A stretch of 64,000 nt of DNA from Owenia fusiformis (taxonomy: Eukaryota; Annelida; Polychaeta; Sabellida; Oweniidae): assembly GCA_903813345.2 (NCBI GenBank), contig CAIIXF020000011.1:21189754-21253753 (forward strand). The letters are read 5' to 3'. Position numbers and translations under genes: made by a program. Position 1 is the first letter of the stretch, and each line of letters opens with the position of its first letter. This document shows positions 1 to 64,000 of this stretch, piece after piece. The notes below the pieces were generated by a model that was given only the letters and a program-made list of their open reading frames with translations, was not told the origin of the DNA and searched no databases.

Positions 1-1665
1 TCACTGCAATTTCCACAGGAAAGTAGTACATCATAACAGACTGACTTCTAGTCAGTCTGTTGGATACATACTAGATCTATGGGGGTGAAAAAATTACAAG
101 CAATGTGTACAATTGACCTACCAATCTATTCCTTACACTCTCAAATACAATATCTCATAAAAGATTCACGCTACGTTTTAAATTGGTGAAGTTATAATGG
201 ATTCAAAGTGCAAAAATGAATGACAAATGTTTAAATTCTCCCAAATAATAATAATGGTAAGAAAAATAATGTTATTGTAAATATCTTTAGTTTTACTGAA
301 ATAAAGTATGCACTTTGGTGATTTGAAGAAAATAGACATGAAAACAAATGCCATGAGCCAGAAATATTCTAATACTGAAACAATTTTTTGTTGCGCTGCT
401 TGCTAGATCTGATTCTCTCTTTAATCAATAAACAAGAAGAAATTGAACTTGATCTCAGTATTTTCCATGGGTATATAGGTATATGTGTATCAGACTTGAC
501 CTGTGATTTGATTTGTTAAAAATTGAAGAGAAGTTCATTTTTGTGCCAAATCTGAAAAATCTTCCGCATCTGCATTGAGTAACCACAAGTTCCTTCTTTG
601 GCAAAATATTACAGTTAAAAAATTTTACTCGAAATTTGGAATGAGATAACATTTCAAAATATTGATGGAATTCGACAAAGTGCCTACTTATGCTCACAAA
701 GGATCATATTTTACTGCTCAAAGTGGCTGAATTTACACATTTTTGGCATCCCAGATGCTACCTTCTGGTGACAAATTCTGACACAATGATGAGTTATATG
801 GCATATGATAAACATCTAAAGAACAATCTAGATATACAAAAATATGCTTTTAAGAATAATCATGAATTTTGCCTTGAATAAATATTTTTCCTTGGAATTA
901 AGTGTTCACATTATGGTCGTGTGACAAATTATTATTCATTTTGAATTTCAATTTTTGCACACAAGCTTGGTGCTGAATTGAGGGCAAATCGGAAATTGGG
1001 TGGTCGGTTATTAGTATAAATTGTGTCTAATTTTATCATATAGGGCTACACATTAAACATATCATGTAGAATGATCAAGTCTGTGTTGTGATTTTGCAAT
1101 ATGTTATGTTGTATAGTCTCATTCCAGCGTTTCATAATGTGTGGTGTGGGAACAACTCACACTTGTCTTAGATTCTAATACAGAAAAAATAATTGTAGAT
1201 CTAATAGTTAATTGATTTATTTATCTCAATAATGGTAATTGATTTTCTTAGACTTTTCTTTTTCTTTTTGATTCAATATCCAACATTCAGTAGCTGCTGG
1301 CTAATTATTGGATTTACATGTATAATGGTACATGAAAAATGGCAGACCTTTTCCATGCTGGAAATTAATATATAGTCTTGGTTTTTGCTTTAATTTCCAC
1401 TAAACCCTGCCCCCTTTCGGTACATCAAGGAAGTTATGATATATTGGTCAGATAGACGATGTCGTACTCGCAGGTTGTAGGTAGCAATGTGTCCAAGCAA
1501 AAATAGGATCAACTTATTGCTAATTTTGAAAAAGTATAATAGATGTCATCCTCAATCTAGCCAATATATCCTGGTTTCCTTGATGTACCAAAAAGTTGCA
1601 GGATTTATTGGAATCGTCTATTTGTCTTCATTCTTTTCCATATTTTCATTGTTCTATATTTTCAG
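1..1665. other. upstream flank of the zinc-finger gene, no coding exon found
   Basis: AT-rich sequence with only short, unconvincing open frames. I see no exon with matching splice sites and phase. The promoter and any 5' UTR exon of the zinc-finger gene should lie here, because its first coding exon is preceded by a splice acceptor ending at 1665. An inverted repeat at about 1414-1594 is listed separately. Confidence 0.5.
1414..1594. repeat. short inverted-repeat element (MITE-like)
   Basis: The left arm starts TTCGGTACATCAAGGAA and the right arm ends TTCCTTGATGTACCAAAAAG. The arms match imperfectly over about 50 bp and also share a GATATATTGG block. No target duplication is evident. Confidence 0.55.
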
Positions 1666-1693
1666 ATTTGCGACTGTACTTTGGAGCTTTAAG

Positions 1694-4600
1694 ATGGATG
1701 AGTTTAACAAAGAGCTGTTTCCAGATGGACCCTTTGACTTCTGTAAGCTTAATTACTCTATAATTACCTGTACCGGTATATAACACCTGCAGGTCTGTAG
1801 CCAGGGGGTCAAAAATTCTTTCAAAATCATGCAGTTTTTCCCCTTTTTAGACCTTTCCAGTTAATTTTGGCCATAATTGTCGAATTTGAACTTCCAATAT
1901 GGGCCTGCACTGGCACAAGAAATTAAAGTGGGGATCAGTCAAGGGGAAAATAATTGGAAGCATACCGAATTGATATTTGTTTTTATCGCACCCTAAGGTG
2001 TTATATTGTAATCAGTTTGCCGGGCAGTTTGGCGGGCGGGCGTCCCAAATAATCTTGTCTATAGGTTTCCAGCCAAACCGTTTGAGGGATTCATTTGAAA
2101 TTCTCAGGGATGTTTCTACCTATAAAAGTTTAGAACTGATTAGTTTTTCGGCATTCTTGGTAAATGTTAAGGTGGCCATTTTGTCCTAAAATCGTGTCTG
2201 TGAAGGCTTGTTTTAATAAATAAAAAAGAATTTCCCATTGAGAGCAATGTTAAATTAAAACATTTTTTTAGAAATAACTAAACGGTCAATCTTTCCAATT
2301 TTCACATATTTTGTATATTTACAATTATTATTTCAGTTTATCTTTTACCAGGATTTTTTTCAGGAAAATCTGAATTGTAGAAAAAAAGCTGATATACTGA
2401 ACTGTGAAGTAATACCTTAAAATGTGTCTCTTGAGGGTTGTTTACAGGTTTCATGGATTCATGCAAAAATTTTAGAGATGTTTCTATGGAAAGTTTAGAA
2501 CCGATTAGTTTTTAGGCAGTCTGGGTAAATGTTAAGGTGGCCATTTTGAATTTTCCATCCCGTAAAGTGTATTCTTTTCAAGTTTGCAATTCTGTTCACC
2601 CTGTGGCTTGTTGCTATTTTGATAAAATTGTTATATTCTTAAATATCATTAAATTTGTGCCAGTGTCTAAAGTAGTAGTGTGATAATTACTCACTGAATA
2701 GGTAACATCATCCAGTGCATAGCTTCGTCAAGTTGACTCTAGTTTCTAGTTGGCACATTGGAAGTTTACTCAGTGACAAATTGAATGAATACTTGACTTC
2801 TCTCGACTCACATCCTTTATTGCTTTTACACATACCCAATTTTACACATACATGAGCCATTTACTCCCATTGTGTGTTGAGCCTGGTTGATTTCATCAGT
2901 TGTTCAGATTTAATGTTATTCAAGTAAAACTTCAAATCATCAGTATTAAATGAATGTACCTTTTTTGTTTTTCCAGCTAGCGACTCGGATGATGGAACTG
3001 GAAAATTGAACTTTGACTTTCCTCACCATGAGTTGGAATCGGCGAAAGGTGAACTCTCCACACCAGAAAAGAATGACCTCCACAGTCACCTAGATAGCCT
3101 AGACACAGATTGGATCATAGATAATATCGAAGCAACTGGCAGTTCGATGCCACAAAAGCCACCAACATTGGATTGGTTAATGGAGCCTGCTACGACAAAA
3201 TCCCAAGCTTCTGATTGGTTGTTCCAACATTCCCAACACCCAGCAAGTTCTAAGGAAGCTGACTTTTTGTCAGGAAAAACTGAACAACACACCTCAAAAA
3301 CTAAAGAGCCTGGTTGGTTTATTGGTAAATCAGAGCATCCAATCACAAAGCTACCAAGTCCTAATTGGATGACAGGAACTAGTGCTGGAGTGAATCCAAA
3401 GGAGGATGATTGGCTGAAGGAAGGACCAATACAATCGCTTCAAAAGTCAAAAGATTCTGATTGGCCAAAACATAACATCGCAAGTACAAAGACTGAATCT
3501 GCTTGCCTACTTGAAAAGGGCGAACAGTCATTCTCCATGTCTAAAGTGTCTGAATGGAAACCAGAAAGAGCCCCTCCTAAAAACTTGAAATCTCCAGAAT
3601 CTCTGCCAATACCAGTGAACACATCTCCCGTGACAAAGAAAGAGCCAGAGTGGTTCAAACAAAGACCTAAACAAACTTCAAGTATTTTCAAGTCTAAAAC
3701 ATCTAGACAAAAATCAAAAAATCCCATAAATAAAACAATAGAAGTACCCCAAGATGCTTTCTCTATAAGCCATCTAGATGAAGACACTGATTGGTTAAAT
3801 CAGAAACAACATCAATCTTTCGACCAAATGCCTCACTGGAAACCTTTAAAGAAATCCCCTGATTGGTTAAAAAACAGTGCAAGCCCACCCCCGAGTGCAA
3901 TCCAAAAACCTGATTGGATAACAAAAACAGATTTGAATTCTCCTCCCTTGGATGTGAGTAATAAACTAAAAAGGACAAAATCTGTTCCTAATAAACGTAA
4001 AAAATCGCAAGAAGATCCAGCATGGTTAACTGATCATGTAGGCTCTTCAGACTTGGTGAAGAGTTCATCTAAGAAGCCTAGAAGACGTTCTCAATCAAAA
4101 AAGAGTACAGAATCTCAATCACTCACCTCACCCATTCAACTATCATCAGCTGCACCATCTGACTCTAATATTCAACAGAGTGAATCAAAATCAACAGATA
4201 TAGCATCAACACCTCCCATCAAAGAGGAAGTCGATCTGACTTTTGATCCTATAGATGTATTAAAGAAAATGGCTGATGACTTATCCTCAAATTTGTCCCC
4301 AGCCTCAGTTCCAAGGACCCCAGATTCTAATCTTGTAAAACAAGAAACTGAATCAGAAGTTACTGAAAGCCCTATTACAAAGAAAACTGTTCACCAGGAT
4401 ATTGATAATAACATTAATGAGGATAATGTTAATGATGTTTTTGAAGCAATATCCTCAGATGATGATCTCCATGAGAACACTATAGAGGATGTAGATGAAG
4501 CCGACCAGGGATCAATGAACGACGACTATACATGTAATGTATGTAAGTTTACATTGGATACCAAACAAAACCTTGTCGATCATATGAATATCCATGTAGA

Positions 4601-7600
4601 TATGGTTAACCTTAAGTGTCAGATGTGCCACAAAGTATTCAAACAATCTTCAATATCACGCCATATGCTCACTCATACTACCTACAAAGAATTTGCATGC
4701 TCCATATGTGGGAAAAAGTTTCGCCAAAGTGGAGGTCTTGATCGCCATATGAAATCTCACACGTGTGAACGACCTCATAAATGTGAAGAATGTAACAAAA
4801 CATTTAAATTCGCCAATGATCTCCTTCGTCACTCGTGCACTCATACTGGCATCAAACCATATGAGTGCAGTGAATGCCATAAGAAGTTTGCCCAACTTGG
4901 ACATCTCAGAAGACATGAGAGAACTCACACAGGAGAAAAGCCATTCAAATGTAGTGAATGTGACAAAACATTTGCCCAATCTAGTGTACTTGAAACTCAT
5001 AAACTAGTTCACACAAAACAAATGCCCCATACTTGTACAGATTGTGGCCAACATTTTAGTCGTGTCCATCATCTGCGTTTTCATATAAAAAGTGTCCATA
5101 ATGGTGAGCGTAATTTTCGTTGTCAGATTTGTCCACGATTTTTTAGTGACAATCGTAATTTGAAAAATCATCAGAAGCTCCATGAAGGTAACATAGGTAT
5201 AAAATGTGATGCATGTGGGGGGCTTTTTAGATTTGAACATAATGTAAAAACACACCATAAAGATTGTGTACAATGGCTGGCAATTCATGGTCCAATAGAA
5301 AATAATGAAGAAGACAAACCAATATCTCCTCGAGCCAGCATTTTAGCAAAAAGGCGCAAATCAAAATTAAAGTCAGAAGGTGATTGTGAGTCAGAAGAGG
5401 TTCTTCCCACAAAAGTAAGAAAATGTGTCGCTCAAAATAGCTCAAATGAAACAAAACTTGGAGTGGTTCCAAAAGAGGAAGAAGTTGTACATGAAAATCG
5501 TGGCAATATAAATAGCCAGACCAAGTTTGAAGAAAACACAGACGACCAATCAACCACATCCCTCCATCAATCAACTGCAGAAGAATCAGTTATTGATGAG
5601 ATTGGATTACCAAATACTGAAAGCTCAAAATTAGAAAAACTAGATAGTGTGGAAGGAGAATGCCATGCTGATGAACTTAAGAATATTGACATCAGTGAAA
5701 ACACAGAGATCCAAAAAGTAAATGACATATCCACCATAATTCCTACATCGATGAAAGAAAGATCTGATAGATCTAGCATAGACTCTTCAAAAGAACTTGA
5801 AATAGATGAAGGTGAACCAAACGAAGCTGCACGTAATGAAAGTGCAATTATTGAAAATGCAGCAGATGACATTGAGATGGCAAATAAAACAGCTGAAAAT
5901 ATGAACACAATTGAAGATATTACAGAAGAAATTCCAATACAAGAAACAATACAAGAGAAAGTGAAACGCAAAAAGAAGAAAAAGAAAAAGAAGAAAAAGA
6001 GAAATGATATCGAAATTCATGAGGAAAAACCAAGAATTATCCTGAAACTCAAAAACATATTCAAGAATGCAATACTCAAGCCTGCTGAGATAACATCACA
6101 CTCAGATGATGATGGTGCTTTTGATAATAATGACGAGGACATAATTAATGAGTCAAGCGATGAAAAAAATGATAAATCTGAAGAAATTCCAAGTGAAACT
6201 ACATTGATAGTACAGGAATCTCCCCCCAAAGATCTCCTAATTGAAAATCATTCTTCGGTCGCGCCAAAAACCAAGAAATCGGATTTACTGAATCAGCAAA
6301 CTCCTATTTGCACTTGTGATGAATATGAAGTGTTTGGGGAATGTTCCTGCCTAGAAAATCAAGACAAAGATGAACCAAAATCAAAAAAGAATAGAAAAAA
6401 TGATTTGAAATCAAAAGTCAAGTTGCCTAAAGTTGAATCTGTTCAAATTAAGAAAACAGTGAAAACCAAAAAGGTTGTAAAAAATGAAAAATCAGTTAAT
6501 CATAGTGATGTTGACAAACAGCTGAAAACAGAGAAGAAAACGGTAAAAAAGTTATTGGAGCAAAAGCGCAAAATAACACCACCTGAGAAAATAAAGTCTA
6601 AAAATAACATGAACAAAGAGAAAACTGAAGTGGTCGTTAAACAACCAACTGGAAGTGCAATTAAGAAAGAGGAAAAGATACCACCTAGAAAAGACTTACA
6701 AATATCTATGGCTTCTGTTCAAGAGAGATCTAGTCCTGAACCCAAACAAGTCCCTATGCCACAAACCTCAGACATTCCTACTGTCATCCAGCCTGAAGTT
6801 GAAACATCTTCAAATAAGGATGAACCAAAGAAAGAAACTCTAGAGAATGTAGATGTAAAATCTGAAGACAAGAAAATAGTAAATAAAAGTGGAGAAGGTT
6901 CGATTCCAGGACAACAAAGTAGACGTTTAAGTAGTCCCAATATGAAACTGCTCACCAAAGAAGAGAAGGAGAATAAAGAAAAGCAGATAACGCCAAGAGA
7001 CAGAAAACCTAGCAGCACCATTTTAATAGACCCATTTGCCATGCCAACACCAACTATTGAACGTAAAGAAAACAAATTAATGGATGATCCAGTGAAAAGG
7101 AAGTTCAACACTGCAATTGTGATCGAGCCCACTGTAAATCCTGAGGTTAAGGAACCAAGAGATAGATCAATTAGTGAGTCATCAACTGAAGGAAAGAAGC
7201 TCCAGTCCCCTCCAATACTGAATGAAAGTCCAGTATTTCCTTCAAAGAAGTCAAATAGTCAAGCTCCCATTGAAGGACAGAAAAAGCGTCGAAGGATTAA
7301 TTATGAAAAGCATATCAAGTATAACCGACCTTACTTAGAGACTAAAGAAAAGTATGAGAAAAGTAAGACTATAGCAGAACCTACTTCCCCTACACCCCAA
7401 GTCAAACAAGGACCAATGATGGGATTTGATGCAAACTTTTTTGCTGCAATGTATACTAGTCGTAAACCTGGGGAAGCTATCGATTCAACTTCAAAGCAAT
7501 GGGCAGAGTTTGTAAATGTTCGCCCAGAGGTTAAAAAACCTGAACGTCATGAAAAGCGAAGAGATCATCACCGTAAAAGGGAACATGATTCACGTCATCA

Positions 7601-10124
7601 TGGTCACAGACATAGACATCGAAGATCAAGTGATTCTTCACATCATCGACATAAACATAGAAGTCATCACCGTCACAGGAGTAAATCACATCGAAGATCT
7701 GGTGAAGAAAGAAAGAAACATCAAGAAGAAGCAGAGGAAGTTGAAACTGAAGATCCCCAGGCTGAAGAAGTAGATGCAGCTGAAGAGAATATTGAAGAGA
7801 ATACTGGTGAGGAGAGCCAAGATTATGGTGAACCACCTGAACTTGAACCAGAAACATATGAGACATCAGCTAGTTCTAGCATAATATCATCTAAACCAAG
7901 GAGATCCAAGAAAAGAAAGCCAAAGTATACTGATGATGTGGAAGAGATTGACAACTCTGTTGAAGGGGAGGTTCAAAATGATGAGGACCTAACTAATGAT
8001 GGTGATCACAACGAAGGTGCTGACATCCCAATTGAAGAAACAGATCAACAAGAGGATGTTGAAGAAAATGAAGCTAAACGTAGACTGAGATCTAGAAAAG
8101 ATATAAAAGTCCCAAAAGATCCATATGAACAATATGTAAGTGAAGCGGCAGAAGCTTCAAAGAATAAACCAGATAAAAAGGATTCAAAAGGAAAGACTAA
8201 AGCTTCCAAAACAGGAAGGACTCTTCAAGCAACAGCCTCTGTAGTTGGTCTATACAGGAATGAATCTCTTGTAAAGCCTAAACCAACAGATGAAGAAGGA
8301 AATTCAGAAGATGCTCCAAAGATGTCATTAGAAGAAGTTAAGGTTTTGATGGAGACTCCTGATCGCACTGACTTGCCAAAATCAAAATGTGCTGAATCTC
8401 CTTATGGTCCATATACCATAAGGACTCATCTAGTCAAACCTGTTGATAACACTGAAATCAAAGAAGGTGATGGGATGACAGTTGATTCTGAACACCATCA
8501 GAAATTACGCTCTTTGGAGAGTGTGAAATGTAAGTCTACTGATGTGTTCCTTGGAACTAATACTGATGGGGCAAGTACACTGAACATGTCTTTTTTGTCC
8601 ACTCCTGCTAAGTTTAACTTCAAACGTCCAGGCCTCACGATTAACCAGAACTCAATTGTTGACAAGTTTGCGGAAAGATTTAAACCTTTATCCCCAGACA
8701 GTGAAAATGTGAATCATGCGCCTGTAAATACATCCAATGATTCTAAAGAGTTATCTGAAAATGAGGAAAGTCAATCTGATGACACTAAAATAGTTGAAAC
8801 ACCCGAACAGTCCTCATTTGACATTAAATCCAACGAGGATGATAAAGATTTAGTCCATGATGAGACAAAAAATTTAAAAGTAAAGATTGTTGAAAATAAT
8901 CATGAAAACCTAGTCGAAGATGCAAATGAATCTGTTGAAAGTGATTCTGGAGAATTGGAAATAGTTGAAACAGATATTGCCGATCCACAAGATCCAGAAA
9001 CAGTGATTAGTGAACAAAAACCTGAAGTTAGCTCTGAAAGCAAACCCCAACTAGCAAATCAAGAAATACAACTGGATGTAGACAAGATTAAAAATCTTGA
9101 TGACATTACGAAAAAGGTTGATATGGATGTGGATCATAACAAAGATGATGATTCTGATGACGAAGATGAAGCTGATGACTCATCTGATGAATATTCGTCA
9201 ACAGATGGTGATTACACTGGCGAATCTGAGGACGAGTATTCCAATAATTCAGAAAGTGAAAATGATGAAGAGGAAGATGAGTTGATCATAGATGAAACAC
9301 TTTTCCCTCATCTGAATAAAGTAAAAAGCAAAAACTTGGAGATTATACAAAAAGTTAGAGAACGTTTGAAAAACAATACCTCAAGTTCCCAGTTACCACT
9401 TACTCCACCATCAGCCACAGAAACAGGAACTGAACATAATAAACCAAACAATGGAGAGGATTCCAACGATGCATCAGAATCTACAACTCAACACGGTAAA
9501 GAGGATGAGGCAAGCTCCAATGAAACAACACAACCTGGAGTTCAATGTGATAAACAGCAAGATGGGACAGGATCCAATAAAGCAAAAGAACATGTAGCTC
9601 AAATTGATAAACTGAAAGATAGGTCAGGGTCCAACGAAGCAACTGAACTAAAAACTCAACGAAAAACACATCAACAAAATGCAGAAATCAAGAAGGCAAA
9701 TATACACTCAATATGCAGTCATTTAAGCGAAGTAAAGTCTCATAAAACTTCCGAGGTTAATTGTACGAATCAATATAAGAATGAAACCAACTCTCTATCA
9801 AGTGACATTCTTTCAAAAGGTACTTTTCAAAGTAATCCTCTTTTACCTGATAAGAAATTGAGTATTGAATCGGACAAAATAGAAAGTGAATTAAAAACTG
9901 TTAAACATGATGTGGAAATAAAAGACAATCAAAAATTAACAAATCAGGATGTGAAAACAGAAACAAGTGAGAGTGTATGCTCTAATAAAGGGGAAATAAA
10001 ATCAAATGAGGGTTCGGATGAAACTTTGCCCAGTTCTAAGATATCACACCGGAGGAAATCTGCGACACCCATTAAACAAAGGAAAAGTACTGATTTGAAA
10101 TCTGAAATGCTGGAAATTCCATAA
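1694..10124 (+). CDS. large nine-finger C2H2 zinc-finger protein
   Basis: Coding exons are 1694-1742 and 2977-10124, giving about 2,398 residues. Exon 1 encodes MDEFNKELFPDGPFDF plus one base, ends at a gtaagc donor, and joins in phase to a ttttccag acceptor; the split codon is Ser. The acceptor at 1664-1665 implies a 5' UTR exon further left. Residues ~58-365 are low complexity, with about 16 spaced DWL/EWF-type tryptophan motifs. Nine C2H2-type fingers span residues ~534-780; several have TGEKP-like linkers and the ninth is C2HC-like. After them come a 12-lysine run (~1013-1025), a His/Arg-rich stretch (~1536-1590) and an acidic stretch (~2067-2122). A nuclear DNA-binding regulator is inferred from the fingers. 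I do not recognise an ortholog outside the fingers. The frame is intact. Confidence 0.88.
1743..2976 (+). other. intron 1 of the zinc-finger gene, with repeat copies
   Basis: A GT-AG intron interrupting a codon after its first base. About 1789-1860 resembles the left end of the hAT-like MITE found intact at 47817-48005 (same gtctgtagccaggggg and aatcatgcag text). About 2050-2180 and 2455-2560 are diverged direct copies of one dispersed repeat, sharing gatgtttct, tttagaac and aatgttaaggtggccatttt. Confidence 0.6.
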
Positions 10125-10219
10125 ATACTATGTATTACTATATGTAATGCATGTAGAAATCTTGTGTCAGTGAGAATGAGATGATATACCGATATATTCA
10201 TGAACTTTGAAATTCTGTA

Positions 10220-10399
10220 CAGTAGAACCTTTATATCTGGATGCGTCTCTAATCTGAACACCTCTCAATCATTCAATGGGAACACTTATTGGTTCTGTTT
10301 TTGATCTGCCATAGACTTTTATGTAAAAAAAACTTGAAATGTGAACACCTGCCGATCTGAACAGTTCTGGTGAGTCCCTGTGACATTCAGCTTTTACTG
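10220..10399 (+). mobile_element. Tigger/pogo-like MITE
   Basis: It begins CAGTAGAACC just after a TA and ends in TTTTACTG. The interior carries the family text about cctctcaat and gaacactt. The best-preserved copy is at 40293-40465; other copies or fragments are at 23959, 28512, 38300, 62185 and 63344. It is non-autonomous. CAGTA ends with TA duplication are typical of Tigger/pogo elements. Confidence 0.65.
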
Positions 10400-10929
10400 C
10401 ACATTCTTAATCATGGGTGTAATATACAGTAGTTAACAGTGGGGTAACTGTTACATAATTGTTAATTCTATTTCTCAAAATGGTGGAAGTGGTTCATTTT
10501 TATATTTAAATGGTAATAAAATTGTTATAGAAACTAGTCATCGTAACATTATCTCCCAATAACGTTAAGCTTAACTGGGACAGTTTTTAACTAATCTCTT
10601 CCATGTTTTATCATTTTGGTTTGATAAGTTTTGTCTTCTATACTAAGACATAGATCATAATCAGGTTCAAGAGAACTTCAATCTCTTTTTTTAATTTAGG
10701 ACATTGTGTTTGAGCACGAAAATAGTTGTATTACAAGATGTGTTTGTAATTGTAAATATTTCAAGATTGTTTTAAATGATTAAAAAATATGATGTGTTTT
10801 GGTGTGCCTCTAGCATGTTAAAAAATTGTGTATGGGCATAGCAACTTAAAGCTAGAGCACTTCAGGATCTTTAAAATAATATTTATCTCACATGTAGTAT
10901 GCGTTTCATATAATTTGATGTAGTAGTTT

Positions 10930-11442
10930 CACTGGTGATCCACTCGATTACGCTGGTTACCAAAACTGTTTCGGTAACAAAATGTCAGAACATCGAAGGT
11001 ACAATTTTTCTTTTTTCCTTATTTCACACGTTGTAGGCAGAATTCCCACAACATTTTTATCACAAACATGCATCAGTATTCAGTATCATATGTTTAAGAA
11101 AATGTACATATTTGTGAACAAATAGTTCAGAAGACAACAGAATCGTCGATTTAATTCCTCACTTAAGTAACATAAACGGTATTTCGAAAAACAGTTAAGA
11201 TCTGCACTTTTAACCCATCCTGTTATCGATGATTCTGTTGTCTTCTGAGCTATTTTTTCGCAAACATGTACATTTTCTAAAACATATGATACTGATACAC
11301 GTTTGTGAGAAAAAATGTCGTGGGGATTCTGCCTACAACGCATGAAATAAGGAAAAAAGAAAATCTTACCTTCGACATTCAGACATTTTGTTACCGAAAC
11401 GAACTGTTTCGGTAACCATCGTAATCGAGCAGATCATCAGTG
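10930..11442. mobile_element. foldback element in the zinc-finger 3' UTR region
   Basis: Two arms of about 220 bp lie in inverted orientation around a ~60 bp centre. Both arms contain CTCGATTACG, GGTTACC, a GTTTCGGTAAC block, CTTTTTTCCTTATTTCA, CAGAAGACAACAGAATC and more. The ends read cactggtgatc and gatcatcagtg, and AGTTT directly flanks both sides (possible 5-bp duplication). There is no convincing open frame inside. Confidence 0.75.
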
Positions 11443-12127
11443 AGTTTAATTTGTTTTCAAGATATTTGTGGTATTTAATTAAGTGGGTAATTATAAATTA
11501 CAATGGGATGTTGCATGCTAATTTTTGTTTTACAAACCTCACATGTAAATAAACACTAAGATATTGTAAATGGTGTAAATAATTGTGAAAAATAAAAGAT
11601 TTATTTTAAAGAATTCTATGTACAGTTTAAAGTTATTAAACTCAAGGTACCCACCCAATGATGCCATCTATTTGACATGGAAAAATATGACCTAAGTGAT
11701 GGGCTGTTCTATGAGTGGACATCTTGGTGTTTTAAAAAAACATAAAATATCTGTCTATTGCTATATAATATATAGTTTTATTCCAATGTGTGTTTCTTGT
11801 ATATTATAATTTATAATGAACATAGTTCAGTATTTACCAGATTGCATGTAAATATAAAGAAGAGCATAGTAAAGATGTGCAAAACTTGGTTTAGAATCCT
11901 AATCATTAAGGTAGAAATATTGTACATGTAATTAAATACAGTATATATATATGATAGGTTATATATGAGTATCACAGTCAGCGATAGAATGTTGTATGTT
12001 GAAAATACATGTAAAACAATTCAAAAACACATGTTTGTTTTTTGTGAGTATTGGAGATCTTTTTTATTAATTTGGCACTTGCTATGTAATAACAATATAG
12101 TCTTATGAATTATGCTGGAAGCAACTA

Positions 12128-12687
12128 CAGGGTGGTCAAAAAAACTGGAAACCCCTACACCGTTTTCCTAATATCTTTGTCATTTTAAGAAATAACTTTA
12201 CACATTTGTACATCATTCAATTTCCTACCGGCCTACTATATTTCATGACCATCAGATTGATAGTCACAGTGTTACAGCACTTTAAAGAACATTCCCAGTG
12301 GCCACTTTTGCGGTAGAGAAACCTGCACATGTCGTCCAAAATGTCCCTACCTATAGGGATATGGCAGAGATGGAGTGTATAAGAATGACCTCAGGACAAT
12401 TGCAGACATCAAAAATGAGATCATCTGTATTATTCAGGCCATACCTGCTGAGGAATGCATTTGGGTCATTGACAACTGCAGATTTGCCTACAGTGCGATG
12501 ATGGCCAAACCTACAGCATGTTGTTCAAAGTGCTGTAGAATCTTGACTATCAGTCTGATGGTCATGAAATATAGTAGGGTAATAGGAAATTGAATGATTT
12601 ACAAATGTGTGAAATATCAGGGAGGAATTCCCTAAAATGACAAAGATATGAGAAAAATGCAGGGTTTCCGTTTTTTTGACCACCCTG
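12128..12687. mobile_element. 560-bp Tc1/mariner-type MITE with ~150 bp inverted arms
   Basis: It starts CAGGGTGGTCAAAAAAACTG and ends with the complementary TTTTTTTGACCACCCTG, flanked by TA on both sides (12126-12127 and 12688-12689). The arms continue inward through the shared cctactatatttcatgacc block. There is no transposase, so it is non-autonomous. Confidence 0.8.
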
Positions 12688-13084
12688 TATATGAAGTTAT
12701 TGAAAAGAAACAAATGTCCTACACTCCATGAGATCAACCCACTCAGGCCCGTAGCCAGGATTTGACAATTCCTATTCAATACATTGTATGCATTTGAAAT
12801 TGATCCAGCCAAAAACAATATAAACATTCATTGTTTTATTTTGTCATTGAAACTATTTTTTAGTGACTATTAATGATACATGTGATTACATGGTAATTCC
12901 TCATATTTTAACTATCATATTGTTATTATTATTACGATATTATTGCAATGAGCCATTCAATTATTCGCCTTCATTCATTTGACATTCCGAGAGAGCTTAA
13001 GTGATCGTAACTTGGAACAATTGGTATGATCCTGTGACTGGTACACTAGGTAACTATGCAAATCACATTGGAGGGAGTTTTCAA

Positions 13085-13545
13085 GGCTTTGTATAAAAAA
13101 CCTCCTACCTCATACCCACCTACCCACCTACGTGGAACATGATACAGTCATTGAAGGGTTCAATTTCAAAGATTATTAAATCTCAAAATAGCTCAAATTA
13201 TTAACATTTCTACAATTCCGGCTTTATTTTATGACTAGACAGATGGCAGATCCATAAATAAAGGCATATGGATGCATTTTAATGTGTAATGACCCAAGGG
13301 CGCCCCAGGGGAATAAATAGCTAACGACCACGAGCATAGGTCCAACAAGCCAGTTAAAGAAATTGAAAGAAAGTGTGCTAAATTCGATGTCCCGAGTGGG
13401 AATTGAACCCAGCTTGGATGTAGTAATAACTTGCTATCAAGATTTAATAAACTAAGATCTTTAAAATTGAACCCTTCAAAGACTGTATCATGTCCCACAT
13501 ACGTGGGTAGGTGGGTATGAGGTAGGAGGTTTTTTATACAAAGCC
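13085..13545. mobile_element. 461-bp foldback MITE
   Basis: The arms read GGCTTTGTATAAAAAACCTC at the left and the complement at the right, continuing through a shared cataccCACCTACCCAC block and a gatacagt...gaagggttcaatttt block, about 100 bp in all. The centre is unrelated. No open frame is supported. Confidence 0.75.
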
Positions 13546-14240
13546 AGTTTTCAATGTAGAACATTCTCTGTATGTTATCACTTATTTCAATCCATTTTAT
13601 AAGCGCATGTTTGACCTCAAGTATGGGATAAATATGTGTATTCCAAGCACAAAAGTATTATATACAAAGATATAGAAAAAGATGGACATTTTTGACCCAC
13701 CATGTATATAAGAAAATGACCATTGGGCACATCGAAAATTCAGATGTTCATAGACGAAACATTGTTCCCATGTAATTCATAGGGTAGTCATTTTTCCAAT
13801 GGATTGTAATGTCCCACATTGTCTCAGTGTTCAATGATATCCTGGGGAATTGTGTTAGATTCAATGAGAAGCATTTTTATTAGCTCATGAGTAAGATGGT
13901 TATCACCTCTCCAATACTTGTCAGAAAGCTTGATATTTCATGTTTTGTGATGTTTCTGTTGGTATTGTATTAGAACAACCCAAATAGTGACCACTTTTGC
14001 ACTTTTCCCTCTTTTGGGGGTGGAGGGATATCAGCATGACCAAACTGAAATCAAAAGCAAAATCATTAAGTCCTATTGCTTTTCTTAAAACACTAAAAAG
14101 TACCCAAAAATAATTCTGAGTAAGTGTAAGCTTGGCGAGTGTAAACGGTGATGGAAGTTGACTATTTTCCTTTCAAGATGGAGCTAGACTTTAGAAATAA
14201 GGGACACAGTGAACAATATTGTACATGAAAAATGACTGCC

Positions 14241-17200
14241 TTAAAATTTAACATGCCCCTTGGACATGCCTCGTACCTCAGTCATATCGTCATGCTCTTT
14301 CCAAACAGTTCCTAGATCTTTTGGGTTCCTTATATGCTCATCTCTCCCTAGCACATACATCTCAAGTGCTTTTCTCATCTGTAAACAAGATTCATTTAGA
14401 TAACAATAGCAAAAGTAATTTAATTTTCAACAATCTTTATTTAAGATAGAATTTTACTGTCCATTGCGCGTGTCATCCTAAATCACGCTCTCAGATAGGC
14501 TCTTGTTGGACGAGAATCAATCTTTCTAATTCAATCGTTCAACCCTATTTTTCAAGAAAACTAGATTGTAGGAAAAAAGTGTTATCAACATTGAAACTGT
14601 ACCTTAATTCTACTCAGCATTTTGTTTGCATCATACAGGATTTATTTTTGAGCATTTTAGCTAGAGGTTACAACTTTTTATTAATACTGTGAGTTAGTTC
14701 TAAATTATACCCCTCACAACACCTGAAAGGTGACATACCTGATGCGCACATCTCTGGTGAGGCATGGTCCCTATAGCGGTGCCTAGACCTGGGCAAAGTA
14801 CACTTCTGATCTGATCTGTACTCTCAGCTGTCTCATTATGCTGACTGACTACAAGATATATTTTAAGAACTAATATCTGAATACTACAGTTTTGTATTGA
14901 CCTTCAACATGTAACATATTTAAATACCATAATCTGTTGCCATGGTAACGAATATTGCATCAAATCTGAATGCTTTAAGAAAATGCCTATATGTTAGTGT
15001 TTTACACACAATCAACTGCCATGGTAATTGATGAATCAGTACCTGCTATGATGACTGCACGAAATGTACTATAAGCATTGACTGTTTTTGATACATCTAG
15101 TGGAACACGCATAGTAGGAGCAGATATCATGAATTTGATTGGTTGACCTTCATTGCATTTCGCCCAATCATCTCTCTTTTGGAGCTCTTGTACTTCTTCC
15201 GAGTCAATACCATGCTCAAATGTTGGAATGATCACTGCGTCTCCCTAATAATGAATGATAAGAATAAAGTACAGGTATATAAAAATGCATGATGTGAAAA
15301 GCCCTTTGTTCAAGCGAACACCTTTTCAAATTAAAATTTTGGTATAGAACCTCGACTTGCATTTTATCAGAACCTAGTAATGTGAACACCTCTAAAAAGA
15401 GAACACTTTTAGCAACATTCTTCTTACCACTAATAATTCCCCATACTTTTCCTTCCTAATGACTTCTTGGAGACGTCTCTGTAGCTGCCAGCCAAAATGC
15501 TTGCTATATGCCATATCTATGCCACCATCCATAAAACCAAAACTGTTTGCAGGTGATACCTAAATATTAGTACAAAAGAATCACATGTTACTAAAATCAT
15601 CAAGTCACAAGCTATGTGGGTTTTGTATTTCAGCTCTGTTATTTGAGTCATGACCAGCCATTCAGTGTATGAGTTATACTCGTACATCATCTAACAGTCT
15701 AAAATGTGGCATTACTGAGCATTTGGAAAGTTTAACTTTGCAAATGAAAGAGCATCACAGTTAAATTCAAACACATCTCATCTACTCAAGTAATTTTTTC
15801 AACTAATTATAGATGTCACTTGCACAAAAAATGATAATTAGGAGTCATAATATGAATGATCCAATAAATTGACTGTAAAGAAATAGCCTTGATTGAACAC
15901 AACTTATACAGAACAGGAATATTGATATCTTACTCGAGTCTCTAGCTTACGGAATATAGAGAAGGCTTTGGACCGAAGTAATTGATATCCTACCATACAG
16001 TCAAAACTTCTAAGAAATCACAAAAGGCAAGAACAAAAGAAAAACTGTAACCTGTTGAAACCAAAATCAACTTACAATAGCATCTGCACAGGGAGCTCTA
16101 TCTTTGAAGATGTCACGGCTTTCACAAACCTGCAATGCAAATAGAAGAACAAGGTGAAAAGCTTACATGGCATTTCGATGGAAAGACTTCCATGTAGGAA
16201 GGAAATGACAAGGACATGTCACAAGGCTGAAAGTACAAAACTTTGTGAGAAGACTTGAATCTGAAATTCTGGTTACTTTGATGGATTTTGATGAACTTAC
16301 TCAAGTCAATTCCTTGGGTCATTCAATCCATACACATTTCCGCCATGCCGCAAGTAGTAATCAGTAAATGATTGAATCGTGTATTATGATGATGATGATG
16401 ATGATGATGTACATTCAATTGACAATACTTGTAATTTGTGACTTTTACGAAAACTACAACAATAACTGAAGTGAATACCTCCATGTTCGCATGAATTTTT
16501 TCGAAAGTTTTCTAAAGAGTAGAACACTTAGGGACTCTGTCTCCAGTCTATGACACTGTTCTTACCTGTACTCTATTTGATGCAATGTGCTCCTCAAATT
16601 CTGTTTTCCAAGCAGCTTATCCCGTTCCAGGACTATAGTCCTGTACGGAGCCCATACATTTGCCTGTACGATTACAACTTGGGAGAATTATCTACGCCCC
16701 TTCCACTTAAGAAACCTACCTTAATGCATTCTAGAACTCAAAATGTAACTTCTAATATATTGGAACCGCCGATTGTCTGGGTTAGTTGGCAGAACGAGGT
16801 ATTTTTGTTTCTTATGGCTCTTTTGGTCGAAGTTCGATTAAGATGGCGGTTATAACGGAATTTCCCGAACTCTTCCGTAATAGCACGAACTTGGTTTTTC
16901 GTTACGTCACTTCCGTGTAAAATGGATTTGTCACCGGTAAGAGGGAATTTCGAAAATTTCGGACAATATTTTCAATATTTACTGCCATGTCGACATCCTA
17001 TGCTCTTAACTGTATACCGAATGGTTAAACAATGTTTCTTACCGGAAACAAATCCATTTTACACGAAAGTGATGTTACGAAAAACCAAGTTCGTGCTATT
17101 ACGGAAGAGTTCGGGAAATTCCGTTATAACCGCCATCTTAATCGAACTTCGACCAAAAGAGCCATAAGAAACAAAAATACCTCGTTCTGCCAACTAACCC

Positions 17201-17451
17201 AGACAATCGGCGGTTCCAATATATTAGAAGTTACATTTTGAGTTCTAGAATGCATTGAGGTAGGTTTCTTAAGTGGAAGGGGCGTAGATAATTCTCCCAA
17301 GTTGTAATCGTACAGGCAAATGTATGGGCTCCGTACAGGACCAAAGTCCGGGAACAGGATAACAAGCAGCTATCATTTTCTCATTCCTATCACATAATTT
17401 GAAGACAACATCTTTTAAATTCATGTCAGTTGATTCTACTGCGTCTGCCAT
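14241..17451 (-). CDS. macro-domain protein (ADP-ribose-binding type), exon split by a transposon
   Basis: Minus-strand exons are 17451-17363, 16616-16566 (one ancestral exon split by an insertion), 16129-16076, 15559-15428, 15244-15008, 14840-14739 and 14378-14241. Later junctions are phase 0 with GT-AG ends; the donor after 15008 is weak. Without the insert and one target copy the product is 264 residues. Family motifs are visible: LCDRNEKMIAAW near the N-terminus, VSPANSFGFMDGGID, SAPTMRVP, TVNAY, LCPGLGT and MRKALEMYVLGR. Macro domains of this kind bind ADP-ribose or remove it from proteins; the exact substrate is unknown. The start at 17451 puts the conserved N-terminus in place, although the frame is open to an ATG at 17718. 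If the insert is retained, the frame stops about 30 residues after MIAA. If it is spliced at its junctions, two residues are added. Confidence 0.8.
16387..16409. repeat. (GAT)n microsatellite
   Basis: About eight copies of a GAT/ATG triplet in an intron of the macro-domain gene. Confidence 0.9.
16617..17362. mobile_element. 746-bp palindromic DNA transposon inside a coding exon
   Basis: Its ends are TTATCCYGTTCC in inverted orientation. The arms are about 325 bp (16617-16944 and 17035-17362) with roughly ten mismatches, around a ~90 bp loop. It is flanked by the exact 8-bp direct repeat CAAGCAGC (16609-16616 and 17363-17370). Removing the element and one repeat restores an open macro-domain exon (minus strand: ATG ATA GCT GCT TGG AAA), so the insertion site is coding. 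On the minus strand the last base of one target copy plus the first element base make GT, and the last element base plus the first base of the other copy make AG. It has no convincing transposase. An 8-bp duplication fits hAT, P or Merlin-type elements; the family is not identified. Confidence 0.9.
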
Positions 17452-17761
17452 GCTCTCTGTTATGTCTCTGAAATAAGTATCGATGATGTGGAAATGTATT
17501 GATGGCATATAGCTATGTAAAATACATGAATCATGACCAAATATAAATATGCACCAAGTTTGTTTTGATACGTAAGGAATTCCCCGTGACCTCGTTTTCG
17601 AATTTTTCGTTAGGGGTTTTCCGTAAGATGTTCCAAGGATGGCGTGATATTGTGTTGACCTATCAGTATTTTCGTAATATATGGCCAAAATAAGATCAGT
17701 GAATGCGATAAGAAACATGGGAAGTAAACCATAAAAGACTACAGAAGATATAGATATAAAA
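17452..17761. promoter_or_regulatory. candidate bidirectional promoter region
   Basis: This 310-bp gap separates the proposed start codons of the macro-domain gene (-, 17451) and the ankyrin/SOCS gene (+, 17762). The two genes diverge, so both promoters must lie in or very near this interval. I see no clear core element that decides a start site, and both start codons are inferred. Confidence 0.45.
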
Positions 17762-20700
17762 ATGGAGGGTAGAGTCCCAGCTTACTTAGTGAGAGGTAAG
17801 TAATTTGTTGCAATATTTTTTTCATTTTTCATAAAATTTTTCAGTTTTTGATTTTATTTTGAATGATGAAATTCATAATTGAAGATTTTTCCATAACCTT
17901 AGGATGAAGAAAACGAAAGAAACCAAATTTATTCTAACTAATGTTTTAATTAATTAATTAGCACCTAGATCTTATGTGTCATGATTTTTTACGAAGCCCC
18001 CCACAAAATGGGCAGTGCCCTTCGTTCTATGGACCGGGGTAGGACCATTCCCATGACCTAAGTGCCGCTTTTATTAGCTTATATGGCAAATCATCAAGGC
18101 AACTGCCAAGTCGTCAAATGATACGATTGTGATTCAAGGTATGACATATCACATAAAACTATGACGTCACATATTTACTCTATCGAGCAACTAAACAAAC
18201 AAATAATCTTAGCGTCACACATCTTTGTCGATTCTATATTAATATGTGACATCATTAACATGTTACCTAACCAACACCAACACACGCATTAAAGTTTGCT
18301 GTTCGTGGATCAGTTTTCTCCATCAACATATGGCCCCGCATATGGCCTTCATATTTTTCTCGTGAAATTCAATGGATAATCTTGTTTAAACTTACAAAGT
18401 TCCATTTTTTTTTAAATTTAGCATGGCATAACTTTAAGGACAATCTGTACTTTCTATTATTTTGATAACCATGAAATCGTTCATTTTTGCACAAAATGTG
18501 CTTTAGTGTACCAATGTAAATTGAGTGATCTTTTCAAAATTGAAAATATTTCTCATCATGCAGACCTGCCTTAAAGCTGTTAAATCTTAAACAAAATAAC
18601 CATCTAACACAATGGTCAAATCAATCATTCTTCTGCAGGAATTTTGACTGAAGCCAGTTGTGATCTAACTCAAAGTTAATGAAAACAGTGAAAATGTCAA
18701 ATACTCCAAAAGATCTTTTTTCTTCAACTTTTAATCGTGACGTGAAGGCTTCTAAAAATGAATATCTGTGAAAGCCTTTGATTGATTAAAACATTTATTA
18801 TTTCAAATTTATGCATCAGCTTTTTCGAGCTAAGTTTCCACCATAAAAACTCACTCCATTTCTTCAAGGTATAACTATTTTATATCACATGCTTGTTCAG
18901 TTTGGGGGAGGTGTCTGGCGATCAGCTGATATTTGTTTATTTACTATTTATAACCTCTTTATATTTTGAATTGATTACTTGTTTATTTCTTACATTAAGT
19001 TTATATGTTGACTTTTGTTATCTCGGAACTATAAACATATCTCATTGAAAGTTCAAGCCAAAGTATGAACTGCATACCAAAGTACTTGAGTAGCCTTGAA
19101 TGGGATTACGTTCATGGGCAAAGGCTGAATCTGATATGATACTGGCATTTTATCCCCTGGAGAGACCTCACATATAGAACAAATACTTCTGCAATACTAT
19201 ATTTTTGCACATTTAGTATGTGTTACGACTGTACATTTTGACACAGTCTAGTGTGTTTTCATCCAATATTTTGTTCTTGCTGAATTCTATGTTAATAGGC
19301 TCGTTTGTAAGGGCTATTTAATTGGTAATAAGTTGCTTTGTTTCATTTTATATGTCAGAAGTTCCAGTGATAGCTGAGTGTTTTTTTTTTTATCACACCA
19401 TCGGTGGGATATAGTCGTCATACTGGTCGTGGTCGTGATCGTGGTCGTGATCGTCCCGCTTTTTGTCATCGCCGTTTAAGGAAAACTGCTCATCAGATTT
19501 TCTCCGAATTCGCAGAGATGATAGAGCATATGAAGTACTAGAGCTGATTAACTTTTGGGTGGCCATCTTGTTTTCTGGCGGCCATTTTGAAGGTTTTTTG
19601 AAAAATCTTGTCATTGCCATTTCAGGAAAACTGCTCATCGGATTTCCTGTACATGATATGCCTATTTGATGGTATGATCTCGTTCACGTCCTGTGCCTTG
19701 TTAACTGTGATTTCTATTGACATTCCTGGCTTTAAATCCCAGAGTGCTTTGAAATAGATATTATATTTTTATGTTAGTGTTTTGTCAAGGAATTAACCTC
19801 TGATAGAAGTCATCATGTGTAGCATTGAGAAAAACATGATGTGCCCACAAATTGAAAAATTATTGTTAACATATTTGTGTCATGCAGATGTCAGACTTTT
19901 TTAAAGTGCAGTATATCAAGCACTACTACCAAAGATCCAGGCATAGGAATATCATGAGCTGTCCATGAATAGATCATTCCTACATTCAATGTTTTATGAA
20001 TTAATGTCAATGTGACATTCATCTGTTCAGAAATTTTTTTGTCTGATTTTTTTTAAATCTGTGCTAATATTCCTAAACTTTTGGATTCAAATTTGTGTAA
20101 ATCTTGATCTAAAAACAAGGTATTTTACTTGAGAAAGGTCTGATAATGACGATTTTTTAAAGGTACCCAGTCTTATTTTTTGAGCCCACTTAAAGGCCCA
20201 GTTAACTCATATGAATGATGTGGTTAAAAAGTTTATGCTTTAACTCTTTATTGTGTTCAAATATGTAAGGGCGCTTGAAAAAATAGCTGAAGTGTTAAAA
20301 GTATCATATTAACTTAAGCATTAGGACTCAAGGAGTGTGTTATCAATCAGGAGTGCTTGAATATGATTGGAGTAGAAATCTTTGTTTTCTCAATTACACA
20401 TGGGGTGATATGATATGATGCTGTGTGTACATATGCAGGGGTTGTTCAATAAGTACTGATACAAGTGCTCTTATTTTCAATTTTGTGAGGGAATCAAGAT
20501 GAATTATTCAGGAATTGACGGTGATATGTGTGTCCATAGATAGACCAAATATTATGAATTTATTCTTGGCTTAAAGTTACACCAAATTAAGCATATATGA
20601 ATGAGGGTACTCGGAGCAGTTTATTCCTCATCATAAGTTGCTAAAAATAAAGTATTTTACACTTTTAGTGCATGTATTTCAATGCATTAGACCATTTATG

Positions 20701-23700
20701 TTATCCTTTCCGATGCTTTGACTTATTGAAGGTGTTCACTAAACCTAGATGTTACCAGAGGATTTCCTTTCCTACCTGAGTGCTTGATATTGTAGGCTAT
20801 TCAGTCCGTACCTACCTTTCTTGTGAGGCCAATCCGCCACCTACTAGGGTTCTATCAGACCATTAACATCAGTGTTCTACTTATTTTCCTTTTTTAAATC
20901 ATTTCCTTGCACCTTTTTATCCACTTCTAGGTCTAAAACTCAGTCTTCAGGGGTTTTATTAGCAGCAGGCAACAGTCGATTTTCACCGGTTGTTTTCACT
21001 AAATGGCCTGTTGTTTTTAGGGACTTTTCAACTTTTCCATGTTAAATTCATGATTTCCAATAATTTTGCCAGTTGTTTTCATTTATTTAGTCTGTTGTCA
21101 GAAATTCCAGTGAATCCCCTGGTCTTGCAACAATCTGGAAGAAAGATGTGGACTTGAATAAAGTGATAAATGAAAAGTAAAAACTGCTTCGAGTACAACC
21201 CTCATCCATATGTTCCACTTTAGCTGTAATTTTAAAAGTACTAAAAACAAGCTCATAATTAATTCAAATTTTGTCAGTATACAAGACATACATTTACCTT
21301 TAATCTAAGAAAATTTCATCTTGATTCCTTTAGAAATAAAAAAATGAGACCATTTGTATCAGAATTTATTGAACAACCATACAAATTATTGTCAGACTTT
21401 GACTCAGTACACTAGTACTGAAAGTGTACTTTGATGGGTGCAACAGCCAAATGCTTTTTGAATATCCGCTGAATGTTCGAGTGCTTTAATTATTTTATTT
21501 GCATATATTCTGGTATCTTTGGTATATATGGAGAATTCATTAATTTTGGGATCAACAGCTTGTACTTTCCCTTGTAGTATAAGTACTTTCTCTCGAGCAT
21601 TTGTTTATAAGTACTCTCTCTCAAGCATTTGTTAAAGAGAGGCTCTGATGAATCAGAATGGAAATCCTTCATGACCGAGTCATCGGCAAGTCACATCAGA
21701 AATGGCGAGACTTGATGCCTGGCTCTTATTGGTTGATAAGGACACATCCCATATGCTATATTGAGTAGTTTTCAATTTATTGACATAATTACTATTACGA
21801 AAATAGTATAATACTCTTGATAAGAAAATAGTTAGTTTATCTACATTTCATTTTTTACAACAAATATATTTACGGACCATCTGCTAAACACACATGCAGG
21901 AACTATATATGCTTTATGATCTAAAAAAGCCCTAATCCTGTTCTATAATGTCAAGGATCAAGGATATTTGCCAGGTTGTTGTTGTTTCTGAACTTTGGTA
22001 CAAACCAAAAACTTTCTGAAAATAACAAAGCAAACAATTATAATATAGTTGTTGTCTATTGATAGTGCAAGTTATAGATTCTTCTGGTTTCTAATTTTTT
22101 AGTGTACATGCTTTTTAAGATCTGAGTTAGGTCCAACTGAGTCATTTTACATTTTCAATCATCTGGTCATTATATTCTGTTGTATTTTCATATTTTCAAT
22201 CATCTGGTCATTATATTCTGTTGTATTTTCATATTTTCAACCATCTGATCATTATATTCTGTTATATTTTCACATTTTCAACCATCTGGTCATTATATTC
22301 TGTTGTATTTTCACATTTTCAACAATCTGGTCATTGTATTCTGTTGTATTTTCACATTTTCAACCATCTGGTCATTATATTCTGTTATATTTTCACATTT
22401 TCAACCATCTGGTCATTATATTCTGTTATATTTTCACATTTTCAACCATCTGGTCATTATATTCTGTTGTATTTTCACATTTTCAGCTTTGGTCCAGTAT
22501 TCATTTTGAGACATGGTGCCAGACTTTCTCATTTTCCCAATTTTCTTCTGTTGTTAGGATATGAAAAAGTTGTTTACTTGGAGCAGTTGATTAGATTTGT
22601 CCTATTGTCTATGTTATGCTGTCTATGTCAGGTTGACTGACACATGTTAAGTTGACTGACATGGCTAATGTTCTTGTCAAATGGCAAAATGAGATTTGGT
22701 AAACATTAAAAAAAGTTGGCAGACCTTTTTTCTTTTTTAATCTCCTTCCTGGTGGTCAGAATATCAATAACCAATGCTATTTGTATCTCAAGTACTTTTC
22801 ATGTCAACAGAACGGGGTGACATATTGTTATAGTCTTATAGACAGTGTTTGGTGATTGGTGTTTGGCATTCTGTGTTTGTAACAAATGGTAGTTGGTGAC
22901 ATATTTCAGGTCAATACCTTGTTTTCAAATGTCAGAGTCACTTTAACCCTTATTTCATAAACATATACAACAGTTTTTAAATTGAATTCCATGGGGAAGA
23001 ATAAATAGCTGAATAAAATCTATATGTAATATTATAGACTTGACCTTGACCTTAGAAAGTTCACAATCAATGGTAAATAACAAGATTACCCACTTTGAAT
23101 TGAAACCTGACAGCTTTCATTGCAGATTCTATGAATTGAATGTTTATATGTAGAAGTCAAAAATACAAGACATAGAGGTTCTTATACTTTTTGTACTAAT
23201 CGTACCTATGGACAGTGGAAATACTTCTGCAAAGAAACATTATCAAAGCAAACCAAGAATAGGCAATCTTGCACGAATACAAGAATACAAGAAAGTTATT
23301 CTCATATAAATTTGTATTATGCCATATTTCCATCTTTTTAAGACAAAACTGAGTGATCAAAACTAGTAAAATAACCTCAAATTAATTGAGACTTCATCTT
23401 TCAATTGTTATGACGTCATAACCAGTGGCGTAGCGTCATATACGCATAAAACGCCATAGCGCACTCTCAAAGTTTAGAGATAAGTGAATTTTTGATATTG
23501 AAATGACCCACGTTTAATATTTTGAAGTAATGGCCTAACATTTTATTAATCCATATTATTTTTTCGTAGTCGGAATTTCGTATTTTAAAACACTCCAGAA
23601 CGCTTCAAATGCAATCTAATTTTTTCAAATTTTCTTGGGGGAAAGAACCCCCCCTCAAAGCTCGTTCGCTTTGCTCACTCGTGGCATACACTCATAAAAT

Positions 23701-26700
23701 ACCCACGCTACGCCACTGATAACAATATAAAATACAAAGATATACATCGCAACAAAGCTCCATTGTTATGACGTCACAGGCTGTATGGCTGTATCTTGGT
23801 TATATTAATCATATGAAAAAAACACTCAAAATTGCCTGCTGGGCAGGTTATACCCATATAAAGCCCATATAAAAATATATCTATCTGAGGGATCGGATGC
23901 TACTTATTGATGCAAAATTACATGCATAAGAAATGTTATTATGTTAATGTTATCATAAAACCTTAATATCTAAAACACCTCTCTAATCTGAACACCTCTC
24001 AATGTGAACACTTCTTTGTCAAACTTAACCTTGTAAATGTGAGCCCCTGCTAATCCAGACACTTTAAGTGTTGTCTCAGTATTATCCAGATTAGACAGGT
24101 TTAAATGTACAAGGATAAGAGTGACCCTAATGTTACATTGTAAACAAGTGATCCTTGTATCCTCTTTGTGTTTATGTTGTAACAGGTGATGTTACGGAAA
24201 TGGCTTGTAAATTGTAAATTTATGATAAATGCTGGCAAAGAACTGATATACAGGGTGTCAAACAACAACGGCACCCCCCTCTACAGCAAAAAGTCCCGAA
24301 TGTTTCATATCGTGTCATACCTCATTTGAAAGATAATTTAATTCTGGAGGTACTCCTCAAATTTCATTTAATAAAACTGTATATTAAAAAAGCTACATTG
24401 TTTTTAAGTTTGCTCCTTCGGTACTTTGTTCGCTGCTCTGTTACTGGTTAAAGGTCAAATCTTCAGAAAGTGAAATATGAAAGAATTACCCCAGATTTCA
24501 ACTGCACTGAACATATGGGATCAGTTCTGAAAAACACCGTATAGGAACTGATGGACGAAGAGCCTCTTAAATAAAGATATAGTGAGGATGTATTTCTGTA
24601 GAATGTGAGGAAAGTGCTTAGAGGATTATGCAATGCTACACCTTTATCTGAATTTTCATTGAAATCATATCCGTCCAGATAAGCTGCTGTTTGAGTAGCA
24701 ACTGGTGGTCATACCAACTACTAAGAATCAGCTGTAAATCTGTAAAATTATATGATATAAAGCTAAAATTTCTCATGTAACTCCAGAATTAAATTGTCTT
24801 TAAAATGAGATATGACACACCATGTAACATTAAGTAGTTTTTGCTGTAGAGGGGGGTGCCGTGGTTTTTTGACACCCTGTACATTTGGGTTAATAGAGGA
24901 TTAAGGTCACATTCAAGGTTCTGTCGAGAATTCTGGATAAATAGGTCAGGGCTTAACTATATTTTTTGATTTAATATGTACAGAAATTATTTATGAAAAA
25001 ACTCATATTGAATATTGGGATCATTATTAAATGCTGTCATGCTGTTCAAATAGTTTGAATAGTATTGATATAATATTACTCATTTACTGTGCAACTTATG
25101 TTCATATCTAGTTTATATCCTTGACAAGCTTGGATATATTTCATATCCTGTTTACTTATTCTAAGTAAGCATTGTGACTTTTTAGTTAGATATCTAATGG
25201 GATTTAAATGAAAAATGCCACATATTAGTCATCAAAACCAAACATATTATCATGTTTTTGTCTCATGGAAATGGTAGGAAACTTGGTGCATGTACAGGGT
25301 TGGCAAATAAAAGTGGGACCCTCACATATATTCTTTTTAAAAGAGCAAATATGAAACCAATGTTGTAACAATGGGGGAGTTTTGTATATCAAAATAATGT
25401 TAGAATGAACGGTAGCAAAAGTTTCAAAAATGCATATGTACATTCATATGTAATGAAATGTGTTTTCCGAGATTGAGTGCTATTATCAGATAGAAACAGA
25501 CATATTAGATATCCATTTTCATAAATTGCTTCATTTTTAGAATGTAAATATTTCTTTGTGAATTGAAACATCACAAAACACATACCATACATTATTTGTT
25601 TTGAATTTGGCGAATTTGGCAAATCAGAAAAATTGCCTTGAATTAAATATTCGTCAAAATCCCCAGGAATTTGACATGGTTTTCAGTTGGTGCACTTATG
25701 TTTGTAAGAAAAATACCAAGATTGCTGGGGCTGTTTAAATTTAGAAATATTCAAAGATATTGATAATCAACAACCTGACAGTAGTGAGTGTCTTGAAATT
25801 AGATAGATATGAGATTTATCCCCTTGAAAAACAGCAAAATTAAATAGACGGTAGATACCAATATGTCTGGTATCCCAAAATCTCCAATGTAAGTAGCGCC
25901 AGATTAAAGATGAATTCAGTCATATTAAATTTTATTGAAGCTAATTAAATTCCCCATCTTTTGGTATTTAACACATGGTTTATTTGTGTGATCCTAAATA
26001 CTTTAAGAATGATACAAAGTGTCCCATGTTTTATTGCCCACCCTGTATGTTATTTGTTCATACACAATAAAAAATGGAAATGGTTTTCATTATGAAACAG
26101 AACACTGGATGGCATACAGTATAAAGATTGGAAGGATAGTAATCTCTTAAAATGTTCAAGTTTTAATCAAATCAGTAAAGATGCAATTTAATGTGAATAT
26201 TAAAGGATCTAGGCAGAGCAGACCTGTTATTGATTATCCGGGTAAGAGTTTGTTTTGTTTTACTTCAATTTCACGAGACAATGGGACAATTGGGTGATGT
26301 GATTTATTTTCTCTTCATGAAACAAAATCAACAGCATGGGTTGGATTAAAAAGATTGGTGAGGCAAAATAGCAGATTAAAAAATAGGAGAGGCAAATTTG
26401 AGGCACTTGAGCTCAAATATTATCAATAGACTTCAATTTTGCAGTTTTGTTGGAAAAAATGTCTCAGTTATTATATTTTTGTAATATTTTGGTTTGGTGA
26501 GACTGATGGCTCAATTTGCTTTAAAAAGTTAACCATTCTTGTGTAACATTTTAAACAAATCGGTGTTTAAATGTGAGAAATCAAACATGTGCTGAAAAAT
26601 ATTTATTTAAACATCCCAGACAAATAGAAATCCCTCACATGAAATATAGATCAATTCGATAAGAGTTAAAGGTGAACTTAAGTTCAAGGAAGTTGCACCC

Positions 26701-29700
26701 AATGATTAGGTAAAGGTCCGATAAGTAAATTGAAGTCTGGGTTCGATGTATCTTTCTATAACAATAAAAATTGCTTGCTAATTTTATAAATCATAATAAA
26801 AGCTCATAAAAATATATTGAACTAACAGACTAATGGTGATTCTGCCACTACCTGTTTAATAAGGTGAGCAAACGGACATGAAATGAAATTCATATATTGA
26901 AAGTAGCTCTTATTGTTATATAAGATTGTAGAAGCCAGACATATACAGCCTTTTAAGGTCATTGATAAAGTTAGGCTCATATATTAATAAATTGATAATA
27001 AGCAATTGATTCAACAAATCCTAAGTGGGCAGTCTGTACTAAATACAACTTCCTCTTATCGCCCCTTCCCAAACCCTTGTTAATTAGGAGACTTAACCGA
27101 AGCTAGTTGCAGGAGGCTGGGAGGTGTCTCCTTTGAGGAGGTGTTAGACCACTGTCCAATCCCCCTCCCTTTCAAACTCGCAATTGCCTTCTAGGCAGGT
27201 TATACCCATATAAAACCCACAAAAAATATATCTATCTAAGGGATCATGCTCCTTATTGATGCTAAATTACATGCATAAGAAATGTTATGTTCATGTTATC
27301 ATCATGATAAACCATGACATCTCATTTCCTCTCAGCCTTGAGATGAGAAACAGAAAGAGTATCAAAATGACATGTCATAGTAAATGCAGTGATCTCCCCA
27401 GGATTTTTTCTCAGGTGGGTACAAAATTCGCATTTTCACAATTCAGGCCAAAATTGGTCAAATTATGCCAATTTTTCATTATTTTCTCATTTTTAACTGG
27501 GTGCAAATGGATTTTCAGGTGTGTGCAAACCGGTTTTCAAAATCTCATGTGGGTGCTGCGCCCACTTGCTTTAATGGCGCTGGGGAAATCACTGATATGC
27601 ATTCAATCTGTACACAATTCTTAGACAGGTGAATGGTTGTTTTCTCTAAGGTGAATGAGAACTCCACCAGACAGACCAGACCAGACAGAAATACATTTAC
27701 ATTTTATCAATGTTTATTGTCATAAACAATATCAATTTTAATTTATATATTGAATTTCCTTATCTTATTTTCACTAAAGAGAGCTCTTTACCAGGGGAGG
27801 GAACAACAATTCATATCATTGATAAGAGAAAAAGAAAAAATGACATATTTATTTAATAGATGTTAGGCTATGTTATAAAAATGAAAATGTGACATCTATG
27901 TTATTATCCATAAGTGACAGGAGTTGTACAACATAGAATCCCAAAGAGGGGTGTCCCATCATTTTCTGTCACTATGACATGAAGCTCATTAAATTGTCTA
28001 CATTTTCATATTACAATGTACTTTAATATCATGTACAGTGTACGTGAAAAGCTTCACATGTTGAATGATACTGAAGACCATCACATAAATAAAGGTACAG
28101 CAGTTCAGAATGACCTGTAAAGTCAGGATATTAGTCTGTCTGTGGTTTTAGGGGTTTGTTGTTTATTTATGTACTAGAATGGGTTCCAGGGGAGGACCTA
28201 GAAATTGATAAGGCCAAAAAAGATTTGTAAAAATTTGGACTTGTTTTTCAAAATTTGATGTTCATTTTCCCAAAATACCTTGTGTTATCACATCTAAGTA
28301 TTGTTTTTGGCTCACACATTGAGCCTATTTGATTGACTAGGCATCCATCCTTGCATTGGTTCACCCATCTGCCCATATCCATGGTAAAAAATCATGTCAA
28401 AAATATGCTAGATATATATAATGCTTCTACATTACTGTAGGCATAAAAGATTTTCTCACTGCTTTTGACATTTATTCATTGAATGGACTAAAAGTTGTGC
28501 TAAGCTATTAGCAGTAAAACCTGTATATCTGAATGCCTTTAATTCGAGCACCTCTCAATGTGAACACTTTTTTTGGTTCCATATTTGTTAACTCCCATAG
28601 TCTCACATGTTATCTCACAAGTAAATATTTTCACTTAACAAGACCTTCAACGAGATACACAGTAATCTCAGTGGCTGTATCAGTAGTTGATTATATAATG
28701 AGTTACAGACTTGTGTTTGGCCCACAATAATTTATTTAACACACGCTCATTTCTCAAAGTAGTTGTTTACTTTGAATTTGTTTACAACAAATTAATAGTA
28801 GGCCTTTTGGGATAATATCAAAATCAATAACTAGTTCTAAAGCTGTAAGGAGCAGTATCAATAAGGAATAACATTATTTGAGCTCTTCAAATCGGGTTGA
28901 TAAGTTCTTTTATTCCATAATACTACTGTTTTCCCAGGGAAATATGAAGGAATAAAAATCGTATTGAATCGTATTACATGAAAAAATCGTATTGTCCCCG
29001 GGAAGAAAATCGTATTGGAGCGTATTACATGAAAAAATCGTATTGTCCCCGGGAAAAAAATCGTATTGGAAAATATTAACCTATTTTTGGTTTTCCTGTT
29101 ATTTTTAACCTAAGCTAATTGATAAAAGCTTTTTCAAAATGTGACATTTTAGAGGAATGTATTATGGAATAAATAGGTTATTTCTGGTCGGGATTGAATA
29201 TGGGTTTCATTCCTCGGAAAATATGATATTGACCTTGGGAAATATGATATTGACACTCGGTCGCTGCGCTCCCTCAGTCAATATCATATCACCCTTCGGT
29301 CAATATCATATTGTCCCTCGGAATAAAACCCATATTCAATCCCTCCCAGTAAATAACCTATATGTAGCTTGCATGCTTACCCGTATACTTGTAGCTTTTC
29401 TTGTATGAGGCCTGGGGGGGTCTGAAATGAGAGTATAGCCTAAATAAATTGTTTACCATTAAAATGAAGTAAGTCTTAGTACTAGACAGTCTGGTTATGT
29501 TTGAATGCTTATCAAAAAGTAGAGTCTGGGGGGTCATTAATAGAAACTTTTGTAAAGTTAAGGATTCTTAGGTCAGTTGTTCTTCTATGACATCATTGTA
29601 TCCATAATCCCAACGGTTTATTCTGAAGTATAAGTATACGTATTAAAGACCTGCATAAAATGGTTGGTTAAATAATGTAGAGTTGAAATGGTCCCCCTAT

Positions 29701-32700
29701 TTGGGTCTCAGAAGCTGATAAGTACAAGTAGCATAAAGTTCTGATCATTTTAACACTAGGTATACATGGACTGTACATGCTCACGAGGAAAGGTCATGCT
29801 CATTCTGTTAGGCATTCTTTAACAATCTTTTTGTCAGTTGCATCTTGTTAGTTTTGCAAGTTTGTGCTGGTAACATATAATTGTAGTAATAGTGAGAAGG
29901 CTCAGCTTAGGATTAAATTTAAGAATGGCTCGTTTACATATATCACTTGGTAAGTCGGAAATGTTATTTATTGAGGATGGCAGAACTTTCTGACTCTACA
30001 TATATTACAAATATTACATTATCTGTTTTCAATAGGTTTTTAGGGTTTGTTTGAGAATGTCTTGTAGTTTTAATTGCCAGCTAATGAAAACACATTCTTG
30101 ATCAGATATGTTGCCAACTTATACTTTTTCTGTTACATGTAACTTCAATACTAATTTTTTTTAGATATATACATGTGTATATCAGATACGTTTTAGAGAA
30201 TCTCAAGCTGAGTTCTGTAATGTAAAATTGAATCCCTATTAGAAAATTATCAAATGATGATTTGTTATATTTTTCTGATGATTGAAACCTGCATATCTTT
30301 TTTTATTAATTCATTTGTTAGTAATCTTTGACATATAGTAAAAATGTTCTTATCTGAATGCCACACCAGCCAAAGGTGTTCAGATTGGTAGGTAGTCACA
30401 TTTTTATTTTTTTCATTTTTTTATATTGGTGTCTATTGCAGATTCAAAAATCAGACTGAATAGTGTTCAAATTTAAAAGCACTCGGGGGAAATTTTGGAT
30501 ATATATGTGTACAGGTTTTAAAGTGGATTCTTATTTACTTAGACTTTGACAACTCAAATCTGCAAATCATAATAAAACAATTATGAAATGATATTGAACT
30601 TTGTGTAGCATCTTCTTTTATACTTTAAACTTTATACTTCATCAATATTATTGATATGCATTGTTTTGAAAGGGTGAGCTCAAGTTCAGAAAGGCATTTT
30701 ATTTAATCATTTACAACTTTAATTCATATGTAGGTCACAATGTTTGATGTTCTTAATTAAAAATGTCACAGTGCAAAACAACCAGCTCCTTGTGAAAATA
30801 ATTTCTCTTTCATAGCATTGTGTATAATACATATATAACCTAGCAAAGCAAGTGCATGGAGTCAGTAGAAAAAACTACCTGGGTTAACAGGCCTATAGCA
30901 CTCATTGACATGTACTGCCTTTTACCATGGCAACCTTGTATGCTGTTTTTCCTAAAATTTCCAATTACTCAAGGAGGATTGGAAGCCAGGGTTCCAACTC
31001 GATATTCTTTAATCTCCACGCATGCGTCATTTGCTATTCGTGTCTGTATAATTTGTACGACTGCATGGAGAATGACTCGATACTCTCCAACAAAGCTATC
31101 GCTAGGTGATTGTTTTGCAGAATATCGGTGTTGCATTCTGGGAGCCAATCCTCCTTGCCAATTACTCATAGATATATGACATCATCAATGTAAAGTTGCC
31201 GAGCTAACAAAGGCCCTGGATACAATTTCTATCAGATTCTTACATGTACATAGCCCTCCTAATGTTAGCTTTTTAAATAGAAGTCAGTCCTTTTTCATAT
31301 GGTACAGTATAGATGATTGCTGCAATACATTTGAAAGCCGTAACTAATATGTTCAATATTTCTGTGTTTCAGGTGTGATGAGGGTGCTGACATTCCTGGC
31401 TCTACTCCTGCAGAAAGCAAGAAGTTGGTACACCCATATCCGACAGTACTTCTCCCCAAGGACATACCTCTCACCCTACTTCAACCCTCCCCCCTCAGAG
31501 GAGACCCGGGAAAGAATTCAATCAATTTTCGATATACTGGAATGCGAGCCTGATTGCGATTTTGTAAAGATTAAACGATTATTGGATGATTGCCCTTCCC
31601 ACGAGGCCTTGCATGAAGTTGTGACGGATAATGGGTACAATATATTCCAGGAAGCCGTCATAAGGAATAATGCGTTACTTGTTAAAGCCCTTATACGAAA
31701 AGGGTTTAGTGTTGATCAGGGACGATGCAGCAAACCGATACATTTAGCGTGTAAACTTGGACATTTAGACCTTGTAAAAATTCTCATTGAAAATGGTGCA
31801 AAAACGGACATCGAAACTGGAATGTGTTATCCAAACTCTCATTTGCCACATTATCAGCCGAGGTCTAAGTTTCAGTTCATGGACAAGGATATTTTCGATT
31901 GTGACCGAGATCACATGTTGCCGTTATTGTACGCTATTCAGGGCAATCATGTAGACATTGTTAGACTGCTACTCGAGAATCAAGAAACTTTGCAACCAGT
32001 GTGGTTAATTCAGAAGTATCCGCTACATTATGCCTGTCATAGCGGCTCATTTGATTGTATGAAATATCTACTTGAGCAGTGCCCTACGCATTTGAAACTC
32101 CCCGATTCCAGGGGGCTCTATCCGTTGCATTACTCAGTGCAGTGGACCAAACAACAGGTCCAGTATTTGATCGAATCAAATGCTAATGTCCATGTAATTA
32201 GTAATAATGGTGAAACTGCATTGCATAGTGTGTTCAACACATTGAAGAATCCTCTTGAGATTAACCGTATTACAAAACTTTTGCTTGGGACTGGGATGGA
32301 ACAAGATGTGAATATCAAAGACAGGCAGGGGGATCTTGCGTTACATGCTTTAGTCACACATGTCAACCGCCGTGTGTCTTTCTTCCAACCTGCCAAAGAA
32401 ACCCCCATTGTGCCCCTCTCGCAGAGAACAAGATTTGCTGAAATACAAGAGGATCCCCTGGGACAATCTGAATATCAAACTGAAGTGTTGAAAGCACTTG
32501 ACACATTACTGAAGTATAACTGTGAGGCAAATGTGCAGAATAAGAATGGCTTCACACCCTTACATAAACTCCTCCTTGTATTTAATCACCTCATTAGCAA
32601 CCCTAGGGAGGTCTACAGCAAAGGACGATCGTTTCACGACACTTTCTTAGTTGACTTCGATATTCTGTGTAAAGCAGTAGAGATCTTACTAACACATGGG

Positions 32701-33585
32701 TCAGATCCGAATGCAATGACTATGAATGGTAGACCAGCATTAACTATAATCCTCAAGGGTATTCTAAATACCGACCCGGCATTGTTGCCAAAATACAGTG
32801 CTGGGTTTCTCCGACTGATAGATACATTGTGTCGTCATGGCGCTGATTGTAATGCTATGTTAGCCAGCCCCAGTGGAATAGTGGCTCTCTTAGCTCGATT
32901 TGGACAACGCATTGTTGGACCTGATGGACTCAGATGGACTGGGAATCTCAAACAATTACATGCCTCATTCCTGAATGATCTCTTGCAATTATTTCTTCGA
33001 CATAATCTAAATCCTAACTGTATCACCAATATGACTAAAAAACATTTAGAGGGAGGAAGTGGGAATGGCCTGATTGAATTTGTCAGGCTGACCCAATCAA
33101 TAAGAACACCCAGTGACTTGGACATAATTTATGATTGGATTTTGACTCTGTTACAATGGGGGGCCAATCCTGATATCGAGCCATACCCCTCAGAACCAAT
33201 CATCTGTCATTCACAGAGCTCCATCTTTCTCAAACCGAAGGGCACTCAAGCCGTCAATCATTACATGTATGATATTCAAGACTTTCGCTCATTCTTTGAT
33301 GGCGGTCATGCCGAGCGCCTCCTGTATCTTTTCTACAATGTCATGGATCACGAGCCTCTGTTTCAATGTCTCGGGACTGCTAAATTCATGTCTAGGTTTG
33401 ACCCTCATAGGGCCCCAAATGGCCAGTTTATGTCCATACTACAAGGTTTGTCTAAAGAACCCCGTAGCCTGAAGCAGATTGCAAGAGTCTCTATCTATAA
33501 AGCCATGGGGAGGAGGCTGGCAACAGGGGTGCCACAACTACATTACCCAAACCCACTGAAGAAATACTTGTTGGACGTTGAATGA
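17762..33585 (+). CDS. ankyrin-repeat and SOCS-box protein (ASB family type)
   Basis: The large exon 31373-33585 is certain. A first exon at 17762-17795 (MEGRVPAYLVR plus one base, donor gtaagt) is inferred because its phase fits the ttttcag-type acceptor at 31371-31372, giving about 748 residues. If that exon is wrong, translation could start at the ATG at 31378. Ankyrin-type repeats run from about residue 95 to 620 with typical text such as KPIHLACKLGHLDLVKILIE, YPLHYACHSGSFDCMKYLLE and GFTPLHKLL. The last ~45 residues form a SOCS box: SLKQIARVSIYKAMGRRL, then a degenerate PxxxxPNPLKKYLLD. ASB proteins use the SOCS box to join Elongin B/C and Cullin 5 as substrate receptors of ubiquitin ligases; the ankyrin part would choose the substrate, unknown here. 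It is too long and diverged to name a human paralog. Confidence 0.8.
20439..21379. mobile_element. non-autonomous mariner-like element (~940 bp)
   Basis: The left end reads GGTTGTTCAATAAGTACTGA and the right end is its near-complement TTATTGAACAACC; TTGTTCAATAAGT ends are characteristic of mariner elements. The arms keep matching inward, for example catatatgaatgagggtactcgg and its complement near 21190, so they extend about 240 bp. No transposase frame remains. Confidence 0.75.
22152..22486 (+). repeat. 41-bp tandem repeat, about 8 copies
   Basis: The unit reads about ttttcaaccatctggtcatt followed by atattctgttgtattttcaca. Copies start at 22152, 22193, 22234, 22275, 22316, 22357, 22398 and 22439, with few differences. 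It keeps all forward frames open and produces spurious open frames. Confidence 0.95.
22814..22925 (+). repeat. dispersed GGTGACAT-family repeat, copy 1
   Basis: Contains ggtgacatattgttatagtc, tttggcattc and gtaacaaatgg, the marks of a family also seen at 40092, 44585, 45340 (reverse), 47430 and 48102. Confidence 0.65.
23423..23718. mobile_element. MITE with CAGTGGCGTAGC ends
   Basis: It begins CAGTGGCGTAGCGT and ends ACGCTACGCCACTG, with ATAAC directly on both sides (23418-23422 and 23719-23723). The right part contains the motif CTCGTTCGCTTTGCTCACTC. It is non-autonomous; the ends resemble hAT-like MITEs, but the duplication appears to be 5 bp. Confidence 0.75.
23832..23962 (+). repeat. dispersed repeat, copy A
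   Basis: Shares ggcaggttatacccatataa, atatatctatct and attacatgcataagaaatgt with 27182-27312 in the same orientation 3.3 kb away. Confidence 0.75.
23959..24103 (+). mobile_element. Tigger-like MITE, diverged copy
   Basis: Contains ctgaacacctctcaatgtga acactt-type text and ends near cagattagacaggttta, as in the copy at 40293. The outer ends are worn. Confidence 0.55.
24251..24879. mobile_element. 629-bp TA-flanked MITE with CAGGGTGTC ends
   Basis: It begins CAGGGTGTCAAACAACAACG and ends TTTTTTGACACCCTG, flanked by TA. The subterminal blocks cacccccctctacagcaaaaa and its complement also match. There is no transposase; Tc1/mariner-type insertion is inferred. Confidence 0.8.
25295..26045. mobile_element. 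751-bp TA-flanked MITE with CAGGGTTGGC ends
   Basis: It begins CAGGGTTGGCAAATAAAAGT and ends TTTTATTGCCCACCCTG, flanked by TA at 25293-25294 and 26046-26047. No transposase is present. Confidence 0.75.
27182..27312 (+). repeat. dispersed repeat, copy B
   Basis: The second copy of the repeat at 23832-23962, with small insertions and deletions. Confidence 0.75.
27388..27597 (+). repeat. MITE-like repeat with GTGATCTCCCCAGG ends, copy 1
   Basis: It begins gtgatctccccaggattttt and ends ctggggaaatcactg, so the ends are inverted. The interior has ggtgggtacaaaattcgcat and caaatggattttcaggt. Related copies are at 36262-36440 (reverse) and 59203-59386. Confidence 0.7.
28512..28575 (+). mobile_element. 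Tigger-like MITE, left-end fragment
   Basis: CAGTAAAACCTGTATATCTG followed by the family text cacctctcaatgtgaacact; the right half is missing. Confidence 0.65.
28930..29365. repeat. tandem plus palindromic repeat block
   Basis: 28940-29075 has about two copies of a ~60 bp unit containing cgtattacatgaaaaaatcg and tattgtccccggg. 29170-29365 is an imperfect palindrome with arms sharing gggattgaatatgggttt and caatatcatatt; its apex reads cactcggtcgctgcgctccc. A similar apex occurs at 23660 and 60104. Confidence 0.75.
30970..31157. mobile_element. 188-bp Mutator-like MITE
   Basis: Ends CAAGGAGGATTGG and CCAATCCTCCTTG, flanked by the exact 9-bp direct repeat CCAATTACT (30961-30969 and 31158-31166). 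A 9-bp duplication fits Mutator-like elements. A related, damaged copy with the ggctcccagaatgcaac block lies at about 35700-35846. Confidence 0.8.
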
Positions 33586-35699
33586 ATTTCATTGTTTGAA
33601 TGGATAATAGAGTAATGAAATATCTCAGGTCTTTGATTAAAAAATAAATTTTGAAAAGACCTTAAAAGACGCAAACATATCATCCTACAAATTATAAGGG
33701 TACAATATTTTTTAATTGGACACTGTGTCCACTACACAGCCTTATTTGAATAAAATTCCGTAAAAATATAGAAATTGGAAACCTCTAGATTTTTATAAGC
33801 ACATAAGTCTGTGTGCAATTTACATATTAAGTTAACTCAAGTGGAGTTGTTCCACTGTAGAGACATCTATGTTTATCTGATTGTAAAACATGCAAGTTTT
33901 CAATTCAAATTGATGTTTTATTTGTATCTAATATATGTTGTTTATTATTTTTGATGTACAGGGTGACTCCAAAGTAGCATGTTAAGTCAGTGATAAATGC
34001 AATATAAGCACACCATGCAATATAAGTACATGTACACCATTTGCATGCTGCCTTGATTCAAAGAAAATTTCATCACAATAAAAAAGTTACATACCAAAAT
34101 AAGTGTGGCATTTAAAGGATGTGTCTGGATATATGCCCTTTTGGTCCCCCAGTCAAATGTATGTGAAATATGGTTTTTATTACTGTCCTAGTTATATTTG
34201 ATAAGTATATTTACTTTTTCATGAGTTTTGATGCATAATTAACCCCCTGCTGAGAGTCAGAATAAGTATCTTAACAAATAAAAAAAGAGTCATTATCATA
34301 GAAAAAACACCAATGGCAACATGTATGACATACAAAGAAGAAATAACTTAAGATCCATTGAGAATTAAAAAGAAAATCATATTTTTGAAACATATTTAAG
34401 GGTTAAATTTTTTTTCAAATTTTTGAATTTCCCGCCAGTTTAATTTGAAGGGGGAAAAACAAGATGGCTGCCATTTGATGTAAGAAATATCAGAAAAAAA
34501 GTTGCTTCACTTTTAGTTTTCACATTGAGCACAGTTTTCCGGTTTAGGTTTTTTGACTGATTCTGACTCTTCATCACTAGGGTCATGTATAGAGATTATA
34601 AAATTGAAACCAAAATGTTGTGCTCAGCATGAATTTGACTGAAATATATGTAACTTCACCAACACAATTGAAGTCTCAAAACTGGATGCTCAGTACCTTT
34701 GAGTGACTATAATCCCTTGATTACCCAGATAAACACCAATTCACTTATCCAGAAATACCATTCAATGTCTATACAAAGAAAGTAAGCAATGTTTTGGAGG
34801 ATATGTTTCAAACTTTTTGTATAAATAATTCCTTTAATATTTGCCATTGATTTTTTTTCAATTCTGACAAAGTGATATGCACTGTCTTTGATCCCAATAT
34901 CCTTCATCAATTGTGATATAAATTGATATTTTTGTAATCTCATAAGAAGGATAAGATATTGAAGTTTAATAATATGTGTGATTGAGTTGGTTTTTCAGAC
35001 ATTACAATTTTCAACATTTTCTAAGTCGATACCCAGACTCATTCCCAGACTCATCCTTTCTGTCACCCAGTATAAGGAAATCTGTACAGTCTAGGCATTG
35101 ATTTGTCATTTCTTGATATCAAAGGAAAATAATTATAATTCTATTGTTTCTATCTGAACTAACAGCAGAGATATCTCCATGGGAAAACATGCATGGTCTT
35201 AATATTGTCTGTAAAATTATGTTATAAATATGCATGAAATGCACTGACATCTATAAATGTTGTCATAAATGTATTATTTGATAAACAGAAATTAAATTTC
35301 CATTTATGAACTGAAATGAAGTTGTTCTGTATAGTGTATCACAGAGTCCTAGTCTGACAGTAAACCCTTCTTTAAAGGAACACTATTGAAACATTTCAGT
35401 GTTCATATTAGTTCTGCTAATTATGGGAGTACACATACCAGTGTATTTCTTCAATTGTCATTTGTGCTACACAATAAATACAGGTACAGTGGGGGGCATA
35501 AAGAATTACAAAACCTATGGAAATTACATGTTGTCGCATATGTAATAAATTCTTACCTCAGTGTATTCAGTGCTCTATTTTCTCCGTCATAGTAAGTCCA
35601 GATATAGTGGAATTTGTGTCCATAATGACAAATAAGAACTTAAAAATTTGATGTGGAATTCACATGTTAATGCCGACTCTTCAAATGTTGAGGTGATTT

Positions 35700-35846
35700 T
35701 GGAGCCAGATTACGCCGCAATGTGGGTTGGCTCCCAGAATGCAACATGACACGTGTCAGCTTTCAAAATGCCATTCCGCCGTTTTGAAATACGTCACGAA
35801 TAAATAAGGTTACTTGACGTTGCATTCTGGGAGTCAATCCTCCTTG
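35700..35846. mobile_element. damaged relative of the 30970 MITE
   Basis: Inverted blocks ggctcccagaatgcaac and gttgcattctgggagtcaat, ending in cctccttg as in the 30970 element. The left end is degenerate and no target duplication is visible. Confidence 0.55.
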
Positions 35847-36261
35847 GATCACAAACATGCCGATTCATGAAAACATTAGTCCGATTTGGTAGGGATTTAT
35901 CCATCATTTGCAGGTATGAGGCTTTGGATTCATTTATTGTGCTACTTTAAGTGGATGGGAATTATTTTTCTACCACTTGGGAGAGTTTGAGACATGAAAC
36001 TTAGAATTTAGCTCATTGTGACAACTTTTGAGGGTTGAGATTTATTTTTGTCCCCCACTTTACATATGTGAAGTGTCAAAATATATGCTAACAGTCTTAT
36101 ATCTATAAAGCCCATAAGAAAATTGAAACCCACAAACGCAGCTTTCCCAATGGTACCAAAATATCCCATGTTTCTCTTCAATTTTTTAAAACCACTTTCC
36201 TAGCCCCTTTCAGAAATACATGTACAGTAATAAACCTCTGCCAAATATAGAGAACATTTGA

Positions 36262-36440
36262 AACTCACTAAAGCAAGTGGGCACAGCACCCATCTGAGAT
36301 TTTTTAAAAAAGGCTTGCACCCACCTGAAAATCCTGAAACATGAGAAAAATGAAAAATGGGCATATTTGACCAATTATGGAGCCTATGGACTGATTTGTG
36401 AAAATAAGAATTTTGCACTCACTTGAGAAAAACCTTGACC
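36262..36440 (-). repeat. MITE-like repeat with GTGATCTCC family text, copy 2
   Basis: Reverse orientation copy of 27388-27597, recognisable by aaagcaagtgggcacagcac and gcacccacctgaaaatcctg. The ends are worn. Confidence 0.6.
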
Positions 36441-36566
36441 CTTAAGTTTTATAGGGAAATAGTCTGAATGCTAATATGGTTTGTTGTGGTATTCCACAAT
36501 AATATATTACTTTAGGCCTCGTAAAAGTCACATTGATATCATCCTTTTGTTCATATAAATGTGCCA

Positions 36567-37100
36567 GCTTGATTGTGCTATAATGATCTGTGACTACAGT
36601 GTTGTGATTGTGCTATAATGATCTGTGACTATAGTGTTTTGATTGTGCTATATCTTTCTGTGTAATTTGTAAGTGAATGTTTACCGGTATGATTGTTCTA
36701 TACTTTCTATGACTGCAATGTGCAACAGTGTAATTGTGCTATACCTCTCTCTATGTGCCTGTTCAATATGAAATTTGGTTGAGCAATGTACAGTGTGATT
36801 GTTACTTCGCATATACATACAATATGTAAAAGTGTGGCTGTGCTGTACCTCTATGTTTTTGCAATGTAAGACAGTGTGACTGTGCTATACCTACATCTAT
36901 AATATGTTTGAGGAATGTATAAAAATACAATGTAATTGTGCTTTACTTTTTTGGTCTGCTAATGGTGTGATTGTGCTTTTCTTCTGGACATGCAAGTTGT
37001 CCTAAACACAGTGTGCTATACTTCTCTTTGGCTGTGCAATGTGTGATAGAATGGTTGTGCTCTACATATAGCTGTGCGATCTTTGGCAGTATTTGACTCA
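36567..37100 (+). repeat. degenerate minisatellite-like region
   Basis: The string gattgtgctata recurs irregularly every 40-70 bp, first as two near-identical units (gattgtgctataatgatctg with tgactacagtg or tgactatagtg), then as more diverged ones. Confidence 0.65.
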
Positions 37101-37410
37101 GTGTACTCTGAATGAAATGTGAATCACAGTCTACTCGGGTCTAACAATTTTCTACGATGATGGAAAGCATATGCATGTGGAAACTTTGGAAAGTAAGGAA
37201 TATTGTGCCACATAATAATAATTCGCTTGTTCGGATTTTTACCGTAACATAACAAACACGACATCCTATTAACGTAAGTGAGTCAGGTGTCATGAGACTT
37301 TGCAAAAGGAAAGCGGAAGATTTTCTGTTTTTTGGACGCTCTAACCACTTCCAAATGCTATAGAAATTGCAAGAACAATGCTCATGATAGTCATCTATAA
37401 GTAGGATACA

Positions 37411-40400
37411 ATGGCGACGTCCCCTATGGAATTTCTGGAGGCAGGAGAGGCAGATCCGGTGAGCAATTATTTCAAGGTTTTTATTTCTGAAAAAGGGGAG
37501 TTGGAACTCCAATGAAAGTACATCCCGGGAAATGCATCCAGATCCAATCATTGTACTCTGTGTAGGTTGTTATGTGCGTTGATTAAATATTCTTTACTCA
37601 AAGTTTGTGTACTTATAAGTATACATGTATTTCATGATATACCCATAAGGTCGTTTCTTTATAAACTCAGGATATTGTAACCTACAGTTCAACGTCGTAA
37701 AACTCAATACAGTTCAACATTGGAGGACAGAGAGGCATTTAGTGTCCAACAATTACCTACATGGACAACATTGCCTCCCTGTACTCTATATGGAAAAATA
37801 TGTTCATATTTTACATGCAACTGACTTCTATCTAGCAACTCTACGTATGACGAATTCTTGTTTTTAGTTCATGTTTCGATACAAATCGGCTCAATATTAC
37901 AACTACTGTAATTTGTGGACATCACAGACTTTTTAATTCCCTTTATGCTACATCGATTCCTTTTATTAGCTGCTTGCTGCTAGAATGATACGAGACCCAA
38001 CAGCTATGACTTCAATGCCCGTTGCTGTGACACAAGCTATCAACACACCAAAGCCACATCAATCAACTGCGGGAACATCTGGGGGACCAGTAAGTCCAAG
38101 CTGGAGACAGGGCTATGAACAGAGAAGAAGGGTGGAGAACTTTAGGGCTCAGCAGTATAATACTTTCCTGGACATTCGGGTAAGATAGTACATTCAGAGA
38201 CATCTATATTTTTAAATGTCTCTTGCACATGACGTGTAGGCCCAATTTAAGCTTATGCAATACTTATATTGATTTTATCAAGTTTCTTCAAATTTAAGAT
38301 TTGGAGAAAGTGTTCATATCGAGAAGTGTTCAGATTATAGAGGTATTCAAATATTCATGTTTAATTGTCCTTGATAATGTTATATGTTTCTTTATAATTT
38401 GCTATTTATTTCAGTCCTCAGATGTTGCAGATGTCCCACCTGTAGATAACCCAACCACTATTGCCCTGAATGTCTGTAAAAAGATGGTACTCAGGCCCTA
38501 TCTCAGACTACTTAGAGGGGTGAGTGGTTGTGCAGTCATTCGAACCTCAAAATTATCATTAAAGGCCCCATGCAATGTTTGAAAATAATTAAATTTATCA
38601 TTCAAGGAAAAATTAGATGCTGAAAGATCAAGTAAATTTTAAATCAAATATCACTTTTTATGAATTGAATGTTTCATGGTTTGGACATTCATATGATGAT
38701 AATCATATCCACAAATAGTCTTCACATGATATTCGATCACCAGTGCATGTATAAACTGACAAGCACAAGAATAGATTTTATATATTGTTTCGAATTTAAA
38801 ATAATGTTATATTTAATGTAATTATTTCAGATTGGCTGGTATCCATTATTCACTGACCCAGAGAAACCATGGCAACAATGTGTCAACATTGGGTGGGTGG
38901 TAATAGTAGTGGCCCTCATATTCCTGGGATATATCATACAATTTGCTGGCTGCTTTAGACGTGACAGGGCAATCGCATCAAATGTAAGAAAGCCTATATA
39001 TTTCTAATACATCACATGTATACACATGCATTCTCAAAATTTTGTATGGAAAAATCCATCATTCCTTTTCTCTTGAATGCAGTAAAATGTGCCATTAAAA
39101 TCAATGCCTTTGTGGGAATAGTATTGCTTATTTGAAAATAAATCTTAGTTTCTAAGCCATCATAGTTGAATTGATTCCTCACTTCATTGAATGTTTTGAC
39201 ACCTACGATCACACATCCACTAAACCAACTAACTTATCCAACTTACTCACATAGTACATGTACATTTTAACCCATTGATTTCTCAATAACATGATACAAA
39301 TCTATCTAAAATGTATATTGGTAACCCTACTATGTGCATATTATTGTTTGTTTACAGTCATTTGCCATGGTGAACCTGTCAGGTCCGAACGCGACGTACA
39401 ACGGCACAGTTTCTCCCATTCCACTTCCTGTGGAGATCAGTTGTACAAAGTACTTGATCTCCCAGTATATCATACCAGACCTCCTACACTCTATAGCTTA
39501 CTTCTACTGTCTATATTACATGAGGATATCAGATACTGAGCAGCTGGTGACCCTTATGGAGAGGGTAAGATATAGATATTATCCTATTATTATGACTCGG
39601 CTGGCGGGGTGTTCATTTACTGTATGTCAGTCTTGACTGGATCCCCAGCAGACTTGGGATATCTTTTCAATCTTTAGTATGGCCATCTTTGTTCACACAG
39701 CTCCCATCGGTCGCATTGAAGACCGAGCGCGCGAAGATGTAGTATGGTAATGGACCTAAAATTTTGGATCTGGCACATGAGAAATTGGTATGGCTTACCA
39801 ACATCAATTTATTCATTCTCAGGAATTTTCATTACTGTTGTTGTCCATTACTCCTCCAGAATGAGGTACAACTTAGAATTGAAAGCAACACAATCAACAG
39901 GTATCGTTATCAGGGGTGGGGGCAAGAAAGTAGCTTTGCAAATAGAATTAATAATCCTACATTGTACGTTTGAGATGTTACATTAGTGAAACTAGTTGAC
40001 TATTTCAGGTGTTCCTCCAGTCCACAGAAACCCATACAGGATATCTCTCTCAGAAGAACCTAATACAGAGATTAAGGTTTGTACATTTTTCATCACCAGA
40101 AGTGGTGGCATATTGTTATCGTCTCCAACTTTTTGTGGCTGGTGTTTGGTGGATGGGGTTCAGCATTTGGTGTTCGGATTTTGTTTGTAACATGGGGTTC
40201 GGGGATCAGCATCTGTAACAAATGGGAGGTAGTGACATGTTGCATTTTGTTATATAATTTTACCTCAAGATGCTTTATATTCTGGCATTGTACAGTAAAA
40301 CCTGTATACATAATTGAACACCTCTCAATTTGAACACTTTTTCTGCCCCACTTTTTTAATTTGGCATAAACTTCCATGTTAAAACAAACTCAAAATTGTG

Positions 40401-43400
40401 AACACCTGTCATTCTGATCACTTTTGACTAGTCCTAGTGGCATTCAGATTAGACATGTTTTACTGTATGTTTGTTTGTTTATTTGTTTGTTTGTTGTTTT
40501 TTGATGAGGCCTATGTTAGCCATAATAAAGTAGTCAGATCAACATGGGTGTCTGAAGAAGGAAAAACCTCTGTAGCAATAACAAAACATTCAAGTTTGAC
40601 TTTGATTTATCGTTTGGTTTAACATTTTATTGTTTTGTATTTCAGGTTGATATTATGGACAGGATTTATGTGGGTTGTATTCTCTCTTGTGGTTGTAGTG
40701 CTGCAGATATTAGCTCAGTTTGACGAGATTGACTTTACTTGGCTATATCCAAGGTAAGCAGCAATCAGAACATAGGTATTAAGGGACACACTATGCACCT
40801 GTCTGAGCAAAATGTTAATTGGTTAACAGAATTCTCTAGATTACAATATAGATCAAAATGACTTGTCATTGTGTTCTATTCTAAAATTTTTACAAACTGA
40901 TTAGTTAGTTCTTCGTATATCACGATGGTCAATCATCATCTATATAGATATGTATTCCATACCTGATGAGGTTTCAGGGACATATCAACCGGGAATATAT
41001 TCCATATTCGGGCAAATATTTTTCGTATGTCCCGCTCCAACGGAGCTCCGGGACATGTAAATCGTATGTCCCGCTCAAAAAAATGTTAGAAATTAAAAAA
41101 AAAAAAATTCGGAAAAAAATGTTGAAAATAAAAATCTGAAAAAATAGTGGAAAAAAATTATGTAAAAAATTTTGAAAAAAAATTCTGAAAAGAAAGGACG
41201 GGTGTCGTTAAGAGCCCTTTTTAGCCCCAAAAGATATCTGATAATAATGCATATAATATTGAAGAAAAATCATTTGTGCTTTATAAAAATACAATTTCAG
41301 CGAATTTTGACCTTTGATGTTCACACAACAGTCATTTAAAGATCATATACCATTTTTGGTGTTTTTACAAAAAAATCTTTATTTATTGTTGTCTAAGTCA
41401 ATAATATGTAAATATTAACCAATTTAAATATATTAAAATGTAATATATGAAATACTGAAGAAAAGATACAATTAAAATTATTTTCATGGAAAGCACATAG
41501 GGCAATATTGACAAAATGCAAATGCTATTTTGGTAGGTTCTGGGCTAGCAATGGGTACATTTCAACTGTGACTGTAATGGATTACTATTGACTTTTATCA
41601 ACATCACAGGGCAATATTTAAGCAACTTAAATACAAGGAATATCAAAGATTTCCTCTCATTTCTAAAACAAGGAACAAAAGCATGAATTCAAGGAAAATA
41701 AACGATGGCCTGTGTCAATTATATAACATATGAGAAAGTTGTGGCACAGTAAAGGATATGTATAGGATATCATATGATTTTAAATGATTTTATCTTTATC
41801 TCCGAGTTGATATCAATATATTGCCAAGTTAGCATAGCGAATTAGCGCAGATATTGATATCAATGAGTTGGATTAACACAATCTCACGAAAATGCATAGG
41901 ATGTTCTATTTTTCCCATAGTTCACCTCTAAAACTAAACAAAGCATATCAAAACATCATCCATTCATTTATTCATCCCCGTGATGTCATGAAATCACTAT
42001 GTAACAAAACACATCATATTGGTGTTGTTTTCAAATCCCTGCCAAAATGTGATATCTGTGAAATATTTTCCGTATTCCACAGATATCACTTTTTCCACGC
42101 ATTTGCAAAATATCATAAATATGTTTTTATGTTACCTAACAGAGCGGAACAGAGTTCAACTATGGGATAAAGAATAGAAAATAGGTACATAATTGAATTA
42201 CCACTCCAAAAATATTAAATATGAGGGTTTAAAGAAAGAATATTGAATATGAGATTCAAAAAGACAAGTGGCCTCATGTCTCACGTTACCCAAACCCCAG
42301 ATCCTTGATGTCATATATACTTGTATACTGTATATCAATGTTATTTACTGGGAGGATTGAATATGGAGTGTTTAGCAATGGTCAATACGATATTTCCAGA
42401 TAGATATTTTTCCCTAGAAGCGGAACCCAAACTCAGTCATGACATAGAAGCTAACTTTTGCAATTAATAGAAACTTGTTTTTTATTATATTTTTGTGTTC
42501 TATATTTGAGATGAAATAATATGAGATTCATTTCTACAAGAGGATGGAACGAATGTGAACTTGTATATTGAACTATACTCCTTTTCTGATTAAAAAGAAC
42601 AACATTTTATCCAAGCCAATTAAGAAAACCAAGGCCAATGAGTGTAATTTATGCCCAGTTAAACTAACACAATAACAACTTTTTGTCTGGACTCACTTAT
42701 TATGTAAGAATGAATAGTATTACTGTTTACTGCATTAAATGTCAAGTATACTATCTGTATTTAATTTCAAATGCCTATCTCACTTATCGAAGGTATACAA
42801 GAAATGTTATTTTGAAACAAATTCAGCACAACCAAAACCATGTCCACATAATATGACAAATCCAAGATGGCTGCCATGATTTTAGATCCATGCACATGTG
42901 AAGAAGTTAGAAATACACATGGTCCACAAGTTCCATCCCCAATAAAATGGGAAGTTTAAGGTTTTCACACATACTAACTCTATTCCTATATACTTTATAT
43001 TTGTGGTAAGGCTTGTGATCTAGGTAAACTTAGCATGTTCATGTACCTCCTATCTTCTGAAGCTAAAAACAGAAATAGTGACTTCAATTGAGAAAAATGA
43101 ATCTTATGGGCTCCATATACATTTTGAGTGGCTGTCCGGCTTAAGTTAGATACTACTGATAATCTGAGATTGAAAATTATGTCAAGTTTAGTCCTCAGCC
43201 TCTCATAACCGATAACTTCGAGGTAATTGTGTTGTTACTGCAAAAACCTCTATTTCTTCATCACAAATCTACCATCTTTTGCATCTGTCAAAACCCCTCA
43301 TTTCATGTTAATTTTCAGACTTTTGCTTGTGCCATCATTAAATATATATATTCAACTTGTTATTCAGAATATTTGAAGAACTTTTCATGAGGTTTTTTAT

Positions 43401-45913
43401 TTTCCCACTTTTGAAAAAATGACTAAGTCCGAGAATGGCCTCTTAATGGCATGTCCCCTTTGGAAAAAAATGTGAAAAAAACTTAGGAATTTTTTTTTCA
43501 TTTTTGAAAAAATTGAAAACAAATTTGGAAAAAAAATGATAACATATTTTGCAAGTAAACACACCAGAGCACATGGGATACATGCTTATTATTTCAAACC
43601 TCATCAGGTATGGAATACAACAGTTATGCACGGTCAGTTTGGATACAGGAAATATCCCTTGGGATATACAATATATCTTCCCTTGGTCCCTTCGGTCCCT
43701 CGGGAAGATATATTGTATATCCCTCGGGATATTCCCTGTATCCATAACCTCCCAGTGCATAACCCCTTTATACTGTATCACCATGGCTACCTATTTTTCA
43801 CATGGGTACCTGCTATTGTTTTACATTTCAGAGACTTGACGGGTAAAATATTCCTCTACATATTCATGGTAATGGGACTCCTTGTGCTGGACATTGTTTA
43901 TGTTGCCGTGGTTACCAACTATTCTGTTCAATGCGCTCTAATCATATTCTATATAAGAGGACTCAAGGTGAAGGTCATGGAGAAAATTATTGATCTGCAG
44001 CAGTCAATAAAGGTAAAAAGCATTTATGGAAATTGGAGGTGCAAGTAGCCCTATAATAAGGTGGGGATTTTTTCAAGCACCTTGGTATTTTCAGGAAAAA
44101 AGCTTAGATCAAAATCTGTTGATGGTTTTAATTGAAAGTTGTTACAGATTTTATTCTGATATTTTTATCACCATTCGGTAGTTTCACGTTTTACTGTTTG
44201 TTATTTATCACATTTCAGTGTATCCAAGAGACAGAACATCATTTAAAGAAACTCAATGACAGCAACGCAACAGCAGTTTCCATAGTAACCTTCAATTTCC
44301 TCACCATGGTAGTTCTAGGTATGAAATAGACTGCTATATCATAAAAAATCCAAAAGCAATATTTAAAATAAATTAATGAAAATGTAATTTGAAAATCCAG
44401 TTTATTAAATCATAATCAAATTCAACAAAGATTTTTCTCTGGCTAAGAAGTGCACAAAATTGTAATACAGTGATATTGTTACTCATGCTCTCAAGACCAG
44501 CATTAAAAAATGAAAAAAGGACCAGTTGCTTTTCTTATATTCCAAATATTACATAAAAATGCCAGTGTGTAAGGATTCGGAGATTGGTTTTCAGCTGTTG
44601 GTGTTTGGTATTTGGCATTCGGCATCTGTAACAAATGGTGGGTGATAACATTTTGCTTGCCAATGCCTTGTTATTGAATGTTCTTGTGATATTTTAGGTG
44701 CAGATGCTTTTCTGGACAAAGATCACAATGGGTTTACTCCATTGATGTATCTCACCACAGGTCTCAATCTCTTCACCTGGTTCTGGATTATGTCAATTCC
44801 TTTATTACAGGTGAGTGTCATTGTCAGGTGGGAGTCAGATGTACAGTGTATTTTATTTGTCATGTTTTCACTGAGCTACCAGTATCAAGGGTCAGGTTGT
44901 GGGAAGTTTAATGTGAATATATTTGTGTTGTACATGAATAGGAACAATGTTAATTTTTGAAAGGTAGATACATAGATACCTTGTTCTATATTTTTGGTCA
45001 TTAATAGATATGCTGCCTGCAAACCTCATGAACTTATTGACCACACAAATACTTCCTTAGATGCAACTGATATAGATTATAACTAACTTTTTATTATTTC
45101 AAGGCTGTGCTGGTCACTGCTGCATGCAATTCCCTTCGCAAACTTGGTCATGAGGTTAGAGCAAGACCTTTTGTCTACCAGGACTCTGATCGTGATGAAC
45201 TGGATTCATTCTTGATGTATACTTCTACATTGAACATGAGGGTATGTTAAGCAAAAGTTTATCACTAAAATATTTGATTTGGGATAAAATTTACTAAACA
45301 GTTTAAAGGCTCAACATTATTTTGATAATCAAACAATGCATTAACTTGCAAAATGTCACCACCTGCCTATGATACAGATGCCGAATGCCAAATGCTGAAT
45401 ACCATCCACAAAAAAAGTTGGAGACTATAACAATATGTCACCACCTTTTTAATTCCAAATTTTCTGTAGAGAGTATCTGTTTTATGTCACAAGCATAGCA
45501 GTTAGGAGATATCATATATGGTTACTGTTTTTGTGGTTGACATTTGAAGTCAGTATTGGTGGTCAGCATTATACATCTGTTACAAATTGTTGCACTTTTT
45601 GCAACATTTTCAAAAGACTTACCAGTTGGGGACATTTTTAACAGAAACTGACCAATAATAAATACATAGAAATAGTATTTAGATAAAGAAATGGCCATTT
45701 ATCCCCCCCTCCCACATTCATTCTACTACACATTTTCAATGTAAAATTAAACCAAACTCTCTCATGATATTAATTTGAACTTTTTTCTTGCAGGCAAAAA
45801 TCTTCAAGATTCCAATGAGATCCAGTTACATCTGTGGTCTGGTGGTGTTGGTCTGCTTTGTCATACTGGTGCTCTTTCAGCTCGGAGTCATTTCCATATG
45901 GCTTGTAAAATAA
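37411..45913 (+). CDS. seven-transmembrane gustatory-receptor-like (GRL) protein
   Basis: Twelve coding exons: 37411-37458, 37970-38179, 38415-38519, 38831-38983, 39358-39564, 40009-40076, 40646-40753, 43832-44012, 44219-44318, 44698-44810, 45104-45241, 45794-45913; 516 residues. All have GT-AG ends and matching phases. A ~125-residue soluble N-terminus precedes seven hydrophobic segments: GWVVIVVALIFLGYIIQF, IIPDLLHSIAYFYCLYY, GFMWVVFSLVVVVLQILA, IFLYIFMVMGLLVLDIVY, VSIVTFNFLTMVVL, LNLFTWFWIMSIPLLQ and YICGLVVLVCFVILVLFQLG. The long N-terminus, seven spans, very short tail, run of phase-0 introns near the C-terminus and a last span ending FQL are what GRL proteins, the non-insect relatives of insect gustatory receptors, show. 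Those act as ligand-gated channels in insects; here function and ligand are unknown. Another 7-TM family of this superfamily remains possible. The start fits the ATGG context. Confidence 0.8.
40092..40252 (+). repeat. dispersed GGTGACAT-family repeat, copy 2
   Basis: Starts caccagaagtggtggcatat and includes cagcatctgtaacaaatggg and agtgacatgttgcattttg. Lies in intron 6 of the GRL-like gene. Confidence 0.7.
40293..40465. mobile_element. Tigger-like MITE, best copy
   Basis: It begins CAGTAAAACCTGTATACA and ends AGACATGTTTTACTG, flanked by TA on both sides. Its 173 bp carry the internal text cacctctcaatttgaacact and actagtcctagtggcattc. It serves as reference for the other copies in the window. 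Confidence 0.8.
40951..43619. repeat. 24-bp perfect inverted repeat bounding a 2.7-kb intronic block
   Basis: The outer strings at 40951-40974 (tgtattccatacctgatgag plus gttt) and 43596-43619 are exact complements. Just inside each is an A- or T-rich stretch with gaaaaaa/ttttttc runs, and 40975-41085 holds smaller palindromes around atgtcccg. There is no convincing transposase. It may be one element or two related palindromes. Confidence 0.55.
43625..43760. repeat. palindrome with cggtccctcggg apex
   Basis: The arms gttatgcacggtcag...ggatacagg and ...cctgtatccataacctcccagtgcataac contain gggatatacaatatatcttccc and its complement. Its plan matches the palindrome at 29170-29365. Confidence 0.7.
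44585..44680 (+). repeat. dispersed GGTGACAT-family repeat, copy 3
   Basis: Contains gtgtttggtatttggcattcg, gcatctgtaacaaatggtgg and caatgccttgttatt. Lies in intron 9 of the GRL-like gene, ending just before the acceptor of exon 10. Confidence 0.65.
45340..45446 (-). repeat. dispersed GGTGACAT-family repeat, copy 4 (reverse)
   Basis: Reads gatacagatgccgaatgcca, then agttggagactataacaata and tgtcaccacct: the complement of the other copies. Lies in the last intron of the GRL-like gene. Confidence 0.7.
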
Positions 45914-46892
45914 CTTTATATCATAAGCAGTATTTTTGACTTTAATGCAGCTAGAGAAACTCAGACTGCATATTACTTTGCATTTCTGTCGATTTGTCAT
46001 AAGTGTCAATATATTAGTTGACATTCCAAATACTGTATATAGGCGCAACTCGCGGCAACTGTCTTTCATCAAAACTTAGCTCAGTGCTTTGATGCATGTC
46101 TCGGGAATGTTCAACACAATTTACTTATGATTGAGGTTGTACAGTGAGTGCAGTAGAAGAATGCAGTATTCCTGATGTTTGTAGAAGCTTCAGAACTTCA
46201 AAAGTAATGCTTTTTATTTCATCGGTTTTGTTATTTCATATTTAAGAAGTACTATACTACATTAGTATATGTAGGCCTATAGTAAAGGATGTGTTGTTGC
46301 CTCGTACTTTTAAGATTTTTCTCAATTATTTTGTTTATCATATATCAATTGTATATCACTCAAATTTATAGCCACCAGTATTGTACAAATGTCGGGAATA
46401 TCCCCAAATTAACACAGTTAAATGGATCAGAGGGGGCAGAGATAAAAAGGATTGTGAGAGAAATGTTGGCATAAAGTAACATTTTTCACACTTTATCCCT
46501 TATAATTCATTTAACTGTATTATACACTTAGGTTACTCATTGAGGGTGTATTTGGCTCAAAGGTCAGTGATGTACATCTTTCCACCAAGGGCTGGTTCTG
46601 TTTTAACAATGTTTGAACCATGGTCAGCACAGCAATGCATACTGTACATAAACTATACACATAGATTGTCCAATTTTGTATTATCTTACTAATTATATAC
46701 AGTTACAACTTACTACGCATTTTGCATATATGAGGAGATATTTCTGATCTTGGGGACCTTGTAGGGGTTCAGCTGCTTTTAAGAATTGACCAAATAAAAA
46801 TTGGAAGTCAATAACTTTTACTAAGGGAAAACAAATGAAAAATTATTTTCCTAAAATTTCTATATAACTTTGTGCCCTTTTATAATTTTATT

Positions 46893-47003
46893 AGGCCTAA
46901 TGTAGCTTTGACTAAGTCTGTATTTTATTTTACTTATCTTGATGTTCACTAAGTAAAAGTATAAAATAAATGAAAAACAGACTTAGGCAAGGCTAGACCT
47001 CAT
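46893..47003. mobile_element. ~110-bp hairpin MITE
   Basis: The arms aggcctaatgtagctttgac/taagtctg and cagacttaggcaaggctagacct pair, with attttattttac against aaaataaatg inside. No target duplication is clear. Confidence 0.55.
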
Positions 47004-47429
47004 GATTAGATATACCTACTTTGGTAGTTGCTTGCAGTACAGATTTAAAGGAGTACTTATCCCGATATTGTATATTACACTGTGATTTATATTTTATTTA
47101 TATATACATTTCATGATAATTATATAATGCTTTCCTAATGGCCAAATTATGCTTCATCTTTATGTTTTTTGTAATCACCAAGATAGTCTGTTTTTAGCTT
47201 TAACTTTTGTAATAATTTGAATTATCATATTTATGTTTACTTGAATTTTCTATTGTGGATCAAGATTAGGTAGAGCTAGATTCATTTGAAATTTATACAA
47301 TTAATGGCTATAGAGTGTTTAATAGTTTTCCCATTTTTAGCAATATTTGTTACCAAGGCAGTGAATGATCAGACTTAAAATATTTCTAATATTTGTAACA
47401 TTTGAAGTTCTAGCTTGATTTTTATGTAA

Positions 47430-47568
47430 CCACCAGAAGTGGTGACATCTTGTCACCTACTTTTTGTGGGCAGTGTTTTGCAGTCAGTGTATGATGGTTG
47501 CTGTTTGGTGTCTGTAACAAATGGCAGGTTATGACATTTTGCAAGTTAATGTTTTGTTACTCATACAT
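47430..47568 (+). repeat. dispersed GGTGACAT-family repeat, copy 5
   Basis: Starts caccagaagtggtgacatct and includes actttttgtgggcagtgtt, gtctgtaacaaatggcaggt and ttaatgttttgtta. Confidence 0.7.
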
Positions 47569-47816
47569 TGATAACCCACTGATATGTTGTAGAAACTTTC
47601 TGATTTTTTGATAATATTATTTAAGACAATATTGGTTACCTTAGAGATGAATAAAGGGACTTAGATAAGTGTTTACTCTCAAATACATGTACTGCAACCA
47701 AGTGGTGACATTTTGTCATGTAAATGTCTTTTATGTTTTGACTGTTTAAGCTCCAAATGCATAATAAGTATTTATACATTGTAGTATGAGAATTTCTCAA
47801 ATGATAGTGGTGCAGT

Positions 47817-48005
47817 CAGGCCTGTAGCCAGGGGGGGGTTCGGGCGAACCCCCCCCTGGCCAAAATTTCTTTCAAAATCATGCAGTTTTTCACCATTCTG
47901 ACTATTTTTTGAGTGATTTTTGGCCAAATTTGCCAAAGTGAACCCCCCCTAGATTTTTTTGGAAAAGTAAACCCCCCCCCTTGGAAAATTCTGGCTACGG
48001 GCCTG
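47817..48005. mobile_element. 189-bp MITE with CAGGCCYGTAGCCAG ends
   Basis: It begins CAGGCCTGTAGCCAGGGGG and ends CTGGCTACGGGCCTG, with GCAGT on both sides (47812-47816 and 48006-48010). It contains several runs of C and G. Fragments lie at about 1789 and 12749. The ends are hAT-like; the duplication appears to be 5 bp. Confidence 0.8.
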
Positions 48006-48101
48006 GCAGTAGTTGGTTTGTAGTACCATATTACTTAGAAGTCTGTTAGCTGAGCTTCTGTTACATTTATTTCACATATGTGTATGGTATAGCTTATTAT
48101 G

Positions 48102-48218
48102 TCACCACTAAGAAGTGGTGACATATTATTATGGTCTTCCTTTTTCTGTGAAGGAGGTTGGTGATCAGTCTCTGTAACAAATGGTGGTGACATTTTGCAT
48201 GTTAATGCCTTGTTTATT
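48102..48218 (+). repeat. dispersed GGTGACAT-family repeat, copy 6
   Basis: Contains aagaagtggtgacatattatt, ctctgtaacaaatggtggtg and cattttgcatgttaatgcc. Confidence 0.7.
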
Positions 48219-50386
48219 TTATCATCATTCCAGCCATCAAAACTTTGTTTATTACGTAAGAATGTTATATTATACTGCCAAACCAAAACAATGCCATGGA
48301 AATAAATTTTAAAAATACAAAAATGTTATTCATGTATTTTGTATAATTTTTGCTTTTATGCACTCTTTATAAGATGCTTTAACCTACCTGTATACTCTTG
48401 AAATTACAAATGTAATTAAACATTACATTGTGACAACAGTTTACTAAAGCCTGCATGTGTTCAATGTTGGTCTCTACGACAACTGTGTTAATAAGGAACA
48501 TCCTGATTCCTGCGATTTAAATTAACGGTGTTAATTAAACAATATATCTGTACCAGTCCATTTATATCGTATGCCAGACAACTTTGGATCTTTACAGGTT
48601 TTATATTATCATGTCTTGTCTAAAATTGCTTCTTTCATTTATATTCAGAGAAATTCATTGTTCCATTCATTACTGCGATGTTATCATTTTCCTGTTATAC
48701 TAACGATTGAATGATTTATATACACCCTCTATTCCCCACTGGATAGTATGTTGTATAATGTATATGTATATAAAAGCTAAACTAATGATAGATACTCAGT
48801 ACTGTAAGTGTGAGACTTACATATTTATTATAATGTATTTTTCAGTGAGATTTTCACTGGATTAATACCCCCTTCTCCCTTGCAGAAAAGAAATAGGATA
48901 TTCTGGATCTGGAAGCCCTGTGAAAAATTATAAATTTTTGTGGAGTTTGTAACATTCTTAGCAATGAATATTCATGAATCCATTGCTGTTACCATGGAAA
49001 ATGTGATGTCATAGTCAAAGAACAATAAACTTATGAATTCATGAATGCTTACAGAAATATACCCAAGATTAAGATCCCGAGCCCTATTGGCCTATTTGGA
49101 ATTTTGTAAAATAACACAAACATTGTATAATAATTCCTATTATCTAAGACTTATAGTCATAATTTATTTATAAAAGTGGAACACTTAAAATTGTGTACAA
49201 TTGGCTGCACGGGCATAATTTACATAATACTTTTGTAATACTTTAATTTTGTGTTTCTTTTAAAGATGCACAGACTACATTATACTTTCACAACCCCACT
49301 CTTATATATTTCTGAATGTAAAAAACAGTATCTTCCCCTTATCTTCTTATAGCAATATCAAGGAGGGAGGGGGGGGGGGTAATAGTATAATGCAGCTTGT
49401 GTCAATAATAATACTATCAAATATTATACAATACTGACATGATTATACAAAACTAAGTTACTAAGTATGTATCTCTTTGATCAATTTCTTGAAGTAATTA
49501 CTTAGACCAGAACTTCCCTAGATATAAAATTCTGTATAATGTAAAAAATTCCATGAGTGAAACTCTTTTTGATATTTTCATGTGGACATAATCTTACCCC
49601 ATAAGGTATAAATAAAAAGTCGTCATTTTATAATTTTGGAAGCAAAAAGTAATAATTCATCGTTGTTGAATTAAATTACTATTTACTACAATGTCATTTC
49701 ATAGTTGTACAGCCTAAACATTGATCACCTAGGTTACAACAATGTTTTATATTCACAAAAATAATATTGCATACAAAATTCTTTCATTGTTTAACGAAGA
49801 CATTGCTGTATAATACTAATAGTAGTTTGGAATCTACTATACATGTATAATAATTCCCCCATGTATACAACAAATCATATGATCTTTGAGCATTGTTATG
49901 TCATGTTTGGCTATATAATTCATTGTTGAGTCTGCAAGTGATTGACTGTATTGGAATAATGTATTAATATCCTTTATGCCTTTGTGTAAGTCTTTTAAAG
50001 ACATATAACAATGAACAATAGACTTCTAAGTGGTTGCCCCACTTAATAGGATATCAATAACTCCAGCATGTAAGCAGTTTAAGAGCTGAAGAGTGGCAGT
50101 CTATGATGGTCATATGCTATTTTATTTTGCCACAGTCCTTGATAAAAGTGTCAAATGACATGAGTGCTTGAATTGATGTTGTTTTTGGATATCTAGTATA
50201 AATCATCCTTATCTAACATGTAATTTCTGAAACAATGTTAGCAAATATAGATTTTTGAAAATTGATTGTTCATTGACTTTATATGCTTATTGCCACCACT
50301 AATTTTATTTCACATTAATTCATTCTGTTCTTAATTTTAAAACAATGGTCATGGCAAACTTTTATCAATGGGAAGATATTGTATCC

Positions 50387-50821
50387 TCAAGTTTTTGCGG
50401 AAGTGTTTGTCTCGGTAAGTTCAAATAGTTCAGGTTCGTATTCTCCGCCAGGTGTTTTTGACATAAGGCCGCTATCCCTCGAGCTCCTCCCAGATTGCAT
50501 ACCACTTTTTACATTCCGTTCCTCCCCCCTTTTCTGGTACTCCTTTTGATATTTGCTATTATCATTTATATGATCAAGTCTAGTTTGATCCCTATAAGGA
50601 TGAAGATCGTACACAAATGACTCCCAATTAACATTCTCAGGTCCAATTTCCTTGATTTTTTCAATTTTGGTTTCGATGAATTTGATGTGATCTTCAGGGC
50701 GCTCCAGCATTAGCGCAGCTAAGATGCTCTCAAACATCTGAGGAATCTGTTTCTGAGAAAGATATTTTTTGCAGTCTTCTTTTGTAGAAATTGGTCCCAT
50801 AGGTACCTGTTGAGTGGCCAT
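50387..50821 (-). CDS. small protein resembling the N-terminal domain of adenylate kinase 5
   Basis: One coding exon of 144 codons, with ATG at 50821 in a strong context (caacATGGC) and a stop at 50387. Residues ~14-70 (DCKKYLSQKQIPQMFESIL, then LERPEDHIKFIETKIEKI and VNWESFVYDL) match in order what I know of the AK5 N-terminus, a short helical RIIa/Dpy-30-like domain. The rest is polar and likely disordered. No P-loop or other kinase motif follows, and the frame closes with a stop, not a donor, so this looks like a stand-alone domain protein; a ciliary or anchoring role is only a guess. A 5' UTR splice is visible: acceptor before 50931 and donor gtgagt after 51715 on the minus strand. A poly(A) signal lies 78 bp past the stop. 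Confidence 0.75.
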   Translation of the reverse strand: MATQQVPMGPISTKEDCKKYLSQKQIPQMFESILAALMLERPEDHIKFIETKIEKIKEIGPENVNWESFVYDLHPYRDQTRLDHINDNSKYQKEYQKRGEERNVKSGMQSGRSSRDSGLMSKTPGGEYEPELFELTETNTSAKT

Positions 50822-51800
50822 GTTGAGTGTTGAACCTGGTACTTTGGCAATAGTGTTTGTTGGAGTTGGTTTGGCTAAATTTCCTCACCTCTCAGTGCTT
50901 GTATGCTCTTTAGATTCTTTTCATGTATACCCTGAAAGTAAAATATGAAAATCAATGTGTTGTTTCTCAATGGATTCACATTAAGAGGTCGACAAAGGAC
51001 TACTACATCCTTTACATAAATTGGATGACAGTCTTATCTCAAGAAGGCACATATCTCAATATACTCTTCTTTTGACAGTGATATATCACAAGGCTGTTGA
51101 TTATAAGATGTCTATTAACTTGGGTCTAAATCGATAAACAAATAAAAATGTCTAAATATGTTAATTGCACACCTAGTTTACCAAGGAGTAAACCAAGTCG
51201 CTGTATACTGCATATACATTATTTGTAGATCAATCTTTCAAAACTAGTTTTCAAAACAAGTCAAGAGAGGGGTGATTAGATAATATTTAGCACTTGAATT
51301 GATCATATTTTTTCCTGAAATTTGATAGAGTTTGACCTTTTAATAATTGGAAACTATCATCCCATTCCCACGATATAAGAAACAACTGGTCGATGAACAC
51401 AAACTCTTTTTTATCAATTCTTAAATTAGTATGAGGTGGCCATTTAGACTCATGTATGAGCTCATTAGTTAGAAATACTTTCATCAAATTTTAAAGATCA
51501 CTTGCCTTTATCTATTCTAGCTCCAAAGTTCATTCAATGTGGCAGGCTAAGTAATAGCCTTACATGTTACATTGTAAGTAAGCTTACAATAAACTTATGG
51601 ATTCTAGAAAATCTAGACATATTTCAAACTTATTTTTCGTCTCTAATCAACAATCAAAAAGTAAGATTAATGATTTAAAAGTAACATTAAACAATCGTTT
51701 ATATAAATACTCACTGTCGAAGTGAAACACGAGTTCTAAGTGTTCTTATTCTCAACATCCATCAACAGGTTGAAGTGACTTTTCTTTCCTTATCACCAGG
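50822..51800 (-). other. 5' UTR exons and intron of the AK5-like small gene
   Basis: Minus-strand exon 50931-50822 precedes the start codon (acceptor tactttcag). An upstream exon ends at 51715 with ACA/GTGAGT. The exon's left limit, near 51800, is a guess. The 783-bp intron between them holds nothing recognisable. Confidence 0.5.
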
Positions 51801-52393
51801 AGACCAATTAATAAAAACATTCAATTTTGATTCAATTGCCATATTTTCGAATTATACAAAAAATAAATCATTTAATTTCAGATCAAACTGTAGTCAAAAA
51901 TTATGAAAATGAATAATTGATATTCTTTTGATGAAATTATATATTCTACAAGTTTGTAAAATGAAGAAAACATAATATTGAAAAATTCGATCGAGAGCTT
52001 GACCTTGGCTCAAGGTCAAACATGGCCGTCAAAAATTTGAGGCGGAAGTTTTGGTTTTATTGAATTTTTTGAAGTTTTAACACCACTCTCATACAGTTAT
52101 ACATACTATTACAGCTAAATGCATGTCTGGGAATTGTAGGTCGTACTTGATGATTAATATAATAGGATTCTGTAATTGGTAAGTACGGTAGATCTTCTTT
52201 TTACATTTCATTTTTCATTGAAAATTTTATGTTTTGATTTTCAGGCCCAGGAACAAAATTTAAATCCCCCCTCCCATTCACTGTATATTGTATAGAACAG
52301 AAAGTGGGAGGGGGATGAACTTTTGCTCCCGTCCCTGTGTTTTCCTGAGATCTAATTCGTCGCATCATGACTAAAACAGAAGTCAATAAAGCA

Positions 52394-53702
52394 CAGGGAA
52401 TCGCATGGAGGGTCGGGCCACAGGGGCTTGTCTCGAGGCGTCGGGCAAGCCCTCTGATGAGTGTGTACTGCTTATTAAGAGAAAAAGGGTGGTCGATTTT
52501 GATGCTACCTGAAATTTGTAGAAAATGATTGTTAGATATCCAGTAAAAATATATGAAATCCTTTCAATAATCGACATGCTGATTCAAACAACACTACAGA
52601 GTAAACTTACCTAAAATGGTAGCAATCCATCCACTAGTTTCTGAGATGTGTGATGAACATGTAAGGAAGTGATTAAAATGCAAAACACGGCAATTTTCAC
52701 CCTCAAATTGTTAGCTCCAGAGTCGATTTCTTCCTCAAGACACGTCCACTGTTAAAAATCAGTAGTTCCTAGAGGTCTTTGTTTCCTATGTTTCATTTCT
52801 GTATATTTTTTTTAACGAAGGACAGCCTATAACGACTGCTATACGCAAAATAGATGCATGAAATTATATTTCGAAACTGAAAGTTGAAAAATGGCCGAAT
52901 ATCCTGTGTTCTATGCGCATGCGCAAAAAAGAAAGTTCTTCATTCCCACGATTCAGAACGATTCGAATTACTTTTCGGCGGTTGGATCGGTTCCAAATGA
53001 AAGATTATTGCCAAGGAACGGAAAACATGTTTCGAAGATGAGAGTTATTTGTTTTTATCACTAAAGGAAAATATTCCCGCAAAATTAGGTGCATCATGGG
53101 AAGGGACTGGTGTGAAATAATGAACGCAAGTGACATCTATCTAGAAAAATATGTTGTCATTGCGCATGGGTTCATATAATATGAACTAATCAAATTGCTG
53201 GATTGAACACAACTGCGCATGGAACACATTTTCAGTTTCGAAACATAATTTCATGCATCTATTTTGCGTATAGCAGTCGTTATAGGCTGTCCTTCATCAA
53301 AAATAATATACGGAAATGAACCTAAGGAAACAAAGAACTCTAGGAACTACCGATTTTTAACAGTGGAAGTGTCTTGAGGAAGAAATCTACTCTGGAGCTA
53401 ATAATCGTGAGGTGAAAATTGCCGTTATTTTCATTTTAAACACTTCTTTACATATTCTTTAGATTTCTCAGCAACTAGTGGATGGATTGCTACCATTTTG
53501 GGTAACTTTACTCTGTAGTGTTGTTTGAATCAGCATGTTGATTGTTGAAAGGATTCCATATATTTTTACTGGATATATCTAACAATCATTAGACATTTTC
53601 TACAAATTTCAGGTAGCATCAAAATCGACCACCCTTTTTCTCTTAATAAGCAGTACACACTCATCGGAGGGCTTGCCCGACGCCTCGAGACAAGCCCCTG
53701 TG
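52394..53702. mobile_element. 1.3-kb foldback element with ~480-bp arms
   Basis: The arms run 52419-52880 and about 53225-53702 in inverted orientation. They share CACAGGGGCTTGTCTCGAGG, cgggcaagccctc, tgagtgtgtactgcttatta, gggtggtcgattttgatgct and tagcaatccatccactagt. The loop of about 350 bp is less AT-rich and contains atgcgcatgcgc. AATAAAG(CA) lies on both sides (52385-52393 and 53703-53711). A second CACAGGG near 52392 makes the left boundary uncertain. There is no transposase frame. Confidence 0.8.
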
Positions 53703-54078
53703 AATAAAGCAAGCCACAACTCAAACGTAAAGCTGAAACGCTACTCAGTCAAACTTTATTTTGTAAGCAATACATTATGATCAATTTAGAATGAGTTTTG
53801 CTCAGTGCTATTGTACTTACAGTAAAATTTTAAATGTTTGTATGATGTACAATCATTGGAAAGATCACCCAACCAGATACAATTATAAGTACCAGGATGC
53901 CCTCAAGTGATGTGCACAACACCAATATCCATGAAAGGCCAGTAAGGTAACCCCTACCCCTTGAAATCAAACACCCCCCCCCCTCAAGGCGCATGACCCC
54001 ATTTTTTGAATGGCAACAGGCAGAATGCCTTCACTTAAATAAGTCATAATGTACATGGCCTAACTTTTGTATATTTTA

Positions 54079-54134
54079 GTTTGTTTTGTAGTTTGGCTAT
54101 CATACATGTATGTTAGCCAAACTACAAAACAAAC
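54079..54134. repeat. near-perfect 56-bp hairpin
   Basis: The 21-bp arms 54079-54099 and 54114-54134 (GTTTGTTTTGTAGTTTGGCT A and complement) pair without mismatch. The loop itself holds the palindrome catacatgtatg. Confidence 0.9.
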
Positions 54135-54631
54135 AGTTCCAAACATTTATAATTTTACTGTACTTCTTACTCAGGATGGAAGCTGTTCCGCTATAAGTTT
54201 CTGTAAAAAGAAGACAATATCTTTTCGAATTATGTTGCAATTGAGTTATTCAAACAAACACAGTTTCTACAATTATGATGCATATGTCTACCTTTATATT
54301 CCATTTTTAAAAGACCGTGTCTTTCAAGACTGTATAATACTGGGTGAAACCTCGAATCCTGAGGACCAGTTGTACTCAGATATAGCGGAACGGCTTCTGT
54401 CCCATGTTCTTGGCTATCTTCTCCATATGAAAATTTGGAGAGCTCTAAAAGGCCATTTTATGGTCAAAATCATACAAAATGTTGTTATTTCATGTTTCTT
54501 TTTGTCTGTCTATCCATACTTTGAGTGTCAAATTGAAAGTATTAAATTGTAGCTTAAGACACATAAAACGCTTGATTATTAAAGAAATGTAAGAATTTTG
54601 GTTGAATTAATAAACATTTTCATTTTGGCAG

Positions 54632-54711
54632 ATGTGACCTACAGTGCTGTTTGGAACATTTGTATATCTGCCAGCTACCTCCTGACTGCCCTTATTTATA
54701 CCATTCCAAAG
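54632..54711 (+). other. INPP5B: probable 5' UTR part of INPP5B exon 1
   Basis: A cattttggcag acceptor ends at 54631, so a non-coding exon probably lies further left. The stretch is open in the frame of the ATG at 54712, so extra N-terminal coding cannot be excluded. Confidence 0.5.
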
Positions 54712-57700
54712 ATGTCAAGTTACTCCGAACTGAAGAACTTTATACAACTGCACTTAGGGGCTGATGAGAAATGTACAGCAATATCCTTTGAATTTATAGA
54801 AATGTTGTTTCTTTAATTGGGAGAGAATTGAGATTCAATATTTATTTTCTCGAGGAGTAGATGTGAATGTGCCATATGGGTGCCGAGTGCCGACCTCTTT
54901 CTATAACACTAGAACTAAATAATTTCAGAGTATTTTATGGATGAAAAATGGAAGAATCGTGAATTTGTTGCTTATCTTTTTATTTCAGTCACAATTTGCT
55001 ACATTAAGATTTTAAACAGCTATATACAGTATACATTGATTTCATTAGCAGAAGGCAGAATGAAACAATATCTTGTTTTCATAAAATATGACTCTTGTCT
55101 GAGCAGTGTGGTTATTGCTTTCAATGAAAAGATGATCAGCTTCTCTCTAGTTTCGTCACTTCTTTGAAGTTCCATTGCATATGTATGCTTTCGTCTGGTA
55201 GAGGTGTTTTCCAAGAATTCTTCCTTGACTCTGTTACTGTATCCAGGGTGAATTGATGCTTGATATCGTAAAAGTAGGACGTGTTCTGGCTATCGTGACA
55301 AGAAAGGGAGATCATGGGTAATGATGATTTAGTTTATAGATTTTATTTTAACATATCTATTCCCTAAATGGTAAATGTTAACAGTCCTTCTTTTTTTGAG
55401 AATTAGTTGATGTTTTGAATTGCAGTTAAATTACATATTTGTACAATGATAAAGTATAGAGATATCGAAAAATGTGAATGTGAGTCAAGTGATTTTTACT
55501 TTTTATATACACTTAAATTAAATATATTGACCTTAAATGAATAAATAGTAATGATATATACTTAGAATCAATGATACAACTGACCAAAATCTACTGTGCT
55601 ATTTGCCATGACCATTTGAGCTACAAATGCTTCTATTTTATTTATATATTGTTGTTAATTTTGACTCATATTTACAGATTGTTTGTGTATACTACTAAAG
55701 AGAGTGTGCCTACTAGCAGTAACAGCCTGCAACTGGAGGTGGCGACACCTATCAATGCAGAATTTAAATACAACATTGGTATGTAGAAAATACTAAGATG
55801 ATAGATAGTTCATTCATTTATTGGTAATCAAATAACAAAATTTTTTTTGTATTTCTGTGGTATAAGAAGCTTCTGATAATAGACCAGACTTCCTCTTAAA
55901 TTCTAAAAAAATATGTAAGCTTCCGATCACACTCCAAGGTATCATGTATTTCAAATTTGCCACAAAAAGATACCCTATTAGGAAATATGGGTAATTTAAA
56001 TTAAAAAATAGACACCGCCTGAGTCACGCTTTCAAACGTCCCCGGTCCATTATCCTTAGCTGAGTATACCAAAGGGAGTTGTAGATAGGTGTTCCTAACA
56101 GGTAGTGCTGCACTACACATATCTGTACATGCATTTTTCCTGGTTTCAGACACAGAGGCCAGTACAGCTGAAATCCTGGTGGTTGGGATCAGCAATGATA
56201 AAGTAAATCTCAAGTTCCAATTCCCAAAGTCAAGCAGAAGCAATGATTTCTTTACTCAGCTCAAGAAGGCTATAGATGGTACGTTTTTTCTGTTTAAAAA
56301 TATATTATTACTCACTAAGTCTGTATAGGAAATGAGATAAGAAGAGTTTTTAATGCTGTTTGCTTAGCTTAGTTTTACTTTTTGATGGCCTATGCAGGGT
56401 CTACATGAACAGTTAAAATTATGAGTATTAGTAACTATTTTTGTATAATGTCAGGCGTGTCTCCAGGAGTTTCCAAGGGTGGGAAAAACAGTCTCCATCA
56501 AAAAGAACTGGACATAGCAGCTTGAAGCCTAGCTAATCCACCTCTTTCATCAGATCGAATAGTCCTTTCCTCCGAGTCTCCTCCTCAGAATCGTGAAAAA
56601 TTGGCCCAAAAAGGGACTGTGGTCCACCACCCCCCCCCCCTTTCAGCTTCCGATGCCCACGATTGAGGTCATAGAAGTTCAGTGCCAATTAAATCCATTG
56701 AAATTTGTTAACTCTGTTTTCTAGTTCATAGCCAGTCTGCGGCATTTGGTCTTCCCCCCAGTTACTCCTGGATAAGTGAACACTACCCTGTCAGTCCGGA
56801 GCCCAGTAAACAGTTAGACATGACCAGTAATTGGTTCACTGATGAAGACACAAAGCCTAAAGATGAGGGTATGTACATTATTTTTTTATCATCAATTTGT
56901 TTCACTTTACCTTTTTACTATGATTTTTGTGCTCTGCATGTATATTGTTACATGGTGGCACTACATGCCCATTGGAGGGCATTTCAGAGTAAATATCAAA
57001 ATAAATAGTCAGAGAATATATTCCCATAGTTTTTGTACACTCAAGAGTTATAAATCGTAAAATGCATAATTGAAATAAAAAATGCACTTTGGTGAATTAA
57101 ATTTTACTGTTCTATCTGTTTTTTTGCTTGAGTATCAATTCAATGTGTATGTGTGTCAAATATCAATTGTATATGGGAAATGTAGAATGTATTTTGTTAG
57201 GAATGAAATAGATTTACAAATGTGATAATACATTCTCCATGTCCAACAAACTTCAATAATTTCAATAATCAGAGGATATTATAAATGTCCCATCATGCTT
57301 CAATATTACCCATCATGCATTTGCAGTATGGCCCTGGAGTCATATTGCTGAACCCCGAAATGTTGGGGACAAAACCCTAGTAGCCAGTAAGTTAAATCCC
57401 TGCAAAATACAATTTTACTTTTGCTTTGTATTAATACATTACACTCATGGTGACTGTAGCTAAAACATCCACATTTTGTACCTTTTACTCAAACCTAGAC
57501 AAGGAGTCCTGAAAGATATGCTCCGTTAAAATATACCAGGTAAATTAACCCTTTTAATAAACGAGTGTTTTAAGCTAGAATTGAAATAAAACACATACTT
57601 CAAAAAGGGTCCTTTTGCCATTATGTTTCAGCTTTAATATATTTCTCTTTGGGAACATTCCAAAATTCTTAAATGGTAAAAAATTGCAGACAAAAAGTAA

Positions 57701-60700
57701 CTGAGCATATCTTTACTTAGCACTCGAACAAAGTTTGAGTAGGGATTTAGGGAACTGGTGACTCATTTTCACACTGGAACACCCTGACAATGACACCGTC
57801 AGATACTGTTGTCAGTGTGAGTCTCACATTTCATCTGCCATTCTGTCTGTCTGTCCATCTGTTTGTCTCTACAGGTGATAACTCAAATACCAGTTGACAG
57901 ATTTAGTTCAGATTTTATAGGCTGATGCATTATGGCCGGGGCAAAGGACTGCTGCTCGAGAAAGAAATTTCCAAAATGGCAGTTCAATTCAAAATGAACA
58001 CCATTTCCATAAGAATATAATCATTGATAACTCAAATACTGGTTGATGAATTTGATTCAAATTTTGTATGCTGATGCCTAAGGGACATAAGACACTTGCT
58101 TAAGAAAAGAGGGGAATACCCATGTACCCCAGGGTTCAGAGAAGACATGGCTATAATGTAAATGTGTATTGAGAAGATTGGTCGAATCGACAGACAAATG
58201 ACATCATTCACTAAAAGTTTCAAATTTTTTTAAGAATGGTTCGAATAGTATTATGTTTTAATAGCCTGTAATTTCAAGATAAAGAAATATGTAAGAATTA
58301 TGCTAACATTGATTACAACATCACAACAGCATTTGGAAACTAGCCATTGAAAATTCGGACAAAAGAAGGGGGTAAGCATGAGATGTAATCATGTCTGTCA
58401 TCTGAACTCTGAGCTACATAGTAAACTACTGATAAGGGTCAAGGGATTTGGTCCAAATTCTGTAGGCTAAAATCTTCTGGTCATAGGACCTCTGCTCGAG
58501 AAATAATATAGGTTTTAATGGCCACCATTTTATAACTCAAAAACTCTGAGAAATCTTTAACATTGTGTCATAAAATGCTATTTTTCTATTAACCGCTTAA
58601 CTTTATTTAATCAATATTAACAATATTTTTCAAAAGTGATAAAACCTCTAAATATATCCCCAACCTTTAACTTACACTATTGATAGATACTAATAGATAT
58701 TAATACATAGTGGTAGCATAGATAGATATAAATCTTATTTTCTGAAAATGTATAAAATTGAAAAGATCAGCAGATGCGATGAGATGCAGTAGATTTCATT
58801 GATGAAAGGCAATTTCACTTATAGTGAAAAGAAGGTATGTATCATAGTTCACCAATAGTGTAAGTTTGCTTGGTTTGTGTTATTTTATTGAAGTATCTGG
58901 GATGAAATTTAGAGTTGAGCTACTTTAACTTTGACCAACTGCTACTGTTGCTAATAGATTTCAAATGTGGATGTTTTTATAGTTCCCCTGTATATGTAAG
59001 AAAATTGTTGGAAGGATAGTTAGAACTAGATAAAAACTACAGGGTGTCTCTTTACTAATTTATAATACAAAGTGAAATAAAGTAACTTTATGGACATCCT
59101 GTATTATGTATTTTTCTTGCTTAGTACTAAACATTTAGGTAACCAGGGATTTCCCTTAGATATGTCATGTGACCAAACCTGTGAGAAATAAATTGTAGTG
59201 TAACCAAGTGTTCTCCCCAGGATTTTTTCTCAGTTGGATGTCAATTCTTATTTTCACAATTTAGACCAAATTTGGTCAAAATATACCTTTTTTTAATAAT
59301 TTATTTCAAGTGGGTGCAAATGGACCAGGTATAAAAATCTCAAGTTGGTGTAGTGGCCTCTTGTTTTAATGTTGGGGAGATCACAATAACCTTTTCTTCT
59401 CTCCTACTTTAACAGACGCTCCACATGTAATATGTGTACAGTATTGATCAAATAATAATGAGGATTTAACAATGGGATAATGAATTCTGTATTTTAAATT
59501 TTGAATATCAGCTACCTATTAACCTATGATACACTATACAAGGAAAGATTCCAACTGTATGGATGGGAATTTGCTAATGTAAATATTAATTTAACAATTA
59601 ATTATTTTTAGAAGTTGGTCTCAATCAAACCTTTTTATAGGCAATACTCCTAATTTTCTTCCTCATTATATTAAAGATATACATGTATTGTTTTATTTTC
59701 AGCTGAAAACCAATTTTCTGTAGGATTTGAAGATAATTTTTCTGATATGCCAATCAATACATCTAGTGTACCAAGCAACAAAGATAGAATGGCAAGCAAC
59801 ACAACACATACATCAATCAACACAGCTAGAATGTCACTTTCGGGTGGTAAAGTCCACGACTTTGAGAAGTAAGTAGATAATAGTAGCCGGGACATTTTTT
59901 TATAAAAACCCAACACAGTTTCACATTTAATGTTTTTTTATCCAATTTCCTGGAAGTCTAATAATAGGACTGATATGAAAAATGGTAATGCTGGGAGTTT
60001 CGATTTATACAAATAACCTCCACGTATTATGAGGTTATATAATGGTTCTTTCTGTATATCGTTTTTATACTTGAGTGAGTATATGATATATTCACAAGTG
60101 AGCGTAGCGAACGAGTGAATATATTATATTCTCACGAGAGTATAAAATGCACGATATACAGAATGAATTATTATATAATCTTATTATGCCACTCTAAGTT
60201 CAATTACAGTTGATTCGAACACAATCATAACAATTAAAAACCATAAAAATATCCCATTGCCAACTCAGTAATGCCGATGTTGATCTCGATCCATTTATGA
60301 CGTCACTTGATTCCAGGAAATCATGAACATTTTCATGATTTTTTTATTCATTAGTTCCCAGAATGCACTTCTACAGTGGTATACGCTGGGGTGTATACGG
60401 AGGAGTTGTATACGATGACGATATACCACTCTCCACTGTATATCGTTGTTATAGACCCATGTTATACAACTGTAATTGGACTTAGAGTGGTATAATACCC
60501 ATTATTAAGTCCAAGGATAGTTCACTTCCTTCTATGCAGTACCAGCAAAGACTGATGTTGAATGGTGTTTACGTACATATGTTTTCAGGAGTATCGAACA
60601 TTTAGAAAAAGAGATGACAGATTCCATGGAGCAAAGAATGAAGGACTCTGAAGCAGCCCCACTACCAATGGACAAGTTCATACGCATGTTTATGGCTATG

Positions 60701-63700
60701 AGGGAAGCAGAATACACTGACATACATAATTTCAAGTGAGTACATATTCATAGGCATATGTACAGGGTGTTCACTTTATCAACACCCTCCCCGAAAAATG
60801 CATTGTAGACTCAGTTATAACATGTAATTTAATTGTCAGTCAGTGAATGAGGGAAAAAGTCTGTACCAGAGTCTGTATTTGACGAAATCTACATTACTGA
60901 GTGTTCTGTATTTTACAGGGTGTTCTGTGGTACATGGAACACAAATGGTCAGGCAGCTTCTGCAGATCTGAAGCCTTGGCTCTCATATGATGAGGAACCT
61001 CCTGATATATATGCTTTAGGGTAAGGTATTTATGTTCACTTATTCTCTCCTATTTGAATTTCACCTCAAATGGGTTCAACTATAATGGCGTCAAAATGTT
61101 GACAATTTTGGAAAAATGAAATTAAAATTCCTTGTGATTTAATCCCCCTTTTGCCTGATTTTCAATTATTTAGATTTGTTTTATTATTGAGATCTTGCAG
61201 TTTGTATATTCATGGTCATATCAGTAGACTGGTCAAAATGTGAAATCTTGACAGAGGGAAGGATATCAGTATCTACCTGTTATTTTGAAAAAGTGTTCTG
61301 TCCTATAAGTAAAGAAAATATTTAAAAAATGATTAATATCACAAATTGTCTACATTATCCAGCATTTGAATGTGAAATTTATTTCAACAAAAATGATCAT
61401 ACTAAATATGGTTCTGGAATTGTAGGTTCCAAGAGCTTGATTTATCCAAGGAGGCGTTTCTGTTTGCTGAGTCACCTAAGGAAGATGAATGGTTTGAACA
61501 ATGTAGGAAGGCACTGCATCCTTCAGCAACATATAAAAAGGTAAGACACCTAATATGTGCATTCTAATTATGACTCAATTATGTCATCTAAGGAAGATGA
61601 ATGGTTTGACCAATGTAGGAAGGCACTGCATCCTTCAGCAACATATAAAAAGGTAAGACACCTATTATGTGCATTTTAATTATGACTCTCTAGAAAAATT
61701 GTCCTCTGTTAAGATTAGTTATACAATATTTCATCCCTTATATGCCTGGGCATACACATAGTTTATACTTTTTGGTATGATATATGTTTATATATTATTA
61801 GTACTATATTATGGTATTGGATTGTGATATGTTCCATATAATTAGTGGTTTATAAGACCGAGGTTGATTGGTTAGGGAATTACTGATCATTTTCTCTTTG
61901 GAAGCTTACAAACTATTATAGATAAACTACGCTTAACTCTACATGTACCATCTTTTGTTTCAGTTAAAATTAATACGACTTGTTGGTATGATGTTGATCG
62001 TGTTTGTAAAAAAAGATATAATCGACCAGATCAGAAGTGTCAGTGCAGAGACAGTCGGCACAGGCATTATGGGAATGATGGTAAGACACAATTTCCATGT
62101 ATTTATAGATGGAGCTTATGACGGATTGAATAATGGGAATTGAGAGGATGTCACTGGGGCCACATTAATAACTTTTTTAAACTACAGTAAAGCCTGTGTA
62201 CCTCTAATAGTGTACCATATGAGAAGTGTTCCACTTACAGAGGTTTATTTTCCATTATTTTGATTGGTAACAGAACTTCAAAAAGTGTTCCAATAATGGA
62301 GGTGTTCGAATTAGAGGTGTTCCCTTCATAGGTTTTACGATACATGATTTTATCTTTAAGGGTAATAAAGGTGGCGTTAGTATCAGGCTTGATATCAACA
62401 GTACGAGTATTTGTTTCGTGAATTGTCACCTTGCCGCACATACAGAGGAATATGAGAGAAGGAACCAGGACTTTAGGGACATTAATTCTAGGATGTCATT
62501 TAGGAATCTTCAGACACCACTTAATATATCTGATCATGAGTAAGTGGAATTCTTTTAAATATGTGGTACATTGGAAATATTTACTCACTGTGGTAGAATG
62601 GGATCTGTGATACAATGTACCAGCTTATCTGTCATTTATAAATAATTTAAATTACTACATTCTATTGTGGTCTAAGAAATGTATACTGTCTAATTTAGTG
62701 AAACATAATACAAGAGACCACTTCAAGAATCTAGCCTTTAATTCAATTAAAATAAGAATCTCTTCATTTGATTTGGATATTTTCTCAGAACAAATAAAAA
62801 AATTAAAATCTTTGTGTTATTATTTTGTTGTTTTTTTATTGTACTGTGTTATTGCTATTTCAGTATAGTATACTGGATAGGTGATCTCAACTATAGGCTC
62901 AGTGAACTTGATGTTGACCAAGTGAAGAAATACATTGAACTTACAGACTTTAAGACACTTTTGGAACATGATCAGGTAAACTTGAATGGGATCTAGAAAC
63001 TTAAAAGCAAATAAACTGACAAACTTATGTTTAATAACAATTGAGCTTGAAATATAGTGTAACACTTTATGAAATATAACTTTCATGAAATTATAGGACT
63101 TGTTTCATTTTCAGCTACACCGCCAGCATTTAGCAAAGAAAGTGTTTCTTGGGTACAGGGAGGGAGATATCACATTCCAGCCTACTTACAAGTATGATAC
63201 GGGAACAGACAATTGGGATACAAGGTAAGTGTCCCAGCCTGTATTTATCACCATACCTTACATAGTTTTATACTAGGGTTGAGCACAAAATTGTTTAATA
63301 TGGGCTCTTCATTTTTATTTTATAGTACATTAATACAGTCCAACAGTAAAACCTGTATATCTGAACACCTCTCTGATCAGAATACCTCTTAATTGGAATC
63401 CGTTTGCCCCATTTTTTATCTGCCATAAACTTCCTTGTTTAAAAGCCTCAAAATGTGAATAATTGAATATGTTTTGGATATAACAGATAAATCTATGTAG
63501 CTGCACATTTTGTGACCACATGAACTATGAATTATGAAAACCTACAAGAAATTGTACTTTGGGATGTTTCAGCGAAAAGTGTCGGGCGCCAGCTTGGTGT
63601 GACAGGGTGCTATTCAAGGGACGTAACATCAAACAACTGGAGTATAGGAGCCACCCATTGTTACGCATAAGCGACCATAAACCTGTCAGCGCCCTCTTTG

Positions 63701-63708
63701 AGATGGGG
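54712..63708 (+). CDS. INPP5B: inositol polyphosphate 5-phosphatase, INPP5B/OCRL type (3' part beyond window)
   Basis: Coding exons: 54712-54780, 55238-55317, 55678-55778, 56150-56278, 56725-56868, 57327-57386, 59703-59868, 60589-60735, 60919-61020, 61426-61540, 61964-62080, 62361-62539, 62864-62975, 63115-63224, 63573-63708; 589 residues so far, all phases matching. The enzyme removes the 5-phosphate from PI(4,5)P2 and related inositides on endosomal, Golgi and ciliary membranes. Visible parts: a PH-like domain (~1-145), FEDNF (the AP-2 binding motif of OCRL) near residue 220, then the catalytic domain with [57 protein letters not shown] and SDHKPV, so all catalytic motifs are kept. The N-terminal match is closer to INPP5B than OCRL; invertebrates often have one gene for both. 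ASH and RhoGAP-like domains should follow to the right. The frame is open upstream to an acceptor at 54631, so the start could be earlier. Confidence 0.93.
54781..55237 (+). other. INPP5B: U12-type AT-AC intron of the INPP5B gene
   Basis: The intron begins ATATCCTTT (54781-54789), has TCCTTGACT at 55222-55230 and ends in AC at 55237. These match the U12 donor consensus RTATCCTTT and branch-site consensus TCCTTRACY; the branch A at 55228 is 9 nt from the end. Joining here gives EKCTA + CIQGEL in frame, which lines up with the known INPP5B N-terminus. No usable GT donor exists near 54780. Confidence 0.88.
57840..58580 (+). repeat. diverged tandem copies of a dispersed repeat
   Basis: Intron sequence with three loosely similar units of 150-400 bp spacing, each with gataactcaaatac or similar, a ...gattTTRTAGGCTGATGC-like block and ctgctcgagaaa. 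Resembles the repeat in intron 1 of the zinc-finger gene in style, not clearly in sequence. Confidence 0.45.
59040..59101. mobile_element. 62-bp TA-flanked miniature element
   Basis: CAGGGTGTCTCTTTAC at the left and GTAACTTTATGGACATCCTG at the right are near-complements, flanked by TA. It is probably an internally deleted Tc1/mariner-type MITE. Confidence 0.55.
59203..59386 (+). repeat. MITE-like repeat with GTGATCTCC family text, copy 3
   Basis: Begins ttctccccaggattttttct and ends gttggggagatcacaat; the interior matches 27388-27597 (ttcacaatttagaccaaattt, gtgggtgcaaatgg). Confidence 0.65.
60010..60183. repeat. palindrome with gagcgtagcgaacgag apex
   Basis: Arms attctgtatatcg..ttatact and complement surround the apex sequence caagtgagcgtagcgaacga at about 60100. 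Abuts the next element. Confidence 0.65.
60184..60494. mobile_element. ~310-bp MITE with long terminal inverted repeats
   Basis: It begins ATGCCACTCTAAGTTCAATT ACAGTTG and ends CAACTGTAATTGGACTTAGAGTGG. The interior has a second pair of palindromic blocks (gtatacgctggggtgtatac). It sits in an INPP5B intron directly next to the palindrome at 60010. Confidence 0.7.
61471..61694 (+). repeat. INPP5B: 112-bp tandem duplication of an INPP5B exon end and its donor
   Basis: 61471-61582 (exon 10 end, donor and first intron bases) recurs at 61583-61694 with about four substitutions, one turning gaacaa into gaccaa (Glu to Asp). The second copy keeps the donor gtaaga. Upstream of it lies tctaag, so splicing at that AG would add 20 codons in frame. 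Confidence 0.9.
62185..62340. mobile_element. Tigger-like MITE, diverged copy
   Basis: Begins CAGTAAAGCCTGTGTACCTC after TA; the right side has gtgttcgaattagaggtgttc and cataggttttac. It ends 20 bp before INPP5B exon 12, so it lies very near the acceptor. Confidence 0.6.
63344..63485 (+). mobile_element. Tigger-like MITE, right-truncated
   Basis: CAGTAAAACCTGTATATCTG, then cacctctctgatcagaatac and ctgccataaacttccttgtt, as in the 40293 copy. The right terminal repeat is missing. Confidence 0.65.
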
Positions 63709-64000
63709 GTATGTAAAGCACATGTACTAAATAGAGTTAAACAATTGGTCTGATTTTGGCCTAACCAAGAAATACAAATACACGGAGAATATAAATATTT
63801 TCCAATTTGTTCATTTTGTGAAATAAGTCAAGATGGATTTTTATTATCTTAATCTAATTTCTTTATATAAAACAAAGATGTGATACATAAATGTTATTTT
63901 GTATTGACCACTTGTCCATCTATTGGACCATTACTCTGCTCATCCATCCTTCCTTGTACATGTATTTAAAAAGTGGTTTTTGCTCGAAATATTTGAATTT
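63709..64000 (+). other. INPP5B: start of the next INPP5B intron
   Basis: Begins with the donor gtatgt after the GGG codon at 63708. No further exon is seen before the window ends. Confidence 0.75.

Follow-up and report, generated by a model that had tools for sequence, protein, structure and literature searches.

Our analysis of the window (the whole 64,000-nucleotide stretch of DNA that was analysed) points to a recent, non-autonomous and nearly palindromic transposon that interrupts coding exon 1 of a macro-domain gene present in a single copy, with a null or strongly reduced allele as the likely outcome, and we give this interpretation a probability of roughly 85%. In terms of transposon biology, the insertion is an ordinary recent MITE or foldback element which has probably left a null or hypomorphic and possibly segregating allele. 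A sequence-only reading had previously offered two outcomes for this site, a transposon-made intron or a null allele; its description of an exonic insertion, a palindrome and a GT/AG pair at the joins stood, while the null alternative was rated the better of the two and the creation of an intron found no support in the tests made. Taken as a young gene-breaking transposon, the case is ordinary.

The exon that the element interrupts is predicted to open the coding region of this macro-domain gene, whose parts were placed on the minus strand as follows.

16566..17451, minus strand, predicted first coding exon, split by the element (ATG at 17451; native donor CAG/GTAAGA at 16565)
16076..16129, minus strand, predicted exon 2 of the macro-domain gene (sequence prediction)
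15428..15559, minus strand, predicted exon 3 of the macro-domain gene, VSPANSFGFMDGG... (sequence prediction)
15043..15244, minus strand, predicted exon 4 of the macro-domain gene (3' end set by CAG/GTACTG)
14739..14819, minus strand, predicted later exon of the macro-domain gene, IRSVLCPGLGTAIGTMPHQRCAHQ (5' end approximate)

With the element and one copy of the duplication removed, the first coding exon comes to 132 nt, is open and reads MADAVESTDMNLKDVVFKLCDRNEKMIAAWKTEFEEHIASNRVQ (MADAV...MIAAWKTEF...NRVQ), in agreement with the earlier claim that the exon is whole without the element. When joined, the predicted exons matched two Pfam families, Macro (PF01661, E 3.9e-8) and Macro_2 (PF14519, E 1.7e-6), and a whole-genome tblastn search with them returned six matches, all six at this one locus; on that search we read the gene as single-copy in the genome. 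Fourteen bacterial relatives were found, and the one whose DNA we translated by eye (L055) continues unbroken across the insertion point. The predicted exon, the Pfam match and this bacterial relative together place the insertion in a predicted coding exon, as is expected of introners. Elsewhere in the window, positions 2928-10124 of the plus strand hold an uninterrupted frame of 2,398 codons in which C2H2 zinc-finger-like repeats, as well as long acidic and basic stretches, were seen by eye.

The element itself is a 746-bp palindrome whose coordinates in the sequence-only reading proved right to the base, and whose stem, put there at about 325 bp, was measured as two inverted-repeat arms of 326 nt that are 97% complementary (10 of 326 positions mismatched) and lie 94 nt apart.

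16617..17362, no strand assigned, palindromic non-autonomous DNA transposon of MITE/foldback type with ends TTATCCYGTTCC, 746 bp
16617..16942, plus strand, left inverted-repeat arm, 326 bp
17037..17362, minus strand, right inverted-repeat arm, 326 bp
16609..16616, no strand assigned, left CAAGCAGC target-site duplication, from sequence
17363..17370, no strand assigned, right CAAGCAGC target-site duplication, from sequence

The arms supply the terminal inverted repeats that define MITE and foldback elements, and the exact 8-bp duplication CAAGCAGC stands on either side. The element lacks coding capacity, its longest stop-to-stop frame having 103 codons, and the predicted fold of -630 kcal/mol compares with a mean of -213 for 20 shuffles.

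Searching the genome (498 Mb in 525 contigs) for further copies, as had been proposed, revealed a sizeable family. The end pattern TTATCCYGTTCCNGGAC has 622 exact occurrences, of which 309 are forward and 313 reverse, and a reversed-pattern control has none; the 40 best-scoring of 811 candidates, the window copy among them, were all 98-100% identical over 746 bp. These 40 were picked without regard to duplication, and 36 of them carry an exact 8-bp duplication, three a 9-bp duplication (L014, L021, L044) and one an imperfect one (L029). Across a larger set of 100 copies, 98 have an exact duplication of 8 or 9 bp, the exceptions being L029 and L087; this set, about a third of the family on the assumption of two ends per copy (about 311 copies for the 622 ends), is non-random, as it combines the 40 best-scoring copies of the 746-bp class with 60 others, 54 of which were chosen for duplications of the form G..G or C..C. 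One copy outside the set (L050) has a duplication that is one base off. Among 63 copies paired from G..G or C..C ends, 34 measure 545-546 bp and 12 measure 746 bp. The family shows two further marks of MITE and foldback elements, namely a duplication of fixed length that differs by site and many similar copies of set length (746 and ~545 bp) without coding capacity. The window copy forms a subfamily with seven others and differs from their 8-copy consensus at 3 of 746 positions (one of these differences is common to L011), and we therefore consider it young. Given these ends, duplications and identities, we regard the window element as a member of a young non-autonomous DNA transposon family, and the window insertion may well be segregating.

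The same family includes miniature palindromes of 38-46 bp in which nothing but the terminal ~20 bp from either end of the element is present.

Main list of miniature forms: L070, L096, L129, L131, L132, L133, L134
Further miniature forms: L080, L092, L097, L125-L128, L130, L135, L136

Exact 8-bp duplications flank all 17 miniatures with both ends intact, five of which came from a search demanding G..G or C..C on both sides. An identical 45-mer was found at seven unrelated sites; the duplication differs at each of the seven, and their flanks show no similarity to one another at E 1e-5. It is possible either that the 45-bp unit is itself mobile or that one internal deletion is recurrent. Forms with a damaged or short second end were also seen, one with an exact duplication GTGTAACA (L144, 34 bp) and two without a duplication (L138, L139), and L137 consists of a single end only. 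A literature search for phrases on the smallest or shortest MITEs or transposons showed nothing relevant among the papers listed, which is no proof that such forms are unpublished.

Longer copies were inspected for an autonomous partner, and no transposase was seen by eye in the open reading frames of L050, L071, L072, L101, L103 and L118, nor in those of L124, L140 and L163-L166. Several of these copies have distinctive interiors. A 3,700-bp copy (L118, G000:C8:5190280-5194379) holds a 761-codon frame that by eye resembles a nested non-LTR reverse transcriptase. At another locus (L163-L164, G000:C3:21149600-21165340), ~15 kb of DNA is inserted in a 746-bp copy, with no frame of at least 120 codons in either half of the insert and with element halves that overlap at positions 82-90. 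The 1,467-bp copy L072 contains an interior stretch, FGFDLKPEQLQVITN...VLPTG, which we take to resemble a helicase motif, and this interior may represent either a fragment captured from a gene or an insertion nested in the copy.

Approaching the partner from the transposase side, the genome has 13 matches to the P-type domain PF21787 and eight to the MULE domain PF10551. Matching TTATCC-type ends were absent within ~1.5 kb on each side at 8 of the 13 PF21787 loci and at 8 of the 8 PF10551 loci, and two PF21787 loci extended to 9.9 kb had none either; the flanks of the transposase loci gave chance-like matches of 16 and 19 bases only, together with partial end-like strings in L160. Neither these loci nor the longer copies inspected yielded an autonomous partner. 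Some PF21787 copies (L147, L148 and L149, also L146; L161 and L162) are ~99% alike with frames of up to 591 codons, and by this similarity a recently active P-like family is present in the genome, without a link to TTATCC ends.

From the anatomy of the insertion, a transposase supplied in trans would have made cuts staggered by 8 bp in the target, and the CAAGCAGC duplication would then stem from repair of the gaps. The T...A termini of the element, meeting duplication ends that prefer G or C, place GT and AG at the joins, and in-frame stops brought by the insertion would leave a null or strongly reduced allele, on an insertion that is probably young enough to segregate. If the element stays in the transcript, the reading frame runs into a stop at codon 61, which belongs to the element's own sequence. 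A point against loss of function is that the remaining predicted macro-domain exons are open, with canonical splice sites wherever these were located, as would also be expected of a working gene. The comparison of alleles that had been suggested found no second allele in the assembly: an empty site gave 0 matches at up to 2 mismatches, although gaps and excluded stretches in the sequence searched mean that this does not establish its absence.

We also examined the origin and the strength of the junction GT and AG. On the minus strand the joins read GCTT/GTTATCC and GGATAAG/CTGC, as had been claimed.

17362..17363, minus strand, junction GT, proposed as donor (149th among the 228 GTs of 13900-17600, metazoan splice-site weights)
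16616..16617, minus strand, junction AG, proposed as acceptor (206th among the 243 AGs of 13900-17600, metazoan splice-site weights)

The arithmetic offered for this pair is also correct, in that removal of 748 nt would leave 138 nt, keep the frame and add Ser-Ala. A GT...AG pair of this kind calls for a duplication with G at each end (G......G) when read on the gene strand. The duplication here is of this type, and the initial T and final A of the element complete the G/T and A/G joins. The frame is kept because the 8-bp duplication minus 2 leaves 6 nt, and as this is automatic it adds no evidence for splicing. Duplications of 36 copies give the family a target preference of S-T-T-W-W-A-A-S, and among the 622 ends the duplication classes are G..G 71, C..C 78, G..C 101 and C..G 41, so that the share of ends with the form needed is 11.4-12.5%. 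If the two duplication ends were independent, ~64 each would be expected for G..G and C..C; the observed counts are somewhat higher, without a marked excess, and selection for splicing within the family was not supported. Most likely, then, the junction GT/AG pair is a common by-product of the G/C preference at duplication ends. More generally, a family that starts with T, ends with A and makes 8-bp duplications with G/C ends will yield an in-frame GT...AG in about one insertion in 8-9 per strand, and such junctions arise without any splicing. Since the target preference alone makes GT...AG frequent, the junctions alone are weak evidence for an introner.

We consider it highly improbable that the spliceosome takes the junction GT and AG, cuts out 748 nt and adds an in-frame Ser-Ala, with the stem pairing the two sites. 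The GT and AG are correctly oriented and in frame, the joins lie side by side in the predicted stem, and published introners include a family that draws its two splice sites from where it inserted and another that adds codons (PMC9860276). Against this, when all GTs and AGs in 13900-17600 were ranked with metazoan splice-site weights, the junction donor CTT/GTTATC scored -6.3 and the junction acceptor -10.6, compared with +7.0 for the exon's native donor at 16565, the best in the region. The sequence-only reading had itself noted a donor that is weak after GT and the lack of a clear pyrimidine tract before the AG; by these scores and the ranks given above, both sites are very weak. In the predicted fold the junction GU is unpaired and the donor from +3 onward lies within the stem, which counts against its use, as does the lack of a marked excess of G......G duplications. 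The intron idea is sound in principle, but the splice sites here are poor; with the GT/AG attributable to target preference and the frame automatic, the claim of intron creation was not supported, and a newborn intron in an animal gene, in frame by arithmetic and with a long stem offsetting its weak splice sites, strikes us as highly improbable.

Other copies of the family speak to the same question. Of the 98 copies with an exact duplication, 74 can be read in some frame through 15 codons to either side without meeting a stop. The highest coding score of the 98, 0.229, belongs to the window copy (stop-free random window sites reach 0.17 at 95% and 0.34 at 99%), in a crude scan that has low sensitivity for short exons and whose training set held other exons of the window's gene. 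In this crude scan no exon insertion was recognised among the 97 other copies, which weighs against intron birth. Similar introns bounded by the termini of the element were likewise not recognised over 98 copies (61 of them with G..G or C..C duplications), at low sensitivity for short exons. Ten of the longer ORFs that flank copies with G..G or C..C duplications were run on Pfam, with nothing above the cut-off. One flank (L083) is presumably an SLC17-like exon, its ORF having no Pfam match, and was dropped as an exonic copy given a likely donor, CAG/GTTAGT, ~80 nt before the insertion, which makes the copy look intronic. Another (L111) has a weak endonuclease-reverse transcriptase match at E 0.017, below the cut-off.

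Function might instead be restored without the junction sites, through cryptic splicing within the element, translation from a start further downstream or exact excision in somatic cells, and we see only a slim prospect of this. By the metazoan splice-site weights the element does hold good gene-strand donors (CCG/GTAAGA at 17042 and AAG/GTAGGT at 16719), but the stop at codon 61 precedes both and the top acceptor in the element scores only +1.1 (16731, same weights). Skipping of the exon would lose the predicted start codon, and the predicted exons offer no further Met in frame until past SPANSFG. That the element was misplaced through an assembly or haplotype artefact, as the many near-identical copies in the genome might allow, is very improbable given an exact duplication specific to the locus, two substitutions absent from the seven nearest copies and a window without N.

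A recent insertion of a non-autonomous palindromic transposon, our preferred interpretation, invites comparison with two known systems. The first is Galileo of the P superfamily, which we take to be foldback-like. The window family resembles it in having inverted repeats with conserved ends, non-autonomous copies and a palindromic target preference, and its duplications of 8, sometimes 9 bp compare with 7-8 bp for Galileo (PMC4168063). The ends differ, those of the window family being TTATCC, and no transposase was linked to the family at the loci checked. The second is the introners (Gozashti et al. 2022, PMC9860276), which the window case resembles in that a DNA transposon of short length interrupts a coding exon, with GT/AG at the duplication; unlike introners, the window family has neither a recognised set of similar introns nor any further copy recognised in an exon, and its junction sites are very weak. 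Among animals and land plants, introners are reported from two groups, both animal (PMC9860276). If splicing at these junctions were shown, the gain of an intron would have been observed here at an early stage.
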